DNA of 64,000 nucleotides. Origin: an uncultured Verrucomicrobiae bacterium. GTDB taxonomy: Bacteria; Verrucomicrobiota; Verrucomicrobiia; JADLBR01; CALLMV01. Below are positions 1 through 64,000 of this stretch, one piece after another. Below the pieces are notes generated by a model. That model did not search any database. It saw only the letters and a program-made list of their open reading frames with translations, and was not told the origin of the DNA. The translations under genes and the position numbers were made by a program. The DNA is taken from positions 1 through 64,000 of the forward strand of contig CALLMV010000013.1 of NCBI GenBank assembly GCA_938005615.1, read 5' to 3'. How positions within the stretch are numbered: the first letter of the stretch is position 1; every line of letters starts with the position of its first letter.

Positions 1-78
1 AAAAATTTCTCAGCTTTTTTTAATTCGCTCTTCAGATCATTATGGTAATGCGATCCCAATCTCAGCCTTGGGCATGAT

Positions 79-2112
79 TCAAATCTCAAACTGCAAATTT
101 TTACCAGAACGCGGATAAGGATCATCAGGGAATTTTTTGCGCAGTTGCTCGTAACACCCCAATGCCATCAGGGGCCAGTTGTTGCGGTACATGTCGTAGC
201 GTAAATAAAACACCCTCGGAAAACCTGTACCTGTCGTCTGCGTCTCAGACCAAGAGCCATCAGCATTTTGTGTATCCAGAAGATAACGGATCCCCGCCTG
301 TAAAGAAGGACGAAAGGGATTGCCACAGGCGACTAGGCCCATGATGGCCCAAGCTGTCTGTGAGGCGGTGGAGGGTCCTTTGCCTTTGAGCGCAGGATCA
401 TCGTAAGATGCACATGACTCGCCCCAGCCGCCATCAGAGTTCTGGCAGCTCTCCAACCAGTCGCGGGCACGCACGATCCAGTCTTCATTCATATCGTAAC
501 CGATGGCGGCCAGACCGCGAAGAGCTTGGAACGTTCCATAAATGTAGTTCACACCCCAGCGCCCCCACCAGGAGCCGTCACGGAGCTGCGTGCGTTTGAG
601 CATCTCCACAGCACGGCGAATGGCCCGATGACTTCGTGCAAATCCCAGCTTGCCTAAGCATTCGATGACTTTGGCGGTGATGTCCGAGCAGGTGGGGTCG
701 AGGATGGCGTTGTGGTCTGCAAAGGGCACATCCTCGAGCCAACGTTTAGTGACATCTTTATCGAAAGCGGCCCAGCCTCCATCTTTGCATTGGAAGCTGA
801 GCAGCCAAGCGGTGGCACGGTCGATAAGTTGTTTCTTTTCCTCTTCGTTTGCCCAATCAATCAAGCGCAAGGCCAGGAGTACCTTGGCAGTGTCGTCCAC
901 ATCAGGGTAATATTTGTTGTTGTACTCAAAGGCCCAACCAGAGGCAACTGGATGCGGATTCTTCACTTTCCAATCGCCTCGAAAGTCTTTGATTTCCTTG
1001 CTTAGGAGCCATTGGGCAGCTTTTTGAAGTTCTGGGCTATTGGCCGGTAAGCCGGATTCGGCGAGGGCAACGGCTGTGATAGCAGTATCCCAGACCGGGG
1101 AAAGACAGGGCTGGATGCGCAAGTCGCCTGTTTCCGGGTCTTCAACGTCGAGTCCTTCTAGATCCCGTCGGATTTTCTGTATGATGGGGTGGTCATCGGA
1201 ATATCCAAGACACTTGAGTGCGATGGTGCTGAAGACCATGCCGGGAAAGATCGCGCCTAGGCCATCGGATCCTTCGCCACTGCGCTCTACAATCCACTCT
1301 TCCGCCTTTTTAAGGGCGTGGGCGCGTAGCGGTTTCCAAGGTAGCTTTTCCAAGAGCTTGAGCGTGTAATCCCAACGTAGAAAAAAGTTGCGCCAAGTGA
1401 AAAGTTGGGGGTCTTGCTTCAGAGAGAAATTGTCGCTCTCTGTGCCGTATGGGAAAAGTTCGTGAATATGCTTTTCTGGTGGTAAGTATTTAGTGGGGCG
1501 AAAGTGGTTAATGATGGACAATGGTACGAGCATAGCACGCGACCAAGAAGAGAGGTCGTAAATGGAGAAGTAAAACCTGTTGGGAAACAGAATCATCTCT
1601 ACGGGAATCGTAGGTAGGTAGTTCCAGGAAAACTGACCAAACATGGCCAGCCACATTTTGTTGTATGTGTTCATTCGCGGCACTCCACCCAGGCGCATGA
1701 TATTGGCCTGGGCTCGACGCATGACGGGCTCATCGGGTGGAATGCCAGCAAGTTTCAGAGCAAAGTAGGCTTTTACTGAGGCATTTACCTCAGATGGTCC
1801 CCCCTCGTAGATATTCCAACCCCCATCAGGAAGCTGGCGATCGAGGATGCCTTTGACTAGTTTGGACTGGCGTGAAAAGTCTACTTCGCCAAGCCAATAC
1901 ATGAAGAAGATCCAGTCACTGTGCAGGGTCGAATCCACAGTGAGTTCTGCACACCAATGGCCATCTTGCTTCTGAAGGCCGATCAAGTGATGTTGTGCCA
2001 AACGTATGGCTTGACGCACACGTGTTGGAGTGTCCAAGGTGATGAGCTGGAGTTGGGAAGTGGTGGTGCGTACAACAGTGCGACTTGCTGCTTGTACTGA
2101 TGCAGATGGCAT
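79..2112 (-). CDS. shc: Squalene-hopene cyclase
   Basis: This 677-residue protein matches the usual length of bacterial squalene-hopene cyclases, which fold squalene into hopene/hopanol at the membrane as the committed step of hopanoid synthesis. The general-acid motif DVDD (DxDD) is at about residues 404-407. QW-type repeats are visible throughout, for example QLPDGGWN near residue 93, CKDGGWAAFD, RDGSWWGRWG, SDGGWGES and ADGSWSET. The ATG start is followed by a variable N-terminal stretch before the first repeat. No hpnC/D/E squalene synthesis genes are in the window, but an HpnB/CrtQ-like glycosyltransferase lies at 24973. Family assignment is firm; substrate preference is inferred. Confidence 0.96.
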   Translation of the reverse strand: MPSASVQAASRTVVRTTTSQLQLITLDTPTRVRQAIRLAQHHLIGLQKQDGHWCAELTVDSTLHSDWIFFMYWLGEVDFSRQSKLVKGILDRQLPDGGWNIYEGGPSEVNASVKAYFALKLAGIPPDEPVMRRAQANIMRLGGVPRMNTYNKMWLAMFGQFSWNYLPTIPVEMILFPNRFYFSIYDLSSWSRAMLVPLSIINHFRPTKYLPPEKHIHELFPYGTESDNFSLKQDPQLFTWRNFFLRWDYTLKLLEKLPWKPLRAHALKKAEEWIVERSGEGSDGLGAIFPGMVFSTIALKCLGYSDDHPIIQKIRRDLEGLDVEDPETGDLRIQPCLSPVWDTAITAVALAESGLPANSPELQKAAQWLLSKEIKDFRGDWKVKNPHPVASGWAFEYNNKYYPDVDDTAKVLLALRLIDWANEEEKKQLIDRATAWLLSFQCKDGGWAAFDKDVTKRWLEDVPFADHNAILDPTCSDITAKVIECLGKLGFARSHRAIRRAVEMLKRTQLRDGSWWGRWGVNYIYGTFQALRGLAAIGYDMNEDWIVRARDWLESCQNSDGGWGESCASYDDPALKGKGPSTASQTAWAIMGLVACGNPFRPSLQAGIRYLLDTQNADGSWSETQTTGTGFPRVFYLRYDMYRNNWPLMALGCYEQLRKKFPDDPYPRSGKNLQFEI

Positions 2113-2216
2113 TGAGATACTTTCTCAGAGTTTATTTCATGGTCAAATAATATCCTGTTTTGGCCGCGACCGGGTGAGGGCTTGCTTTCGCACAGAATGC
2201 CGCGCAGTCTATCGCC

Positions 2217-2654
2217 GTGAGTGCAAATGTGATGAGTCCTGATGTGCAGGCCTCTGTGGTTTGTGAGGACGTTCGTATGGAGATAAACGGTTCGCAGACG
2301 CTCGTTGGCGTGATCAACGCCATCGTCGCTCCACAGTTGCCCATCCGCATGCTCAAGTGCTGTATTTGGACGCGTTGGTGCTCGGGCGAGGGCACCTTTA
2401 CGCAGCGCGCCCGCATTGTGGCCCCCGACGAAGAGTCCGTCGTGTGTGAAAATTCTGTGCAATTCCGCCTCAACACCGTGGAGATACACGCGACCAATGT
2501 GCACTTCTTTTCTGGTATTCAGTTTGACCACTACGGCTTTTACCACGTGGAGATTTATTTGGAGGAGGATCTGCGACTGCGGTATCCGCTGGCAGTCGTG
2601 CGCCCACAACAGTTGCAGCAGCCGCAAATGCCTTTGCAAGATCCCCCGCTCTAA
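2217..2654 (+). CDS. Conserved hypothetical protein (DUF6941-like)
   Basis: This is a small soluble protein of about 145 residues, starting at GTG 2217 or in-frame ATG 2232. It has no signal peptide or membrane segment. The pattern, an N-terminal CEDVRME segment, a central beta-rich part and a C-terminal YHVEIYLEE strand, resembles the DUF6941 family, whose function is unknown. I favour it over the longer antisense ORFs because it ends neatly 11 bp before the convergent methyltransferase gene and has protein-like composition. It is divergent from shc. The family name is from memory of the pattern and is moderate in confidence. Confidence 0.7.
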   Translation: MSANVMSPDVQASVVCEDVRMEINGSQTLVGVINAIVAPQLPIRMLKCCIWTRWCSGEGTFTQRARIVAPDEESVVCENSVQFRLNTVEIHATNVHFFSGIQFDHYGFYHVEIYLEEDLRLRYPLAVVRPQQLQQPQMPLQDPPL

Positions 2655-2665
2655 GGTGGGGCGCT

Positions 2666-4003
2666 TCAGCCTCTCCGGCCAAAGGTAATAACACACTCGC
2701 AATGGTGGGTTTGAGGAAACAGATCAAACGGGCGAACGCGGTACACTTCATAACCGCCCGCCAGTAGCAGCCGGGCATCACGCGCTTGGGTGCCGGGATG
2801 ACAACTCACATACACAATCGCACGTGGCCGATAGCTCAGCAGTTGCTGTAAGAAACTTTGGCTACAACCTGCTCGCGGCGGATCCAGCACCACAACAGTT
2901 TCATCACCAGCAGTCCGGACCTGTGCAAAAATATCCTCGGCTGAACCGAGGAAAAAAGTAGCATTGTCCACATGATTATGTGCGGCGTTTTGTCGGGCCC
3001 AATGAAGGGAGTCTTCACTGATTTCGATCCCCGTGACTGTTGCAAAAACCGACGCGGCACATAAGCCTAACAGCCCGCTGCCGCAGTAAACATCCAGCAA
3101 GTGTTTCGCACCTGTGGCGGATGCCTCCGAAGTGATGTAGCTAGTAAATCCGGGCAAGATAGAGGCGTTGTTTTGGAAGAACGCGCCGGCAGGATAGAGA
3201 AATTCGAGTGCACCCACACGCTGGCGGCAGATTTCATGCGGCTGGGTATGTACACCCTGATCGCTTACCCGCAGCAGCACTGTGGCCCCGCGCTTAATTT
3301 TTGATGCGCGGCTGCGGATTTGGGATCTCAACGCAGGAAGCGCCTCGTTTATCTCCGCCCGTGCGATAGGGCAGTGCTCGACATCCACCAGCACGTGTCG
3401 AGTACCTGCTCGCAAAAAACCAATGGCACCAATCTCGCCGCTTCGCGGTGAGGCAAAGTGCGGGGTGATCTTGGTGCGGTATCCGTACTGCTCAGGGCTG
3501 GGTGTGACGGGATCAACTTCCGCAGTGATGCCTGCAAGGCGCAGCAGTGTCTCACGGATGCCTTGGCGTTTCCATTCGAGCTGCGCCTGGTAAGTCATGT
3601 GTTGAAGCTGGCAGCCACCACATTGCCCAAATAGCTTGCACTGCGGTTCTACCCGCATGGGCGATGGTCTAAGAACACGCATCAAATCTGCTTGGGAGTA
3701 GTTTTTGTAGTTGCGAAAAATTCTGGCCAACACGCGTTCGCCCGGAATGCTGTGGGGCACCTGCACGACCCAGCGGGAAATCTTGCCGTCGGTGCTGAAC
3801 ACATCGGTGCGAGCAAGACCTTCGCCAGTTTGCGTGAGTGTCTCAATCTCCAACTCTAACTCTTGATGGTAACTGAAGGGCCAATTACGAAAGGTCTGCT
3901 TCACTCGTGCCACGGCCAAGAAGTGCCATATCAACTGGGGCAGGGAAAGGCGGGAATTTGCGCTGTGTGAATTGTCTGAAAACGCTGTTGCGTTGAATCG
4001 CAC
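2666..4003 (-). CDS. TrmA/RlmD-family RNA (uracil-5-)-methyltransferase
   Basis: This SAM-dependent enzyme makes 5-methyluridine in rRNA or tRNA. An N-terminal TRAM-like beta domain (around residues 48-115) is followed by the Fe-S cluster signature CKLFGQCGGC and a later EHCPIAR cysteine. Next come the SAM-binding segment LLDVYCGSGLLGL and the catalytic region VSCHPGTQARD with the nucleophilic Cys. DPPRAGC is the conserved DPPR motif. The track start is GTG at 4003, only 23 bp from the divergent aat start. The first roughly 33 residues are not TRAM-like, so an internal GTG start (VKQTFRNWPF) is possible. Which RNA base it modifies (23S U1939, U747 or tRNA U54) cannot be decided here. Confidence 0.9.
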   Translation of the reverse strand: MRFNATAFSDNSHSANSRLSLPQLIWHFLAVARVKQTFRNWPFSYHQELELEIETLTQTGEGLARTDVFSTDGKISRWVVQVPHSIPGERVLARIFRNYKNYSQADLMRVLRPSPMRVEPQCKLFGQCGGCQLQHMTYQAQLEWKRQGIRETLLRLAGITAEVDPVTPSPEQYGYRTKITPHFASPRSGEIGAIGFLRAGTRHVLVDVEHCPIARAEINEALPALRSQIRSRASKIKRGATVLLRVSDQGVHTQPHEICRQRVGALEFLYPAGAFFQNNASILPGFTSYITSEASATGAKHLLDVYCGSGLLGLCAASVFATVTGIEISEDSLHWARQNAAHNHVDNATFFLGSAEDIFAQVRTAGDETVVVLDPPRAGCSQSFLQQLLSYRPRAIVYVSCHPGTQARDARLLLAGGYEVYRVRPFDLFPQTHHCECVITFGRRG

Positions 4004-4026
4004 GCCAAGTTGTGCAGTCTGGGTTC

Positions 4027-4689
4027 ATGCGAGTACTGTGGATACCGCCAGGCAAGAGGCCACTGTTTCCGGAGCCAGAGTCCTTGGAGCCCGACGAGCA
4101 CGGGCTGGTGGCCTTGGGCGGTGATATCGCACCCGACGCTTTGGTGGAGGCCTACTCCAAGGGCATTTTCCCCTGGGACGGGAATTTCCCTCATCCTTGG
4201 TTTTCTCCGCAAAACAGGGCGATTTTGGAGCCCTCGCAGTTTCATGTGTCTCACTCCTTACGAAAGTTAGCAGTGTCTGGAAAATACCGCGTTGAGTTTG
4301 ATGTGATGTTTCCGCAAGTGATGCGCCGCTGCATGCTCATCCCCCGGCGAGGGCAAAGCGGAACTTGGATTAGTGAAGAAATGGTGCAGTCTTATACGAC
4401 GCTGTTTAACGCAGGGCTGGGGTTTTGCGCCATTACGCTGGATCAAAACGATCGGCTCGTAGGTGGTTTGTACGGTGTGAAGCTGGGACGTGCGTACTTT
4501 GGAGAGTCCATGTTTAGTGCCGAGCGAGATGCGTCAAAGCTCGCTTTGATGAAATTGTGCCAAAAGCTACTGCGTGAAGGTGTGGAATGGATCGATTGTC
4601 AACAGGATACTGCGCACCTGCGCTCGCTCGGGAGCCGCATCGTGAGCCGACCTCAATTCCTAAAACTTCTGCAAGAGGCTGTAAGATAA
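4027..4689 (+). CDS. aat: Leucyl/phenylalanyl-tRNA--protein transferase
   Basis: This enzyme transfers Leu or Phe from aminoacyl-tRNA to N-terminal Arg/Lys of proteins, feeding the ClpS/ClpAP N-degron pathway in the cytoplasm. The family signatures are present in order: LVALGGDIAPDALVEAYSKG, FPW, FSPQNRAIL, FHVSHSLRK, TWISEEMVQSY, GGLYGVKLGRAYFGESMFS and the final WIDCQQDTAHLRSLGS. I chose the ATG at 4027 (MRVLWIPPG) because the extra five residues of the longer ORF (ATG 4012) are not family-like. Length (220 aa) is normal. Confidence 0.95.
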   Translation: MRVLWIPPGKRPLFPEPESLEPDEHGLVALGGDIAPDALVEAYSKGIFPWDGNFPHPWFSPQNRAILEPSQFHVSHSLRKLAVSGKYRVEFDVMFPQVMRRCMLIPRRGQSGTWISEEMVQSYTTLFNAGLGFCAITLDQNDRLVGGLYGVKLGRAYFGESMFSAERDASKLALMKLCQKLLREGVEWIDCQQDTAHLRSLGSRIVSRPQFLKLLQEAVR

Positions 4690-5073
4690 TATTTGCACCC
4701 TAAAAAGATTTCTCCCTTCGCTTCAACGGAAGATTTCTCGCTGCGCTCGAAATGACAAAATAGCAAACGAAGCAAACACTTACGGGGAGCGCGGGCAAGA
4801 TGTCTGCGATTTCGCGGCCAAGATGGCCGCCCTCCTTTGCGGAGCCTCAGACAGCGCCCCTCCCAAGCGAAAGCTTAGGAACGGGCTCCCCCTTTCAGCG
4901 AAAGCCTGAAAATATTTCCTTAACCGACAGACGCACAGATCGTAAAAGCGCGCTGGCGCAGAACAAAAATACTTTGCTTTAACATATGGACAATCCGGAA
5001 GGCGCCGAGGATGGCGCCCTTCCCTGTTGCAAGCGGCATCCCTCCCTGCGCGGGAGGGGCCGGCGGTTTTGTG
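4690..5073. other. Intergenic region between aat and ahcY with hairpins
   Basis: This is about 380 bp between convergent genes with no convincing ORF. A perfect 7-bp stem (CCCTCCC / GGGAGGG, loop TGCGC, 5040-5058) lies 15 bp beyond the ahcY stop on the minus strand. A second, slightly bulged hairpin built on GGCGCC arms lies at about 4998-5024. Neither has a clear U tract, so they are candidate 3'-end structures and not classic terminators. The segment TTCTCGCTGCGCTCGAA near 4734 looks like a short interspersed near-palindrome. Confidence 0.5.
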
Positions 5074-6528
5074 TTAGTAGCGGTAGTGATCGGACTTGAA
5101 GGGGCCGTTGACGGGCACACCGATGTAATCGGCCTGCTCTTTTGTGAGTTTGGTGAGGCGGCAGCCGATGCGTTCGAGGTGGAGGCGGGCGACTTCTTCG
5201 TCGAGGTGTTTGGGAAGGACTTCGACGCCGATTTTCTTTTTGTCGCGGTTTTGCCAGAGGTCAATTTGGGCAAGAACCTGGTTGGTGAAGGAGTTGGACA
5301 TGACGAAGCTGGGGTGGCCCGTGGCGCAGCCGAGGTTGACGAGGCGGCCTTTGGCGAGGAGGTAGATGCTACGTCCGTTGGGGAAGGTGTATTTGTCCAC
5401 GGCGCCGACTTCTTCGGGTTTGATGGAGGTGATGGTGATGCCGGGGAGGGCGTTGAGTTTGTCGACTTGGATTTCGTTGTCGAAGTGGCCGATGTTGCAG
5501 ACGATGGCCTGGTCTTTCATCTGCTGGAGGTGTTCGACGGTAATGATGTCGCGGTTGCCTGTGGTGGTGACGTAGATGTCCGCCACGCCGAGGGTGTCTT
5601 CGACGGTGAGGACGCGGAAGCCTTCCATGGCGGCTTGGAGAGCACAGATGGGATCGATCTCGGTGACTATGACGTTGGCGCCCATGCCTTTGAGGGCGAA
5701 GGCGCAGCCTTTGCCGACGTCGCCGTAGCCGCAGACCACGGCGGTTTTGCCGGCGATCATCACGTCGGTGGCGCGTTTAATGCCGTCAATGAGGGATTCG
5801 CGGCAGCCGTAAAGGTTGTCGAATTTGGCTTTGGTGACGGAGTCGTTGACGTTGATGGCGGGGAACAGGAGGGTGCCAGCTTTGGCGAAGGCGATGAGGC
5901 GCTTGACGCCGGTAGTTGTCTCTTCGCTGACGCCTTTGATTTCAGGCACCCATTTGTGGAAGATGCCGGGTTGTTCTTTGGCGATTTTTTTGAGGAGGTT
6001 TTTGATGACTTGTTCTTCGTGGGAGGCGGAGGGGGAGTCGACCCATTTGTCTCCGTTTTCCATTTCGTAGCCTTTGTGGATGAGGAGTGTGGCATCGCCG
6101 CCGTCGTCCACGATGAGTTGGGGGCCGAGTCCGCCAGGGTGGCTGAGGGCGCGCCAGGTGCAGTCCCAGTATTCTTCGAGGCTTTCGCCTTTCCAGGCGA
6201 AGACGGGGATGTGGCGGGCGGCGATGGCGGCGGCGGCGTGGTCTTGGGTGGAGTAGATGTTGCAGGAAGCCCAGCGGACAGAGGCGCCGAGGTCGGCGAG
6301 GGTTTCGATGAGGACGGCGGTCTGGATCGTCATGTGGAGCGAACCGGTGATGCGGACGCCATCGAGGGGTTTTTGTGGGCCGTATTTGGCGCGGACGGAC
6401 ATGAGGCCGGGCATTTCGTGTTCGGCGATGTCAATTTCTTTGCGGCCAAAGTCGGCGAGGGTGATGTCTTTGACAAGGTAGTCGGTGAATTTAGTAGATG
6501 TGGCGGGTTTTTCGAGTGTTGCTGGCAT
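5074..6528 (-). CDS. ahcY: Adenosylhomocysteinase (SAH hydrolase)
   Basis: This enzyme reversibly hydrolyses S-adenosylhomocysteine to adenosine and homocysteine, relieving methyltransferase product inhibition. The protein is 484 aa. The substrate domain has [14 protein letters not shown] and a D-H-A-A-A segment near residues 96-100. The NAD-binding loop GYGDVGKG is at about 267-274, and the C-terminus DHYRY is the family hallmark that closes the neighbouring subunit's NAD site. The long bacterial-type insert (about residues 155-195) is present. An AAAGGA ribosome binding site precedes the ATG. It lies 36 bp downstream of metK on the same strand, so the two SAM-cycle genes form an operon. Confidence 0.97.
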
Positions 6529-6564
6529 AGTGTGTCCTTTCTTTGGGGTGTTTATTGGCGGGTG

Positions 6565-7743
6565 TTATTTGATAGCTTTTTTGAGTTCGGCTGTTTTGTT
6601 GGGGTTTTCCCACGGGATGTTTTTGTAGTTGGAGGTGTGGCCGAAGTGGCCGTAGTTGGTGCTGTGGGAGTAGATGGGGCGAAGGAGGTCGAGCTGAGCG
6701 ATGATGTCGGCCGGTTTGAAGGAGAAGACGGAGTTAACGGCTTTAAGGATTTTGGCCGGCGCGACGGTCTCTGTGCCGAAGGTGTCGAGGGCGATGGAGA
6801 CGGGTTTGGGGTAGCCGATAGCGTAGGCGAGTTGGAGTTCGACGCGACGAGCGAGTTTGGCGGCCACGATGTTTTTGGCCACCCAGCGGGCGAAGTAGGC
6901 CGCTGAGCGATCTACCTTCGAGGGATCCTTGCCGGAGAAAGCACCGCCTCCGTGGCGACCCATGCCGCCGTAGGTGTCGACGATGATTTTGCGGCCAGTG
7001 AGGCCGGAGTCGCCCTGAGGGCCGCCAATGACGAATTGGCCGGTGGGGTTGATGAGGTATTGGGTTTTGTTGTTAAGGAGGTTGGCGGGGAGTGTTTTTT
7101 TGATGATGTGTTCGATGAGAAAGTCTTCGATGGTGGCGCGGGGTGTGCCCGCGGCGTGTTGAGTGGAGATGACGACGCAGGTGATCTCTACAGGCTGACC
7201 GTCCTGATAGCGAACGGAAACCTGGGTTTTGGCATCGGGGCGCAGCCAGGGGTGTTTGCCGGATTTGCGCTCAGCGGTGAGGGCGCGACCGAGGCGGTGG
7301 GCAAAGATAATGGGAGAGGGCATCAGCTCGGGGGTTTCATCGCAAGCGAAGCCGAACATGAGGCCTTGGTCGCCAGCGCCTTGCTCTGCGCCTTTTTTGC
7401 CTTTGGCAGCGCGAGCATCTACGCCCTGGGCGATGTCGGGGCTTTGTTGGGTAATTGCTTTGGTGATGAAAACTTTATCGGCGTGAAAGACGTCGTCGTC
7501 GTGGATGTAGCCGATGCGGCGGATCGTGTCGCGAACGACGGTTTCGGTGTCAAACTTGGCTTTTGTGGTGATTTCGCCAGCAAGGACGACGAGGTTGGAT
7601 TTGACGAGTGTTTCGCAGGCGACGCGAGAGTGTTTGTCCTGGGCGAAGCAGGCGTCAACGATGGCGTCGGAGATGGTGTCGGCGACTTTGTCGGGATGAC
7701 CTTCGCCTACGGATTCGGAAGAGAAGATACAATCATTTATCAT
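6565..7743 (-). CDS. metK: S-adenosylmethionine synthetase
   Basis: This enzyme makes SAM from methionine and ATP. It has 392 residues, the standard size, starting [19 protein letters not shown], which carries the ATP-site [14 protein letters not shown] and the P-loop-like [19 protein letters not shown] are intact. No Shine-Dalgarno sequence precedes the ATG. Instead a TTGACA-16-TATCAA promoter places the predicted transcription start at or within a base of the ATG, so the mRNA is probably leaderless (inference). A perfect 9-bp inverted repeat spans the start codon (separate entry). It is followed by ahcY. Confidence 0.97.
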
Positions 7744-7759
7744 TGATGATTGATAAATG
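7734..7759 (-). promoter_or_regulatory. Palindrome over the metK -10 region and start codon (candidate operator)
   Basis: The arms CATTTATCA (7734-7742) and TGATAAATG (7751-7759) are a perfect 9-bp inverted repeat separated by 8 bp. The ATG (7743-7741, minus strand) and the proposed -10 hexamer (7755-7750) both lie inside it. A protein bound here would block metK transcription, while in RNA it could fold only if transcription began upstream. SahR- or MetJ-like control of SAM-cycle genes is a known theme; which regulator acts here is unknown. Confidence 0.5.
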
Positions 7760-7777
7760 TTTTTTCAGAGTTGTCAA
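7750..7777 (-). promoter_or_regulatory. Putative metK promoter
   Basis: On the minus strand a consensus -35 TTGACA (7777-7772) is followed after 16 bp by TATCAA (7755-7750). The expected start is about 7 bp further, at the A of the metK ATG. It sits in the 54-bp gap after the stop of the upstream cassette gene, so metK-ahcY can be expressed independently of the pilin-like cassette. Confidence 0.5.
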
Positions 7778-7797
7778 GGCTTATGTCGGATAGGTTC

Positions 7798-8400
7798 TTA
7801 TCGGCGGATGTCCGGTACGTTTGCCGTTTCCTTGAAGAGCCAAGGGGTCTCATGCAAAGGCAGAAGAAGACCAGAGAAACTCGAGTAGACCACTCGCCAA
7901 TCTTCGCGAATGATTTCACCTGGCTTAGTCCAAGTCGCGTTGAGTGGCGCTTGCTGCGTAGTTATCCCGCCTAGACTGGCGTGGATAGCTACAGGGCCTC
8001 CAAAACGTTTTGTCGTATTCGGGGTTACATAGAAAAAGAAACGGTTTTTCCCTTTAGGAATATTGAAGAAACCAACTTCCCTTTTGGAGGCACGGAAGCG
8101 GCTTTCTTGTTTTAAGAGCACCTCGACCTGCAGGTAAACTTCATCGTTCCACTGTGGCAGAGAGTCAAAAGTTACTGTGACTCTTCCCCAAGGCAGAGCA
8201 CCCTCGATGAGAGGGAGTTCGTCGTATTTTATTTCGAGGTTAGCAAGTGTCATAGCAGGCTCTTGTTGTTGCTGCTGTGTTTGAGTTTCGGTAGGGTCAA
8301 CATCCTGGGTATACCCCGGGGATTGAGACCTCAGTAAATGGGTTGTGAAGTTAGTGAAGAAACAAGTGACTGTTAATATTTTTATTAATGGTTTTTTCAT
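7798..8400 (-). CDS. Hypothetical exported protein, fifth gene of the Verru_Chthon cassette
   Basis: I do not recognise a named family. The 200-residue product starts with a basic-hydrophobic segment (MKKPLIKILTVTCFFTNF) compatible with a signal peptide. A Gln run (QTQQQQQ, about residue 41) follows, and then a beta-rich domain containing VTVTFDSLPQWNDEVYLQVEVL and a conserved-looking C-terminal REDWRVVYSSFSG. Its ATG overlaps the stop of cassette protein A by 4 bp (8397-8400). It is therefore translationally coupled and is the last gene of the D-B-C-A operon. By position it may be an exported or periplasmic partner of the pilin-like proteins. Confidence 0.8.
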   Translation of the reverse strand: MKKPLIKILTVTCFFTNFTTHLLRSQSPGYTQDVDPTETQTQQQQQEPAMTLANLEIKYDELPLIEGALPWGRVTVTFDSLPQWNDEVYLQVEVLLKQESRFRASKREVGFFNIPKGKNRFFFYVTPNTTKRFGGPVAIHASLGGITTQQAPLNATWTKPGEIIREDWRVVYSSFSGLLLPLHETPWLFKETANVPDIRR

Positions 8401-11057
8401 AAAGTTTCCCTGCTGAGCTCTTCGATTTTATATCTTCTGGTTTGGTTGTCGTATTTAAGTTGAATTCTGCTTTTCATGACGACGCTGGCGGTTTCCTTGC
8501 CTGAGGGGGTGACATTAGCGCCACGTGAGTAGACCACAAAGGAGGTTGAGTTGTGAGTCAAGGCGTTTGCTGTTCCTATTACGGGTCTTTCTTTTTCTCT
8601 GTGTAAGATAGTGGGGCCGAGGATGGCATTTGAATCAAAAAATTCATAAAATTGAGAATAATTTACTAACTTTTTGTTAGTACTAGATAATTGATTCAGG
8701 AAGTAATCCACAGCAGCATCTAAGTTAGGCTGGGAACCCCAATTCTGGATGTTAGCTAATAGTGCCTTTATGGCTGCTCGATCTTTCGTATTGACGTTAA
8801 TGAGACTTTTGTAGGCTTGTGCGGAGGCAGTGCCCCAGGTGGGGTGAGTGATGCTTGCTGTGGGGGGAAAGATTCCCGCATCGAGATAGCCTAGCAAGCG
8901 CCAGTCAGCCGGGGCTTCGTTGAACATTCTTAGTGTTCGGAACGGTCTACCGGCAAAGAGCCAAGCGGTTTCTCCAGCACTTTTAAGATCGCTGCGCACA
9001 AAGAAGTGGTTTTTTGTTCCATTTGGCTGGCTCCACCAGCGCGAGTTGTTGGGGATCAGTTGGTCTCCATCCCAGGGGTTAGAGCCGTAGTAGTTTATAG
9101 TGGCATTTGGAGTGAGGGTTTCTGGCTCTGTCACATTGTGAATAGCCACGTTTTTGTGGAGGGCCCAGGCGTTTCTTTTAAAGTGAAGGCGGGGGTCTGT
9201 GACAAGGTGCAGGTGCTGGACTTCGTTGGGACGTTCGCCTATGGCATTCGGCCTTCCACCGGGGCGCATGATGATAGGTGCGCTAGAACTGGTGGAACGA
9301 TTAAATGTTGCTGGGGAATGAATGATGTCATATTCCCTAACTCTTTGGATGACGCCTTCGTAGTTTCGCCATTTACCTTTGTCTTCTTTGTAAGTGAGCG
9401 TGAGGTCTTTAATCTTGTGCCGGACGTTGTTAAAGGTCGTATCTTTGGGTTGTCTGTCGTTGGGTTCAAATCTTGTTCTTTCTAGATAGGCAGAGGAGTT
9501 GTTCCAAGGATGGGGCACTGTTTTGCCAGAATTTGGACTGATATTATTGGGGTAGGGAATGAACATTCCGAAGAACCCACCGAGGTCGTTGTTAGGCCTT
9601 GTGCCTAGGTAGTTGTAGATGTTAGTGCCTCTGTTACCATTTGTGACTGTGCCTGAGTGCTCGAATTCGAGGTTTGTAATTCTGTATGAATGAAAGAAAG
9701 AGGCATTAGTGCGGTCGCGTTCGATCCGCATGTCGCTGAAGTTGTTATTGAACAGGCTGGTGTCGTAAAACATCAGAGTCGGTTCTTCCCAGGGGTTGAT
9801 CACGCCGATGGAACAGATAAAGAGCGATGAGTTAAGAAGACCATTAATGGCAGGGTTGCTTGCGTTAGAGTAGTTCAGGATAATGCCTGTGCCGAGGTAG
9901 TTGATGTAAGGGTGACCGATGGTTTTACCATTGGCACTGAGGCGACCTTCTGTGCCAAAGAATTCGGGTTCGAGGTCATTGATGTTACTGACTGTGGGGA
10001 TCATGTCTTCGTCTAGGAAATCGACGAGGTTGGCAGCGATGATGAGAGCTTCTTGCTTGGTGTAGCCTAAGCCAGTGACAAGGAAGGTCAGGTCTCCGCC
10101 TCCCCAATTGGCGCTGTTGTCGGCGCGAGGATCGTTTGGATCTACAAGACCGTAAACGACTTTGGCGCGCAGGTTATAGAAAGGGGGTGCGGAGTTTTGG
10201 GAGGGGTCTAGTTCGTCCACGTAATCTTTAAGTTTCTTGAGGTTGAGTCGAGGCCGTCCGTTGGGAGCCAGGGGTGTCGAGGTGGGTGTCATGGAGTAGA
10301 GGTGATCGCCGGCTTTGTTGTCGCCTGCGAATTGGCCTGTTGTGGTGGCTGGGGGTGCAGGACGAATCAGGTTGAGTGTGCTGGTGGAAAGTGCGTTACT
10401 CCTATCAAAGATCGGTAGGACGACTTGGTCGTGTGTGAGCAGGGGGATTTGTCTGATATCATCCGCAGTTTCTGTTCTACTTTGCAGACCGTGTTGAAGG
10501 GCATCAAGCCGGGAGCTTGCGTCCAGTATCCAAAAGGAGTGGTGGGATTTTTGGGCGGGATCTAGTTCATTGACTAGCTGTATGATTCCTGCTTTGCGGT
10601 TGAAGTCACGATTGTCTAGAGGAATGAGTGCGGTGCCATGCGGGCTGGTAACCGGAGTTCTGAGTTCTGTCGTTTTTGTGATTTGGGGTAAGTTGGGTGA
10701 GTTGGCGTTGAGGGCCTCAAGTTCGAGAAAGGAAAAGTGGTTATCGACGTCGTTCTTATTGTAGCCTTGAGTAGCAAAGCTGGGGGAAACGACTTCAGCG
10801 AGAGCAAAGTGTCCCGGTACGGACAGGCTGTTGAAGAGCTCAAGCAGTTTGAGTTTGGCGGCTTCTACGCCATCGTTGGCAGCATTTCTTGCTTGAATGT
10901 GGTTAGAGATGTTGTGAGCAGAAGCACGGTCGAGCCTACTGGTAAGCAGCGCAGCGGAGGTCAGGATGGCGAGTGCGACAAGTATGATAAGTGCCGTGGG
11001 GATGGCGAAGGCTTTGCGCTTTTTCTGCTGTCGGATTGAGATGAGCTTTTTGTGCAT
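8397..11057 (-). CDS. Verru_Chthon cassette protein A (large pilin-like protein)
   Basis: This 886-residue protein has a short basic leader followed by an uninterrupted hydrophobic helix (FAIPTALIILVALAILTSAALL). The rest is a long extracytoplasmic region that begins AHNISNHIQARNAANDGVEAAK. This layout resembles PilX/GspK-type minor pilins and is the hallmark of the cassette A family. The body is rich in Asn/Thr/Pro and lacks a recognisable catalytic motif. It is the fourth gene of the operon, 12 bp after protein C, and overlaps the next gene. In known genomes the A-D cassette occurs in many copies in a few verrucomicrobia; its function is undefined, with secretion or surface assembly as the usual inference. 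Confidence 0.85.
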   Translation of the reverse strand: MHKKLISIRQQKKRKAFAIPTALIILVALAILTSAALLTSRLDRASAHNISNHIQARNAANDGVEAAKLKLLELFNSLSVPGHFALAEVVSPSFATQGYNKNDVDNHFSFLELEALNANSPNLPQITKTTELRTPVTSPHGTALIPLDNRDFNRKAGIIQLVNELDPAQKSHHSFWILDASSRLDALQHGLQSRTETADDIRQIPLLTHDQVVLPIFDRSNALSTSTLNLIRPAPPATTTGQFAGDNKAGDHLYSMTPTSTPLAPNGRPRLNLKKLKDYVDELDPSQNSAPPFYNLRAKVVYGLVDPNDPRADNSANWGGGDLTFLVTGLGYTKQEALIIAANLVDFLDEDMIPTVSNINDLEPEFFGTEGRLSANGKTIGHPYINYLGTGIILNYSNASNPAINGLLNSSLFICSIGVINPWEEPTLMFYDTSLFNNNFSDMRIERDRTNASFFHSYRITNLEFEHSGTVTNGNRGTNIYNYLGTRPNNDLGGFFGMFIPYPNNISPNSGKTVPHPWNNSSAYLERTRFEPNDRQPKDTTFNNVRHKIKDLTLTYKEDKGKWRNYEGVIQRVREYDIIHSPATFNRSTSSSAPIIMRPGGRPNAIGERPNEVQHLHLVTDPRLHFKRNAWALHKNVAIHNVTEPETLTPNATINYYGSNPWDGDQLIPNNSRWWSQPNGTKNHFFVRSDLKSAGETAWLFAGRPFRTLRMFNEAPADWRLLGYLDAGIFPPTASITHPTWGTASAQAYKSLINVNTKDRAAIKALLANIQNWGSQPNLDAAVDYFLNQLSSTNKKLVNYSQFYEFFDSNAILGPTILHREKERPVIGTANALTHNSTSFVVYSRGANVTPSGKETASVVMKSRIQLKYDNQTRRYKIEELSRETL

Positions 11058-11069
11058 GGGGCTACTTCT

Positions 11070-11951
11070 TTATGGTTTGACGACAGATCCGGTGAAAATC
11101 CTGGTGCGATATTCTCGCATCTTGGGGAGCAGGACATACTGAAAGTTTGGCGATGCTGTGTTAAAATAGTCAGCTTTAGGTATTGATCGGGAGATGATTC
11201 TTTCTACATCCGAACCACCTATCGTTTTGAATGACACATCTATGTAGAGGGGCTTGGAGTCCGGGTTGCTGAGCGTCAGATTGGTATTCCCGCTTTGCCT
11301 GACACCTCCGGCACCGTCGTTGTAAGTTACATTGAACTTCAGATCCCAAAGACAGGGCACAAAAATGGAGTCTGTTTGTGGAGGGCCCTGTTTGATTCCA
11401 GCTGGAGTAGTAAAGATCGCTGGTGTGGAGCCGATGATGTGAAAGGCGGGGAGCGGAGTATTGGGAGGAGGAGGAACGACTGGCGCTGCGGGCATTCTGG
11501 TGTAGAAGCTTGCCGAGTCTAAAAAGGTCCGGCGAAGTGTGAAAACACCGTTCGAAAACTCGCAGTAATAGCCGACGCCGCAAACATCGCCGTTGCCAGC
11601 AGTGCCCATGCGATATGTAGTGGCGAAATAGATTTCTTGGTTGGGGGAGCCAGGGTCGCGGAAGTTTTGTCGAACGAGATAAGTGGCCCCCGGCCGGAGT
11701 GTGTGGAGGTTGGAGAGTTCGCGTGTAATTCTGTGGAGTGCGGCACGGGCGTCGCGCACTGCAGCGTAGCGGTTATCTGCAGAGCGAAGTAGTTGGGTGG
11801 AGTTGGCAAAGATTTGTGAGAGGAACAATGCCATGATGATGAAGATGGACGCTCCCACGAGCAGCTCCACCAAGGTGAAAGCATTCTGTTTCGGCAGGGG
11901 AAACGAGTTTACCCCACTTTGAGTGTGTGGGCTGTTTCTGAGCGGCGTCAT
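11070..11951 (-). CDS. Verru_Chthon cassette protein C (pseudopilin-like)
   Basis: This 293-residue protein has a type IV prepilin N-terminus. A leader ending QNA precedes FTLVELLVGASIFIIMALFLS, with the conserved Glu at mature position 5. Processing by a PilD-type peptidase is expected, though none is in the window. The following amphipathic helix (LLRSADNRYAAVRDARAALHRITRELSN) resembles GspJ-type minor pseudopilins. The globular part is beta-rich with Gly/Pro-rich loops. The start overlaps the end of protein B by 4 bp, indicating coupled translation. Confidence 0.87.
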   Translation of the reverse strand: MTPLRNSPHTQSGVNSFPLPKQNAFTLVELLVGASIFIIMALFLSQIFANSTQLLRSADNRYAAVRDARAALHRITRELSNLHTLRPGATYLVRQNFRDPGSPNQEIYFATTYRMGTAGNGDVCGVGYYCEFSNGVFTLRRTFLDSASFYTRMPAAPVVPPPPNTPLPAFHIIGSTPAIFTTPAGIKQGPPQTDSIFVPCLWDLKFNVTYNDGAGGVRQSGNTNLTLSNPDSKPLYIDVSFKTIGGSDVERIISRSIPKADYFNTASPNFQYVLLPKMREYRTRIFTGSVVKP

Positions 11952-12466
11952 GATTTGGTAATCGCCTTGGCGATAAGCCCTGTGAATGAGGCTTTATTGA
12001 GGTTAGGTGTACTGTCTGGCAGAACAGCCGCTGGAGGCGTCCAGTAGATGATCATGGAAAGCTGGTTTACTAATGTGGGTGAGGCCGGCGGCTTGGGATA
12101 GGCAGGTGGAGAAGGGTTAAATTTAAGTCTAATGAGAAAAGTCGTCTTGCCGGGTATGGGAGTTAACGAAATGTTCAGCTCATTATCAGCGTAGAGGAGT
12201 TTTTCGTCGCTTTCGGTGTTGAGGTTAATCTTCATGCCGTAGAGGTCGGCGTCGTCAAAATAATCAGCACGCAAACTGGCAAAAATGCTTTGTGCAAGAA
12301 GGCCCGCTTTTGTTTCGTTGTCGGTGTCGAGCAGAGAACGTTGTATGATCGGAAACACTCCCAAAATAGAAACCAGGATGATGGTAGACAAGCCGAGCGC
12401 GATCATGATTTCAACAAGGTTGAATGCTTTCTGACCGGTGCTGAGTATTTGTTTGGTTTGCTTCAT
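11948..12466 (-). CDS. Verru_Chthon cassette protein B (pseudopilin-like)
   Basis: This 172-residue protein has a prepilin-type leader and helix (FNLVEIMIALGLSTIILVSILG), again with Glu5 of the mature form. It resembles GspI/PilV-like minor pilins in size. The helix continues into ETKAGLLAQSIFASLRADYF, followed by a small beta domain. It lies 16 bp downstream of cassette protein D and overlaps protein C by 4 bp. Family assignment rests on size, order and the pilin helix. Confidence 0.87.
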   Translation of the reverse strand: MKQTKQILSTGQKAFNLVEIMIALGLSTIILVSILGVFPIIQRSLLDTDNETKAGLLAQSIFASLRADYFDDADLYGMKINLNTESDEKLLYADNELNISLTPIPGKTTFLIRLKFNPSPPAYPKPPASPTLVNQLSMIIYWTPPAAVLPDSTPNLNKASFTGLIAKAITKS

Positions 12467-12482
12467 CAGGACAATGTGCGCT

Positions 12483-13121
12483 TCAGTTGGGTCTGTCGAT
12501 CACATCAAATGTGCTCTTGGTGAGATACACGACTGTACCGGTATAGGGGTTGATTCGCAGTGTCTCGGATGGAGGTGATGAGACACTGGAATTCAGCCGT
12601 TCGCGGATGGTGATGTCGGTCTCTGCATTGGGGCTGCGAAGACCTCCCATTTCGTCAAATTCAATGTAGTGAACAGCCGTGCTGGTATTTGGTCGTTTGG
12701 GCAGGTTGTTATGGGTGTCTGTGGGAAGTAGTAGTAGGGCATCACTACTAAAAATGATACCACCGGGAAATCTGCTCCAGGCTGTGAGGGGTTTCCATGT
12801 GTTGTCTTGGGGGTCACGAGCAATGATCGCGAAGATGCCTTGGTGAAAGTTGCTTGGATTAGTCTCGAATTCGCCAGTCAAATTCTCGTGGGCAAAGACG
12901 ATTCGTACGTTCCCGTCATTGGTGATAGCATGTGTTTGTGCTAGGCGAATTGCACTAATCAGGTTTGAGACTGCACCCTTGCGACCCTGAGCTTGAGAAA
13001 GGTTTTTGACTCCGTTGACTCCAGCCACCAAGAGGAGCATAGCTAAAGAGATAACTACAAGCATCTCCACCAGAGTAAATGCATTGAGCCTAGCAGAAAG
13101 CTGATTGGAGGAAGCGTTCAT
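12483..13121 (-). CDS. Verru_Chthon cassette protein D (GspH/pilin-like)
   Basis: This is the first gene of the cassette. The ORF opens at 13196, but the likely start is ATG 13121 (MNASSNQLSARLNAFTLVEM) or ATG 13142; the longer N-terminus is not pilin-like. The mature helix is FTLVEMLVVISLAMLLLVAG, with Glu5. Downstream, AVSNLISAIRLAQTHAITN resembles the GspH pattern in which the pilin helix precedes a beta sandwich. No good Shine-Dalgarno sequence is visible before either ATG. The upstream 40 bp, shared with the divergent glycosyltransferase, is very AT-rich and should hold both promoters. Confidence 0.87.
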   Translation of the reverse strand: MNASSNQLSARLNAFTLVEMLVVISLAMLLLVAGVNGVKNLSQAQGRKGAVSNLISAIRLAQTHAITNDGNVRIVFAHENLTGEFETNPSNFHQGIFAIIARDPQDNTWKPLTAWSRFPGGIIFSSDALLLLPTDTHNNLPKRPNTSTAVHYIEFDEMGGLRSPNAETDITIRERLNSSVSSPPSETLRINPYTGTVVYLTKSTFDVIDRPN

Positions 13122-13213
13122 TTGTTTGCGTTGTAATGACATAATACTGTTACAAAATGGTGACAAATTAGAATAAAAAATAAAAAAATTTGGCATTTTA
13201 GTTTTCGAAACGC

Positions 13214-13241
13214 TGGAAGGAGCGTGACTATGTTTTTATGA
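13214..13241 (+). promoter_or_regulatory. Strong RBS with three-codon mini-ORF coupled to the GT4 gene
   Basis: The best ribosome site upstream of the glycosyltransferase, AAGGAG (13217-13222), is 15 nt from its ATG, which is too far. It is ideally placed for an ATG at 13230 that encodes only Met-Phe-Leu and stops at TGA 13239-13241. That stop overlaps the glycosyltransferase ATG as ATGA. This looks like initiation by termination-reinitiation coupling. Confidence 0.4.
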
Positions 13242-14371
13242 GAATTGCTTTATTTACGACGAGTTTTGCCCCGACAGTAGGAGGTGCGGAAAAGCAGGCA
13301 AATTTACTCGCGGACGGTCTCAGCCGCCGGGGCCATCAGGTCGTCTTGTTTGCTCCACAGGCCCGGGAAGGATGGACCGAACCTAAGAGGAGATACGAGG
13401 TTGTGAGGTATGTAAGACTTCGGTCGAAGACGTGGCTGACACGAGGCTGGGTGAGCAGGCTACTGGGAAGCTTGCACGCTGCCAAGCGATTTGACGTGGT
13501 ACACGCCCATGGAGTTTATCCGGCAGCTTGGCTTGTGGCTCGGTGGTGCGAGAAAAGCGGTGTGCCGCTTGTAGTGCGTGCCTATGGCGGGGATATTTTG
13601 CCTGGTGAAGAAACTCAACAGCATTGGCTTCGCAGGCTTCGTACGCGCAAAGCTCTTCAGCAGGCCATCGTGTTACTTGCTCAAAACTCGGAGTTAGGAA
13701 GTCTTTTAGCAGAAGCTTCTGGCGCGTCAGATCGGGTAATACCTCTGCGAAATGGTGTGGAGGTGGACTTATTTGCTCAAGATTGCAAACAAGTCACAGA
13801 AATGCGTTCGCGGTTTGGTATCTATGCACTTACTTTAAGCACATTTTATAAGAAGAAGGGGTTGGATGTACTCCTAGAAGCCTGGGCCATTGTGATTAGT
13901 CATGATTTCGCAAAAGGTTGCAAACTGGTCATATGCGGACATGGACCTTTAGAGGGGCAGCTCAAAATGCAAGCAACCCGACTGGGTGTGAACGACTCAG
14001 TGATCTTTCTCTCCGGTGTAAACGGCGAGGAGAAGGTGGCGTTACTGCAAGCTGCTCGCTGTTATGTAAGTAGCGCGCGTAGAGAGCCTTTTTCCAACGC
14101 GATGTTGGAGGCGCTCGCGGCCGGTTGCTGGCTAGTAGCGACCCGCACAGGGGGTAATATCGAGATCGTTCAGCAGAGCGGGCGCGGTGAGCTGGTACCA
14201 GTGGAAGATGCAGCTTCACTGGCTAAGGCTCTGTGCCAGTCACTGCAGGAAGATCGCTGTTTGCACGATAGGAGCTCACGCATGTCTGCGGCGACACCTT
14301 TCAGCCTTGAGTTGATGTTGGATAACTACGAGCAGGAGGTGCTTGAGAGATGTGCAGTTGTGGGTAAATAA
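13238..14371 (+). CDS. Glycosyltransferase family 4 protein
   Basis: This 377-residue protein has a GT-B fold with retaining GT4 features. The N-terminal Rossmann domain opens MRIALFTTSFAPTVGGAEKQ, whose GG is the acceptor-side glycine loop, and includes FDVVHAHGVYPAAWL. The C-terminal nucleotide-sugar domain has LSTFYKKKGLDVLLEAW, KLVICGHGPLEGQL and the EX7E-type motif REPFSNAMLEALAAG. No membrane segment is seen, so it is likely cytosolic or peripheral. It is followed by a GT2 and a GT39-like gene, which suggests a small surface-glycan or lipid-glycosylation cluster. Donor and acceptor are unknown. Confidence 0.9.
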   Translation: MRIALFTTSFAPTVGGAEKQANLLADGLSRRGHQVVLFAPQAREGWTEPKRRYEVVRYVRLRSKTWLTRGWVSRLLGSLHAAKRFDVVHAHGVYPAAWLVARWCEKSGVPLVVRAYGGDILPGEETQQHWLRRLRTRKALQQAIVLLAQNSELGSLLAEASGASDRVIPLRNGVEVDLFAQDCKQVTEMRSRFGIYALTLSTFYKKKGLDVLLEAWAIVISHDFAKGCKLVICGHGPLEGQLKMQATRLGVNDSVIFLSGVNGEEKVALLQAARCYVSSARREPFSNAMLEALAAGCWLVATRTGGNIEIVQQSGRGELVPVEDAASLAKALCQSLQEDRCLHDRSSRMSAATPFSLELMLDNYEQEVLERCAVVGK

Positions 14372-14435
14372 ACTTTAGATAGGTTGTTCTTTTCCTCGTT
14401 GCGATGTTTTATAAACATTAGTTACACTACATATT

Positions 14436-15413
14436 GTGGAGGCATATCGTCCCAAGCTCTCACTGGTTATTCCTCTTTATAACGAACAGGGAAACATTAA
14501 AAAACTGCTCGAGGAAATAGAAACGGCTATGCGGGATTACCCCAACGATTGGGAGGTGGTTATCGTTGATGATGGTTCGACTGACGGAAGCAACACTGAA
14601 TTAAACCAGTCTGCTATTGGGAGACAGTGGCTGCGTGTGATCCGGTTGAGCAAGAACTTTGGACAAAGCGCTGCTATTTCCGCGGGTGTGGATCATGCCA
14701 CAGGCGAGGTAATTATCACACTGGATGCAGACCTGCAAAACGACCCTGCGGACATTCCTACTTTGCTTGACGAGATGGGCAAAGGCTATGACGTCGTATC
14801 TGGCTGGCGTTACAAGCGTAAGGATAATTTTTTGTTGCGTTCACTACCCTCAATAATGGCGAATTATATCATTTCGTTGGTCACAGGAGTTCATCTCCAT
14901 GATTATGGTTGCACGCTGAAGGCATATCGCCAAGAGGTAATCAAAGATATCAGAATTTACGGCAAGTTACATCGATTTCTTCCAGCGCTCTGCTCCTGGC
15001 GTGGTGCAAGTGTGGGTGAGGTACGTGTGAACCACCGCCCGCGCACAGTTGGCCATTCTAAATACGGGTTGAACAAGACATTTGGCGTGATCTTGGATCT
15101 CATTACTGTCAAGTTTTTACTGGACTACTCGCAGGCGCCGATGCGTTTTTTTGGCAGTTTGGGAGCTTTGATGGGGATAGCAGGGGCTGGTGCCATGGTG
15201 CATTTGCTCTGGGTAAAGTATGGACTTGGAGAAGCAATTGGAGATCGTCCGCTGTTGATTATCGCTGTGTTATTGATTATTGTTGGGATTCAATTACTGG
15301 TATTAGGCTTACTAACAGAGCTATGCGTCAGGATTTACTACGAGGCGCAGGGCAAATCATCTTACAGAATTACTAAAGTTATCAATAACGTTTCAGAACT
15401 CCGCGAAGGATGA
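14436..15413 (+). CDS. Polyprenyl-phosphate glycosyltransferase (GT2, DPM/ArnC-like)
   Basis: This 325-residue protein has an N-terminal GT2 domain with SLVIPLYNEQGNIKKLLEEI, VVIVDDGSTDGS, the LDADLQNDPADIP metal-binding region and RVNHRPRTVGHSKYG. Two C-terminal membrane helices follow (about residues 235-260 and 270-300). This matches dolichol/undecaprenyl-phosphate sugar transferases such as ArnC or GtrB, which load a sugar on a lipid carrier for a GT39/PMT-type enzyme. The next gene, overlapping by 4 bp, is such a membrane protein. The start is GTG 14436. Confidence 0.9.
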   Translation: MEAYRPKLSLVIPLYNEQGNIKKLLEEIETAMRDYPNDWEVVIVDDGSTDGSNTELNQSAIGRQWLRVIRLSKNFGQSAAISAGVDHATGEVIITLDADLQNDPADIPTLLDEMGKGYDVVSGWRYKRKDNFLLRSLPSIMANYIISLVTGVHLHDYGCTLKAYRQEVIKDIRIYGKLHRFLPALCSWRGASVGEVRVNHRPRTVGHSKYGLNKTFGVILDLITVKFLLDYSQAPMRFFGSLGALMGIAGAGAMVHLLWVKYGLGEAIGDRPLLIIAVLLIIVGIQLLVLGLLTELCVRIYYEAQGKSSYRITKVINNVSELREG

Positions 15414-17152
15414 ATTTATTTCGGAAGGCAGGTTCAATCTCGGATCTTTTCGGGGGCTGGCGTACTTTTAAGGGTGTCTGGTACTGGCTTTTGCCAGCAC
15501 TTCTAGTAGGGGTTATCCTCCGGGCTCTTCTGATGCTTGAAAGCCCTTATGCTTTTGTCCATGTGGATACTGTTGATTTGTTGACGACTGCGGAAAGAGT
15601 ATTTGAGGGACGCCCGCCAACTATTCACGGAAAGAAAACTTTTTTAGTCCCTTTGATTTACACTTTGATTGCCCTTCTACCCATGAGTGCGCTACCGGTG
15701 ATAGCCGGTCTTCAGCACTTTCTGGGTCTCTTGTCAGTCTGTGCGGTAGGGCTGTGCGCACGCATACTTTTCGTCAGATGGCGTTTATGGTGTTTGGCAC
15801 TGAGCCTTGTGATGGCAGTGCATCCAGCTTTTCTTTGGTACGAACATTGCGCGATGCCGGAGTCTTGGGCGGTCTTGGGCATCTGCCTGAGTGCTTTCGG
15901 TATATGCTGGTATGTTCGCGAGCCGAAAAGGTTGAGTTTGTTAGCAGCAGCAGGCGGTTTAGTGCTGTTTGCCGCTTCCCGCCCTGAAGGCCAACTGCTT
16001 TGGCCTGCACTGGTGGCTGCCGTGTTTTACGTCAACAGAACGCATCAACGGAAATGGAGGAAGGTACTGATCTCTATCGCTGTGGGGTTCGTGGTAATGA
16101 TGCTCACGCGCACAAGGCAGTCAGGAATGTTGCTTTTGAGTTCGTTGATCGTTCATGCGCCGGATGAATTTTGGAGTAAACCTGAGGTTTCAACCTCCTT
16201 GATTCCAATCAGAAATATTGCTCGTGATGGTGCAGAATTCCTTCCAGGCGATCGCCTTGTGAGGATTCGAAGGGATTTAAGAAATGCGCTCATTTCTCAT
16301 TACATCGAGCAAGGCATGCAAACTAGGCAAGCCCAACGGAAGGCAGAGTCGTTGGCGTTTAACTTGGCTCTTGAGATTGCTCTTCGTAATCCACACAAGC
16401 TTCCAGGTTGGGCGATATTTCGTGTGTGGGCCACTGCAAACGAAAACATGGAAGGACCATTCTCCGGTGAACGAGCGCTGAATAATCAATTGCGAGCCAT
16501 TCGTTCCTGGGAATCTCGTTGTAATAATCTGCCCTTGCTGACAGGATTGCTATTCGGCGAAGAATTAAAAGAAAGTGAAAGTCTGGAAAATCTGTTGCGC
16601 AGTAAAATACATATGGAAGGCCCAGGCTTATTCCAGTCTTGGCAGCACAATTTTTACTCGAGCGGTAAATTTTTTCACTTCCCGGGAATCGTAGGCGAAA
16701 CGCAGGACCTGCCCCCTTTGCCGGTGATTTGGGCTGTTGCTGCCGCAGGTTTTATTGCAGGGCTTTTCAAGCCTCAAACGAGACCTTTCGTTCTTTGCTT
16801 TGGCTTGGGGTTGGTTGTTTTATTTTTCGCGACGTTTTTGGCAGCAAACGTACGTCCTCGTTTTCGATTGATTTTTGAGCCTATGTGGTGGCTGTTCGCG
16901 GCAGTTTTTTGTGGAGCTCTGTGGGAGTTTTTCCAGCGCCCGAGTCTTTTTCAGCGTTTACGGAAGTCTTCAGGAAAAACTTTAGCCAGGCTGAAGGGTT
17001 ACTTGATTCTAGGAATTTTTTCGCGTTCGCCAGGCTGCCAGACTCCTGGAATAGGACCGTATCCCACAAATCTGGAACCTCCAGTTCCTTCAGCACTTCG
17101 TCCGCTTGCTCTGCGAGGCAGTATAAAATCAAACACGCTGGAACCGTGCTGA
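15410..17152 (+). CDS. GT39/PMT-like membrane glycosyltransferase (putative)
   Basis: This 580-residue integral membrane protein has many predicted helices. An acidic residue in an early periplasmic loop (FVHVDTVDLL) follows the first helix, as in ArnT/PMT-type GT-C enzymes. The stretch LWYEHCAMPESWAVLG recalls their second luminal segment. It is coupled to the lipid-linked sugar synthase (overlap 15410-15413), supporting a role in periplasmic sugar transfer. The C-terminal residues after about 530 (SRSPGCQTPGIGPYPTN...) are not membrane-like and are encoded antisense to the end of the NlpC/P60 gene. They may be a readthrough extension after loss of an earlier stop. Confidence 0.75.
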   Translation: MNLFRKAGSISDLFGGWRTFKGVWYWLLPALLVGVILRALLMLESPYAFVHVDTVDLLTTAERVFEGRPPTIHGKKTFLVPLIYTLIALLPMSALPVIAGLQHFLGLLSVCAVGLCARILFVRWRLWCLALSLVMAVHPAFLWYEHCAMPESWAVLGICLSAFGICWYVREPKRLSLLAAAGGLVLFAASRPEGQLLWPALVAAVFYVNRTHQRKWRKVLISIAVGFVVMMLTRTRQSGMLLLSSLIVHAPDEFWSKPEVSTSLIPIRNIARDGAEFLPGDRLVRIRRDLRNALISHYIEQGMQTRQAQRKAESLAFNLALEIALRNPHKLPGWAIFRVWATANENMEGPFSGERALNNQLRAIRSWESRCNNLPLLTGLLFGEELKESESLENLLRSKIHMEGPGLFQSWQHNFYSSGKFFHFPGIVGETQDLPPLPVIWAVAAAGFIAGLFKPQTRPFVLCFGLGLVVLFFATFLAANVRPRFRLIFEPMWWLFAAVFCGALWEFFQRPSLFQRLRKSSGKTLARLKGYLILGIFSRSPGCQTPGIGPYPTNLEPPVPSALRPLALRGSIKSNTLEPC

Positions 17153-18438
17153 GGGACGCTGTTAAAGGTGCGACCAGAACTGGCCCCGGCCATCAGCGGC
17201 TTGCCATCGGATTTGCGCCTGCCGAGGTAAATCATGCTGTGGGTGATCTGGAATTCTCGCTCTTGTGAGGGGTTGTAGGTTGCAGACCAAAAGAGCAGGT
17301 CGCTGGGCCGTAATTCATCAAACTCAAAAGAACTAAGCTTGTCGCTCATCACAGGAAAGATTTGTGTGTTACGCCTGAGCCAAACGTACTGCTGATCAGA
17401 TTGCCGAGGGACATTTTTTATGCCTGCTTGAGTCAAGGTGTATTGCACGAATCCGGAACAGTCTAAACCGCCTGCTTGTGGCGTATTACCTCCAAAGACG
17501 TACGGCAGGTTGAGACTCGTGACACTCAATGCGGAATCTATGATTTTTTTTGCAGCTTCAGGCAAAGATTCATATTCGATCAGCTCACTGGATGGGATTG
17601 TGGATACTGTTAGTGGAGTTGGTGTGGGCGCAAGTTCTGTCGTGGGGGAAGGGGTCTGCAAAGCTGAAATATTTTCCTGAGAAATATCCTCTTTCCGGTT
17701 GTCAGTGGGGTTCGGTTCTTCGTCGATGGAGACAGGGGAACCTGCAGGGACTGTAGGTTTTTCTTGTGGTGTGGGGGAAGACTTAGAATTCTCCTCCTGT
17801 ATCGAACGAATAGGAGCAGAAACAGCGGTTTCGTTTAATTTCTGACTAGTTCGGTCTTGTTCCTGAGAATCAGTCGCGAGCAGCAGCACGTTTTCCTTTA
17901 TCTTAGGGAGCTCTCCCTGCGGTACAGGAGTGGGGCTTGTTTGTAATTCAGATTTCGGCAGACTAGTTCGAGGAAGACTGATTTCTTCTTCTGAAGGCGA
18001 TTCAGGCGAGCTTTCCTTCAATTGCGTGACCTGCGAAGGAGGGGTAATTTGTGCTGTGATAGTACGGTTTTGATTACTCTGTACATCCTGATTTGTCTTT
18101 CGCCTTTGATGTGTTGTGTTTTGGTTTGCTTTTTGATCAGTTTGGGGCCTAGGCGTGTTTGTAGGGGGAGGATTTGGAGTAAAAGTTGTTTTAGGATTTT
18201 GTCTTGCACCTCGTGCTGAATCGACATTCCGTTGAGTAGGGAATCTTTCATTGAGGTTACCGAAAAATTTTTCTAGGGAGCGTTCAACTTTCTGAGCGGT
18301 ACCGGATGATGGCGTCGGCGTTGGAGTCGGTTTGGCACGCTGTTGGGCGGTTGCCGTTTCTGCGAATTCAAAAAATAAGCAAGATATTACCAAGAGAATT
18401 GAAGCCCTCAGCACTAGAGTTTGGGAACGCGGATACAT
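16999..18438 (-). CDS. NlpC/P60 family cell-wall hydrolase
   Basis: This 479-residue exported protein has a signal peptide (ASILLVISCLFFEFAETATAQ) and a Pro/Thr/Ser/Gln-rich linker to about residue 290. The C-terminal C40 peptidase domain has the catalytic Cys in DCSGFV (about C327) and the His in THSMIYLG (about H400), preceded by LPYVFGG. Such enzymes cut gamma-D-Glu-diaminopimelate bonds in peptidoglycan. The linker resembles those that anchor enzymes across the envelope. Its last 51 codons overlap the convergent membrane glycosyltransferase ORF. It lies 9 bp downstream of the Fe-S carrier gene. Confidence 0.92.
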   Translation of the reverse strand: MYPRSQTLVLRASILLVISCLFFEFAETATAQQRAKPTPTPTPSSGTAQKVERSLEKFFGNLNERFPTQRNVDSARGARQNPKTTFTPNPPPTNTPRPQTDQKANQNTTHQRRKTNQDVQSNQNRTITAQITPPSQVTQLKESSPESPSEEEISLPRTSLPKSELQTSPTPVPQGELPKIKENVLLLATDSQEQDRTSQKLNETAVSAPIRSIQEENSKSSPTPQEKPTVPAGSPVSIDEEPNPTDNRKEDISQENISALQTPSPTTELAPTPTPLTVSTIPSSELIEYESLPEAAKKIIDSALSVTSLNLPYVFGGNTPQAGGLDCSGFVQYTLTQAGIKNVPRQSDQQYVWLRRNTQIFPVMSDKLSSFEFDELRPSDLLFWSATYNPSQEREFQITHSMIYLGRRKSDGKPLMAGASSGRTFNSVPQHGSSVFDFILPRRASGRSAEGTGGSRFVGYGPIPGVWQPGEREKIPRIK

Positions 18439-18447
18439 TTATTGCGC

Positions 18448-18810
18448 TTAGGCAGAAAATGATTCGCCACAAGAACAAGTGGCTGTGGCGTTAGGATTGA
18501 TCACTTTAAAACCGCCTTTTTGCAAATCATCTGAATAGTCCAAGTCTGAACCACTCACGAAGAGCGCACTCTTGGGATCAACAAGAATATTAACGCCGGA
18601 TGAACGGACAAGAATATCTTTGGGTTTCGTTTGATCTGTTAAGTCCATTTTGTACTGTAAACCGGAGCAACCGCCGCCAATGACGGCTACGCGTAAAGCA
18701 CCGTCAACCAAACCTTTTTTTTGCATAAGGTACTTCAAACGTTCTGCAGCTTTTGGGAGAACTTTTAAAAGCTTCTCGCTGCCTTCCTTGGCATCTGCAA
18801 GACTGCTCAT
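18448..18810 (-). CDS. A-type iron-sulfur carrier protein (IscA/ErpA/HesB family)
   Basis: This 120-residue protein carries the three conserved cysteines of A-type Fe-S carriers, GGGCSG (C48) and the C-terminal CSCG pair (C112, C114), and the family pattern LRVAVIGGGCSGLQYKM. It delivers Fe-S clusters to apoproteins in the cytosol. It is not next to the cysteine desulfurase (34588), so the ISC functions are dispersed. IscA versus ErpA cannot be decided from the sequence. Confidence 0.93.
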   Translation of the reverse strand: MSSLADAKEGSEKLLKVLPKAAERLKYLMQKKGLVDGALRVAVIGGGCSGLQYKMDLTDQTKPKDILVRSSGVNILVDPKSALFVSGSDLDYSDDLQKGGFKVINPNATATCSCGESFSA

Positions 18811-18827
18811 AAATTGCCTAGAGAGCG

Positions 18828-19214
18828 TTACCTGTAAATAAACTTACGGGCAGAACGAGTATCAACACCACCCTCAGAATTGGGGCAGTATGGCAGCGGG
18901 TCGCGAAAAGAACGTGTCGGTACGCTATAGAGCCTGTGTCTGGGATGAAAATCACTCACCACATAAACTGGAGCGTGTGCCACGAATCTCGGATGACATG
19001 CCCTAATTACTCTCGGGTAGTGATCAACGACATAGAACCGCGGGTGAGAGATGATATATCCCGAGTGATGGTAAACATGTCGAGGCGTGTAGTATCCCCT
19101 ACATCCTCCTACATAATAAGAAGTGCCTACTGAAAAAAAGAAACCTGCGGACATGTTTTGAACATTTCCTAAAAGAAAACACATGACCGTAAAAGTGGTG
19201 AGTAAGATCTTCAT
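18828..19214 (-). CDS. Small secreted His/Tyr/Arg-rich protein, unknown
   Basis: I do not recognise the family. The 128-residue product has a clear signal peptide (MKILLTTFTVMCFLLGNVQNMSA). The mature part is unusually rich in His, Tyr, Arg, Pro and Val with repeated HPRF/HPRH-like dipeptide patterns (SHPRFYVVDHYPRV, CHPRFVAHAPVYVV). Two Cys (CRGYY, RACHPRF) and a third near the end (PYCPN) could form disulfides or bind metal. It lies 17 bp upstream of the Fe-S carrier on the same strand. Confidence 0.6.
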   Translation of the reverse strand: MKILLTTFTVMCFLLGNVQNMSAGFFFSVGTSYYVGGCRGYYTPRHVYHHSGYIISHPRFYVVDHYPRVIRACHPRFVAHAPVYVVSDFHPRHRLYSVPTRSFRDPLPYCPNSEGGVDTRSARKFIYR

Positions 19215-19351
19215 AACAGCTTAAAATAACATACAGGCGTATAGTCTCAAATTCATTTTGAAATTTTTTACCAAAAATAATCTGAACACATTACGTTTTA
19301 ATAAGTCATAATGCTTGATTTCTAAATTCTCACCATACAGCTATACAGAAT

Positions 19352-20359
19352 ATGCCTACCACAGCGTTTAAAGTATCCAGTGCGGTATTGATTTATTCCC
19401 TATGCCTACTAGTTGCAAATAAGGCTCTAGCACAAGTCACAGACGGGATCGCCGCATTAGTAAACAACGATGTAATTACATTTTCCGACGTGCGACGGGA
19501 AATCGGCGACGCTGAAAAGGCCATTGCACAATCATCTCTGCCGCCAGAGGAAAAATCCAAAAGAATCCGTGAGCTACGTCTTGCTGCAATCAACGGACTG
19601 ATTGACCGAAGGCTTATCATCCAGGAATTCGACCGCAAACAGTTTCAAATGCCACAAAATCTGGTTGACGCCCAAATACGCTCGATCATCCGTGAAAAAC
19701 ACGGTGGAGATAGAGCCAAATTCAATGCAGCTCTGCGCAAAGAGGGAAAAACAATGGAACAACTCAGAAAGGAAGTTGAGGACGAGCTAAAACTTCAAGC
19801 TATGGTTTTTCAATTCATTCAAAAGCGAGTTGTTGTCTCTCCCGAAAAAGTCGAACGTTACTACAGAGAAAACAAAAAAGAATTTGCACCACCCGCAGAA
19901 GCCCGTCTTGCAATCTTATTTCTCTCACGCTCTGCAAGCCCAGAAAAGAGAACAGATGAGCGTGGACGCACAATCGAGGTCGATCCTCAAAAAGTCCTCG
20001 CAGATGATTTGCTAAGAAAGATCCGCGCAGGTGGAGATTTTGCGGAGCTCACACGTATTTATTCAGAAGGCCCTCACCGAGAAGAGGGCGGTGACTGGGG
20101 CTGGCTTACACAAGAAGCCTTGCGTCCCGACCTTGCAGAAGTTGCCTTCTCACTTTCAAAAGGCTCAGTAAGTAAAGTGATTGAAACAGAAGAGGGCTAT
20201 TACATTATAAAAGCACTTGACGTTAAGAATCCTGGCCCGCCACCGCTAGAAAAAATTCGGGATGAAGTTGAAAAGCGCATTCAAATCATCGAAGGGCGGG
20301 ATATTCAGAACGAATTAATCCAAAGACTGCGTAAAGAAAATTTTGTCAAGATATTCTGA
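19352..20359 (+). CDS. SurA/PpiC-type periplasmic peptidyl-prolyl isomerase
   Basis: This 335-residue exported chaperone has a signal peptide ending ANKALAQ and the SurA N-domain pattern VTDGIAALVNNDVITFSDVRRE. One parvulin domain (about residues 180-290) contains the canonical DFAELTRIYSEGPHREEGGDWGW and ETEEGYYIIK segments. It is expected to assist outer-membrane protein folding. Only one PPIase domain is present, against two in E. coli SurA. It is the first gene of surA-pdxA-argA-asmA-like, and its stop overlaps the inferred pdxA start. Confidence 0.9.
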   Translation: MPTTAFKVSSAVLIYSLCLLVANKALAQVTDGIAALVNNDVITFSDVRREIGDAEKAIAQSSLPPEEKSKRIRELRLAAINGLIDRRLIIQEFDRKQFQMPQNLVDAQIRSIIREKHGGDRAKFNAALRKEGKTMEQLRKEVEDELKLQAMVFQFIQKRVVVSPEKVERYYRENKKEFAPPAEARLAILFLSRSASPEKRTDERGRTIEVDPQKVLADDLLRKIRAGGDFAELTRIYSEGPHREEGGDWGWLTQEALRPDLAEVAFSLSKGSVSKVIETEEGYYIIKALDVKNPGPPPLEKIRDEVEKRIQIIEGRDIQNELIQRLRKENFVKIF

Positions 20360-21285
20360 ATTCAAAATACACACAAATTCACATCAGCGCAGGCGACTCT
20401 CAAGGTATCGGCCCTGAGATCTGCCACAAACTCAGAGAAGTCTTGCCAAATGATGATTTGGAAAGAATCACCTTCCATGGTTTAAATGAATCAGTAAGCC
20501 AAGCCAGCTTTTGCACTGCGCCCGACGCGCACAACACTGGATTACTCGCTTTGGAAACGGCTACTAAATTATGCCTCGCCGAGCCCGGGTCTGCTTTAGT
20601 CACGTCACCCGTCAGCAAATCACGACTACACAAAGCAGGCTTTGCATTCCCTGGTCAAACAGAATTTCTCGCTCATGCATGCGGACTTGCTGAGGACTCC
20701 GTGACCATGGCTATGATTGGGGAGAGACTGCGTGTTTTTCTCACTACGACACACCTCTCCTTGTCTTCTGCAATTCGTAAAATCACTTCTCGGAATTTAT
20801 TCAGAACGATTTTTCATGCCCACCACATAACATCTTTAATTATCGGAAAAAAAGCACGCCTCGCAATCGCTGCTCTGAACCCGCACGCGGGAGAGGGAGG
20901 TCTCTTTGGTAATGAGGAGCAAGAACTTCTCATCCCCGAATCAGAAAAAATTTCTGCCCAGTTAAATATCCCCTGCCCGCCTGTGCTACCCGCCGACACT
21001 CTGTTTCATCGTACGGCCAATCTTGGAGAGTTTGATGCCATCATCTGCCTCTACCATGATCAAGCACTCATCCCTTTCAAACTCCTACACTTCTACAACG
21101 GTGTAAACCTTACTGCAGGGCTCCCTTTTCCCAGAACATCTCCAGACCACGGCACTGCATTTGATATTGCAGGCAAGGGACTGGCTGACCACAGAAGCAT
21201 GCTGGCCGCCGTGCGTCTGGCACTTCAACTCGCCCCGCTCTGGCACACGATACCCCACTTGCCAATCATCCAAACAGAGCAGTAA
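20356..21285 (+). CDS. pdxA: 4-hydroxythreonine-4-phosphate dehydrogenase with apparent CTG start
   Basis: This enzyme oxidises 4-phosphohydroxythreonine in the DXP-dependent pyridoxal phosphate pathway; dxs is also in the window. The track starts at TTG 20443, but conserved family sequence lies upstream in frame (IHISAGDSQGIGPEI), so the true start must be earlier. No ATG/GTG/TTG exists there. CTG 20356, overlapping the surA stop as CTGA, gives 309 aa, near normal. Metal-binding His are present in TTHLSLS, NPHAGEGG and YHDQALIPFK, and TSPDHGTAFDIAGKG is intact. The usual GHTE substrate motif reads GQTE (His to Gln), which could alter substrate use. Confidence 0.85.
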   Translation: MNSKYTQIHISAGDSQGIGPEICHKLREVLPNDDLERITFHGLNESVSQASFCTAPDAHNTGLLALETATKLCLAEPGSALVTSPVSKSRLHKAGFAFPGQTEFLAHACGLAEDSVTMAMIGERLRVFLTTTHLSLSSAIRKITSRNLFRTIFHAHHITSLIIGKKARLAIAALNPHAGEGGLFGNEEQELLIPESEKISAQLNIPCPPVLPADTLFHRTANLGEFDAIICLYHDQALIPFKLLHFYNGVNLTAGLPFPRTSPDHGTAFDIAGKGLADHRSMLAAVRLALQLAPLWHTIPHLPIIQTEQ

Positions 21286-21294
21286 CTTTACAAA

Positions 21295-22587
21295 ATGAAC
21301 GTTGCTGATTTGCGTGGCATTTTAAACTACGTACCTCGATATCGCGACCGCACTTTTATCATCAGCATCGATGGTGAGATCGCCACAGAAGAAAACCTCT
21401 CAAACATCCTTCTGGATATCGCGGTACTGTGGAACTTAGGCATCCGAATTGTTCTGCTACACGGCATCCGTGCGGCATTCGAACAGCCTATGCTGGATTC
21501 TGATCCAGATTTGGGAGGGGTTCGTCCTGTGCCGGCCTCAGATCTTGACTCACAAATTACTGCCTCAAACCGTCTGACTCACGAAATACTTGAGGGATTA
21601 GCAGCCAGAAATATCCGCGCACTTTATCCTAACGCCCTAATCGCTGCGCCTGTTGGCATTTTATCCGGCACTGACCACCAAGGTGCTGGCAAGGTCACAC
21701 GAGTTGACACAACTCTGTTGCAGCAAATTCTCAGTCAAGGTCTCATACCAGTCCTTGGCCCTTTAGGATTTGACGGCGAAGGGCACACTTATCGCCTCCT
21801 AACCGACGCAGCGGCCTTTGAAACTGCCCGTGCTCTTAAAGCTGACAAGCTCATCTACATCACCGCACACGACTCACTCATCGGTCGCGACCGCATGAGC
21901 GAACAACTTCCCGTCAGCGAAGCAGAGAAATACTTTAACGCCAATAAAGACAGTCTTCCCACACCACTTCGCCTCAAACTCCAACACGCCATACAGGCCT
22001 GCCATCTTGGCATCTCCCGTGTTCACCTGGTCGACGGACGTCAGGACGAAGCCCTCCTAGGCGAAATCTTTCTCAACGAAGGCACAGGCACGATGATTTA
22101 CGCTAATGAATACCAAGCTATTAGACCTGCCCAAAAGAAAGATGTTCCTGCTCTGCGCAACCTGATGAAACGCGCAGAAAAAAACCAGGAACTTCTCCCG
22201 CGCTCCCGCCAGCACCTACTGGCTAACTTGCAAAATTACAGTGTTTTTGAAATGGACGGACATGTCGTTGGCTGCGCAGCCCTGATCATTTACCCCGAAC
22301 AGGCCGCTGCAGAAATCGCTTCGCTGGTCATTCACCCCTCGCATCGTGGCCAGGGCATCGGTCGCAAACTGATGAATTACCTTGAACAGAACGCCCGCGA
22401 ACGCGGTGCCCAAAAACTCTATGTAGTAAGCACACAAGCAGCAAAATACTTCCAAAGCCTTTCTGATTTTACACCTGTTGAACCAGAAAAATTACCGCCA
22501 CCGCGCTACGAAGCTTGGCTTAAAAGTGGCAGAAATTCCATTGTCCTCCACAAAATACTCAACCACTACCAAAGCGCGAATTTGTGA
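21295..22587 (+). CDS. argA: N-acetylglutamate synthase
   Basis: This 430-residue ArgA-type enzyme catalyses the first step of arginine synthesis, acetyl-CoA plus glutamate. An amino-acid-kinase-like domain (about residues 15-275) begins RDRTFIISIDGEIATEENL and includes RIVLLHGIRAAFE. The C-terminal GNAT domain has IASLVIHPSHRGQGIGRKLM, the acetyl-CoA binding loop. The kinase-like domain normally mediates arginine feedback. It starts 9 bp after pdxA and its stop overlaps the next gene's GTG. Confidence 0.93.
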   Translation: MNVADLRGILNYVPRYRDRTFIISIDGEIATEENLSNILLDIAVLWNLGIRIVLLHGIRAAFEQPMLDSDPDLGGVRPVPASDLDSQITASNRLTHEILEGLAARNIRALYPNALIAAPVGILSGTDHQGAGKVTRVDTTLLQQILSQGLIPVLGPLGFDGEGHTYRLLTDAAAFETARALKADKLIYITAHDSLIGRDRMSEQLPVSEAEKYFNANKDSLPTPLRLKLQHAIQACHLGISRVHLVDGRQDEALLGEIFLNEGTGTMIYANEYQAIRPAQKKDVPALRNLMKRAEKNQELLPRSRQHLLANLQNYSVFEMDGHVVGCAALIIYPEQAAAEIASLVIHPSHRGQGIGRKLMNYLEQNARERGAQKLYVVSTQAAKYFQSLSDFTPVEPEKLPPPRYEAWLKSGRNSIVLHKILNHYQSANL

Positions 22588-24113
22588 AAAAAGTTTTTCT
22601 CAAAACACTATTTCTCGCGCTTCTGATTTTACCTATAGCCTACTTTTTCTTACTCAGCTACGTCAACAGCACTGCTTTCCGTGAGTTAGTTCAGAAGTCT
22701 GCATCTCAAGCCATCAACGGCCATTTAATCATCCCCTCACTTAGTCTGACGTTCCCATTACGCATCACCGCAACTGATATCAAAGTCACAGACAACCTTG
22801 GGGAAAACACCGGTTTACTCAAAAAAATCCATCTGGACATCGCTCCGCACACACTCTTCAGCAATCATATACTGGTCCACAAAATCATACTTGAGGAGCC
22901 AACCATCATCTGGCGAATTAATGAACCACTGCCCGCACCAGCTTTTATCCCAACACCCCAAAAAATCGCTGAATCGCCTTCATCACAAACATCCGGTAAT
23001 CAAGACTCACCACCACCTAAGACCCCGACTGAGGGTGTAGCTACACAACGATCAGCTGCTCCACGGCCCTCAGCACAGAAAAAACAGCTCAGCATCAACG
23101 CCATCTCCATTCAAAATGGCTCACTTCAAGTTCTAGATATTTCGGAGCAACTATTAATCAAACTTCACGGTCTAGAATTATTCGCCACACTCACAACAAC
23201 GCAGGCAGGGCTTATCAACGGCCAAGGCGAGCTGAAAATATCCCAAGTCAACCTCCCTGAAAACTTGCAGATCACTCGCATCACCTCACCCTTCACCTTT
23301 TCAACACAGGTCATCGAACTTGAGCAAATCGAAGCGATTTTTTACGAAGGCCAACTCTCAGGTAAGTTCTCCGCCGATATTCCTTCAGGTACCTATACGG
23401 TTAACACCGAAATCATTAATTCCTCACTACACCAGCTCTTAAAAGCCACAAACCAAACATCCCTCAAATTTCACAACACCCGCCTCAATCTCACCGTTCA
23501 AGCCCAAGGTAACTTCTCAGAGCCTCAAGACACACTCACTGGCCAAGGTGAGTTTGCCGCTGGGCCCATGTCCGTTGCAGACATCCCCGGGGCTGACGCG
23601 CTTCTTCTTATCCTCCACGCCTTGGGCATCTCCGAAAGCACCCAAATCGAAAACGCAATAATGGAAAATCTTCACGGTTATTACACGATCTCCGACAGTA
23701 AAATTCACCTGAGTGAGGCACGTACTTTTCCTGCCGATGCCCCAGTTCTTCTTTCCGCACGGGGCAACATCGGGTTCGATTCTGCACTGGATATTGACTC
23801 CCAACTTATGCTTAGTGCACGTCACTTCCACCTTCCCCACAAGCTGGTGAGGGTACTGGGAGAAACGGGCAAAGAAGGTTATCTCACCGTGCCCTTCACA
23901 CTCACTGGTACAACGGAAAAACCACACATCGAACCTGAACTGGACAACATTCTCACTAGTACCGGAAAAGATATTATTAACCGTGCAGAAGATCTTCTAA
24001 AGGGAATCACACGTCCCGAAAGCAGGGAAAAAATTAAACTCCAGGCAGAGAAGGTTTTTCGCAGCCTTCAGGATCTCGTGCGTCCCAAAGATGAAAAGCG
24101 GGACGAGCGTTAA
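22584..24113 (+). CDS. AsmA-like envelope protein
   Basis: This 509-residue protein has one N-terminal membrane anchor (KTLFLALLILPIAYFFLLSYV). The typical AsmA-like start of the extracytoplasmic region follows (FRELVQKSASQAINGHLIIPSLSLTFPLRITATDIKV). A Pro/Gln/Ser-rich linker lies at about residues 115-165, and the C-terminal part is beta-rich with a terminal LTGTTEKPHIEPE segment as in AsmA/TamB-like proteins. These are implicated in phospholipid transport to the outer membrane; the role here is inferred. The GTG start overlaps the argA stop (GTGA). Confidence 0.75.
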   Translation: MKKVFLKTLFLALLILPIAYFFLLSYVNSTAFRELVQKSASQAINGHLIIPSLSLTFPLRITATDIKVTDNLGENTGLLKKIHLDIAPHTLFSNHILVHKIILEEPTIIWRINEPLPAPAFIPTPQKIAESPSSQTSGNQDSPPPKTPTEGVATQRSAAPRPSAQKKQLSINAISIQNGSLQVLDISEQLLIKLHGLELFATLTTTQAGLINGQGELKISQVNLPENLQITRITSPFTFSTQVIELEQIEAIFYEGQLSGKFSADIPSGTYTVNTEIINSSLHQLLKATNQTSLKFHNTRLNLTVQAQGNFSEPQDTLTGQGEFAAGPMSVADIPGADALLLILHALGISESTQIENAIMENLHGYYTISDSKIHLSEARTFPADAPVLLSARGNIGFDSALDIDSQLMLSARHFHLPHKLVRVLGETGKEGYLTVPFTLTGTTEKPHIEPELDNILTSTGKDIINRAEDLLKGITRPESREKIKLQAEKVFRSLQDLVRPKDEKRDER

Positions 24114-24200
24114 TTCAAGATACCAGTTTATTCCAAAAGTTTTCTTTTACCTCAGAAGTCAGAAGATAACAATCGGTCTTTCTTAATTGATGCAACACTC

Positions 24201-24926
24201 ATGATAAGCAAGATTGCACGACACATAATTACCAAAAAATTAAAAGTTCCCGATCATAAGTATGAAGAACTTTCACGAGAGCTACTCGCTTACTCTGCTC
24301 AATTCTCTTCCGTTTGGAACAAGCACCAAAGGGCAATTCTCAAACGTATTCGCACACTTACAGATTTGAGTATCTCACTCGGAAGTGGCACTGTCGAAAA
24401 ACCCGGGTGGATATTGATCGATATCCCACTTCGTGGCCCGGAAAACTACCTTCGGTGGGACTGCCGTCGCCGCCTTCCCTTTCGCGACTCCTCTGCCGCA
24501 CGCATTTTGATTGAACACTACTTTGAGCATCTCGACCCGGATACGGAAGTGCCGAGGGTGCTTTCTGAATGCCGCCGCATTCTGCAGCCTGGGGGTTTCT
24601 TGCGTATCATCGTGCCGGATGCGGAGAGGTTCCTGCGAGCATACGTCAGCGGACGGGCAGAGGATTGGTCTGCTCTGGGTTTTAAGCTAGATGCTCTACC
24701 GCCTGACCTCCCAACGCCAATGACTGTTGTCAATCACGTCTTCCATCAGCGAGGAGAGCACAAGGCTGCATACGATTATGATACCCTGCGCCACGTTCTG
24801 CAAACACAGGGCTTTACCCACATCAGCCGCAAAAAATTTGGGGAGTCGGACGACCCAGGCATGACGATTGACCGTCCCAATCACGCTCCGTACTCACTCT
24901 ACGTCGAATGCCGCAAACCGGCCTGA
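24201..24926 (+). CDS. SAM-dependent methyltransferase (class I)
   Basis: This 241-residue protein has an atypical glycine-rich SAM loop (ISLGSGTVEKPGWILIDI), a conserved acidic region LPFRDSSAARILIEHYFEHL and the post-motif VLSECRRILQPGGFLRIIVPD. This is the methyltransferase-11 architecture found in sugar or lipid biosynthesis clusters. A later HVFHQRGEHKAAYDYDTLRHVL segment is common in methyltransferases of polysaccharide loci. It precedes the GT2 gene by 46 bp. Substrate unknown. Confidence 0.83.
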   Translation: MISKIARHIITKKLKVPDHKYEELSRELLAYSAQFSSVWNKHQRAILKRIRTLTDLSISLGSGTVEKPGWILIDIPLRGPENYLRWDCRRRLPFRDSSAARILIEHYFEHLDPDTEVPRVLSECRRILQPGGFLRIIVPDAERFLRAYVSGRAEDWSALGFKLDALPPDLPTPMTVVNHVFHQRGEHKAAYDYDTLRHVLQTQGFTHISRKKFGESDDPGMTIDRPNHAPYSLYVECRKPA

Positions 24927-24972
24927 CACCTTCCGCATTGATAGGACACAGCAAAGATTTCTAATCTTGTAA

Positions 24973-26205
24973 ATGGAATCTCAAGATTGGGAGTTCGTTC
25001 AAGCTGTATCCAGCATTCCTTTGTGGCCAGACGGAGTAGCAATTATCCTCCTCGGGCTGGTTGTGTGTCTTGCTTTGAATACTTTTCTCAGCTTGGCACT
25101 CTTTGCGTCACCGAAGCCCTCTAGTGATAATCAATCGCATCGACATCATCTGCAAAATGTACCACAAGCGTCGGATAACACCCCAAAGCTGACGATCCTC
25201 ATCCCCGCGCGGAATGAAGAATCACGTTTGCCTGCGTGCCTAGATTCGCTGATAGCAAACCCCGACCCAGAGTTGGAAATCCTGGTGCTCGATGATCATT
25301 CCAGCGACGCCACGGCATCTGTGGTTAATGACTTCGCTGCTCGCGATTGCCGCGTCCAACTTTTCAGGGGTGCCCCACTGCCCCAGGGTTGGGTTGGCAA
25401 AAATTGGGCCTGCCATCAACTTGCCCAACATGCACGCGCGCCCTGGTTGTTGTTTACTGATGCGGACACGATTCACCACAGCCAGGGCCCGCTCACAGCC
25501 CTCAGCTTAGCCCAAAAACTTCGCGCTGATCTGCTCTCGCTCTGGCCACGGCAGATCACGCGCACTTGGAGCGAGTGGCTTGTGATCCCCAATATTTATG
25601 TGCTGATCCTCACGCTTCGCCCGCAGTGGATGGAGCGGCTGGTGCGCTGGCCTGTGCTAGGTGCGGCCAACGGGCAATTCCTGCTCATCACGCGCGCTGC
25701 TTACGATGCCTGTGGCGGCCACGCTGCGCTGCGCTCGCACTTGGTGGAGGATGTGGCATTTTCGCGTCTGGCGCGGGCCAAAAAATTCCGTGCGCTCAAC
25801 GCAGACGGGCAGCACCTCGTCGCCTGCCGGATGTATGAGAATTTTTCCCAGGTTTGGGAAGGCTTCACAAAAAATCTGCGTGCGATGTTCGATGACAACC
25901 TGGCCGCGTTTTTTGCGTTTGGGCTGTTTGTATTTGCTGTGTTGGTGCTGCCGTTTTTTCTGCTCGTGTGGTGCTTGGCGGCAGGGCATGTGCTGGCGGC
26001 GATCGTATGCGCGGCGCACTGTTTTTTGATTTTGGGTATTCGTGCCTTGTTGGCCGCGCGATTTCTGAGCCCTCCGCAAAGTGTGCTGTTGCATCCGCTG
26101 GGCTTAGGGCTGGTGCTGCTGATTGCGTGCAACTCCGCGCTGCGCTTGGGCCGTGCGGGCGTCACCTGGAAGGGGCGCACCTACGGGGCCAAAATGTCAA
26201 GTTAA
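24973..26205 (+). CDS. Membrane-associated GT2 glycosyltransferase (HpnB/CrtQ-like)
   Basis: This 410-residue protein has an N-terminal membrane helix (about 18-42), a GT2 domain and two or three C-terminal helices (about 313-400). The catalytic domain has LTILIPARNEESRLPACLDSL, EILVLDDHSSDATA, LPQGWVGKNWACHQL and LLFTDADT; the GWxGKxWA element is shared by hopanoid-associated HpnB and carotenoid-linked CrtQ families. Later QFLLITRAAYDACGGHAAL and LVEDVAFSRLAR are also typical. With shc in the same window a hopanoid-lipid role is attractive but unproven; a carotenoid acceptor is the alternative. Confidence 0.82.
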   Translation: MESQDWEFVQAVSSIPLWPDGVAIILLGLVVCLALNTFLSLALFASPKPSSDNQSHRHHLQNVPQASDNTPKLTILIPARNEESRLPACLDSLIANPDPELEILVLDDHSSDATASVVNDFAARDCRVQLFRGAPLPQGWVGKNWACHQLAQHARAPWLLFTDADTIHHSQGPLTALSLAQKLRADLLSLWPRQITRTWSEWLVIPNIYVLILTLRPQWMERLVRWPVLGAANGQFLLITRAAYDACGGHAALRSHLVEDVAFSRLARAKKFRALNADGQHLVACRMYENFSQVWEGFTKNLRAMFDDNLAAFFAFGLFVFAVLVLPFFLLVWCLAAGHVLAAIVCAAHCFLILGIRALLAARFLSPPQSVLLHPLGLGLVLLIACNSALRLGRAGVTWKGRTYGAKMSS

Positions 26206-26222
26206 GCCCAAGCAGGCGTAGG

Positions 26223-27326
26223 TCACACGTTGAAGCGGAATTCCATCACATCGCCATCCTTTACGACGTATTCCTTGCCTTCGATGCGCAGTTTGCCTTC
26301 CTCGCGGGCCTTGGCCTTGGAACCGAGAGCCAGCAACACGTCGCATGCCACGGTCTCAGCGGCGATAAATCCGCGTTGGAAGTCGGTGTGGATCACGCCG
26401 GCGGCTTCGGGCGCAGTGGCTCCCACGGGGATGGTCCAGGCGCGGGTTTCTTTCTCGCCTGTGGTGAAGTAGGTTTGCAGGCCGAGGAGCGCGTAGGCTT
26501 CGCGGATGAGGGTGCTGACACCGGATTCCTTAACGCCCAGACCGGCCAGATATTCCGCCGCCTCTTCGGGGGCAAGTTCCACCAGGTCGCTCTCGATCTG
26601 CGCGGAGATGGGCACGGCGCGTGCGCTGTGTTGAGTGGCTACGAATTTTTCCACGGCTTGAACATGTGGCAGCTCATGGGCCCGTGCCAGGTCGGCTTCC
26701 GCCACGTTGCAGGCAAAGAGCGTGGGTTTGGCACTAAGCAGATGCAGCCGGGCAAGTGCAGGGCGCAGATCATCGGAGATCTGGCAGGTGAGCGCAGGCT
26801 TGCCGGCGTCCAGGTGCGGGCGCAGGGCTTGGAGCAGGGCGAGTTCAGCCTTGGCTTCTTTGTCGCCACCGCGTGCGGATTTTTCGATACGGGGGAGTTG
26901 TTTCTCCAGCGAGGCCAAATCGGCGAGGATGAGTTCCGTGGAGATGACTTCGATGTCGCGCACGGGGTCCACTGACCCGGCAACGTGGTGGATGTCGGCG
27001 GATTCAAAACAACGCACGACTTGGACGACAGCGTCGGCTTCGCGGATGTGGGAGAGGAATTTGTTGCCCAGCCCTTCGCCCTGGGAGGCGCCCTTCACGA
27101 GACCCGCGATGTCGCAGAACTCAATGGCGGCAGGCACAACTTTTTGTGATTTTGAGAGGGCGGCAAGGGCATCGAGTCGCGGATCAGGCACGTTGACGAC
27201 GCCGACGTTGGGGTCAATCGTGCAGAAGGGGTAGTTGGCGGCCTCGGCTTTGCGCGAGCGCGTGAGGGCGTTGAACAGGGTGGATTTTCCGACATTAGGC
27301 AGACCGACGATTCCGACTCTGAGCAT
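26223..27326 (-). CDS. ychF: YchF/OLA1-family P-loop ATPase
   Basis: This 367-residue ribosome-associated Obg-like ATPase has the G1 loop [14 protein letters not shown], the G3 region [34 protein letters not shown] and the non-canonical NVAEADL in place of NKxD, which gives ATP preference in this family. The C-terminal TGS domain has [16 protein letters not shown] and ends [13 protein letters not shown] as expected. It is convergent with the GT2 gene at 26205. Length and motifs are typical. Confidence 0.97.
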
Positions 27327-27537
27327 TGCGAAGTGAAGCGGGCGCAGCGGCTAGAGGGAAGGATGTTTTGCGATGACGTGTGCCTTTGTCACGCAGGCCC
27401 ATGCCGCTTCGGCAGCAGCGGTTGTTTATTTTCTTATATTTTTACTATATTTCAATATTAAAATATTAAAATACAGTAAATAGATTTTGAAGAATTGCTG
27501 ATGTGCATTTTCGGGGTTTGGGGCTGTGCTAGAGGCT
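27327..27537. other. Gene-poor region upstream of ychF, AT-rich core
   Basis: Roughly 210 bp lie between ychF and the tRNA gene. About 27428-27485 is strongly AT-rich with short repeats (AATATTAAAATATTAAAATA). It likely contains the ychF promoter. I see no ORF of interest. Confidence 0.35.
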
Positions 27538-27619
27538 TGCGCGCGAGAGGACTCGAACCTCCACGGTATTACCCACTAGAACCTGAATCTAGCGCGTCTG
27601 CCAGTTCCGCCACGCGCGC
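27538..27619 (-). tRNA. tRNA-Leu (anticodon CAG)
   Basis: The reverse strand folds as a class II tRNA of 82 nt. The acceptor GCGCGCG pairs with CGCGCGC and the discriminator is A. The anticodon stem-loop is CTAGA-TTCAGGT-TCTAG with anticodon CAG. The variable arm is long and built around GGGTAATACC. The T arm is GGAGG-TTCGAGT-CCTCT. The 3' CCA is not encoded. The long variable arm and A discriminator support Leu, decoding CUG. Confidence 0.95.
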
Positions 27620-27721
27620 GTGCGGGGAATATGACTTGGCTAGCCCTTCTTCGCAAGTTGGAAGTGGTGTGACAGGATCGATTCGGAGGGCAGTTGGCAT
27701 GGCACATGCAGGAGTATTCTT

Positions 27722-28657
27722 ATGGCTGCTGAGTTGTTGATGCCTTTGCTCATCGCGGGCACGCTGAGCTTATCTCTGGTTTTGTTTCTGATGGCATTGG
27801 AAATGGCCGGCCGGCCAGAACTCTCCGTTAGTGAACGCATCCGTCGCGTGCAGTCCGGCGGGGTGATCCTGAAGGAAGAGGTGCGCACCAAATCACTCTT
27901 TGAAAGGGTGCTCATCCCTCTGAGTGAGAAAATCGGCAAGCTGCTTGGCTCATTCACTCCTGGCAGTCTGACGGAACAGGCATCACGGCTAATTGCGCAG
28001 GCAGGTCTGACTTATTACCTCACAGGAATGCAAATGGCGGGCTTTTGTTGGTTGCTTGCCGCAGCACTGCCCACCGTGCTGCTGGTGCTTTATGGCACGA
28101 CTCCGATGGATCCGTTGATGAGATTTCTCATGCTGGGAATTGCGTTTATGCTGGGGTTCCGTTTACCGATGATGCTGGTGGCCATGCGTGCAAAAAAGCG
28201 GCAGGAAGAAATCCTCAAGGCCCTACCGTTTTCTTTTGATCTTTTGGGTATCTCAGTGGAAGCAGGGATGGGATTTGATGGTGCCATGTCGGCTGTGGCA
28301 GAACGCACGGGTGGTCCCTTTGCACAGGAGCTGATGCGCACGCTGACAGAGATCCGTTTAGGCAAACCACGCAACCAAGCTCTGACAGATCTGGGTGAAC
28401 GCGTGGGGCTGGATGATTTGAAGTCGTTTACTGGTGCGGTGACGTTTGTAAACAACTTGGGCGGGTCTTTAAACGATGTGCTGAAAGTCCAAGCAGAGTC
28501 GATGCGTGTAAAACGTCGTCAGCGCGCGGAGGAAAAAGCAATGAAAGCCCCCGTAAAAATGATGATCCCGTTGGTTTTTTTTATTTTTCCCTGCATGTTT
28601 GTAGTAATTCTTGGACCTGCAGGCATTATGATCTACAATGACTTCATAATGAAATAA
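27722..28657 (+). CDS. TadC-like type II secretion/Tad pilus inner-membrane protein
   Basis: This 311-residue membrane protein has an N-terminal helix (about 5-25), paired helices (about 103-155) and a C-terminal helix pair. The T2SF/TadC core reads KALPFSFDLLGISVEAGMGFDGAM and later LGERVGLDDLKSFTGAV. KAPVKMMIPLVFFIFPCMFVVILGPA is the typical TadC end. TadC works with TadB and the TadA ATPase in Flp pilus assembly, but no other tad gene is nearby. The true start could be an in-frame codon slightly later. Confidence 0.88.
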   Translation: MAAELLMPLLIAGTLSLSLVLFLMALEMAGRPELSVSERIRRVQSGGVILKEEVRTKSLFERVLIPLSEKIGKLLGSFTPGSLTEQASRLIAQAGLTYYLTGMQMAGFCWLLAAALPTVLLVLYGTTPMDPLMRFLMLGIAFMLGFRLPMMLVAMRAKKRQEEILKALPFSFDLLGISVEAGMGFDGAMSAVAERTGGPFAQELMRTLTEIRLGKPRNQALTDLGERVGLDDLKSFTGAVTFVNNLGGSLNDVLKVQAESMRVKRRQRAEEKAMKAPVKMMIPLVFFIFPCMFVVILGPAGIMIYNDFIMK

Positions 28658-28677
28658 CGCTCGTGGCTCGAGCGTTA
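28655..28677 (+). terminator. Hairpin at the tadC stop codon (possible terminator)
   Basis: TAACGCTCG (28655-28663) and CGAGCGTTA (28669-28677) form a perfect 9-bp stem with a 5-nt loop. The stem starts on the TAA stop codon. There is no U tract immediately after it, so Rho-independent termination is uncertain. Confidence 0.4.
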
Positions 28678-28741
28678 GTCTGTGCAGCTTTCCAGCGTAG
28701 CTTCTTGTCTTTTTCCGAGTTTTGGGTGATGTTTTAAGTTT

Positions 28742-30415
28742 ATGCTTAAAGATCCTTCACGCCGTTACCGGCCTGTGCCGGTGGTTCCTTTGCCAGATAG
28801 GCAATGGCCATCGCGCATGCACAAGCAGGCGCCGATCTGGTGCAGTGTGGACCTGCGTGACGGTAATCAGGCCTTGCCCGTTCCTATGAATGTGGCCCAG
28901 AAGATGGAGTTGTTCGATCTGTTGGTACAGATAGGTTTCAAAGAAATCGAGGTGGGGTTCCCAGCGGCATCGAAAACAGAGTTTGATTTTACAAGAAAGT
29001 TGATCGAGGAGAATCGCGTTCCCGAGGATGTCACGATCCAGGTGTTGGTACAGGCGCGCGAAGAGTTGATCGCACGCACAGTCGAATCACTAAGAGGCGC
29101 GCGTCGAGTTATTATTCATTTGTACAACTCCACATCCCCCTCGCAGAGGAGAATTGTTTTTAACGCGAGCAAAGAAGAAGTCCTCCAGATCGCGCTTCGA
29201 GGCACGCGCTGGATCAAGGAGCGGCTGGGGGAGATGCCCGGCACGGATGTGGTGTTTCAATATTCGCCGGAGAGTTTTTCGGCGACTGAAACGGATTACG
29301 CCCTCGAGGTCTGCGAGGCAGTTATGGCTGAGTGGGGTGCCACCCCGCAGAAGCCAGTGATTCTCAATCTTCCTAACACGGTCGAAGTCGTCACATGCAA
29401 CCAGCATGCCGATCAGATCGAATGGTTCTGCCGAAATATAAAGAATCGCGATGCGGCCGTTATTAGCGTCCACACTCACAACGATCGCGGCACCAGCACG
29501 GCAGCTACCGAGCTAGCTCTTCTGGCCGGTGCTCAGCGTGTGGAAGGCACTCTGTTTGGTAACGGCGAACGCACCGGCAACTTGGATATAGTGACCACCG
29601 CGCTGAACTTCTACGTGCTCGGCATCTCTCCGGGTCTAGACTTTACGGAGATGCGACGCATCCGTGAGGTGTATGAGCGTTGCACGGGTATGGATGTCCA
29701 TGCTCGACACCCATACGCAGGTGAGTTGGTGTTTACGGCGTTCTCTGGGTCGCATCAGGATGCGATCAAGAAGGGTTTCGCTCACATGAAGAACCTGCCA
29801 GCCGATGCAACTTGGGATGTGCCCTATCTGGTGATAGATCCCAGCGATATTGGCAGGCAGTATCGGGAGGTCATCCGCGTAAACAGCCAATCAGGAAAGG
29901 GGGGGATGGCTTACCTGCTAGAAACAGAATTCGGCATCTATTTGCCGCGGGCCCTGCAGATTGAATTTTCAAAGATTGCAAACGACGAGGTGGATCGCTT
30001 GGGACGCGAAGTAAGTGCTGCTGAGATTCGCGATATGTTTTGGAGAGAATATGTCGATCGCACAACGCCTTGGGAGCTGATTCATTTCCACGCAGATGGC
30101 GTAAAGGGGGATATCGCTTGCCGAGCTTCTCTGCTACACCATGGTCGGGAAGTACGCGTCACGGGCCAGGGCAACGGCCCGATTGCTTCTTTTGTCAATG
30201 CGATCATCAATTACGGAGAGCCGACTTTCGAGGTAAGTTTTTATTCGGAGCATTCCCTCTCCTCTGGAACGGAGGCAAGCGCGATTGCGTATATTGAAAT
30301 TTGTTACGACGGAGGAAAAAAACTTTTCGGTGCGGGCGTGGACACTTCCATAGAGTTTGCTTCAATTAAAGCAGTGCTTAGTGCACTTAACCGCAGGGCT
30401 GCGCACAATCGCTGA
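28742..30415 (+). CDS. leuA: 2-isopropylmalate synthase (long form)
   Basis: This enzyme condenses acetyl-CoA and 2-oxoisovalerate in the first step of leucine synthesis. The 557-residue protein is of the long type that begins MLKDPSRRYRPVPVV. The catalytic TIM barrel contains SVDLRDGNQAL, the metal-binding HTHNDRGT and EGTLFGNGERTGN. The C-terminal LeuA regulatory domain (about residues 430-550) contains GNGPIASFVNAI and has the usual dimer fold that binds leucine. The stop directly abuts the ATG of the following ABC permease, so they are probably co-transcribed despite unrelated roles. Confidence 0.95.
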   Translation: MLKDPSRRYRPVPVVPLPDRQWPSRMHKQAPIWCSVDLRDGNQALPVPMNVAQKMELFDLLVQIGFKEIEVGFPAASKTEFDFTRKLIEENRVPEDVTIQVLVQAREELIARTVESLRGARRVIIHLYNSTSPSQRRIVFNASKEEVLQIALRGTRWIKERLGEMPGTDVVFQYSPESFSATETDYALEVCEAVMAEWGATPQKPVILNLPNTVEVVTCNQHADQIEWFCRNIKNRDAAVISVHTHNDRGTSTAATELALLAGAQRVEGTLFGNGERTGNLDIVTTALNFYVLGISPGLDFTEMRRIREVYERCTGMDVHARHPYAGELVFTAFSGSHQDAIKKGFAHMKNLPADATWDVPYLVIDPSDIGRQYREVIRVNSQSGKGGMAYLLETEFGIYLPRALQIEFSKIANDEVDRLGREVSAAEIRDMFWREYVDRTTPWELIHFHADGVKGDIACRASLLHHGREVRVTGQGNGPIASFVNAIINYGEPTFEVSFYSEHSLSSGTEASAIAYIEICYDGGKKLFGAGVDTSIEFASIKAVLSALNRRAAHNR

Positions 30416-31333
30416 ATGTTTCGGTACGCTACACATAGACTGTTGAGCCTGGTACCTACCATGGCGATCATCATTTCACTTACGTTTGCCCTTCTGCGTC
30501 TGGCACCCGGTAATCCTTTTGATGACGAGCGTGCGCTTGATCCAACAGTGCGTGAACGTTTAATCAGAAAATACCAGCTCGACGGGCCGGTGCTCTGGCA
30601 GCTTGCCCGTTATTGGGCGGACTTGCTGCGTGGAGATTTGCGTGAGTCTTTGAAGTACCGCGATCGCAGTGTAGCTGAGATCATTACGCAGGCTCTGCCT
30701 GCATCCTTTACCCTGGGTGCGGTGGCATTTGTACTGTGCCTTGGGCTGGGTCTTACCGCTGGGGTGTTGGCTGCAGCTTTTCATAATCGCTGGCCCGACC
30801 AGCTTCTGATGTTGTTGGCGTTAACTGGTATCTCACTACCGGCATTCGTCATCGGTCCTTTGTTTATTTTGTTTTTCAGCTTCCTGCTGGGGTGGGCGCC
30901 TGTCGGTGGATGGGGATCGCTCTCACAAGTATGGCTTCCTGCACTTGTGTTAGCTCTGCCCTTTGCCGCATACATCGCTCGGCTCACACGCACCTCGATG
31001 CTCGAGCAACTGCGATTGGATTTTGTGCGCACGGCACGCGCAAAAGGGCTTGGAGAAGCACGAGTGATTTTTCTTCACACATTGCGCAACGCCTTTTTGC
31101 CCGTCTTGAGTTACAGCGGCCCGCTTGCAGCAAACATTCTCACAGGATCACTAGTAATTGAGTTGATTTTTCACATTCCGGGAATGGGGCAATTTTTTGT
31201 GAATGGCGTCCTGAACCGTGACGTCTTTCTGGTGTGTGGCGTTGTGATTGTTTACTCTTTATTACTCGTTTTGTTAAATTTAGCTGTGGATCTTGCGTAT
31301 AGCCTTTTGGACAAACGCATTCGTTTAGACTGA
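30416..31333 (+). CDS. Peptide-type ABC transporter permease (DppB family)
   Basis: This 305-residue inner-membrane protein follows the DppB/OppB plan. An N-terminal helix (LLSLVPTMAIIISLTFALLRLAPGNPF) is followed by a periplasmic part with RYWADLLRGDLRES. The permease core has five helices, with the EAA-type coupling loop FVRTARAKGLGEARVIFLHTLRNAFLP. It starts immediately after the leuA stop and is paired with the DppC-like gene 6 bp downstream. No binding protein or ATPase is adjacent, so the pair must borrow components from elsewhere, such as 53548-58291. Confidence 0.92.
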   Translation: MFRYATHRLLSLVPTMAIIISLTFALLRLAPGNPFDDERALDPTVRERLIRKYQLDGPVLWQLARYWADLLRGDLRESLKYRDRSVAEIITQALPASFTLGAVAFVLCLGLGLTAGVLAAAFHNRWPDQLLMLLALTGISLPAFVIGPLFILFFSFLLGWAPVGGWGSLSQVWLPALVLALPFAAYIARLTRTSMLEQLRLDFVRTARAKGLGEARVIFLHTLRNAFLPVLSYSGPLAANILTGSLVIELIFHIPGMGQFFVNGVLNRDVFLVCGVVIVYSLLLVLLNLAVDLAYSLLDKRIRLD

Positions 31334-31339
31334 GCGAAA

Positions 31340-32266
31340 ATGAGTGCACGACCTTTAACAGATTCTGAGGTCGGTCGCTTAGGCGTCGTCCTAAGGTGCA
31401 ATCCCAGAGTCAGTATATCTTTGGTAACTTTGTTGCTCGTGATCGCAGCCGCTTTGGTTGGGCCACTAATATCGCCTTATTCCTACGATCAAGTCAGCGG
31501 TAACATCTTTGCCCCTCCCTCTGCGGCGCATTGGTGCGGCACAGACAACTTGGGCCGCGATGTGCTCACGCTCAGCCTACACGGAGCGCGCATTTCTCTA
31601 CTCGTCGGATTCTTAGGAGCGATACTTTCTCTGTTCATCGGCGTAACTTGGGGTTGTATGGCTGGCTATCTCGGCGGCATTTGGGATGCCGTGCTGATGC
31701 GAATTGTGGATGTGTTGTTTTCCGTGCCTCGTTTGATACTGGTTATCGTTGTCCTAGGATTTCTGGATGGTTACTCACGCCAGTGGCTGATGCGGCAAGG
31801 GCTTGCGGAATTTGGCCCACAAGTGCGTTTGGCCATCCTTTTATTCGGTCTTGGTGCGGTTCAGTGGCTTACTATGGCTCGAGTTATTCGCGGGCAGGTA
31901 CTGTCTCTCAAAGAACGTGAGTTTGTGAAAGCGTCGTTACTGCTAGGTCAATCCCATATAAAAATTATCCTTCGACACATCATTCCAAATTTGACAGGAA
32001 TAATTCTAGTTTACTTAACTTTGACGATTCCGGTTGTTATTCTTGAAGAATCCCTGCTTTCCTTCCTCGGGCTGGGTGTCCAGCCACCTATTTCATCCTT
32101 AGGCAGCCTCATCTCGTTAGGAGCGCAGAACATAAATCCCATTAATTCCTTTTTTTGGCTACTTGCTACGCCCGCTTTTTTGATGGGGATGACATTGCTC
32201 GCACTGAATTTTTTAGGAGATGGATTGCGCGACGTTATGGATCCTCGTGCGGAAAGAAAAAACTGA
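31340..32266 (+). CDS. Peptide-type ABC transporter permease (DppC family)
   Basis: This 308-residue partner of the preceding permease has an N-terminal helix (about 30-55). The characteristic periplasmic motif HWCGTDNLGRDVLTLSLHGARISLLVG follows. The coupling loop is REFVKASLLLGQSHIKIILRHIIPNL, and the C-terminal segment is FLGDGLRDVMDPR. These are hallmark DppC/OppC features. The two subunits together form the transmembrane channel of a di/oligopeptide- or nickel-type importer; substrate unknown. Confidence 0.92.
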   Translation: MSARPLTDSEVGRLGVVLRCNPRVSISLVTLLLVIAAALVGPLISPYSYDQVSGNIFAPPSAAHWCGTDNLGRDVLTLSLHGARISLLVGFLGAILSLFIGVTWGCMAGYLGGIWDAVLMRIVDVLFSVPRLILVIVVLGFLDGYSRQWLMRQGLAEFGPQVRLAILLFGLGAVQWLTMARVIRGQVLSLKEREFVKASLLLGQSHIKIILRHIIPNLTGIILVYLTLTIPVVILEESLLSFLGLGVQPPISSLGSLISLGAQNINPINSFFWLLATPAFLMGMTLLALNFLGDGLRDVMDPRAERKN

Positions 32267-32385
32267 AAAATCGTTGTTACTACTTCACAGCACCGGTCTG
32301 CAGAAGTTTCCATCCGTCCAGCAGTAGAAATCTCCCTTGCGAAGACTTCTCTGGCAGCAGATGACACAAAGTGTTAAAACCTATC

Positions 32386-33048
32386 ATGAAACTAAAACAT
32401 CCTTTTTTTGTATTTCTAGCGGTTTTTATTGTTTCATTCCTGCAGTCCTGCACCTTGAGGGAGAGTAAAAAAATTGCCCCAAACAAAGGGGCTGCAACAG
32501 TACGAGCTGAGAAAAAGTCCCATTCCCCTTCATCATATTCTGATGTCCTGCCCAAAGACCAACCTACAACTTCTATTGCAAGCACGCAGCCTAGTGATCT
32601 GCAAGCTGGCTACGCACTGCTCATCCAACTAGCTTCACAACTGCGCCGAGTGGATCAAATATTTATCCTCAAAACTGCCTCTGCTGAAGTGGAAGATGCG
32701 ATAACTCCAGTTAGTGAGTTATTTACTGAAGTCGAAAAGGAACTTAGATCTTGGTTTCGCAACCAGCCTGCACTCGCTTGGAATGGCCTAGTGCTGCCTG
32801 CCGTAGAAACTGAAACACGCAAATCTCTGGAAAAAATCCGTACCAGCGAACTACTCTCAGCCACTGGCAAAGTCTTCGAGAAACGCCTCCTGGCCTCACA
32901 GGATGAGGGTCTTGCCTATGCCTCAGCCCTCATGGCCCAAATTGCCGCAACAGAAACAACCACCGCACGCAAGACCAAATTAAGAGAGTGGCAAAAACTT
33001 GCTGATGCTGCCCGTAGCACAATCAGCACACTCTTGTTTGCACTGTAA
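32386..33048 (+). CDS. Hypothetical lipoprotein upstream of an NtrC-type regulator
   Basis: No known family recognised. The ORF opens at 32371, but ATG 32386 (MKLKHPFFVFLAVFIVSFLQSC) gives a clean lipoprotein signal with lipobox LQSC. The mature protein has a Ser/Lys/Pro-rich linker and then a helical domain (about residues 70-225) rich in Ala/Glu/Leu, probably coiled-coil. The stop is 2 bp before the sigma-54 regulator start, so both are likely one transcript. An envelope-sensing role is possible but unsupported by a domain. Confidence 0.7.
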   Translation: MKLKHPFFVFLAVFIVSFLQSCTLRESKKIAPNKGAATVRAEKKSHSPSSYSDVLPKDQPTTSIASTQPSDLQAGYALLIQLASQLRRVDQIFILKTASAEVEDAITPVSELFTEVEKELRSWFRNQPALAWNGLVLPAVETETRKSLEKIRTSELLSATGKVFEKRLLASQDEGLAYASALMAQIAATETTTARKTKLREWQKLADAARSTISTLLFAL

Positions 33049-33050
33049 CG

Positions 33051-34517
33051 ATGCCTACGCGCCCCACCATCTTGATTGTTGACGACGAAAAAAACGCTCG
33101 CGACGGATTACGCGCGGCACTGGAAGATAAATACGATGTCTATGTCGCCGCGGATGCAGAATCCGCACTTAAATTCCTCAAAGAAGAGCCGGTGGATCTG
33201 CTCCTGACTGACCTTCGGATGGCCGGTCAGGACGGTTTAGAGTTGATCAGAACCACACGCCATCTTCCCGAACCGCCGATCTGCATACTCATGACGGCCT
33301 ACGGTGGAGTCTCCACTGCCGTAGAAGCGATGAAAAACGGCGCGGCGGATTACCTCACCAAACCGCTCAACCTAGACGAAGTCGAAGTCGTCATCGCTAA
33401 ACACTTGCGCTCGCGCGCGCTGGAAATCGAAAACAAAGAACTCAAACAACAACTCACCCCCAAACGCGCCACCCTCTCAGAGATCATTGGCTCAAGCGCT
33501 GCACTGGAGCGCGTGCTTGACACCGTGCGCCAAGTCGCCCCCTCCAAAGCCAGCATCCTCATCCAAGGCGAAAGCGGCACGGGCAAAGAAGTCATCGCCA
33601 AAGCCATCCACCGCCTCAGTCGCCGCGCAGCCGGTCCCATGGTCACAGTCCACTGCGCGGCACTCTCGCCCCAACTTCTGGAAAGCGAACTCTTCGGCCA
33701 CGAAAAAGGTGCATTTACCGGAGCCATTGAACGGCGTGCCGGCCGATTCGAAGTGGCCGACGGTGGCACACTCTTTCTCGACGAAATCGGTGAGATCGAT
33801 CCCTCCACCCAAGTCAAACTGCTTCGCTTCCTGGGCGAAAAAACATTCGAACGCGTCGGCTCCTCTAAGACACTGACTGCCGATGTGCGCGTCATCGCCG
33901 CCACCAACAAAGACCTGCGTGCACTCGTCGCCGCCGGCAAATTCCGCGAAGACCTCTACTTCCGGCTCGCCGTCGTCACCATCACCATGCCCCCGCTTCG
34001 CGAACGTCCCGAAGACATTCCCCTGCTCATCCGCGCGTTTCTTAAAGAATTCAACAAAGAAAACGAAAAAAACGTGCAAGGCTTCACCCCCGATGCCATG
34101 CGCATTCTGCAAACCTATCAATGGCCCGGCAATGTGCGCGAACTACGCACCGCCGTGGAGCACGCTGTCGTTCTTGCCCGAGGTAAAATGGCCGAACTCC
34201 ATGACCTGCCGCCGACGATCCTTGCAAATGCGTCATCACTGACCACCTCGCGCGACAGCCCCACAGCAGCAGCACCACAGACGAGCAACATTCCCGCTAC
34301 AATTGGCGGATTTCCGACCACCGGCGCTCTGGACGTGCACGCTCACGAGCGCCGCCTTATCTTCGAGGCACTAGCCCGTACCCGCGGCAACCGCACTGCC
34401 GCCGCCCAAGAACTCGGCATCTCGCGTCGCACACTCCACAGAAAGATTCGCGAACTTGGCCTTGAAAACAAGCGACGGAAATCTTCGGCCTCATCCTCGA
34501 CAGAGTCGCATCCCTGA
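33051..34517 (+). CDS. Sigma-54-dependent response regulator (NtrC family)
   Basis: This 488-residue transcription activator has a receiver domain (residues 5-120; acidic pair D11-D12, phospho-acceptor D54, conserved K104). The AAA+ domain (about 145-375) has Walker A GESGTGKE (173-180), the sigma-54 contact loop GAFTGA (220-225) and Walker B GGTLFLDEIG. A linker follows, and then a Fis-type helix-turn-helix at the C-terminus (AAAQELGISRRTLHRKIREL). All catalytic features are intact. No histidine kinase is adjacent; the only neighbour on the operon is a lipoprotein. Confidence 0.96.
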   Translation: MPTRPTILIVDDEKNARDGLRAALEDKYDVYVAADAESALKFLKEEPVDLLLTDLRMAGQDGLELIRTTRHLPEPPICILMTAYGGVSTAVEAMKNGAADYLTKPLNLDEVEVVIAKHLRSRALEIENKELKQQLTPKRATLSEIIGSSAALERVLDTVRQVAPSKASILIQGESGTGKEVIAKAIHRLSRRAAGPMVTVHCAALSPQLLESELFGHEKGAFTGAIERRAGRFEVADGGTLFLDEIGEIDPSTQVKLLRFLGEKTFERVGSSKTLTADVRVIAATNKDLRALVAAGKFREDLYFRLAVVTITMPPLRERPEDIPLLIRAFLKEFNKENEKNVQGFTPDAMRILQTYQWPGNVRELRTAVEHAVVLARGKMAELHDLPPTILANASSLTTSRDSPTAAAPQTSNIPATIGGFPTTGALDVHAHERRLIFEALARTRGNRTAAAQELGISRRTLHRKIRELGLENKRRKSSASSSTESHP

Positions 34518-34587
34518 GGCCAGTTGCTTTGAAGCGCCTCCTCCCCCGCTCAATTACTTGAGATCAGGAGCTTTGGATGGGGTTGTG

Positions 34588-35730
34588 TCAAGCAGTCTGC
34601 AACGTAGCAGCTTGCGCTTGGCGGACGCTGGCGATTGCTTGAATAGCGCGGGGTCCATCAAGAGGGGTGTTGAAGCCGCTCCAAGAGAGGCGAAGGGTGG
34701 CTTGGGCATCAGACTCACTGAGGCCCATGGCGGTAAGAACGTGGGAGGCCGTACCACTGCCGGATGTGCAGGCCGAGCCGGCGGAGAGGCAGATGTCGAG
34801 CTCACCGAGTTGTTTGACGGCTTCTGCCGCCTGCAGGCCAGGCAGGCATAGGCTGGAGGTGTTAGGGAGGCGGTGCTGGCGATCCCCGTTAATGCGGGCG
34901 TCTGGAAAGACGTTCAGCGCCTCGCGCTCGAAGTGGTCGCGCATTTGGGCACAGGCTAGGATTTCGTTATCAAGATTTTCTCGCGCGAGGGTGGCTGCCA
35001 CGCCGAGGCCCACAATGGAGGCAACGTTTTCCGTACCACCCCGCAGGCCGTGCTCCTGGCCACCGCCGTGGAGGATGGAGCCAAGTTTATCGGGCTCGCG
35101 AACGTAAAGGATGCCAACCCCCTTAGGAGCATGGAATTTGTGGCCGGAGAATGCGGCGTAATCAATCGGCAGGGCAGAGAGATTCAGGGGGACTTTGCCG
35201 GGGACTTGGACAGCGTCGGTGTGGAATAGAAGCCCTTTGTTGTGACACCAAATGGCGATGTCTTCGATGGGGTTGATGACGCCCGTTTCGTTGTTGGCCC
35301 ACATGACGGAGACGACAGCGGTGTCCTGCCGGACTAGGGATTGGAGGGCTTCGAGGGTGACGCGACCATCGGCGCCGACAGGTGCGTAGGCGACTGCGTG
35401 GGCGTTGCGTTCAAGATGGGCTGCGAGTTTGAGGACAGCGGAATGCTCAATGCGGGTGGTAACGATGTGGCGGCGACGGGTGCGGCGCAACGCCGCGAGG
35501 ATGGCCGCGTTGTCGCTCTCGGTTCCGCAGCTCGTAAAGATGACTTGGCGGGGTTGGCAGCCGAGGAGGAGGGCGACTTGTTCGCGGGCATCTTCAACAG
35601 CCTGGCGGGCTCGGCGAGCAGAAGGGTAGAGACTGGAAGGGTTGCCGTAGTGTTCGGTGAGCCAGGGAACCATCGCTTCGAACACAGCTGGGGCCACGCG
35701 TGTGGTACCGTTGTTGTCAAGGTAGATCAT
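34588..35730 (-). CDS. Cysteine desulfurase (NifS/IscS-like)
   Basis: This 380-residue PLP enzyme supplies sulfane sulfur for Fe-S clusters or thio-modified RNA. Typical segments are MIYLDNNGTT, HYGNPSSLY, FTSCGTESDNAAI and the His of TRIEHSAVL. The PLP lysine is in FSGHKFHAPKG (K198), and the catalytic Cys is in SAGSACTSGSG (C321) on the mobile loop. The short SAGSAC loop places it in the class I NifS/IscS group. No IscU or regulator is adjacent; the A-type carrier is 16 kb away. Confidence 0.94.
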   Translation of the reverse strand: MIYLDNNGTTRVAPAVFEAMVPWLTEHYGNPSSLYPSARRARQAVEDAREQVALLLGCQPRQVIFTSCGTESDNAAILAALRRTRRRHIVTTRIEHSAVLKLAAHLERNAHAVAYAPVGADGRVTLEALQSLVRQDTAVVSVMWANNETGVINPIEDIAIWCHNKGLLFHTDAVQVPGKVPLNLSALPIDYAAFSGHKFHAPKGVGILYVREPDKLGSILHGGGQEHGLRGGTENVASIVGLGVAATLARENLDNEILACAQMRDHFEREALNVFPDARINGDRQHRLPNTSSLCLPGLQAAEAVKQLGELDICLSAGSACTSGSGTASHVLTAMGLSESDAQATLRLSWSGFNTPLDGPRAIQAIASVRQAQAATLQTA

Positions 35731-35792
35731 TAGCCAAATATGGTGTTTAGGTAGTGTTGGGTCAAGGCAGGGGGATTATTTCCGGGAGGTGT

Positions 35793-38255
35793 TCAGGGCT
35801 TGGCGTTGGGATAACGGGTACGTAGGTCGGCCTCGAATTTAGCGGCTTCTTGAGTCTGGCCCAAAGTCTTGGCCAGGGAGGCGGCTTTGCGAAGAGCAGC
35901 TGGTGTGAGGTCGGGATCGTCGTACAGGAGGGCGGCTGTAGAATAGTAGCGAAGCGCGTCTTGGGGTTTTTGGATGGCCATGTGCAAGTCGCCAAGGAGT
36001 AGTCGTGCCTGGGCGCTTATGACAGGGTCGCGTGCGTCCGCAAGGATTTGTTCAGCGAGCGAGATGGCGGAGTTGGGTTGATTATCTTGAAGGAGTGCGG
36101 TGGCGTGGAGGAGTTGGGCTTGGGCTGATTCGGAAATGACTTTGTCGTGTGTGTTTAATTTCTGCCAGGCTGCGAGGGCATCGGCTGGACGGTTGATTTT
36201 TGTAGAGGACTCCATGATGCCAAGTAGGGTGATTGTTGTGAGATCGCTGTTTCCTTGGGCGAGGGGCAGCAAGCGGGTAAACCAGTAGTGCGCATCCGTG
36301 TATTGGCGCTTTTCTGAGCGTGTGTGGGCGAGCCAATAGAAAAGCTCTGCGGAAAGCGGCGGGAGATCAGAATTTGTCTCCATAAGGCTGAGGTAGGTGC
36401 GAGCCAGAGGGTCGGCACGTTCGATGTCCTTGCCTGCGGCTGCGATGAGGATAATGTGTTGCAGGGCCGGAGCATGCAAGGGATGGGTCGTCTCTGTGTT
36501 TTCGATGGTGTAAGTCAAGTCCTCAAGTGCGGCAGCGTTATCGCCAGTGTGGTAGGCGGCCAAGCCTCGCCAAAAGCGTGACTCAAGCACGCGTGGGTGA
36601 GACGGATCGGCGGCTATGGAGGCGTTCATCGCCCGAAGGGTCTCGGGCCAGCGCTGAGCACGCGCGTGAATGATGCCGGAGCGGTAGAGGGCTTCAGCTC
36701 TGTGTTGAGTGCGGGGGAAGCGTGTGAGCAGGGTATCCCAGGTGGCTAGTGCATCGGGGTAGTCACCAACAGATTCTTGAGCGATGGCGGTGAGTTGGAG
36801 GGCTGATTCAGTATGAGGGTGATCGGGGTAGTCTTCCAATAACTGCACGAGCAGAGGAATTGCTTTCTGAGGGTTTTTCTCGGAGACGTAGATGTATGCG
36901 AGTTGAAGAAGTGTATCGGGGATGGCATGTGGAGGCTGCTTGATCTGGAAGTTTTGTTCTAAAAGGGGTCGGGCATCTTTGAGCCGACCGTCACTAACAA
37001 GAATGTTGGCCAACATGTGACGAGCGGAAGGGATATGCGGGGAGTCAGGATAATTGTCTATGTAGTTTCGAAGCGGGGTCAGAAGAGTTTCGGTTTCACC
37101 CTGGGAAGCACGGGTTGTGATGAGGTCAAACGCGGCGTGTTGTGCGTAGCGCGAGTCTGGGAACTTTTCTAAGATAATGTTGAGATGTTGCGAGGCACGT
37201 GAAAAATCAGGCGAGGGTTTCAGGCGTTCTGCTGTGGCAACAAGATATAACAGCTCGGGCTGTAACGAGAGTTCCGCACTGGCAGGCAGGCTAAAGCTCG
37301 CAGCATAGCGAAGAAGTTCTTCGTGTTGCCCGGCGGCTGCAAGTGCACGAATCAGGCCAATGCGCGAGAGGCGAAGCCAGGGATCAGGAGGATTGAGTCT
37401 GAGGGTAGTATCAAAGAGACGGATGGCTTCGCTAGTATCACCTTCTCGCAGGGCAGATACTGCGGCACGCGTGCCGGCTTCTGCGCGCAGGGCAGGGTCG
37501 TTCGCCGAGGATATGGCGCGGTTGTAATGACGAAGAGCATCCGAATGGCGACCTTGTGATTCGTAATAACGACCGAGAGCAAGCTCTGCAAAAGGCAGGT
37601 GAGGGTTGTTCTCGCGCACGGCGGTCAGTTGGTCGAGTAGCTCCGGAGTTTCCTGCAATCGGTCGAGGGCTTGGAGGGCTAAAATTTTTGAATAGATAGC
37701 ATTGAGCCTCAAACCTTGGGTAGGTGCGCTTGCGATCACTTCATCGAGTAATGAAAGTGAGCCAACGAAGTCCCGTCGCAATAAGGCATCTTCTGCAAGG
37801 CGCATCTGACTGAATGGAGCAAAGGGTGATGAAGGATTTTTTTGGACGATTTGCTGAAAGAGTGTGCTTGCTTCCTCGGAATCTGGCGAGGTCCGACGCA
37901 GCGAATCGGCAAGTTTGTACGTCATTTCAGCAGCGTCCGGGGAGTTAGGAAATCGAGCCAGAAAAGATCGCAGGGCAGGGATAGCATCTGCATATTTTCC
38001 AGCGGAGTGAAGTGCATTTGCCAAGTTGTATGTCTCTCGTTCGGCTGCGGGATCTATCGCAAAATTCGACGATGTATTGGTTTGCAGTGATACATTTCGT
38101 TCTGCGGTCGAGGGTTTGGGTGTGGCTTTGGGAGCAGGGCCAGTTTGCTCAACTAATGGTCTCTGTGCATGAAGGCGGGAGGCAACGACTGCAATGTTGG
38201 TGAGTAAAATTGCCAATAACAGCTTCAAAAATCCTGGCATATTTGTTTGCGACAC
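35793..38255 (-). CDS. Large exported TPR-repeat protein
   Basis: This 820-residue protein has a signal-like N-terminus (MPGFLKLLLAILLTNIAVVASRLHAQ) followed by many tetratricopeptide repeats across the whole length. Examples are ANALHSAGKYADAIPALRSF and later repeats ending in DYPDHPHTESALQL. The pattern resembles BamD/YbgF/CpoB-type periplasmic TPR scaffolds but is far longer, so it may line the periplasm as a docking or secretion scaffold. No enzymatic motif is visible. The start could be ATG 38255 or the in-frame ATG 15 bp later. Confidence 0.8.
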   Translation of the reverse strand: MSQTNMPGFLKLLLAILLTNIAVVASRLHAQRPLVEQTGPAPKATPKPSTAERNVSLQTNTSSNFAIDPAAERETYNLANALHSAGKYADAIPALRSFLARFPNSPDAAEMTYKLADSLRRTSPDSEEASTLFQQIVQKNPSSPFAPFSQMRLAEDALLRRDFVGSLSLLDEVIASAPTQGLRLNAIYSKILALQALDRLQETPELLDQLTAVRENNPHLPFAELALGRYYESQGRHSDALRHYNRAISSANDPALRAEAGTRAAVSALREGDTSEAIRLFDTTLRLNPPDPWLRLSRIGLIRALAAAGQHEELLRYAASFSLPASAELSLQPELLYLVATAERLKPSPDFSRASQHLNIILEKFPDSRYAQHAAFDLITTRASQGETETLLTPLRNYIDNYPDSPHIPSARHMLANILVSDGRLKDARPLLEQNFQIKQPPHAIPDTLLQLAYIYVSEKNPQKAIPLLVQLLEDYPDHPHTESALQLTAIAQESVGDYPDALATWDTLLTRFPRTQHRAEALYRSGIIHARAQRWPETLRAMNASIAADPSHPRVLESRFWRGLAAYHTGDNAAALEDLTYTIENTETTHPLHAPALQHIILIAAAGKDIERADPLARTYLSLMETNSDLPPLSAELFYWLAHTRSEKRQYTDAHYWFTRLLPLAQGNSDLTTITLLGIMESSTKINRPADALAAWQKLNTHDKVISESAQAQLLHATALLQDNQPNSAISLAEQILADARDPVISAQARLLLGDLHMAIQKPQDALRYYSTAALLYDDPDLTPAALRKAASLAKTLGQTQEAAKFEADLRTRYPNAKP

Positions 38256-38350
38256 AACAGAGAGTAAACTGGTTCAGTCCACTTGGAAAAGTGAGGAATC
38301 TGTAAACTTATGGGATTCATGGCAAATAATCAGCCTCTAGTATGAGAAAA

Positions 38351-38702
38351 TGGAGGCGGCGGGAGTCGAACCCGCGTGCTGGTGCGTGAGCACCGCCGCT
38401 TCTACAGGCATAGCCGGCGGTAAGTTGTCGGGAGACGCTTTGGCCGTCGGCACCCGGGCGCTCCGTAGCCACCACGTCGTGTTCGCGTCGCCTGGCCGGT
38501 GGCTCGCGGGGCGGCGTGACCCGGCTACTGTCGCCTTGCTCCCCTAGCCGGAGTCAGGGGCAAAGCGTCGCGGAAATTAGGCCGCGAGGGCTACTTGATT
38601 GTTGGCAAGTAATTTTTGCGCGGGGGATTTTACGAGGCCAACCGTGCGTCCTCGGCCTGCCACGGTGACGCGTCCGCATCAGGCGATTGCCGGAGCGCCC
38701 CC
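38351..38702 (-). ncRNA. ssrA: tmRNA (transfer-messenger RNA), one-piece
   Basis: On the minus strand the RNA begins GGGGGCG, which pairs with CGCCTCC at the 3' end, followed by discriminator A (CCA not encoded). The 3' T-arm is GCGGG-TTCGACT-CCCGC. The element CGAGG-N-GGCCTCGTAAAA and the adjacent GCAAAAATTACTT lead to the resume codon GCC. The tag reading frame (38606-38577) encodes ANNQVALAA and stops at a single TAA. The ALAA end is the degron recognised by ClpXP-type proteases. The D-like region near the 5' end is diverged from the E. coli sequence. SmpB is encoded at 59777-60247. Confidence 0.93.
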
Positions 38703-38707
38703 AGTAG

Positions 38708-38736
38708 GTATAACAAGTTACTCGCGCCTGCGGCAA
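38708..38736 (-). promoter_or_regulatory. Putative ssrA promoter
   Basis: On the minus strand TTGCCG (38736-38731) is followed after exactly 17 bp by TTATAC (38713-38708). The predicted tmRNA 5' end (38702) lies 6 bp beyond the -10 element, as expected for a housekeeping sigma factor. Confidence 0.6.
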
Positions 38737-38793
38737 GTGCAAAGGGAATTTTTTCAGGTTTGCGCTCGCGCAGTCGCGGGGCAAGATGAGGCA

Positions 38794-39270
38794 GTGGGCC
38801 CGGCACTGCGTTACATTTTTCGTTGGACGGCATATTTCTTCAGTGCGGTGTTTTTATTTTTCTGGTTTGTGGTGGTATTGCCGCGCATGCAGGGCCAGGG
38901 CGCGTCGCTGACGGAGATCATCATATCAACCCTCGGCGCAATCCTCGGTGCGCTCACGCTCAGCGTCCTGCCAGAGATCGCCAACCGCATTGTGGACGCC
39001 TTGGGCGATGTCGCCGCTTCACTTTGGATGCCCGCCGCTCGCCTCGAAAGGCCGCCGCTCAACTACAAACCGGCAGAGTATTATCTGAGGCGGGAGCGCT
39101 GGGCCGATGCGATCGAGGAGTTCGAGAACATCACAAGATACTACCCCTACGAAGAGCGCGCCTACCGCGAGCTCGTGGCGCTGGCCGACAAGCTCGGCGA
39201 CAGACGCCTGCGGCAGAGGTGGGAGCGCAAGTGGTTCCGCCGTTTCCGTAAATCGCATAAGCGCTGCTAA
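38794..39270 (+). CDS. Membrane protein with a C-terminal TPR-like domain, unknown
   Basis: The track ORF begins at 38599, but that part overlaps the tmRNA gene and its promoter, so I choose GTG 38794 (158 aa), preceded by GATGAGG. Two membrane helices follow (YFFSAVFLFFWFVVVL and IIISTLGAILGALTLSVL). The cytoplasmic tail contains one TPR-like pair (AEYYLRRERWADAIEEFENITRYYPYEERAYRELVALADKLG) and a basic end (KWFRRFRKSHKRC). No family recognised. The proximity to tmRNA is probably fortuitous. Confidence 0.65.
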   Translation: MGPALRYIFRWTAYFFSAVFLFFWFVVVLPRMQGQGASLTEIIISTLGAILGALTLSVLPEIANRIVDALGDVAASLWMPAARLERPPLNYKPAEYYLRRERWADAIEEFENITRYYPYEERAYRELVALADKLGDRRLRQRWERKWFRRFRKSHKRC

Positions 39271-39545
39271 TCCGGCAGACTGCTAAAAAATCACTCACCC
39301 CTAGCGACTGCCGTGTATTCAACGCCACCCGTGGACCGTGCGCGCCACCTTTTTCATGCAGATTACTAAAGATTCTCTGAAATAAACCTAACTTAAAAGC
39401 AAAATTTCCTAAAAGCGACTTCCGGGACGTAAAGAAGTAAAACCTCTAATATTTTTCCTTGATAGACATAGGGGCATTACCAATATGCAAATGTGTGCAT
39501 TAAGTGTGTCTTGTGACATTCCTGCCGCAAACTTAAAAGAAACTC
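39271..39545 (+). other. Leader region of the PEP-CTERM protein gene
   Basis: This is about 275 bp without an ORF. A short dyad ATGCA-N6-TGCAT is at about 39485-39501. An AAAAGAAA purine stretch close to the ATG at 39546 is the only ribosome-site candidate. A promoter is expected here but I cannot fix one. Confidence 0.3.
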
Positions 39546-41237
39546 ATGAATAAACGCTCGTTTACAAAAAAGCCTTACATTGCAATTCTTCTTGCCTTCG
39601 CTGCGGGATGGCACACCGCAACACAGGCACAAACCACATACTACTACGATGAAAACGACACTACCGCCGGCTGGGGCGCACCAAACGCCACCTCCTGGGA
39701 CGATACGTCCAGTTTGTATTGGTCCACCAGCACACTTGGCACAGCCTCGACCAATCTGTGGTCCAATAACCCCTTAGACACCATGAGCTTTGGCAGTGCC
39801 GTTACGGCGTGGAACTTTGCCGCTACGCAAAACATCAACCTCACTGGCACCATCAACGCTGCTGGCCTCGATACCTGGCTAGCGAGCGCAACAACCTTCA
39901 ACCAACCCTTTCGCCTGCAGGGCGGCACCATCAACGCCGGCGCGACTAATTTCCTCATTCGCAACCAAGTTGGTGGTGGGCCCAATGCTAACACACAAAA
40001 CCTGCGCATCGACTCCGTAATTCAAGGCTCGGGAGGCCTAACTCTCGACACCACTGTCGGCACTCGTAATGTGAATGCGGAAACCCGTCTGGCTGGCAAC
40101 AACACCTACACCGGCGTCAGCACAGTGCGGCGTTCCACCCTTGCCATCTACAATGACAACTCCCTTGGGGCATCAGGCGCAGGAAATGACACACTGATCG
40201 AGCAAGGTGGGCGCGTTCTCTTCGCTGGTCTTAACGCAGGGCCAACACCCTTAAACGTCAACGAAAGCTTCCGCGTTCGCATCCAAGACGCGGCCAATCC
40301 TGATGCGGTAGCTATCCGCTCTGCCAACGCCGACAATGTTCTCAACGGAAATGTTGACTTTATTACCGGTAATGGCGGAGGAAACGACATCGCTATCAGC
40401 GTCAACACGAACAACACCTTCACTATTAATGGCAATATCACAGGGGTCCAAGTCGGAACGGCCAACACCCCCAGAATCATGCTATCAACGTCAGGCGGCG
40501 CGGCCTCTCAAATAATCGTCAACGGCGATATCGGTGAGGCGAACGGTGCCACTACAGCCATTCTTATAAACGGGTCGGCCTCAGGTCCTAACACCGGAAC
40601 AGTTGTCTTCTCCGGCAACAACACATACACTGGCCAAACAGTTATTCGTCGCGGCATCCTGCTGCTGGACAGTGCAACTGCACTCAACGGTTCCAGCGCA
40701 ATCATCATGGGAGACGGCGGTCTAACAGACTCCACCAACACACTTCGCCTTTTGACTAATGGCGCATACACCGTCACCCAAAACATCAGCATCAACAACG
40801 CCAGCGGCGCAAATACATACACCGCCGTGATTGGCGGCAACAGCGCCCACACATCCACATTCACCGGTCAAATCACTATCAACGACACGAATAGTGGCAC
40901 CTACCAGCTCACTGCCGCAGCTGGTGGCCAGGTCAACTTCACCGGTCTCATCACCGATGGAACAAACACAAAAACCATCCAAAAAACGGGTGCTGGTGTC
41001 GTGAACCTCAGCCGCGCTGCTGGTAACACCTACGACGGTGGCACTATCGTAACAGCAGGCACTCTGCTGGTGAACAATACCACAGGTTCGGCCACCGGCA
41101 CCGGAACAGTCACCGTCAACTCCGGTGCAACACTCGGCGGTGAGGGATTCATTTCCGGCGCGACCTCTGTCAGTGGCTCTGTCAGTCCCGGCAACAGCGG
41201 CATAGGCACACTCTCTGTTGCCAACAACGTCACCTAG
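39546..41237 (+). CDS. PEP-CTERM/autotransporter-repeat surface protein, N-terminal part up to an in-frame TAG
   Basis: The signal peptide is IAILLAFAAGWHTATQAQ. The long beta-helical body is rich in Gly/Asn/Thr with autotransporter-associated beta-strand repeats, for example NNTYTGVSTVRRSTLAIYN, NNTYTGQTVIRRGILLLDS and NTYDGGTIVTAGTLLVNN, each ending at a Gly-rich turn. The frame stops at TAG 41235-41237 in the middle of a conserved element that continues NGGNDWVFELG in the same frame, which similar proteins usually read unbroken. The gene is therefore either disrupted by a single nonsense change or read through. The rest of the protein (41238-41624) is a separate entry. Confidence 0.8.
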   Translation: MNKRSFTKKPYIAILLAFAAGWHTATQAQTTYYYDENDTTAGWGAPNATSWDDTSSLYWSTSTLGTASTNLWSNNPLDTMSFGSAVTAWNFAATQNINLTGTINAAGLDTWLASATTFNQPFRLQGGTINAGATNFLIRNQVGGGPNANTQNLRIDSVIQGSGGLTLDTTVGTRNVNAETRLAGNNTYTGVSTVRRSTLAIYNDNSLGASGAGNDTLIEQGGRVLFAGLNAGPTPLNVNESFRVRIQDAANPDAVAIRSANADNVLNGNVDFITGNGGGNDIAISVNTNNTFTINGNITGVQVGTANTPRIMLSTSGGAASQIIVNGDIGEANGATTAILINGSASGPNTGTVVFSGNNTYTGQTVIRRGILLLDSATALNGSSAIIMGDGGLTDSTNTLRLLTNGAYTVTQNISINNASGANTYTAVIGGNSAHTSTFTGQITINDTNSGTYQLTAAAGGQVNFTGLITDGTNTKTIQKTGAGVVNLSRAAGNTYDGGTIVTAGTLLVNNTTGSATGTGTVTVNSGATLGGEGFISGATSVSGSVSPGNSGIGTLSVANNVT

Positions 41238-41624
41238 AACGGAGGCAACGACTGGGTCTTCGAACTGGGCACATCCCAACCCACACTCACCTTGGCAAAT
41301 ACCGGCGGCACACGCGATCTACTCGACATCACATCGGGCGACTTCCTCAAAGGCACAGGTGCCTCATGGAACTTCGATTTCGCCAATACCGGTTCCGTCG
41401 GCTGGTATAAACTCGTCGATTGGACGGGCACCACCAACTTTGTCGCGAGCGATTTCACATTCACCAACCTTGCCCCGGGCCTGCTCGGCGACTTTGTTGT
41501 GGATAACGCCACCTCTGCTCTCTACATTAATGTGTTTATTCCAGAACCCAGTACATGGGCCGCGCTCATCATCGCCCTAATCGCTGCGTTCCTCCTGCGC
41601 CGCAAAAAAAGCTGCCGCGCATAA
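41238..41624 (+). CDS. C-terminal part of the PEP-CTERM surface protein
   Basis: Same frame as 39546-41237, separated only by TAG. The segment begins NGGNDWVFELGTS and contains the usual PEP-CTERM passenger end (GTGASWNFDFANTGSVGWYKLVDWTG). It finishes with the sorting signal IPEPSTWAALIIALIAAFLLRRKKSCRA, that is, the PEP motif, a hydrophobic helix and a basic tail. Such signals are recognised by an exosortase, which is not in this window. Independent translation from ATT/TTG codons (track start 41292) would lack a signal peptide, so the piece is meaningful only with the upstream part. The full protein would be 692 residues if the TAG were sense. Confidence 0.7.
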   Translation, partial: NGGNDWVFELGTSQPTLTLANTGGTRDLLDITSGDFLKGTGASWNFDFANTGSVGWYKLVDWTGTTNFVASDFTFTNLAPGLLGDFVVDNATSALYINVFIPEPSTWAALIIALIAAFLLRRKKSCRA

Positions 41625-41647
41625 CCAATCGCCATAACTCCCCTAAC

Positions 41648-41680
41648 AAAGCCGCCCGCCACACAGGCGGGCGGCTTTTT
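41648..41680 (+). terminator. Rho-independent terminator of the PEP-CTERM gene
   Basis: The perfect 10-bp stem GCCGCCCGCC (41651-41660) / GGCGGGCGGC (41666-41675) with a 5-nt loop is followed by TTTTT, and AAA precedes the stem. It lies 24 bp after the stop codon. Confidence 0.93.
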
Positions 41681-42232
41681 AATTATTCACGAAAATCACA
41701 TAATCGCACACACCGAGCCCGGCAGGATTCACACCCCCGAATGTTTTCACTAGCCGAAGTGCACTGACTGTGAAGGCACTCACGCTATCCGCGCAATTCC
41801 GCGTCAGATGCCGCAAGCAGTAACGCCACAGGATGAGTCAAGCACGCCTATCCAAGCCGTAAAAGACTGACTGCAACATAAGGCCAAGACGCAAAAAAAC
41901 TTCCGTTAAAAACACCTAACCCTCATCAGCGACTCGTCGTGAGCTAAAAAATTTGTTATTATATCATAATATTAATATATTCCAATATAGTTAGAAAATA
42001 TGATAATCGTTGTTGGGAAGCGATCCATGCCGCGAAATCACCAGACAGTCAGGGGGGCAATAGACGCAAAAAAGTCCCGCTCTGCGGGATTGCTCAGACG
42101 CCTCCGAGAAATCGGCGCAATCCGTGGTATTTTCCCAAATGCAGACAGGTCTTTCCGATGTGGTGAACGGAAAGATCATCCCGCACTTCGTGGGCAGAGG
42201 GTCCGCGCTTGCGTTACGTGCAAGAGAGCGGG
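41681..42232. other. Gene-free stretch between convergent genes
   Basis: Over 500 bp hold no convincing ORF; the 87-codon ORF at 42000 has random-like composition. An AT-rich block lies at 41947-42001. An inverted repeat TCTTTCCG (42150-42157) / CGGAAAGA (42168-42175) is present besides the minus-strand terminator at 42068-42089. Confidence 0.4.
42068..42089 (-). terminator. Rho-independent terminator for the 42233-43571 genes
   Basis: On the minus strand the hairpin TCCCGC-AGA-GCGGGA is followed directly by CTTTTTT. It lies about 145 bp beyond the stop of the lipoprotein gene. Confidence 0.8.
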
Positions 42233-42790
42233 CTATTCGATGGCTTCGAGGTTGCGGCGGTAGCGGATAGGCTCAAAAGCGCGGGTGGAGCGGTTGAAGT
42301 TAGAGACGCCGGCAGATTCAGGTGTGGGCTTGATGTCGCGCTGTTCGCCCAGCCCCACGGGCTCGTAGCGGGTGAGCACGAAGACGTCGAAAAGGCGGTT
42401 GATGACGGGGTCGTAGGCAGGGTCTTTGTCGAAGTAGCCGTAGAAGCGGTATTGCATGCGGTCGTCCGCATCACGACTCGAGAGGCGGCGGTGCGGGGCC
42501 GGCATGCGGTCTTCGTTGAGCATAATTCGCTTGGCTAGGCTCCAATCTTGGTCTGGGCGTTTGATGAAGCCCCAGGTGGAGTGCGTGGGGTGAAATTCGC
42601 GCTGCGCATCCCAGTAGGGCGGAGGGTTAGCGTTGAGTTGAGCAACACGCTGGGGTGTGAAGACGCGGTTGCCTGGGGGGATACTGCTGCCGCCTGATCC
42701 TGAGCTGCCAGTTGTGCTACAAGAGGTGAGGGCGAGGGTGAAGCCAAGTGTGAGGGCTATGAGCAAGTGTGGGATGTTGTGGGTGTTCAT
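42233..42790 (-). CDS. Hypothetical lipoprotein
   Basis: Unrecognised family. The 185-residue product has a lipoprotein signal (LLIALTLGFTLALTSC, lipobox LTSC) and a Ser/Gly linker (STTGSSGSGGSS). The mature domain is rich in Arg, Asp, Pro and aromatic residues, for example PPYWDAQREFHPTHSTWGFIKRP and MQYRFYGYFDKDPAYDPVINRLFDVFVL. It is transcribed in the same direction as, and 22 bp after, the exported protein at 42813, so the two probably act together in the envelope. Confidence 0.72.
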   Translation of the reverse strand: MNTHNIPHLLIALTLGFTLALTSCSTTGSSGSGGSSIPPGNRVFTPQRVAQLNANPPPYWDAQREFHPTHSTWGFIKRPDQDWSLAKRIMLNEDRMPAPHRRLSSRDADDRMQYRFYGYFDKDPAYDPVINRLFDVFVLTRYEPVGLGEQRDIKPTPESAGVSNFNRSTRAFEPIRYRRNLEAIE

Positions 42791-42812
42791 GGGCGAAAGA
42801 TTGTGGTCGCAG

Positions 42813-43526
42813 TTATCTTCTGGCCTCGGGCGGAACTTGGTTCACCCAGCGACCGCCTGGTGTGGAGATGATGGGCATCATGGCTCCGTAGGAGTAATCG
42901 GTCTTGCCGACAGCTCCCCACATGGAGGTTTTCGTGGCTTGCCTCCAACGGTCTACCCAGTATTCGCCGGGGTGGCATCCCCAGGAGGTGTTGAGGGAGT
43001 CGCGGCGGAAGGCGCGCGGGCTGATCAGGGGCAGGTCGCGGGTGTGGAGGAAGACGGTGGAGCAGCCGTCGATATTGTTGCTGTAATCGAACATGAAGCA
43101 GGCTTTGTTGCTGTGGCCGAACATATCGAGCTGCACGATGGGGTGGCGCGAGCGGTCTTGCCCGCGGTTGATGTAGAAGATGACTTCATCTGTGCGACGG
43201 AACCAGCGGATAGGTATTCCTAAACCGGCTGCCCTTTGCTCGATGTCGGCAATGATGTTGATTTCCTCTTCAGGGTTTCGGCGCTCGTAACCTGTGCGAT
43301 AGATCATCCAAGTGACGATGTCGCCGGGTTTAGCTTTGGCTTGCATTTCGCGGAGGCGGGTTTCTGCGGTTTGGATGAAGTTCCCCCAGTATCTATCATG
43401 GCGGATTTGTTTATCACGTTCATGTTTATTAAGTGCAGGGCCACCGCTGATGACAAGGTATTCATCGGCTGACAAATGAATCACCATGCTAACAATGCAA
43501 AGCATAACGGCAACGAATCGTGACAT
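42813..43526 (-). CDS. Exported protein with a possible clan CD (caspase-like) fold
   Basis: The ORF opens at 43571, but ATG 43526 (MSRFVAVMLCIVSMVIHLSA) gives a signal peptide directly. The mature part begins EYLVISGGPALNKHERDKQ, resembling the first strand and loop of clan CD peptidases. A His follows a hydrophobic strand (VQLDMFGHS), and a Cys follows a second strand (LNTSWGCHPGE). The later strand MWGAVGKTDYS would form the substrate pocket edge. This H...C order fits a caspase/legumain-like dyad, but the similarity is by eye and catalytic activity is not shown. The neighbour downstream is a lipoprotein. Confidence 0.65.
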   Translation of the reverse strand: MSRFVAVMLCIVSMVIHLSADEYLVISGGPALNKHERDKQIRHDRYWGNFIQTAETRLREMQAKAKPGDIVTWMIYRTGYERRNPEEEINIIADIEQRAAGLGIPIRWFRRTDEVIFYINRGQDRSRHPIVQLDMFGHSNKACFMFDYSNNIDGCSTVFLHTRDLPLISPRAFRRDSLNTSWGCHPGEYWVDRWRQATKTSMWGAVGKTDYSYGAMMPIISTPGGRWVNQVPPEARR

Positions 43527-43579
43527 AGTGCTGTTTCTAAGCGTGGGCAGGGAGACTGCAAGCGGTATCATGTTTTAAT

Positions 43580-44509
43580 TTAATCTTTAATTGCGACTAT
43601 CGTGTAACCAGAACTCATAAGAAACTGTAAAAGACTGTTTTCTCCTAGCAAGTGACCTGCTCCCACGACAAAAAAAGGCGGCTTTTGAGATGTGTTCATT
43701 TTCTCTATCATAAGAGGTGTCCACGCTCGGTTGCGCTGCGTTAACAGTTTTTCCCTTGCCACACTGTTTTCGGGAAATTGCAAAAGAACATATTTCTCGA
43801 TTAATTCTACGTTACCCGTTTTCCAAGCCTGCACAATGTCTGCAATCATCACCTCGGAATCAGGCAACTGGGCTAGTAAGTTTGCGATTAACTCATCTGG
43901 ATGTTCACGACCAATTTCGCTGAGAATTTCGATCTGTTGCAAAGGATTTTCCAACCAAGAAATCTTGCGACCTTCATCTGTAGCCTCTGAAAAAATGAGG
44001 TAATCCACACCCGAATTATGATCGTAACCCAGGTTTTGTAATTGCAGCCGGGCAATCATCATGGCTGCCATCCAAGGTTGCCGGGAAGAGACCACGTCTA
44101 GGCTTAACTCAGTCTTTGCGAGGTGTTTTTTAAGGAGCTCTTGAGTTTCTGCTGTGATGAGATCCGAGAGCTGCTGTCCCTCAGGCAATCGGGAATTTCT
44201 TACAACACTCCTCTGAAACTCCCTGTCACTGGCTGTACTCAGATCCGTCTCAAAGACTATTTCACCTGAGTTTGCGAGGGCATGTTGGAATGCGACAGGT
44301 AGAGGCAAATCAGTCTGTCGCAGCAGATGTATGGATCCTCCCAAGTATCCTACCACTCTTCCACCTTGGTGGATTGAAAATACAAAACCCGGACCAAACT
44401 CTTGCGCCACTGTCCGAGAAGCCATCGCAACACTTAAAGCCAACACCGCGATTTTTAAAGATCGATACCACATAAATTTCCGACTACATCCAGTTGTTGC
44501 GCATATCAA
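43580..44509 (-). CDS. TraB/GumN family protein
   Basis: This 309-residue exported protein (signal LKIAVLALSVAMASRTVAQ; ATG 44476 is an alternative start) has the TraB/GumN layout. The N-terminal GYLGGSIHLLRQTDLPLP carries the conserved GSIH His. EIVFETDL is the conserved Glu region, and FFVVGAGHLLGENSLLQFL is the C-terminal GxxH motif. These are compatible with the proposed metalloprotease-like (Tiki-type) active site. The cellular role in bacteria is unclear. It is divergent from the HAD phosphatase gene. Confidence 0.88.
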   Translation of the reverse strand: MICATTGCSRKFMWYRSLKIAVLALSVAMASRTVAQEFGPGFVFSIHQGGRVVGYLGGSIHLLRQTDLPLPVAFQHALANSGEIVFETDLSTASDREFQRSVVRNSRLPEGQQLSDLITAETQELLKKHLAKTELSLDVVSSRQPWMAAMMIARLQLQNLGYDHNSGVDYLIFSEATDEGRKISWLENPLQQIEILSEIGREHPDELIANLLAQLPDSEVMIADIVQAWKTGNVELIEKYVLLQFPENSVAREKLLTQRNRAWTPLMIEKMNTSQKPPFFVVGAGHLLGENSLLQFLMSSGYTIVAIKD

Positions 44510-44651
44510 CTTGGAAACAAAAAATCTGACTCAAGTTCATGAAAAATCCGAAATAGCCGACATTTTTACGGATGGAAGCTCGCAACTGATTTGTCATTTC
44601 CTTCGCGAAAAAACTCTTCTGTCCTGCCATGGAAAGCTATTCACTTCAGAG

Positions 44652-45416
44652 ATGCTCAAGCTCGTAAGCACAGATTTTGATGGCACCTTGGTGGGCTTTG
44701 AACCCGAACAGAGTTCGCCCAGAGAATTTTTAGAATGGGTCGTTGAATTTCAATTTCGCGGTGGTGTCTGGATGATAAATACAGGCCGTTGGGTGGAATC
44801 TATCGTCGAACGCATCCAGACTTTGGAAATCTTTCCCAAGCCGCAGTTTCTAGGCTGTGGAGAGCGTGAGCTTTACGAACTGGTAGGCGACACATATGTT
44901 TCCGTCGAACCGTGGAACTCCCACTGCGATGCTGCCCACGAAAAACTACGGCAAGAATTTCACGCGGCATTCTTGGAAATCAAACATTTTTTGGAAGCAC
45001 ACACTCATGCGCTGATACTCGATGAGAAGGAAACTTTCTCCGGATGCATGGCTTCTTCGTTGAGCGAAGCCGACCACATTTCCGAATTCCTCCAAAAGCT
45101 CTTCGTGAAATATCCCGAAGTATCCGTGGCCCGCAACGATGTGTATTTTCGATTCTCTCACGTAAATTATCACAAAGGCGCCTGCCTAGCGCATGTGCGC
45201 GAGATGCTCGGCATACCTGCAAGTCAGACATTTGCAATTGGCGACCATTATAATGATTTGCCGATGCTCGATAAGAAGATTGCCACACACATCGCTTGCC
45301 CTGCAAATGCCGTCGATGCCGTGAAGCGCCAAGTCGTATCGCAGCGTGGTTTTGTGTCAGGGAAAAACTACACTGAAGGTACGGTGGATGCACTCCGAGA
45401 ATTTCACATTCAGTAA
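44652..45416 (+). CDS. HAD-superfamily hydrolase (Cof/sucrose-phosphatase-like)
   Basis: The track ORF starts at 44331, but ATG 44652 (MLKLVSTDFDGTLV) is the natural start, since the HAD motif I DFDGT then lies at residues 8-12 and the upstream 107 codons overlap the divergent gene. The protein is 254 aa. Motif IV is GDHYNDLPML, and a C2B-type cap lies between. Such enzymes dephosphorylate sugar phosphates or other small phosphomonoesters in the cytosol; the substrate is unknown. Confidence 0.88.
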   Translation: MLKLVSTDFDGTLVGFEPEQSSPREFLEWVVEFQFRGGVWMINTGRWVESIVERIQTLEIFPKPQFLGCGERELYELVGDTYVSVEPWNSHCDAAHEKLRQEFHAAFLEIKHFLEAHTHALILDEKETFSGCMASSLSEADHISEFLQKLFVKYPEVSVARNDVYFRFSHVNYHKGACLAHVREMLGIPASQTFAIGDHYNDLPMLDKKIATHIACPANAVDAVKRQVVSQRGFVSGKNYTEGTVDALREFHIQ

Positions 45417-45467
45417 ATTAGTTTTGAGCCCGCTTCTGACCCGAAGAGTAAGATTTTCCAAATCAGC

Positions 45468-47405
45468 TTATCGGGCCGATGCAGTTACTACATCAAGCTC
45501 TGTGTTTTTTTGATTATTGGCCTCGTCTTGGGCGAACACAGTTTGTCTTTCTAATTTACGAAGGATTTTTTCCACTGCATTTACAGGTGTGATGCCGTGC
45601 TTCGCGCGGAGTGCATCTACCTTGCCGTGGTCAATAAAACAATCCGGCCAGCCTATCCGAACTACCGGGACGGTGATTTCCATATCGGCAAGCTCAGCCA
45701 TTACAGCAGCGCCAAAACCGTTGTTGAGTACATGATCTTCAAAGGTGCAAATGACTTCTGCACGTGAAGCACTTGCTCGCAGTAGGTCGCGATCCAGGGG
45801 TTTGATAAATCGAGGATTCACCACTTCAGCGTGTATGCCGTGCTCTAACAATAAATCCGCCGTTTGCTCTGCCATCGGATGCAAGGTGCCCAAGCCCCAA
45901 AGAGAAACCCGGCTACCCGGACGCGTGATCTCACCTTTGCCAATCTGCAACAAACTGGGCTCGGGCTTGATTGCGGCACCGGGGCCAGTACCTCTGGGGT
46001 AGCGCAGCGCACTTGGGCCTTCGTGCTTCAGGCAGGTATAGAGCATATCCACAAATTCATCCTCATCTTTCGGGGCCATGTGGATAATATTTGGTATGCC
46101 TCGCAGGTACGCGATGTCGAACAGCCCATGGTGAGTAGGACCGTCATCGCCAGACAATCCCGCCCTGTCCATCGGGAAGACAACTGGCAGATTTTGCAAA
46201 CATACATCGTGCACAATCGGGTCAAAAGCCCTCTGCAGGAATGTGGAATAAATCACGCAGAACGGTTTAAGCCCTCGGGTAGCCATGCCCGCAGCAAAGA
46301 TGACTGCATGCTCCTCGGCGATGCCCACATCGAAGTAGCGCGTGGGGTGGCGTGGTTGGAATTTTACCAGACCTGTGCCCGAGGGCATCGCACCTGTGAT
46401 TGCTACGAGCCGGTCATCTTTGTCGGCTAGGTTGGCGAGGGTTTCACCCAGAATTTCAGAGTACGTTTTTTGGCCAGCTTTGGGCGTTTCGCCCGTTTCA
46501 GGATCAAAGGGCCCCAAGCCATGAAACTTCATCTGAGAGGATTCGGCAGGTTTGAAGCCTTTGCCTTTTTTCGTAAGCACGTGCAGTATGACGGGGTTCT
46601 CTGCTTTTTTAAGAAACTCAAAAGTCTTAATCAAAGAGACTACGTCATGCCCATCGAGCGGGCCGTAGTAGGTGATGCCCATCTCCTCAAATAACGTAGA
46701 AGGGAACATCAGTCCTTTGAGCCCCTCTTCCACTTTGTGTGCGAAATGAACGGCCCCTTGACCGCCAATCCATTGTAGAAATTGTTTCGCGCGATCGTGC
46801 AGATGCGAGTAAGTGGTGGATGTCGTGATTCGGTTGAGATAGTTGGCAATTGCTCCGACGTTCTTATCTATAGACCACTCATTGTCATTGAGCACGATGA
46901 TCAGCCTTTTTGTGGCCGAGGCTACATTGTTAAGTGCTTCAAACGTAATACCGCATGTAAAAGCCGCATCACCACACAGTGCCGTAATGTGCTCTTTACC
47001 ACCCTGTAGATCGCGTGCAGTAGCCATTCCTAGCGCTGCTGATAGACCCGTCCCCGCGTGCCCCGCGCCAAAGTGATCGTGTTCACTCTCAGTTCGCAAC
47101 ATAAACCCGTTGAGCCCTCCGGGTTGACGAATCGTGTGAATGCGATCAGCGCGTCCAGTGAGCATTTTGTGTACATAAGCCTGATGGGAAACATCCATCA
47201 CGAGGCGATCTTCTGGAGAATTAAACACATAGTGCCAGGCGATCGTTAACTCCACCACACCGAGGTTGGGACCTAAGTGACCACCAGTTTTGGCGAGCGA
47301 TTTGATTAACTCATCTCGGATTTCTTGAGCCAGTACAGGAAGTTGATCTTGAGGGATCTTCTTCAAGTCTGCGGGGCCATTGATCGAATCAAGCAAACGA
47401 GGCAT
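45468..47405 (-). CDS. dxs: 1-deoxy-D-xylulose-5-phosphate synthase
   Basis: This 645-residue thiamine-diphosphate enzyme condenses pyruvate and glyceraldehyde 3-phosphate. It is the first step of the MEP isoprenoid pathway and also supplies DXP for pyridoxal and thiamine synthesis. N-terminal GGHLGPNLGVVELT and DVSHQAYVHKMLTGR are typical. The ThDP-binding region is ALCGDAAFTCGITFEALNN followed by LNDNEWSID. The transketolase central domain has GIAEEHAVIFAAGMATRG and DRAGLSGDDGPTHHG, and the C-terminal domain CTFEDHVLNNGFG. MEP flux would feed the squalene used by shc. Confidence 0.96.
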   Translation of the reverse strand: MPRLLDSINGPADLKKIPQDQLPVLAQEIRDELIKSLAKTGGHLGPNLGVVELTIAWHYVFNSPEDRLVMDVSHQAYVHKMLTGRADRIHTIRQPGGLNGFMLRTESEHDHFGAGHAGTGLSAALGMATARDLQGGKEHITALCGDAAFTCGITFEALNNVASATKRLIIVLNDNEWSIDKNVGAIANYLNRITTSTTYSHLHDRAKQFLQWIGGQGAVHFAHKVEEGLKGLMFPSTLFEEMGITYYGPLDGHDVVSLIKTFEFLKKAENPVILHVLTKKGKGFKPAESSQMKFHGLGPFDPETGETPKAGQKTYSEILGETLANLADKDDRLVAITGAMPSGTGLVKFQPRHPTRYFDVGIAEEHAVIFAAGMATRGLKPFCVIYSTFLQRAFDPIVHDVCLQNLPVVFPMDRAGLSGDDGPTHHGLFDIAYLRGIPNIIHMAPKDEDEFVDMLYTCLKHEGPSALRYPRGTGPGAAIKPEPSLLQIGKGEITRPGSRVSLWGLGTLHPMAEQTADLLLEHGIHAEVVNPRFIKPLDRDLLRASASRAEVICTFEDHVLNNGFGAAVMAELADMEITVPVVRIGWPDCFIDHGKVDALRAKHGITPVNAVEKILRKLERQTVFAQDEANNQKNTELDVVTASAR

Positions 47406-47731
47406 AAATGTTCATCTTGCGGATTGCACGCTTCGAATCAAGGCAACTTTTTGCCTCAAAGTGCGAGGGCAAAAAATCTGAAGAAACACGCTTGGATTCG
47501 TAAAGAGCTAGCCCATAAGCCGCGAAAGCCTGGCTGGCAATTCGAATCGCTTCGCACGCATCGCCTGCAACACGCCCTGTGCGGCCAGTAATGGGAAATG
47601 TCTTTAACTTAAAAATTAGCTCATCAATTCACGTAATTATGCAAAAAGCTTGAAATTGATGTTGTTGACTCTCGACGATTCTAAAGTGGTGCACAACGTT
47701 AAGCCACCCTGGCTTAAACAGATGTACTATC
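47406..47731. other. Gene-poor stretch between dxs and the binding-protein gene, with two hairpins
   Basis: About 325 bp upstream of dxs should hold its promoter. A bulged stem TTTTTGCC...GGCAAAAA (47448-47475) carries T runs on both sides and could terminate in both directions. A perfect 8-bp stem TTAAGCCA-CCC-TGGCTTAA is at 47699-47717, just after the binding-protein stop. The second half shows no ORF. Confidence 0.45.
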
Positions 47732-47836
47732 TCAATCTGTTTCTGAGTTCGAGTACACTATTACCCGGCGGGTGGCGTCCTGTCGGGCGATCTCCGCGCA
47801 TCTCAATCTGTTTCTGAGTTCGAGTACACTATTACC
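47729..47836. repeat. 37-bp direct repeat flanking a 34-bp insert (CRISPR-like unit)
   Basis: Copies at 47729-47765 and 47800-47836 are identical over 37 bp (beginning ATCTCAATCTG and ending CACTATTACC). Positions 47766-47799 form a 34-bp intervening segment of visibly higher G+C. On the minus strand the copy at 47836-47800 reads GNSVLELRNRLR in the binding-protein frame. The second copy, shifted by 71 bp (not a multiple of three), reads in another frame. Removing one repeat plus the insert restores a protein ending in RNRLR directly before TAG. Confidence 0.9.
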
Positions 47837-48709
47837 TATTCTTGATCCAGTGCTCAGAAAGCTCGCTAAATCCACCTCATAGACACTAGCAGACCGAGCG
47901 GCAGAATCAGGAGAGAAGCCAAGTGCATCCAACACAGAATTCAGTCCACCCGCGCGTACCAAGGCATCGCCAGGCATCACAATTAAGTCCGGCTGCATCA
48001 CAACCATTGCTTCACGCGAAAGCGGCTTATAGCCACGAAAACCTTCAACGGCGTTACGCCCCCCTGCTGCTTCTATGACTTCTTGAGCCACAGTTCCCCA
48101 GCCAGCCGCCAGCCAATTCCCCATACCTGGTGGGGACATCAGGAAGAGAACACGCGGCGCTACACCCGCTAAAGGGTCAGTGCGGAGACTTCGCTCTACA
48201 TGCTCTGCTAGTCCCTCTGCCTGGCAAGGACAACCCAGGACACTGGCCACGTGTTTAATCTTCTGCGGCACACTCATGAGACCTTGGGACTCGTCGATGA
48301 TGGCAACAGGCACACCACTGGCTTTCAACTGCTGTATCGCAGCAGGAGGACCACTCAGAGAAGATGCCAGAACAAGTGTAGGTCGTTGCGCAAGTACACC
48401 TTCAGCAGAGAAATTTCTGTAATAACCGACTCGGGGTAGTGTGTCGTAATCCGGAATCGTGGTGCAGGATTCATCGACCGCCACAACACGTGCTCCACAA
48501 TTCAAATCATAAACAATTTCACTCAGGGCCACTCCCAGCACAACGACACGTGAAAGTTTGCCTGTGAAACTTTTTTCCTGCGAGTGCAATTCTTCATTAA
48601 CTTTGCTTTCATCAGCAGGCCTGCAAGCTGCTAAAACAATAGCGGCAATAATTTGGATCGAGCAGCTAGCGTTTTTGAGGGAACTTCTATTTTTGATTTT
48701 GAGAATCAT
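47732..48709 (-). CDS. Iron-complex/heme-type ABC transporter substrate-binding lipoprotein
   Basis: The track start is TTG 48727, but ATG 48709 (MILKIKNRSSLKNASC...) fits a lipoprotein signal with lipobox LAAC. The mature protein shows the helical-backbone binding fold: RVVVLGVALSEIVYDLNCGARVVAVDES, PRVGYYRNFSAEGVLAQRPTLVLAS, and the C-terminal lobe VIEAAGGRNAVEGFRGYKPLSREAMVVMQPDLIVM. It resembles the HmuT/BtuF group. No permease or ATPase gene is adjacent. The last 22 residues (CAEIARQDATRR...) were created by the 71-bp duplication described at 47729. A Fur-box-like site overlaps the start codon. Confidence 0.85.
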   Translation of the reverse strand: MILKIKNRSSLKNASCSIQIIAAIVLAACRPADESKVNEELHSQEKSFTGKLSRVVVLGVALSEIVYDLNCGARVVAVDESCTTIPDYDTLPRVGYYRNFSAEGVLAQRPTLVLASSLSGPPAAIQQLKASGVPVAIIDESQGLMSVPQKIKHVASVLGCPCQAEGLAEHVERSLRTDPLAGVAPRVLFLMSPPGMGNWLAAGWGTVAQEVIEAAGGRNAVEGFRGYKPLSREAMVVMQPDLIVMPGDALVRAGGLNSVLDALGFSPDSAARSASVYEVDLASFLSTGSRIGNSVLELRNRLRCAEIARQDATRRVIVYSNSETD

Positions 48710-48713
48710 TATT
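48695..48713 (-). promoter_or_regulatory. Fur-box-like site over the binding-protein start codon
   Basis: The minus-strand sequence AATAATGATTCTCAAAATC matches the 19-bp Fur consensus GATAATGATAATCATTATC at 14 of 19 positions by hand alignment. It includes the ATG at 48709. It fits iron-dependent repression of an iron- or heme-uptake lipoprotein. Confidence 0.45.
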
Positions 48714-48788
48714 ATTTTATGAAACAACTTCTTTGCAGAATTTCAAGCGTGCCTTAATTGCTTCATGTTAATGCTGCTAAACGCAGGC

Positions 48789-50075
48789 TCAGCGATCGCA
48801 CTCGCCCATGACGAAATCAAGTGAACCGAGAATTGCCACGGTATCACTGACCATGTGACCGGGCAGAAGCTTGGGAAGAATGGAAAGATTCACAAAACTA
48901 GGCGCGCGAATCTTCAGCCGGTAAGGAACACCGCCGCCTTTGGAGCAGATGTAAAAGCCAAGCTCGCCTTTCGGATTTTCCGCACCAAAGTACACCTCAC
49001 CGTGGGGGGCTTGTATTCCTTGGGTGACGATCATGAACTGGTGTATCAACTCCTCCATTTTGGTGAGCACCGCCTCCTTAGGAGGAAGGGTGTTTTTGGG
49101 ATCGGTGTAGCAGATGGGACCCGAGGGCAGTTTTTCAATGACTTGCCTGAGTATCTTCACGCTTTCGCGCATTTCCTGAATACGGCAGTAGTAGCGGTCG
49201 TAACAATCGCCCACGCTGCCGATAGGTACTTCAAAATCGTATTTTTCATAGCCGCAGTAGGGGTGCACTTTGCGTAAGTCGTGTTCTATGCCAGATGCCC
49301 TTAGATTGGGGCCAGAAAGTGCGTAAGCAATAGCGTCTTCTTTCGTGATAATGCCGAGATCCTTGGTCCGGTCCACGAAGATTTTGTTACGTGACAGTAA
49401 TTTATCTATTTCGTCAATCCGTGTAGGGAATTCTTGGAGGAATTTTTTTAACGCGGGGATGAAATCCGCAGGTAAATCGCGAGTCATTCCCCCCACTCTT
49501 GTGTAGCTTGTGGTGAATCGCGCACCTGTGAGCATCTCAATGAGGTTGTAGAGTTTCTCACGTTCAGTGAAGGTATAGAGGAATACCGTCATGGCCCCGC
49601 AATCCATCGCAAAGGCCCCAAGACCGAGGAGGTGTGCAGAGATGCGTGCTATTTCACAGCAGATGACGCGGATGGCCTGGCCACGCGGGGGAAGCTCCCA
49701 GCCCATAAGTTTTTCTACAGCTAGGGCATAAGCGACGTTGTTGGCCAGTGGAGCTAGATAGTCAAGGCGGTCCGTGTAAGGGACAAACTGGTTGTAAGTC
49801 ATGTTTTCGGCGATCTTCTCGTCGCCGCGATGGAGGAATCCGACATCTGGCTCCGCTTTTGTGATGATCTCTCCATCGAGTTCCAGGACGATGCGCAGGA
49901 CACCATGGGTCGAGGGATGCGAGGGGCCCATGTTAAGCACGAGCCGCTCCGACTCTGGGTTGGATTCGTTGTATTTTTCTGCTTCTTTTTCGAATTTTGC
50001 AGCGATGTCGAGGTGCTCAACTTCTATTGTCCGTACATTTTGTGAAGGACTGGGTTTTGTGGCTAGTGTGCTCAT
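48789..50075 (-). CDS. nuoD: NADH-quinone oxidoreductase subunit D
   Basis: This is the 49-kDa-type peripheral subunit of complex I and forms part of the quinone-binding cavity. The track ORF starts at 50150 inside nuoC; I choose ATG 50075 (MSTLATKPSPSQ), 5 bp after the nuoC stop, giving 428 aa. Conserved segments include LNMGPSHPSTHGVLRIVLELDGE, GFLHRGDEKIAENMTY, the LFVDRTKDLGI-like IFVDRTKDLGI and the terminal GSLDFVMGECDR. It is the last gene of nuoBCD here. Confidence 0.95.
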   Translation of the reverse strand: MSTLATKPSPSQNVRTIEVEHLDIAAKFEKEAEKYNESNPESERLVLNMGPSHPSTHGVLRIVLELDGEIITKAEPDVGFLHRGDEKIAENMTYNQFVPYTDRLDYLAPLANNVAYALAVEKLMGWELPPRGQAIRVICCEIARISAHLLGLGAFAMDCGAMTVFLYTFTEREKLYNLIEMLTGARFTTSYTRVGGMTRDLPADFIPALKKFLQEFPTRIDEIDKLLSRNKIFVDRTKDLGIITKEDAIAYALSGPNLRASGIEHDLRKVHPYCGYEKYDFEVPIGSVGDCYDRYYCRIQEMRESVKILRQVIEKLPSGPICYTDPKNTLPPKEAVLTKMEELIHQFMIVTQGIQAPHGEVYFGAENPKGELGFYICSKGGGVPYRLKIRAPSFVNLSILPKLLPGHMVSDTVAILGSLDFVMGECDR

Positions 50076-50079
50076 GGGT

Positions 50080-50718
50080 TTAGTGTGGTGTGCGGCTGCG
50101 TGGCTCTGCTTCGTGTGCAAAATCGCTTGTGGAAGTAACGAATGGGCCACCCTCCATCGGAGCTGCGTCAGTGAAGTGTCCGTCAGGCATGTGGACTGGG
50201 AGACCCTCCAAGGGGAACTCTTTTCGTAGTGGGAAGTGCGGGTATCCTTCCCACATAAGGATTCTCCTTAGGTCTGGGTGTCCGATAAATTTGATGCCCA
50301 TCATGTCATAAATTTCGCGTTCGTGCCAATTGGCTGTGGGGTAAATGTCTGAGATAGTGTGTAGTTCTGATTTCTCTTCAGAGACGCGGCAACTGAGGCG
50401 TAAGTGCCGTTTAGTTTGCAAGGAATAGTGTTCGTAAACAATTTCGAATCGCGGCTCTTCATTTTCGTGATCTACGCTGGAGATGTCTAAAAGGTAGTCG
50501 TAATTCAGCTTGTCTCTCAGAAACAAAGAGACTTCGCGGATCAATTCCGCATCGCGTAAATAAAGCGAAATCTCACCACGGAAAATAGGCCTCAACTCTA
50601 AACTTTCTGCAAACTCATGCAAAAGTGGTTTGAGATATTCGGCGCTATCTGTGTGCAAAATCTTGTGGCCAGCGGAGTGTGGTTTCGTGAGAGGTGCTTC
50701 TGAGGCTGTGGCAGACAT
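50080..50718 (-). CDS. nuoC: NADH-quinone oxidoreductase subunit C
   Basis: This 212-residue 30-kDa-type subunit of complex I has the conserved core FLRDKLNYDYLLDISSVDHENEEPRFEIVYEHYSL. The signature WHEREIYDMMGIKFIGHPDLRRILM and YPHFPLRKEFPLEG follow. The first 40 residues are unremarkable. The start ATG 50718 lies 10 bp after nuoB. It assembles with NuoD in the quinone-module arm on the cytoplasmic side of the membrane. Confidence 0.95.
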   Translation of the reverse strand: MSATASEAPLTKPHSAGHKILHTDSAEYLKPLLHEFAESLELRPIFRGEISLYLRDAELIREVSLFLRDKLNYDYLLDISSVDHENEEPRFEIVYEHYSLQTKRHLRLSCRVSEEKSELHTISDIYPTANWHEREIYDMMGIKFIGHPDLRRILMWEGYPHFPLRKEFPLEGLPVHMPDGHFTDAAPMEGGPFVTSTSDFAHEAEPRSRTPH

Positions 50719-50728
50719 AGTAGGGGTT

Positions 50729-51250
50729 TCAGGAAGCTAGAGCGGGTTCCTGTTTCAGAGCCAGTGTAGAATGCTCCTTTTCAATCTTTCTCTGCAGGCG
50801 CATCAGCCCTTCAAGAAGGGCTTCAGGCCGAGGTGGGCATCCCGAGATGTAAACATCGACGGGGATCAAACGGTCGATTCCCTGAAGCACTGCATAAGAA
50901 CGATACATGCCGCCAGAGGAAGCACAGGCTCCCATGGCAATGCACCATTTCGGATCAGGCATCTGATCATAAATTCGTTTAACGGCTAAGGCCATTTTAT
51001 AAGTCACTGTACCTGCAACGATGAGGAGATCCGCTTGACGCGGGGAGAAACGCATGACTTCGGCACCAAATCGTGCGATATCAAATCGAGATGATGCGGC
51101 TGCCATAAGCTCGATTGCGCAGCATGCTAGACCCATAGGCATGGGCCAGATGGAGTTTTTTCGGATCCAGTTGATGGCGGAGTCGAGCCGAGTCAGCACG
51201 ACATTGCCTTCTACTTTGGAATTGTAGCTCATTTCGCCGGTGTTCGACAT
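50729..51250 (-). CDS. nuoB: NADH-quinone oxidoreductase subunit B
   Basis: This 173-residue subunit holds the N2 [4Fe-4S] cluster next to the quinone site. The ligands are visible as the CC of [11 protein letters not shown], the Cys of [11 protein letters not shown] and the Cys of [13 protein letters not shown]. The family pattern [34 protein letters not shown] is complete. It is the first gene of nuoBCD. No nuoA is found in the 270 bp upstream, although nuoA normally precedes nuoB, so the complex I genes are split in this genome. Confidence 0.96.
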
Positions 51251-51521
51251 AGTTGTAAGCTAATCGCACCGGGATGCTAGGCAAGAGGAATTGTGAAAGT
51301 TTTCACAAACTTAAGCTATTTTATTTATTCAGCAAAATGATACGACGTTGTGCAAGATTACGGCATCGAGGGGACATTGATCAAATGCTCAGTTGTGTCA
51401 CGCGTGAAGAAATTTGCTACAGGCGTTGGGAAATTTGAGGTAGTTGTAAATCTGACTCAGGTTCTGGATGCATTGGGGAATTTTGTTTGCCCGGAACAAC
51501 GGCTGATGCAGATTAAAGGAA
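51251..51521. other. Divergent intergenic region between nuoB and the TPR gene
   Basis: About 270 bp between oppositely oriented genes should hold both promoters. The short ORF at 51350 has no protein-like composition. I cannot fix a promoter by eye. Confidence 0.3.
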
Positions 51522-53543
51522 ATGTTTGCTGCAAACATCTTTAAAAGGACAGCTTGGCCCGCTTTGTTCTGTTTGATTATACCTGTTTGCTTTTCGGATG
51601 CTGCGGAGTCCAACCAGCTGAATGACCAGAGGGACAACCGGCTTTCCCTCTCCAGCCTTCCGCAAGAGTTGCGCGAAGTTGTAGCTTCTGCAGCTAGCCT
51701 GCTGCGGCAAGGCAAGCCTGCTGAGGCCTACACGCTTGTGGAAAAGGATGTTTCCCTTCCCGCTGCGCCTCCCGAGGTGCTTGCTCTGGGAGCGCTTAGT
51801 CTTGCGCGTGACAACCGTGCGCCCCGTGCTTTGCGTCTTGCAGAGCTGCTCACCGCCACACCGGGCTATCGGCTCTCTGGTTTGGCGATCCTCTACGATG
51901 TACAGTCCCGGGCCTATTCTAGTACACTGGCCGTAAACACTGTCTCCTCAAGAATGGGGGATGTAAATTCTTCTGTGTGGACAAAATTAGGCGAGACCTA
52001 TGCGGAAATACTCACGGAGTTTGCCGCAAAGACAGCAGCCGAAGTCATAGACTTGGCACTGCCAATATTTCAACACGCCGCAGCCGTTTCCATGCAGGAA
52101 GACAGATCAGCAATTGTGCTCACCCACCTGCGCCTGGCCGATCTACTCTCTGCAAGAAATGATATTCCAGCAGTGATTGAATCTTTAAGGCGTGCGCTCG
52201 ATGCGGAGCCTGACAATCGTGAAGCATTGGTGCGCTTGGCTGTAGCGATGATTGAACAAGGCAGTCTGTTAGAGGCTGCAGCAGAATTGGAAAAAGTGAT
52301 CGAAAAACACCCTGATTACCTGCCTGCGCTCACTGCCCTTATTGAGTTGTATGTGAATTTAGAAAAGAAAGATCAGGCGATCGCACTCATGGAAAAATGT
52401 TTGGAACGTGCGGATTTCGATTCTGAACTTGGCCTCGCAGAGTTGGCTGCTCGCATCAACGCTTGGGGGCTGACTTACAAGCTATCGCTTCGGGCCCGGG
52501 ACCGCGAACCCGAATCGGTGCGAGCGCACATTTTTCTCGTGGAGTCGGCATTGCGCGAAAAACTTAAAGAAGAGGCCCTCACCCACGCAGGCGAGGCTTA
52601 TGCACAATTCCCCAACAGTCCGCTGATTATCCAAATGGCCGTTGTTGCGGCGCGCGAGGCTGGGAAGTTTGACTTGGCAGAAATTTATCTCAACCGATTA
52701 GAAAAAATCACCAACGAGGCGACTGAAGGCATCAGCCCCAAAGACGTAATGGTCGAGCGAGCCATCCTCGCAGAACGCCGCAACGATCTAGCTGAAATGG
52801 AAAGGCAATTCCGCCGTGTCCTAGAAATAGATCCCGACAATCACTTTGCCATGAATTACATGGCCTACACTTTCGCCGATCGGGGAATTCGCCTCGAAGA
52901 AGCGTTAGGTATGATCACAAAAGCCATTTCGCTTGAGCCACAAAACTCCGCTTACCTCGATACCCTCGGTTGGGTGCACTATATGCTGGGAGATTTCGCC
53001 AAAGCTTACGAATTCATCTCGCAGGCCGCAGAAATCGGTCCCCCCCACGAGGAGATTTTTGAAAACTTAGGCGATGCTGCCGACGCGCTCGGACGCCACA
53101 AGGAAGCACTTACTCACTGGAGAAAATCTCTGGAATTGCAACCAGATCGTCCCTTTGTAGCAGAAAAAATTCAGGCCGTAGAGCGCGGCGAAAGACTCAA
53201 CCACCCCTTACCATACATTCCACCGCCTGGTACGCCGCCGCTTGTAACTAATAGTAATGATAGTGAGACAAAAGATTCTGAACGTTCAGAACATACTAAA
53301 ACAGATACCCTGAGCACTGAGCAGAAAATTCCAAAATCAAACAACCCAAAAACCTCGCCGATGAACCCCCCCAGCCAAAGTGACGATGAGCCCTTGCAAG
53401 AAAACAACGATCCTTCCAGCAACGAAACACCTTTAGCTCCTCCCGATGAAGACACGCATGACAAACCCAATGACAATTCCGATCCAAACACCACAGACGA
53501 CACACCGCCTGACCTCACGGAGCTCCTAATCCAATACTCCTGA
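51522..53543 (+). CDS. Exported TPR protein with acidic Ser/Pro/Asp-rich tail
   Basis: This 673-residue protein has a signal-like N-terminus (RTAWPALFCLIIPVCFSDAAE). Repeated TPR motifs run from about residue 200 to 560, for example LRRALDAEPDNREALVRLAVAMIEQGSLLEAAAELEKVI and RRVLEIDPDNHFAMNYMAYTFADRGIRLEEALGMI. The last 100 residues are low complexity, rich in Asn, Ser, Pro, Asp and Thr. It is followed 4 bp later by the peptide-binding-protein gene, suggesting an operon. Binding partners are unknown. Confidence 0.85.
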   Translation: MFAANIFKRTAWPALFCLIIPVCFSDAAESNQLNDQRDNRLSLSSLPQELREVVASAASLLRQGKPAEAYTLVEKDVSLPAAPPEVLALGALSLARDNRAPRALRLAELLTATPGYRLSGLAILYDVQSRAYSSTLAVNTVSSRMGDVNSSVWTKLGETYAEILTEFAAKTAAEVIDLALPIFQHAAAVSMQEDRSAIVLTHLRLADLLSARNDIPAVIESLRRALDAEPDNREALVRLAVAMIEQGSLLEAAAELEKVIEKHPDYLPALTALIELYVNLEKKDQAIALMEKCLERADFDSELGLAELAARINAWGLTYKLSLRARDREPESVRAHIFLVESALREKLKEEALTHAGEAYAQFPNSPLIIQMAVVAAREAGKFDLAEIYLNRLEKITNEATEGISPKDVMVERAILAERRNDLAEMERQFRRVLEIDPDNHFAMNYMAYTFADRGIRLEEALGMITKAISLEPQNSAYLDTLGWVHYMLGDFAKAYEFISQAAEIGPPHEEIFENLGDAADALGRHKEALTHWRKSLELQPDRPFVAEKIQAVERGERLNHPLPYIPPPGTPPLVTNSNDSETKDSERSEHTKTDTLSTEQKIPKSNNPKTSPMNPPSQSDDEPLQENNDPSSNETPLAPPDEDTHDKPNDNSDPNTTDDTPPDLTELLIQYS

Positions 53544-53547
53544 AAAA

Positions 53548-55332
53548 ATGTACAATTCCCTCGGGCGATTTCTGAACTGTACTCTCCTCTTAGCACTACT
53601 CGCCTTGAGCTATTGCATCCCGCGCGATCCCGCGCCTCAGACTCGTGCGAGACCACCTGTCACAGAGGCGGGCTTTCCCGTTAGCGATTTACCGCAGGGG
53701 CAATTTGGCGGGCGCCTTATTCTCTCTCAGCTATCAGACCCACGCACCTTCAATCCGATCATTGCGGAAGACGCGGCTTCCGGGGCCATCGGTGGCATCC
53801 TCTTTCCCGGGCTGACCCGGGTAAACCCAGTTACGCTCGAACCTGAGCCCGAGCTTGCTGAGCGGTGGGAAATCTCTGAAGATCAACGCTCCTTCACCTT
53901 CTACCTACGCCGCGGCCTGACTTGGAGCGATGGACATCCCTTCAGCGCAGACGATGTTATCTTTTCGCTTGATACTGTGATTCAACATCCCTCCGTCATC
54001 ACACGCACAAAAACCTTCCTCTCGGTGGATGGTAAAAAGTTCGACTTTGAAAAAATCGACGACTATACCATACGCATCACCACACCGGACATCTATGCTC
54101 CGTTCCTCATATTTATCGGTACAAACATTATCCCCAAACACATCTACGAACAACACCTGCAAGATGGGACTTTCATGCAGCAAATGGGCATCAACACGCC
54201 CCCGCACAAACTACCTAGCCTTGGCCCTTTCCGCCTAATGAGATTCGTACCAGGCCAACGAATCATCTTTGAGCGCAATCCTTACTACTGGACGCTCGCC
54301 CCAGACGGGTCACGATTGCCTTACCTCGACCACCTCATCCTCAACACCGCGCGCGACGCCAACGCCGCCTTCATCCAATTTCTCTCGGGTAAGACGGATG
54401 CAGAAAACATCCGCCCCGAAGATGTCCCCATGGCCCGGCGCCTCGCAGAGAGACGTGGCTTTAGCGTTATCGAGCGTGGCCCATCGGATGGGACTTCCTT
54501 TCTCTGGTTTAACCAAAACACAGGCACCAATCCCAACACAGGCCAGCCGCTGGTGTCACCCCACAAACTGCGCTGGTTCCGCGATACCCGTTTTCGGCAG
54601 GCAGTATCCTACGCGCTTGATCGTGAAGGCATCATTCAGTCGGTGTTCATGGGGATGGCCGTGCCTTTGTGGAGTTGTGAAAGTCCTGCCAATGTGCGTT
54701 GGTTCAATCCCAACGTCAAAAGCTTTCCTCGCGATCTTGCACGGGCGCGCGCCTTGCTCGCTGATGCGGGGTTCAAGCAACAGGGCGGCACGCTGCAAGA
54801 TTCCGAAGGCCATCCTGTGGAGTTTACTCTCATCACTAACAAAGAAAACACGCTTCGTTCAGATATCGCAGTTGTGCTTGCCAACAATCTTGCGGAGCTT
54901 GGGATCGCAATGCGCATTCAGCTCCTTGATTTTAACGCTCTCATCGGTCGCATTTCCGACAGCTTTGATTACGAGGCCTGCCTTCTTGGCCTCACGGGTG
55001 GGGCTAGCGATCCCTCCTCGGCGCTGGACACCATCTCTTCCTTTGGTCGCATGCACTTGTGGTTTCCACAGCAGAAGACACCCTCCACCGAAGCTGAAGC
55101 GCGCATGGATGAGCTGATGCAGTTACAACTGCGCACGCTCGACTACAACTTGCGCAAGCGCTACTACGATGAGGTGCAGCAAATCATGGCCCGCGAACAA
55201 TTCTTCATTTACCTTGTAACACCCACGGTGTTTGGCGCACTGCGCGACGGTTGGCAAAATCTGCGCCCTCCGGCCACTGCAGGCACATCTCTGCTGTGGA
55301 ATCACGATGAAATTTGGCGTCCTCAGCCCTAG
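53548..55332 (+). CDS. Peptide ABC transporter substrate-binding protein (SBP family 5)
   Basis: This 594-residue exported binding protein has an N-terminal hydrophobic segment ending at a Cys (LLLALLALSYC, possible lipoprotein). The family 5 pattern is FNPIIAEDAASGAIGGILFPGLTRVNP, with LAERWEISEDQRSFTFYLRRGLTWSDGHPFSADDVIFS, GPFRLMRFVPGQRIIFERNPYYW and FRQAVSYALDREGII. The C-terminal QIMAREQFFIYLVTPT matches the same family. It captures oligopeptides or related solutes and delivers them to the permeases encoded next. The start is ATG 53548. Confidence 0.93.
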   Translation: MYNSLGRFLNCTLLLALLALSYCIPRDPAPQTRARPPVTEAGFPVSDLPQGQFGGRLILSQLSDPRTFNPIIAEDAASGAIGGILFPGLTRVNPVTLEPEPELAERWEISEDQRSFTFYLRRGLTWSDGHPFSADDVIFSLDTVIQHPSVITRTKTFLSVDGKKFDFEKIDDYTIRITTPDIYAPFLIFIGTNIIPKHIYEQHLQDGTFMQQMGINTPPHKLPSLGPFRLMRFVPGQRIIFERNPYYWTLAPDGSRLPYLDHLILNTARDANAAFIQFLSGKTDAENIRPEDVPMARRLAERRGFSVIERGPSDGTSFLWFNQNTGTNPNTGQPLVSPHKLRWFRDTRFRQAVSYALDREGIIQSVFMGMAVPLWSCESPANVRWFNPNVKSFPRDLARARALLADAGFKQQGGTLQDSEGHPVEFTLITNKENTLRSDIAVVLANNLAELGIAMRIQLLDFNALIGRISDSFDYEACLLGLTGGASDPSSALDTISSFGRMHLWFPQQKTPSTEAEARMDELMQLQLRTLDYNLRKRYYDEVQQIMAREQFFIYLVTPTVFGALRDGWQNLRPPATAGTSLLWNHDEIWRPQP

Positions 55333-55338
55333 CCGTGC

Positions 55339-56307
55339 ATGAAGAAATACATTTTGCAACGCCTCTTGTTGTTACCTTTGATGCTTTTGGGAATCAGCGT
55401 GATTTCTTTCACTTTGCTCAAGCTTGCACCGGGAGATTATCTTGACTCGCTGAAACTGGCACGCGATGTGAGCCCCGAGTTAATTGAGCGACAAAAACAG
55501 CAGCTCGGACTGGACCGTTCGGCTCCAGAGCAATTTCTGCGCTGGCTTGCTTCGGCCGTGCGTCTGGATTTTGGATATTCATTCACTTATAAAATTCCTG
55601 TTGTTGAACTGATTGCTCAACGCTTGCCGGCCACTTTTCTCTTGGCGCTGTGTGCGACGTTGTTTGCCTGGATGATTGCCATCCCCCTGGGGATTCTTGC
55701 GGCCATCTGGCAGGGTTCATTTTTCGATCGCTTGTCCTCCGCGCTGGCCTTTTTCGCTCTGGCAGTGCCGGAGTTTTTTTTGGCACTGCTTGCGGTCTTC
55801 TTTGCTTCGCAGACGGGTTGGCTTCCCCTAAGTGGCCTGACGAGTATTGATCACGAATTTATGGCGCCCTGGGAGAAAGTTTGGGACGTGACGCGGCACC
55901 TTTTTTTGCCCACATTGGTCCTGGGGATTGGCTCGATTGCCTCTTTGATGCGAATCATGCGCTCCAATTTTCTGGAAACGATGCGAGCGGAATTTGTGAC
56001 TGCGGCGCGGGCCAAAGGGCTGAGTGAAGGCCGTGTCCTTTTGGGCCACACTCTGCGCAACGCCATCAATCCGCTTGTGACGATCTTTGGTTATTCAATC
56101 GCCGGGCTGCTGAGCGGATCGCTCATTGTCGAGATCGTCATGGGCTATCCGGGGATTGGTCTGTTGGTTTACGAAGCTTTTTTTCAAAAAGATATCTACG
56201 TCGTGATGGCAAGCATCCTAATGGCAAGTATTATGCTGGTGCTCGGCAATTTGGTGGGCGACATCGCACTGGCCCTTTCCGATCCCCGCATACGTTTGGA
56301 CAAATGA
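55339..56307 (+). CDS. Peptide ABC transporter permease (DppB family)
   Basis: This 322-residue inner-membrane protein follows the DppB plan: N-terminal helix (LLLLPLMLLGISVISFTLLKLAPGDYLD), periplasmic part, then helices and the coupling loop FVTAARAKGLSEGRVLLGHTLRNAINPLV, and the last SGSLIVEIVMGYPGIGLLVYEAF. It starts 6 bp after the binding-protein stop and overlaps the next gene by 4 bp (ATGA), so the four genes are tightly coupled. Confidence 0.94.
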   Translation: MKKYILQRLLLLPLMLLGISVISFTLLKLAPGDYLDSLKLARDVSPELIERQKQQLGLDRSAPEQFLRWLASAVRLDFGYSFTYKIPVVELIAQRLPATFLLALCATLFAWMIAIPLGILAAIWQGSFFDRLSSALAFFALAVPEFFLALLAVFFASQTGWLPLSGLTSIDHEFMAPWEKVWDVTRHLFLPTLVLGIGSIASLMRIMRSNFLETMRAEFVTAARAKGLSEGRVLLGHTLRNAINPLVTIFGYSIAGLLSGSLIVEIVMGYPGIGLLVYEAFFQKDIYVVMASILMASIMLVLGNLVGDIALALSDPRIRLDK

Positions 56308-57392
56308 AAAATACCTCCCCAGAACTTGCTGCCGAGACACGCCGCGTGTGGGCAAAGTTTTTGCGTCAACCAGCGGCACGGATCATTTTTGTAATTTTGT
56401 CGGTGCTTTACTTGGGTGCTTTGTTTGCTCCGTTTCTGGCGCCATATACGGCTGCATCACAACATCTGCCTCACGCCTTTCATCCCCCTACCCCGCTGTT
56501 TATCAGCGGAGGCAAAGTATGCGTACACGAGTATGAGTTAACGGACGTTGCGACCCGCACATTTACTGCGGTGCAGGGGAGTGCAGTGCCAGTGCAACTG
56601 TTTGCCCGCGGCGAGCCATACAAGCTCTTTTTTCTGATACCGTTCGACAGGCACCTGTTTCTCGTGCCGCAAGGGCATCGAATTTACTTGTTTGGTGCAG
56701 ATCACTTCGGGCGCGATGTCTTCAGTAGAATACTGTACGGCTCTCAGGTGTCACTGTCCGTGGGCTTAATAGGGATCGCCATTACGGTGAGTATTGGCCT
56801 GGTGCTGGGCTCATTGGCGGGTTATCTGGGCGGGTGGACGGATCATTTGCTGATGCGGACCACGGAGATTTTGATGTCCATTCCTGGGTTGTACTTGATT
56901 CTGGCACTGCGCGCGGCTTTTAGCGAGAAATTGGACTCCGTGCAAACGTACTTGATGATCGTGGTGATATTTAGCTTGATTGGCTGGACGGGGATGTCGC
57001 GGGTGATCCGTGGCATGTCACTGAGCCTGCGCGAGCGAGATTACGTGACGGCAGCGCGCGCTTTGGGAGTGCCTGGTTGGCGAATCTTGTTACGCCATAT
57101 AATTCCGAACACTTTCAGCTACGTGATAGTTGCAGCCACGCTCAGCGTTCCTGGCTACATCTTGGGAGAGGCGGCCCTCAGTTTCCTGGGTTTGGGCATC
57201 GCCGAGCCCCACGCCAGTTGGGGGTTGATGCTTTCGCAGGCGCAAAGTATTCGTGTGCTGACTAGCTTTTGGTGGATGTTGCTGCCAGGGGTGTTTATCA
57301 TCATTACTGTAATGACGTTTAATTTCCTAGGTGATTGCCTGCGCGACGCTGTGGATCCGCGATTTCAACCCCTCACCTTGCAGAAAAAATGA
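56304..57392 (+). CDS. Peptide ABC transporter permease (DppC family)
   Basis: This 362-residue partner has an enlarged periplasmic part (about residues 50-125, QHLPHAFHPPTPLFISG... to LVPQGHRIYLFGADHFGRDVF) between helix 1 and the core. The core shows the coupling loop RDYVTAARALGVPGWRILLRHIIPN and ends FLGDCLRDAVDPRF. The insert is larger than in the 31340 permease and may contact the binding protein or its cargo. Overlaps exist at both ends (56304-56307 and 57389-57392). Confidence 0.93.
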   Translation: MKNTSPELAAETRRVWAKFLRQPAARIIFVILSVLYLGALFAPFLAPYTAASQHLPHAFHPPTPLFISGGKVCVHEYELTDVATRTFTAVQGSAVPVQLFARGEPYKLFFLIPFDRHLFLVPQGHRIYLFGADHFGRDVFSRILYGSQVSLSVGLIGIAITVSIGLVLGSLAGYLGGWTDHLLMRTTEILMSIPGLYLILALRAAFSEKLDSVQTYLMIVVIFSLIGWTGMSRVIRGMSLSLRERDYVTAARALGVPGWRILLRHIIPNTFSYVIVAATLSVPGYILGEAALSFLGLGIAEPHASWGLMLSQAQSIRVLTSFWWMLLPGVFIIITVMTFNFLGDCLRDAVDPRFQPLTLQKK

Positions 57393-58291
57393 CGCCAGAT
57401 AAGCCCTCATCGCAAAACGATGCGACCACACACTATATCTCCGAAATGCAGGATACGTTGATTTCTATTCGGGATTTGCGTATCACCTTTCGCCAGGCTG
57501 GGCGACAGACACGCGCTGTAGACGGCATTTCTCTGGACATCCGGCGCGGGGAGACGCTGGCGTTGGTTGGCGAAAGTGGCAGTGGTAAGTCCGTGACGGC
57601 ATTGGCTCTGACGCGTTTACTGTCTACGCCCCCGGCCCACTATGATTCGGGGCAGATTTTGTTTGAGGATCGGGATGTTTTGAGTCTACCTGTTCGCGAG
57701 TTGCGTGCGCTTCGCGGCTCGGGCATTGCTTATATTTTTCAGGAGCCTGGGGCTGCTCTCAATCCGGTGTTTACGATCGGCTTTCAGATTGGCGAAGCTG
57801 TGCGCCTGCATCAGCCACATATTCGCGATGTGCGCAGTGAGATTGTGCGTTTATTGGATCTTGTGGGAATTCAATATCCGCAAATGCGTATTCACGATTA
57901 TCCACACCAGCTTTCTGGAGGGATGCAGCAGCGCGTGATGATCGCCATGGCGTTGGCTTGCCGACCACAGCTCCTGGTGGCCGACGAGCCCACAACGGCG
58001 CTTGATGTAACAATCCAAAAGCAGGTGATCGATTTGTTACGCCGATTAAAGGACGAATTGAACATGACTACGCTGCTCATTACACATAACTTCGGGATTG
58101 TGCATGGGTTTGCTGACCGTGTAGCGGTGATGTTGCGAGGGCGTATTGTCGAAAGTGGACCGACGTCTGAAGTGCTTCAGCGACCGAGGCATCCTTACAC
58201 GAGGGCATTGATCGATTGTGTGCCGCGCCTAGGTAAAAAACTGCCGCGTCTCATCACAATTGACCACGAGAATCTGGATCTTGCCGAGTAG
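57389..58291 (+). CDS. Peptide ABC transporter ATPase (DppD family)
   Basis: This ATP-binding subunit has 300 aa from ATG 57389, which overlaps the previous stop; ATG 57449 (MQDTLISIRDLRITF) is an alternative. Walker A is GESGSGKS, the Q-loop AYIFQEPGAALNPVFTIG, the signature LSGGMQQRVMIAMAL, Walker B LLVADEPTTALDVT and the switch His THNFGI. The C-terminal RHPYTRALIDCVPRL region belongs to the oligopeptide/dipeptide ATPase type. No second ATPase (DppF) is found after it, so a homodimer or a partner gene elsewhere must complete the transporter. Confidence 0.94.
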   Translation: MTPDKPSSQNDATTHYISEMQDTLISIRDLRITFRQAGRQTRAVDGISLDIRRGETLALVGESGSGKSVTALALTRLLSTPPAHYDSGQILFEDRDVLSLPVRELRALRGSGIAYIFQEPGAALNPVFTIGFQIGEAVRLHQPHIRDVRSEIVRLLDLVGIQYPQMRIHDYPHQLSGGMQQRVMIAMALACRPQLLVADEPTTALDVTIQKQVIDLLRRLKDELNMTTLLITHNFGIVHGFADRVAVMLRGRIVESGPTSEVLQRPRHPYTRALIDCVPRLGKKLPRLITIDHENLDLAE

Positions 58292-58403
58292 TTTTAGCGT
58301 GTGTATTCTCTATTGCTATCAATGTTTAATTGCAGTGCATGCACATCTTGATAGCAAAATGAATGTTGCAAGAGCTGGAACTTGCTTCTGTTGTGTTTAG
58401 GGG

Positions 58404-59711
58404 TTAGGGGCGGCCGATGCCGGTGTAGTCGTAGCCCATCTCGCGTAGGGAATGGTGGTCGAGGAGATTGCGTCCGTCGAAGATCAGCGGGGCAATCATT
58501 TTGTCTTTGAGTTGTTTCCAAGGCAGGTTGCGGAACTGCTTCCATTCGGTGGCGAGAATCACGGCTTCCACCCGATCAAAGACTTCTTCAGGGTTTGCGC
58601 AGTATGTGATGCGCGGGTCGTGACCGAGTTCAGTTTGGGCTTTTTCCAGGGCCTGAGGGTCAGTGACGCGGAGGGAGGCCCCTTCGGCCAAGAGGCGGCG
58701 GCAAAGCTCAATAGCTACGGAGGAGCGAACGTCGTCGGTGTCGCCTTTGAAGGCGAGGCCCAGGACGCCGAAGGTTTTGTTTTTGAGGACCCAGAGTTTG
58801 TTTTTGATTTTTTGGAGGAAGCGGTCGAGCTGGCCGGCGTTGATTTTTTCCACTTCTTTGAGGAGATGGAAGGGGGTGCCGAGTTCGTCGGCGATGTGGA
58901 TGAAGGCTTTGATATCTTTGGGGAAGCATGAACCGCCATAGCCGAGGCCGGCGTTGAGGAAGGCACGGCCGATGCGTTTGTCGGCGCCCATGCCGTCGGC
59001 GACTTCGTCCACGTTGGCGCCGGAGGCTTCGCAGATGGCGGCTACGGCGTTGATGTAGGAGATTTTGAGGGCGAGGAAGGAGTTAGCGGCGTGTTTGATG
59101 AGTTCGGCGGAGTTAATGTCGGTGATGTAGGTGGGGGCGTGGAAGGGTTCGTAGATGGCCTTCATGAGGTCGGTGGCCCGTTGGGAACGCGAGCCGATGA
59201 CGATGCGGTCGGGCTGCATGAGGTCTGCAATCGCGCAGCCTTCGCGCAGAAATTCGGGGTTGGATACAACGTCGAAGATGCAACCTTCGGCGGAGTAGCG
59301 GTTGATGGTCTCGGTGACTTTTTCGCCTGTTTTAACGGGAACGGTGGATTTGTCCACGATCACGCGGTATTGGCCGGGCTGGAGTTGTTGGGCAATCTCG
59401 CGGGCGACGGCTTCGATGTAGGTGAGGTCCACGGAGCCGTCGGGCTGCGGCGGGGTGGGCACAGCGATAAAAATGACTTCACCGTGGGCAACGCCCTCGG
59501 CAGTGGAATCAGTGAAGGCGAGGCGACCTGCAGCAACGTTGTTTTTTACGAGGTCTTCGAGGCCGGGTTCGAAGATGGGGATTTTGCCGGCTTTGAGTTG
59601 GGCGACTTTGTCTTTGTTGTTGTCTACGCAGAGGACGTTGTGGCCGACTTCGGCGAAGCAGGCACCTGTGACAAGGCCCACATATCCGGTTCCGATAAGT
59701 GTGAGTTTCAT
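58404..59711 (-). CDS. ugd: UDP-glucose 6-dehydrogenase
   Basis: This NAD-dependent enzyme oxidises UDP-glucose to UDP-glucuronate for surface glycans. The track ORF starts at 59747, but ATG 59711 (MKLTLIGTGYVGLVTGACFAEVGH) is the natural start, giving 435 aa with the NAD loop GTGYVGLVTG. The catalytic Cys is in the conserved GLGYGGSCFPKDIKAF. FNPEFLREG-like SNPEFLREGCAI is present, and GLAFKGDTDDVRSS is the C-terminal domain hallmark. It may supply the three glycosyltransferases in this window, but is not adjacent to them. Confidence 0.96.
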   Translation of the reverse strand: MKLTLIGTGYVGLVTGACFAEVGHNVLCVDNNKDKVAQLKAGKIPIFEPGLEDLVKNNVAAGRLAFTDSTAEGVAHGEVIFIAVPTPPQPDGSVDLTYIEAVAREIAQQLQPGQYRVIVDKSTVPVKTGEKVTETINRYSAEGCIFDVVSNPEFLREGCAIADLMQPDRIVIGSRSQRATDLMKAIYEPFHAPTYITDINSAELIKHAANSFLALKISYINAVAAICEASGANVDEVADGMGADKRIGRAFLNAGLGYGGSCFPKDIKAFIHIADELGTPFHLLKEVEKINAGQLDRFLQKIKNKLWVLKNKTFGVLGLAFKGDTDDVRSSVAIELCRRLLAEGASLRVTDPQALEKAQTELGHDPRITYCANPEEVFDRVEAVILATEWKQFRNLPWKQLKDKMIAPLIFDGRNLLDHHSLREMGYDYTGIGRP

Positions 59712-59776
59712 GAAGGGCGTTTTTAACCGATGTGTTGACGCAGGCACAAGCGGGGAATTTTTTTGCAGCGGAGTGG

Positions 59777-60247
59777 TTAACGCCGGAGATTTTTCATGAG
59801 CCGGGAGACTTCTCGTTGAGCATCCTGGCTTTTGAGGGTCTGGCGTTTATCGCCTTTGGTTTTGCCCTGACCGAGACCGAGGCGGACTTTGACGTGGCCG
59901 TTTTTCCAATACATTTCGAGGGCGACGAGTGTTCGGCCTTTTATTTGGGTTTCTTGGAATAGTTTTGCGATTTCGCGCTTGTGGAGGAGGAGCTGGCGTT
60001 CGCGTCGCGGGGCGTGGTTGTGGATGTTGCCTGCGGAGTAGGGCGCGATGTCGCACTGATGCAGGGTGGCGCGGCCTTTGTCTATGCGGGCAAAGGCGTC
60101 GCGCAGGCTCACACCGTTCTCACGGATGGATTTGACTTCCGTGCCCGTGAGGCGGATGCCCGCTTCGATAGTGTCGAGGATGGTGAAGTGGTGGCGGGCG
60201 GTGGGGTTGGTGGCGATAGCCGCCGGCTGATGGGATTTGCCGGCCAT
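59777..60247 (-). CDS. smpB: SsrA-binding protein SmpB
   Basis: This protein binds tmRNA and brings it to stalled ribosomes. The track ORF starts at 60358 inside rpoZ; I choose ATG 60247 (MAGKSHQPAAIATNPTARHHF), 14 bp after the rpoZ stop, giving a normal 156 aa. Core sequence: EAGIRLTGTEVKSIRENGVSLRDAFARI and YSAGN...PRRERQLLLHKREI. KGRTLVALEMYWKNGHVKVRLGLGQGK and the C-terminal tail that folds in the mRNA channel follow. The tmRNA gene is 21 kb away. Confidence 0.95.
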   Translation of the reverse strand: MAGKSHQPAAIATNPTARHHFTILDTIEAGIRLTGTEVKSIRENGVSLRDAFARIDKGRATLHQCDIAPYSAGNIHNHAPRRERQLLLHKREIAKLFQETQIKGRTLVALEMYWKNGHVKVRLGLGQGKTKGDKRQTLKSQDAQREVSRLMKNLRR

Positions 60248-60260
60248 GGGCGTGGGATTT

Positions 60261-60527
60261 TTATGCGCGGGAGCGGCGGGTGCGTGACTGGCGCTTTTCG
60301 CGCGGCTTGGGTGCGGCTTCGGGTGCCACGACTTCAAAGCTGAGTTTTTCTTCGGCAATTTCTTTCAGTGCGACGTCCATGAACGTCATGCGCGGATCCA
60401 CGGGTACCAGAGGGCGGTAGCCCATGCCGAGCTGTTTTACCCGTTGAGAAACCATGTTGACGAGAATCTCTGAACTTTGGACTTTTTCCAACGCGGATTG
60501 GACGAGTTCGGATTTTTGGATGGGCAT
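60261..60527 (-). CDS. rpoZ: RNA polymerase omega subunit
   Basis: This 88-residue protein has the omega-type pattern LVQSALEKVQSSEILVNMVSQRVKQLGMG. An acidic-to-helical segment (MTFMDVALKEIAEEKL) and a basic tail (KPREKRQSRTRRSRA) follow. Omega aids RNA polymerase assembly and, in other phyla, ppGpp response. It is first in rpoZ-smpB. Similarity is clear in the N-terminal half but the gene is divergent, so confidence is slightly below the other housekeeping genes. Confidence 0.88.
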   Translation of the reverse strand: MPIQKSELVQSALEKVQSSEILVNMVSQRVKQLGMGYRPLVPVDPRMTFMDVALKEIAEEKLSFEVVAPEAAPKPREKRQSRTRRSRA

Positions 60528-60600
60528 AAGATCTTAAAATAAACTAATTAGGCGGTTCTTTCAAGATTTTTAATAATTATTTCAGTTTCGTTCACGGTAT

Positions 60601-60709
60601 CTGCGACGTTAGGCTCGGGAATTAATCAGAAAAGAAGGAGGGAAACTAGGTGACGAGCCGCCACTCGGAGGGCTGCGACGTTAGGCTCGGGAATTAATCA
60701 GAAAAGAAG
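60601..60709. repeat. 37-bp direct repeat flanking a 35-bp insert (CRISPR-like unit)
   Basis: Identical 37-bp copies occur at 60601-60637 and 60673-60709 (beginning CTGCGACGTTAGG and ending AGAAAAGAAG), separated by 35 bp (60638-60672) of unrelated sequence. Flanking bases differ, so the repeat is exactly 37 bp. The locus lies between the divergent rpoZ and rhodanese genes. Repeat length and spacing nearly equal those at 47729-47836, while the sequences are different. Confidence 0.92.
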
Positions 60710-60764
60710 AGAATCTTGACTCTGTGTCACATTACAATTTGGAACTGTTGTGCTAGTATCTGTC

Positions 60765-61205
60765 ATGATTGTGAATGCAATCCGTGAGTGTGTGTTTTTA
60801 GTGGCGATCTCACTGGTGCCCGCCTTTGTGTGGGGTGTGATGTCTCCGAAGAAACCAATCTGGGACCCCGAAGTGCTTCAGGAAGGGGAGATCCGCTTGG
60901 CAGATGTGCTGGCATCCGGCGAGGATGTGCTGTGGTTAGATGCACGGGGAAATAAGGATTTTCTGGCAGGGCATATTCCCGGCGCGATGCAGTTGAATGA
61001 AGATAATTGGGATGAGTTATTTATGGAGTTTTTACAAAGCGGTCGCTGGACTCCTGGCAAACGCATTGTGGTCTACTGCGGTTCATCTGGGTGCCATGCC
61101 AGTCATTCAGTGGCTGAAAAATTGCGGAAAAACGCCGGCATTCCCAATGTGTGGGTGTTGAAGCACGGCTGGGAAGCTTGGAAAAGACATCAGGATGGTA
61201 AGTAA
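60765..61205 (+). CDS. Rhodanese-like domain protein, membrane anchored
   Basis: The start is ATG 60765 (GTG 60750 is the track start). A signal or anchor helix (REC-VFLVAISLVPAFVWGVM) precedes a rhodanese domain of about 110 residues with WLDARGNKDFLAGHIPGAMQLNEDN. The catalytic loop VVYCGSSGCHASHSVAEKL holds the active Cys, and WEAWKRHQ closes the domain. Sulfur transfer or disulfide-related chemistry on the outer face of the membrane is plausible. The next gene (MauE-like) overlaps its end, suggesting a shared redox function. Confidence 0.88.
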   Translation: MIVNAIRECVFLVAISLVPAFVWGVMSPKKPIWDPEVLQEGEIRLADVLASGEDVLWLDARGNKDFLAGHIPGAMQLNEDNWDELFMEFLQSGRWTPGKRIVVYCGSSGCHASHSVAEKLRKNAGIPNVWVLKHGWEAWKRHQDGK

Positions 61206-61695
61206 GATGATTGGTAATTTGGGTTCTTATAAAGACAGACCTTGGGCAGTGTCTGAGTTTTTTTTCCGTTTATTTATCGCAGTATTTTTTATCATCGCGG
61301 GTGTCATGAAGGTGCCTGATGCCGCAAAGTTTCAGCAGGATATTTTGAATTATCATCTTGTGCCGCATTTGGTCGCGGGAATTCTTGCGATTTTTTTACC
61401 TTGGTTTGAAATCGTTTGTTCTGCGGCGTTAATTTTTCGGAAATTTTACTTCGGAGCTTTGGCGGCTGTGTCCTTCATGATGACAGTTTTTACAGTGGTT
61501 TTTTTGCAGGCCCAGGCTCGTGGAATCGATATTAACTGTGGCTGCTTTGGTAAGTTATCGGAAGGCTATCCGGCATGGGTGATCATCCTCAGGGATTTTA
61601 TTTTGCTAGCCTCGCTTGCATTTCTGTGGTGGTTGGGCTTAAGAAAATTACCGCAAGAGTTGGCTGCTATTACCAGAGCTGAACAACAAAGGTGA
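61195..61695 (+). CDS. MauE/DoxX-type membrane protein
   Basis: This 166-residue protein has four predicted helices (EFFFRLFIAVFFIIAGVMKV, HLVAGILAIFLPWFEIVCSAALIF, LAAVSFMMTVFTVVFLQA and ILRDFILLASLAFLWWLG). A CxC motif, INCGCFG, lies in the loop before the last helix, as in MauE-like proteins, which support disulfide formation or electron transfer in the membrane. The start is ATG 61195, inside the rhodanese gene end, or ATG 61207. Its partner gene is the rhodanese protein; no methylamine dehydrogenase genes are near. Confidence 0.85.
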   Translation: MVSKMIGNLGSYKDRPWAVSEFFFRLFIAVFFIIAGVMKVPDAAKFQQDILNYHLVPHLVAGILAIFLPWFEIVCSAALIFRKFYFGALAAVSFMMTVFTVVFLQAQARGIDINCGCFGKLSEGYPAWVIILRDFILLASLAFLWWLGLRKLPQELAAITRAEQQR

Positions 61696-61737
61696 GTTTC
61701 TTCTTGCTCAAGACTTTTGCAAAACTAATTTGCGTTT

Positions 61738-62088
61738 GTGTCGAACCCAATGGCTCAAACTCGACGGCTTGATGAAAGCCAGCACATTCAAGCACTCCGC
61801 GACCGCGTGGCTTCCATGCCCGAAAACGAGCTTTATCGCTTCTCCCTTGCTAAGGCTTTGTTCGATTGTGGAAATTTTACAGAGTCCATAAGCAATCTTG
61901 AAGTGGCATTAAAAAAGAAACCTGATTGGATGGCGGCGTGCACTTTGCAAGGAAGAGCTTGGCTAGCACTTGGAGACAAACAGCAAGCACGCGCCTGCTT
62001 TTTTAGAGCGGCAGAACTTGCCGCAAGTCAAGATCATGTAACTGCTAGAGAGGATATTCTCAAACAGATGGAATCACTGGATTCCTAG
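61738..62088 (+). CDS. Small TPR-repeat protein
   Basis: This protein of about 116 residues starts at GTG 61738 or ATG 61750. It is built of two or three tetratricopeptide units (LYRFSLAKALFDCGNFTESISNLEVALKKKP and MAACTLQGRAWLALGDKQQARACFFRAAELA) with no signal peptide. It is probably a soluble adaptor. It sits between the MauE-like gene and the exchanger in the same direction. Confidence 0.85.
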   Translation: MSNPMAQTRRLDESQHIQALRDRVASMPENELYRFSLAKALFDCGNFTESISNLEVALKKKPDWMAACTLQGRAWLALGDKQQARACFFRAAELAASQDHVTAREDILKQMESLDS

Positions 62089-62105
62089 GAAGATTTTTCC
62101 AACGT

Positions 62106-63059
62106 ATGTTGTGGGACGAGCTCTTTTGGCTGATACTTTCGCTTTTTCTCCTCTTTATTGGGGGTGAAGCTTTAGTACAAGGCGCGGCATCTTTGGCGCA
62201 ACGTGCTGGACTAACCGCGTTGATGATTGGATTGACAGTGGTTGCATTTGGAACGAGTTCTCCAGAGTTGGTTGTGAGTGTCAAAGCATCGTTTGCAGGT
62301 CAGGGAGATATTGCTTTGGGCAACGTACTCGGCTCGAACATTTTTAACATCGCCGTGATTCTGGGGCTCACAGCGCTTATTTGTCCAATAGCAGTAAAGT
62401 CACAAATTATAAAATTTGACGCCCCGATCATGATTCTAGTTTCGCTACTTTTCCCCTTGCTGATTATCGGAGGCAAAGTTGAATTTTTCGAAGGAGTATT
62501 TCTCGTGTTAGGTATCATCTTTTACACCGTGCTGAACTATTATTTGGCTAAGCGTACTGCCGTCCAGACAGATGAAAACGTCGAATTTGAAGAGGAAGTG
62601 CCGAAGAAAACACCGAACGTCTTCGTGGATTTGCTGCTCGTCTCTGCTGGGATTAGCGTGCTAATTGTTGGTGCACGAATCCTTGTGGATAATTCAGTGA
62701 TTATAGCTCGTGCCTGGGGTGTGAGCGAAGCGGTGATCGGGATTACGATCGTTGCTGCCGGCACGAGTATGCCTGAACTGGTGACGTGTGTCGTAGCAGC
62801 AATTCGACGCCACCCTGATATTGCGATCGGGAATGTGATCGGATCTAATATTTTTAATATTCTTGCTGTAATGGGCTTTTCTTCTCTCGTTCACCCCATT
62901 CATTCAGACGAAATAGGATTCGTAGACATTGCGGTGATGATCGCAGTAGCGATATTGCTGCTTCCGCTGATGTGGACTGATATGAAACTACGCAGGATTG
63001 AAGGGCTTATCCTGATGACAATCTACGCGGGTTACCTGATCTGGCTTTGGCCCAAGTGA
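62106..63059 (+). CDS. Calcium/sodium antiporter (CaCA family)
   Basis: This 317-residue inner-membrane exchanger has the two inverted alpha-repeats typical of CaCA proteins. The first reads VVAFGTSSPELVVSVKASFAGQGDIALGNVLGSNIFNIAVILG. The second reads VAAGTSMPELVTCVVAAIRRHPDIAIGNVIGSNIFNILAVMG, with the conserved Glu and Asn residues that bind ions. An acidic cytoplasmic loop (TDENVEFEEEVPKK) separates the halves. It resembles YrbG/YfkE-type exporters of Ca2+ in exchange for Na+ or H+. Confidence 0.94.
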   Translation: MLWDELFWLILSLFLLFIGGEALVQGAASLAQRAGLTALMIGLTVVAFGTSSPELVVSVKASFAGQGDIALGNVLGSNIFNIAVILGLTALICPIAVKSQIIKFDAPIMILVSLLFPLLIIGGKVEFFEGVFLVLGIIFYTVLNYYLAKRTAVQTDENVEFEEEVPKKTPNVFVDLLLVSAGISVLIVGARILVDNSVIIARAWGVSEAVIGITIVAAGTSMPELVTCVVAAIRRHPDIAIGNVIGSNIFNILAVMGFSSLVHPIHSDEIGFVDIAVMIAVAILLLPLMWTDMKLRRIEGLILMTIYAGYLIWLWPK

Positions 63060-63075
63060 GGTTTATAAGGGAATT

Positions 63076-63105
63076 TTGCGTAAATGCAGCGAGTCATGGT
63101 ATAAC
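63076..63105 (+). promoter_or_regulatory. Putative ilvD promoter
   Basis: TTGCGT (63076-63081) is followed after 18 bp by TATAAC (63100-63105). The start of transcription would be about 63112, only a few bases before ATG 63116, so the transcript may be nearly leaderless. No Shine-Dalgarno sequence is visible before this ATG. Confidence 0.4.
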
Positions 63106-63115
63106 GTAAAAATTT

Positions 63116-64000
63116 ATGCCGAACAAAACCACGAGCAGAAAATCAGTAAATAAAAGCTTACATAGAAAACATAGCGCCATCATGTTTGATGGATCATCAC
63201 GCGCCGCCTCTAGAGCTATGCTCTACCCTGTGGGTTTCAAGCAGGAGGATTTCCAAAAGTCCATTATCGGAATCGCTTCAACATGGAGTCAAGTCACACC
63301 CTGCAATATGCACATCGACGTACTCGCACGCGAGGCTGCTCAAGGAGCCGATAATGCCGGCGGAAAAAGCCTAATATTTAATACCATCACAATTTCCGAT
63401 GGTATATCAATGGGCACTGAGGGGATGAAATATTCTCTTGTGTCTCGCGAGGTGATCGCAGACTCGATCGAAACAGTGGCAGGCTGTGAAGGCTTCGATG
63501 GTCTGGTCGCCATTGGCGGATGTGATAAAAACATGCCGGGATGTGCCATAGCAATTGCCCGCCTGAATCGTCCTGCCGTGTTCGTCTACGGAGGAACGAT
63601 CCTACCCGGATGCTTGAGCCTGCCTACAGGCGAAAAGAAAAATCTCGACATAGTCTCGGTATTTGAAGGGATTGGGAAAAATGCCGCAGGCGAGTTGAGC
63701 GCAGAGGGACTTAGCGAAATTGAGCGTTGCGCTATCCCTGGTCCAGGCTCCTGCGGCGGAATGTATACGGCCAACACCATGGCTAGCGCCATTGAGGCAC
63801 TCGGATTATCGCTGCCTGGCTCCTCCGCACAGAATGCTGTCTCTGAAGCTAAACGAGAAGACGCTCGCCACGCAGGTGCAGCAGTTATAAACCTGATCAA
63901 ATTGGGAATCACACCCCGAGATATTCTCACACGTAAATCATTTGAGAATGCCATTACTTTGGTCATGGCTTTAGGCGGTTCTACTAACGCAGTTTTACAT
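63116..64000 (+). CDS. ilvD: Dihydroxy-acid dehydratase (partial, runs off the window)
   Basis: The gene is open at the window end and so is absent from the ORF track. The first 295 residues are readable. This Fe-S enzyme dehydrates 2,3-dihydroxy-3-methylbutanoate/pentanoate in valine, leucine and isoleucine synthesis. Conserved elements: [18 protein letters not shown] with a cluster Cys, [42 protein letters not shown] with two Cys, and [14 protein letters not shown]. The first 22 residues are Lys/Ser-rich and unlike the family; ATG 63182 is an alternative start. It complements leuA in branched-chain synthesis. Confidence 0.95.

Follow-up and report, generated by a model that had tools for sequence, protein, structure and literature searches.

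Four repeat-insert-repeat units in a draft Verrucomicrobiae genome: probable scars of off-target spacer integration

Introduction

Nivala et al. (2018) reportedly described non-canonical spacer integration, giving 'neo-CRISPR' loci, in Escherichia coli with overexpressed Cas1-Cas2. Genomic integration of this kind is also cited in two later papers (PMC11788318, PMC9456107). The E. coli loci resemble the units described here in having a spacer-sized insert between duplicated genomic DNA outside arrays. They were provoked by overexpression, whereas the present four units lie in the assembly of a natural genome, in which a type I-G-like integrase but no array was found.

The purified type II-A Cas1-Cas2 of Streptococcus thermophilus integrates off target in vitro and uses a ruler to position the second cut (PMC6895254). 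There, as here, non-CRISPR DNA is targeted with a weak sequence preference. The in vitro events occurred on plasmids and were likely half-site, while those considered here would be full-site, completed by gap repair, and located in a genome. Adaptation in type I-G systems by a Cas4/1 fusion and Cas2 (PMC10504553) involves the same Cas1 and Cas2 families, and the inserts found here are sized like the spacers of relatives. However, type I-G adaptation uses a 36-bp conserved repeat at a leader; here the target is no leader-repeat, the duplicated 37 bp are arbitrary sequence, and no array was found. Ectopic acquisition at CRISPR3 of S. thermophilus (PMC7999890) likewise places a spacer at an unusual position, but at a canonical repeat within an array rather than at unrelated chromosomal loci. 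The combination of several scars in one natural genome, a type I-G system and no detectable array was not found in the literature searched, which left out most subscription papers.

Repeat-insert-repeat units in the genome

The window analysed is a stretch of 64,000 nucleotides on contig C13 of a draft metagenome-assembled genome (MAG; 1.67 Mb, 75.7% complete, 0.14% contamination), all 51 contigs of which were scanned for exact direct repeats. Four repeat-insert-repeat units were found: two on contig C13, both in the window, and one each on contigs C7 and C5. The original prediction covered unit 1 alone; the second unit of the window and the two elsewhere came from the repeat scans. The units and the genes beside them are as follows.

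47729..47765, no strand assigned: first 37-bp copy of unit 1, ATCTCAATCTGTTTCTGAGTTCGAGTACACTATTACC, directly beside the native stop codon (TAG) of the minus-strand gene
47766..47799, no strand assigned: spacer-like insert of unit 1, 34 bp, 79% GC
47800..47836, no strand assigned: second 37-bp copy of unit 1, identical to the first
47732..48727, minus strand: Peripla_BP_2 periplasmic binding protein gene with altered 3' end, 331 aa now, 309 aa when the unit is collapsed
60261..60527, minus strand: RNA polymerase omega-like gene beside unit 2 (Rpb6 family, PF01192)
60601..60637, no strand assigned: first 37-bp copy of unit 2, intergenic, CTGCGACGTTAGGCTCGGGAATTAATCAGAAAAGAAG
60638..60672, no strand assigned: spacer-like insert of unit 2, 35 bp
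60673..60709, no strand assigned: second 37-bp copy of unit 2, identical to the first
60750..61205, plus strand: rhodanese-domain gene beside unit 2 (PF00581)
L030:14205 / 14278: unit of contig C7, 37-bp repeats, 36-bp insert
L078:6405 / 6476: unit of contig C5, 37-bp repeats, 34-bp insert

The repeat is exactly 37 bp long in all four units, and the inserts measure 34, 35, 36 and 34 bp. The four repeats are unrelated to one another in sequence, as are the four inserts, whose GC content ranges from 35 to 79%. Within each unit both repeat copies are identical, so the events look recent. Chance can be ruled out as the origin of the repeats, given that 37 identical bases recur at four sites.

For unit 1, the original prediction of an exact 37-bp sequence occurring twice around a 34-bp insert was borne out: both copies were located, 71 bp apart from start to start. 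The insert is far richer in G+C than the repeat (38%), in line with the G+C excess over its surroundings described originally. The 64-bp intergenic sequence at 47524-47587 of the window, about 140 bp from unit 1, is 97% identical to C22:5051-5114.

Apart from a 26/40-bp pair (repeat/gap) on L038, no further pairs of comparable repeat and gap size were found genome-wide, short-period tandem repeats and clusters of dispersed repeats being set aside. The L038 pair at 2121/2187 (36 bp, one mismatch) has a spacing of 66 bp, a multiple of three. It resembles a coding tandem repeat and was left out. A mismatch-tolerant genome scan, in which five highly repetitive stretches were skipped, revealed no additional decayed units. 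A repeat with a 21-bp period (CCTCAATxxCGCGACTT...) is present at three contig ends (L059:15850-16225, L063:1-370 and L107:5546-5830) and perhaps belongs to a gene for a repetitive protein at which the assembly broke off.

Effects on genes

The gene at 47732-48727 matches PF01497 (E 4e-21), and unit 1 overlaps its end, in agreement with the predicted position at the 3' end of a binding-protein gene. Removing the insert and one copy leaves a frame of 309 aa with the C-terminal end GNSVLELRNRLR; the predicted gain of 22 residues is thus exact. Alignments with homologues stop at about residue 308-310 of the 331-aa frame, which fits 309 aa as the native length.

The unit of contig C7 splits a pseudopilin-like gene by a frameshift; the gene encodes 201 aa at present and 332 aa when collapsed. 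It has no Pfam match, and its label rests on an N-terminal methylation-like motif. In contig C5 the unit changes the final residues of ribosomal protein S2 from ESSSELVS to ESWKQE. Collapsing the units gives longer or homologue-like frames for the pseudopilin-like gene, the S2 tail and the binding protein. Two units therefore lie at gene ends, one is intergenic and one disrupts a gene. That three of the four occupy low-damage places is expected after selection.

Origin of the inserts

None of the four inserts matches its own genome above the level of shuffled sequence. For unit 1, this check had been proposed from the start, and the finding that its insert occurs nowhere else means that it is neither a local copy nor a member of a repeat family. 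No match was found in viral contigs, searched with two 20-21-mers per insert, or in phage and plasmid collections, where the weak alignments have E values of about 0.2 or more. Spacers of uncultured hosts often have no matches. The absence of protospacer matches is therefore neutral evidence, since such matches are commonly missing for these hosts.

The same data bear on two other origins. Repair or replication slippage with template switching produces small duplications with filler DNA, and short direct repeats with insertions are a known outcome of such events. This process would, however, give repeats and fillers of variable length rather than 37 bp four times with inserts of 34-36 bp, and its filler is usually templated locally, while the genome holds no template for the inserts. 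Slippage is accordingly considered very improbable. Insertion combined with duplication is also the signature of transposition, so that a small mobile element with a 37-bp target-site duplication might be proposed. Yet the four inserts have no sequence in common and, at 34-36 bp, are too short for an element, and a 37-bp target duplication is not known to us from any insertion sequence. The chance that a mobile element made the units is regarded as almost negligible.

Adaptation genes and the missing array

The genome contains a single cas1 match and one cas2.

C6:14-466: cas1, fragment at the contig edge, C-terminal 202 aa
L005:1468-1758 (contig C6): cas2, best PADLOC model Cas2g

The cas1 match sits right at the end of contig C6, whose tetranucleotide profile fits this genome but not the other Verrucomicrobia sampled. 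The best models for the 202-aa Cas1 fragment are the Cas4g/Cas1g fusion and Cas1g, i.e. type I-G. The assignment to this type is made on the C-terminus of Cas1 and on Cas2, both of which match I-G models; the contig edge at cas1 keeps any Cas4 fusion and the effector genes of such a system (Csb1, Csb2, Csx17, Cas3) out of view. The catalytic E, H and D motifs of Cas1 presumably fall in the retained fragment.

No canonical CRISPR array was found downstream of cas2 or elsewhere in the assembly, although one could lie in the quarter of the genome that the draft lacks. Of the adaptation genes and array that the original prediction had proposed to look for, the former are thus present and the latter is absent from the assembly. 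No similarity to a leader remains, and a profile search of the genome revealed no convincing remnant of a canonical repeat. The best match of that search, L061:13582, scored 22 bits, whereas real repeats score 27-44; it encodes an apparent P-type ATPase motif and was rejected. The units themselves differ from a canonical array in having two copies only and a different repeat at each site.

Two further features of this locus were observed. Between cas1 and cas2 (L005:773-1413), a small gene without a Pfam match and a PIN-domain gene form an antitoxin-toxin-like pair; a search of 35 related cas loci gave no relative of either. Just after cas2 (L005:1906-2430, contig C6), where relatives carry their CRISPR array, there is a repeated block of about 240 bp, the copies being 80% identical. 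Parts of it recur at L038, L127, L070 and L086, and it has inverted-repeat-like ends CATTTCGAG...GAAATGACA. This block may be a trace of the event by which the array was lost.

Comparison with relatives and controls

The comparison set comprised 80 loci with a related Cas1, covering 0.97 Mb around the cas1 genes. In verrucomicrobial relatives, whose Cas1 is 68-82% identical, arrays lie shortly after cas2 and have 36-bp repeats, typically GCCGCAGTCGCCGCGATTCCAGCGAGCTTGAGGCGG, with spacers mostly of 33-37 bp (mode 34-35). The dimensions of the units thus fit this integrase family to within one base, 37 bp versus the 36 bp of relatives.

The integrase need not have been the one encoded on contig C6. 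Off-target integration could also be the work of another Cas1-Cas2, encoded by a second system in the part of the genome absent from the draft or brought in earlier by a plasmid or phage; this would be a sub-case of the explanation preferred below. The 75.7% completeness leaves room for it, and 37 bp differs by one from the repeat of the relatives. Nevertheless, only one cas1 was found, and the spacer sizes of its relatives match the inserts, which makes a second integrase unlikely.

Nearly all isolated pairs of unit size around the 80 related cas1 genes are arrays cut by contig ends. An independent parallel is L169, an archaeal (Thermoplasmata) MAG with a related Cas1: inside its cas4-cas1, 38 bp of the coding sequence are repeated on either side of a 33-bp insert. 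The frame is broken there, with 359 residues versus 564 when collapsed. The junction at L139:10595-10806, from a Puniceicoccales MAG, has a 28-bp duplication and a 45-bp insert over the cas1 stop and cas2 start. Its geometry differs and it was not counted, but it is possibly another abnormal integration. In the closest relative (L131/L212, G065:C225) the cas4-cas1 frame contains an internal TGA and cas2 matches in two separate pieces; the adaptation genes of that relative may be decaying.

As a control, a relative with an intact array (G287), also a draft, showed no such units in 707 kb, compared with 1.7 expected at the rate of the present genome, a difference that is not significant. Its lack of units implies that they are no routine product of draft assembly. 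This result bears on the idea that the 37-bp duplications are false, made by an assembler or in gap closing around short pieces of foreign sequence; 37 is a possible k-mer size. The units are read from a draft assembly in 51 contigs, and equal length at four sites could stem from a fixed software parameter. On the other hand, the inserts are real sequence of the spacer size of the integrase family, match nothing else in the assembly and range widely in GC content, and the similar 38-bp unit of L169 comes from a MAG of another study. An assembly artefact is therefore judged quite improbable. The genomes searched, in which an empty site was sought, included no member of the same genus or family, and in a protein search for an empty site the homologues were too distant; the collapsed frames are consistent with such a site.

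Probable off-target integration and possible site preference

The units are very probably scars of off-target spacer integration by the host's own type I-G-like Cas4/1-Cas2. We infer this agent from the geometry and recurrence of the units, together with the cas genes and the arrays of relatives. For unit 1, the ectopic spacer integration originally proposed gains support from the presence of cas1 and cas2, the array sizes of relatives, the unique insert and the recurrence at four sites. In the order of events suggested, Cas4/1-Cas2 would join a prespacer of about 35 bp to each strand of ordinary chromosomal DNA at points 37 bp from one another. Repair of the gaps would then duplicate the 37 bp lying between these joints, so that repeat-spacer-repeat results. 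At least four such events would have occurred in the lineage, at unrelated places. Loss or inaccessibility of the normal target may favour stray integration, as suggested by the lack of an array after cas2 or elsewhere.

The points against this explanation are the 37 bp versus 36 bp, the cas1 fragment at a contig edge, the lack of a protospacer source, the non-significant resemblance of the four sites to the repeats of relatives and the 75.7%-complete draft. The one-base excess is the main loose end: the host's own repeat may be 37 bp, or off-target complexes may cut one base wider.

The target sites may share a weak sequence preference. Read on one strand, all four targets contain CTCG, its first letter at position 13 or 14 of the 37. 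In a post hoc statistic, random sets of four genomic 37-mers shared any 4-mer as tightly in 1 of 5000 cases, and in 0 of 1500 on repetition. The unit of L169 lacks the CTCG motif, and the similarity of the target sites to the repeats of relatives is not significant (p about 0.24). By analogy with the type II system (PMC6895254), the position of CTCG would fit a ruler element for the second cut.

As a CRISPR-like unit, unit 1 corresponds to the original description in structure, but its non-canonical repeat gives no reason to expect working crRNA. Since the repeats are unlike canonical ones, the units probably serve no immune function and are by-products.

Biological significance

How often Cas1-Cas2 misfires in nature, what limits this and whether it can give rise to new arrays have so far been addressed mainly in vitro and by overexpression. 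The four scars of this small draft genome provide a duplication length, a range of insert sizes and a candidate site motif. They also give a genome-wide signature, namely identical 36-38-bp pairs about 35 bp apart in non-array sequence, which can be counted against cas1 and array status.

The scars suggest that, in nature, the enzyme writing immune memory can be a source of mutations in the host genome too. They further suggest a fitness cost of active adaptation genes through gene disruption, including the self-inflicted damage in cas4-cas1 of L169. More tentatively, and with somewhat more doubt than confidence, the adaptation module may have outlived its array and turned into a mutator of the chromosome, with prespacers entering at many sites, always at a spacing of 37 bp and with a slight bias towards CTCG. 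If true, new CRISPR loci could arise naturally along this path and genes be disrupted by it, perhaps commonly where cas1-cas2 are kept without an array.
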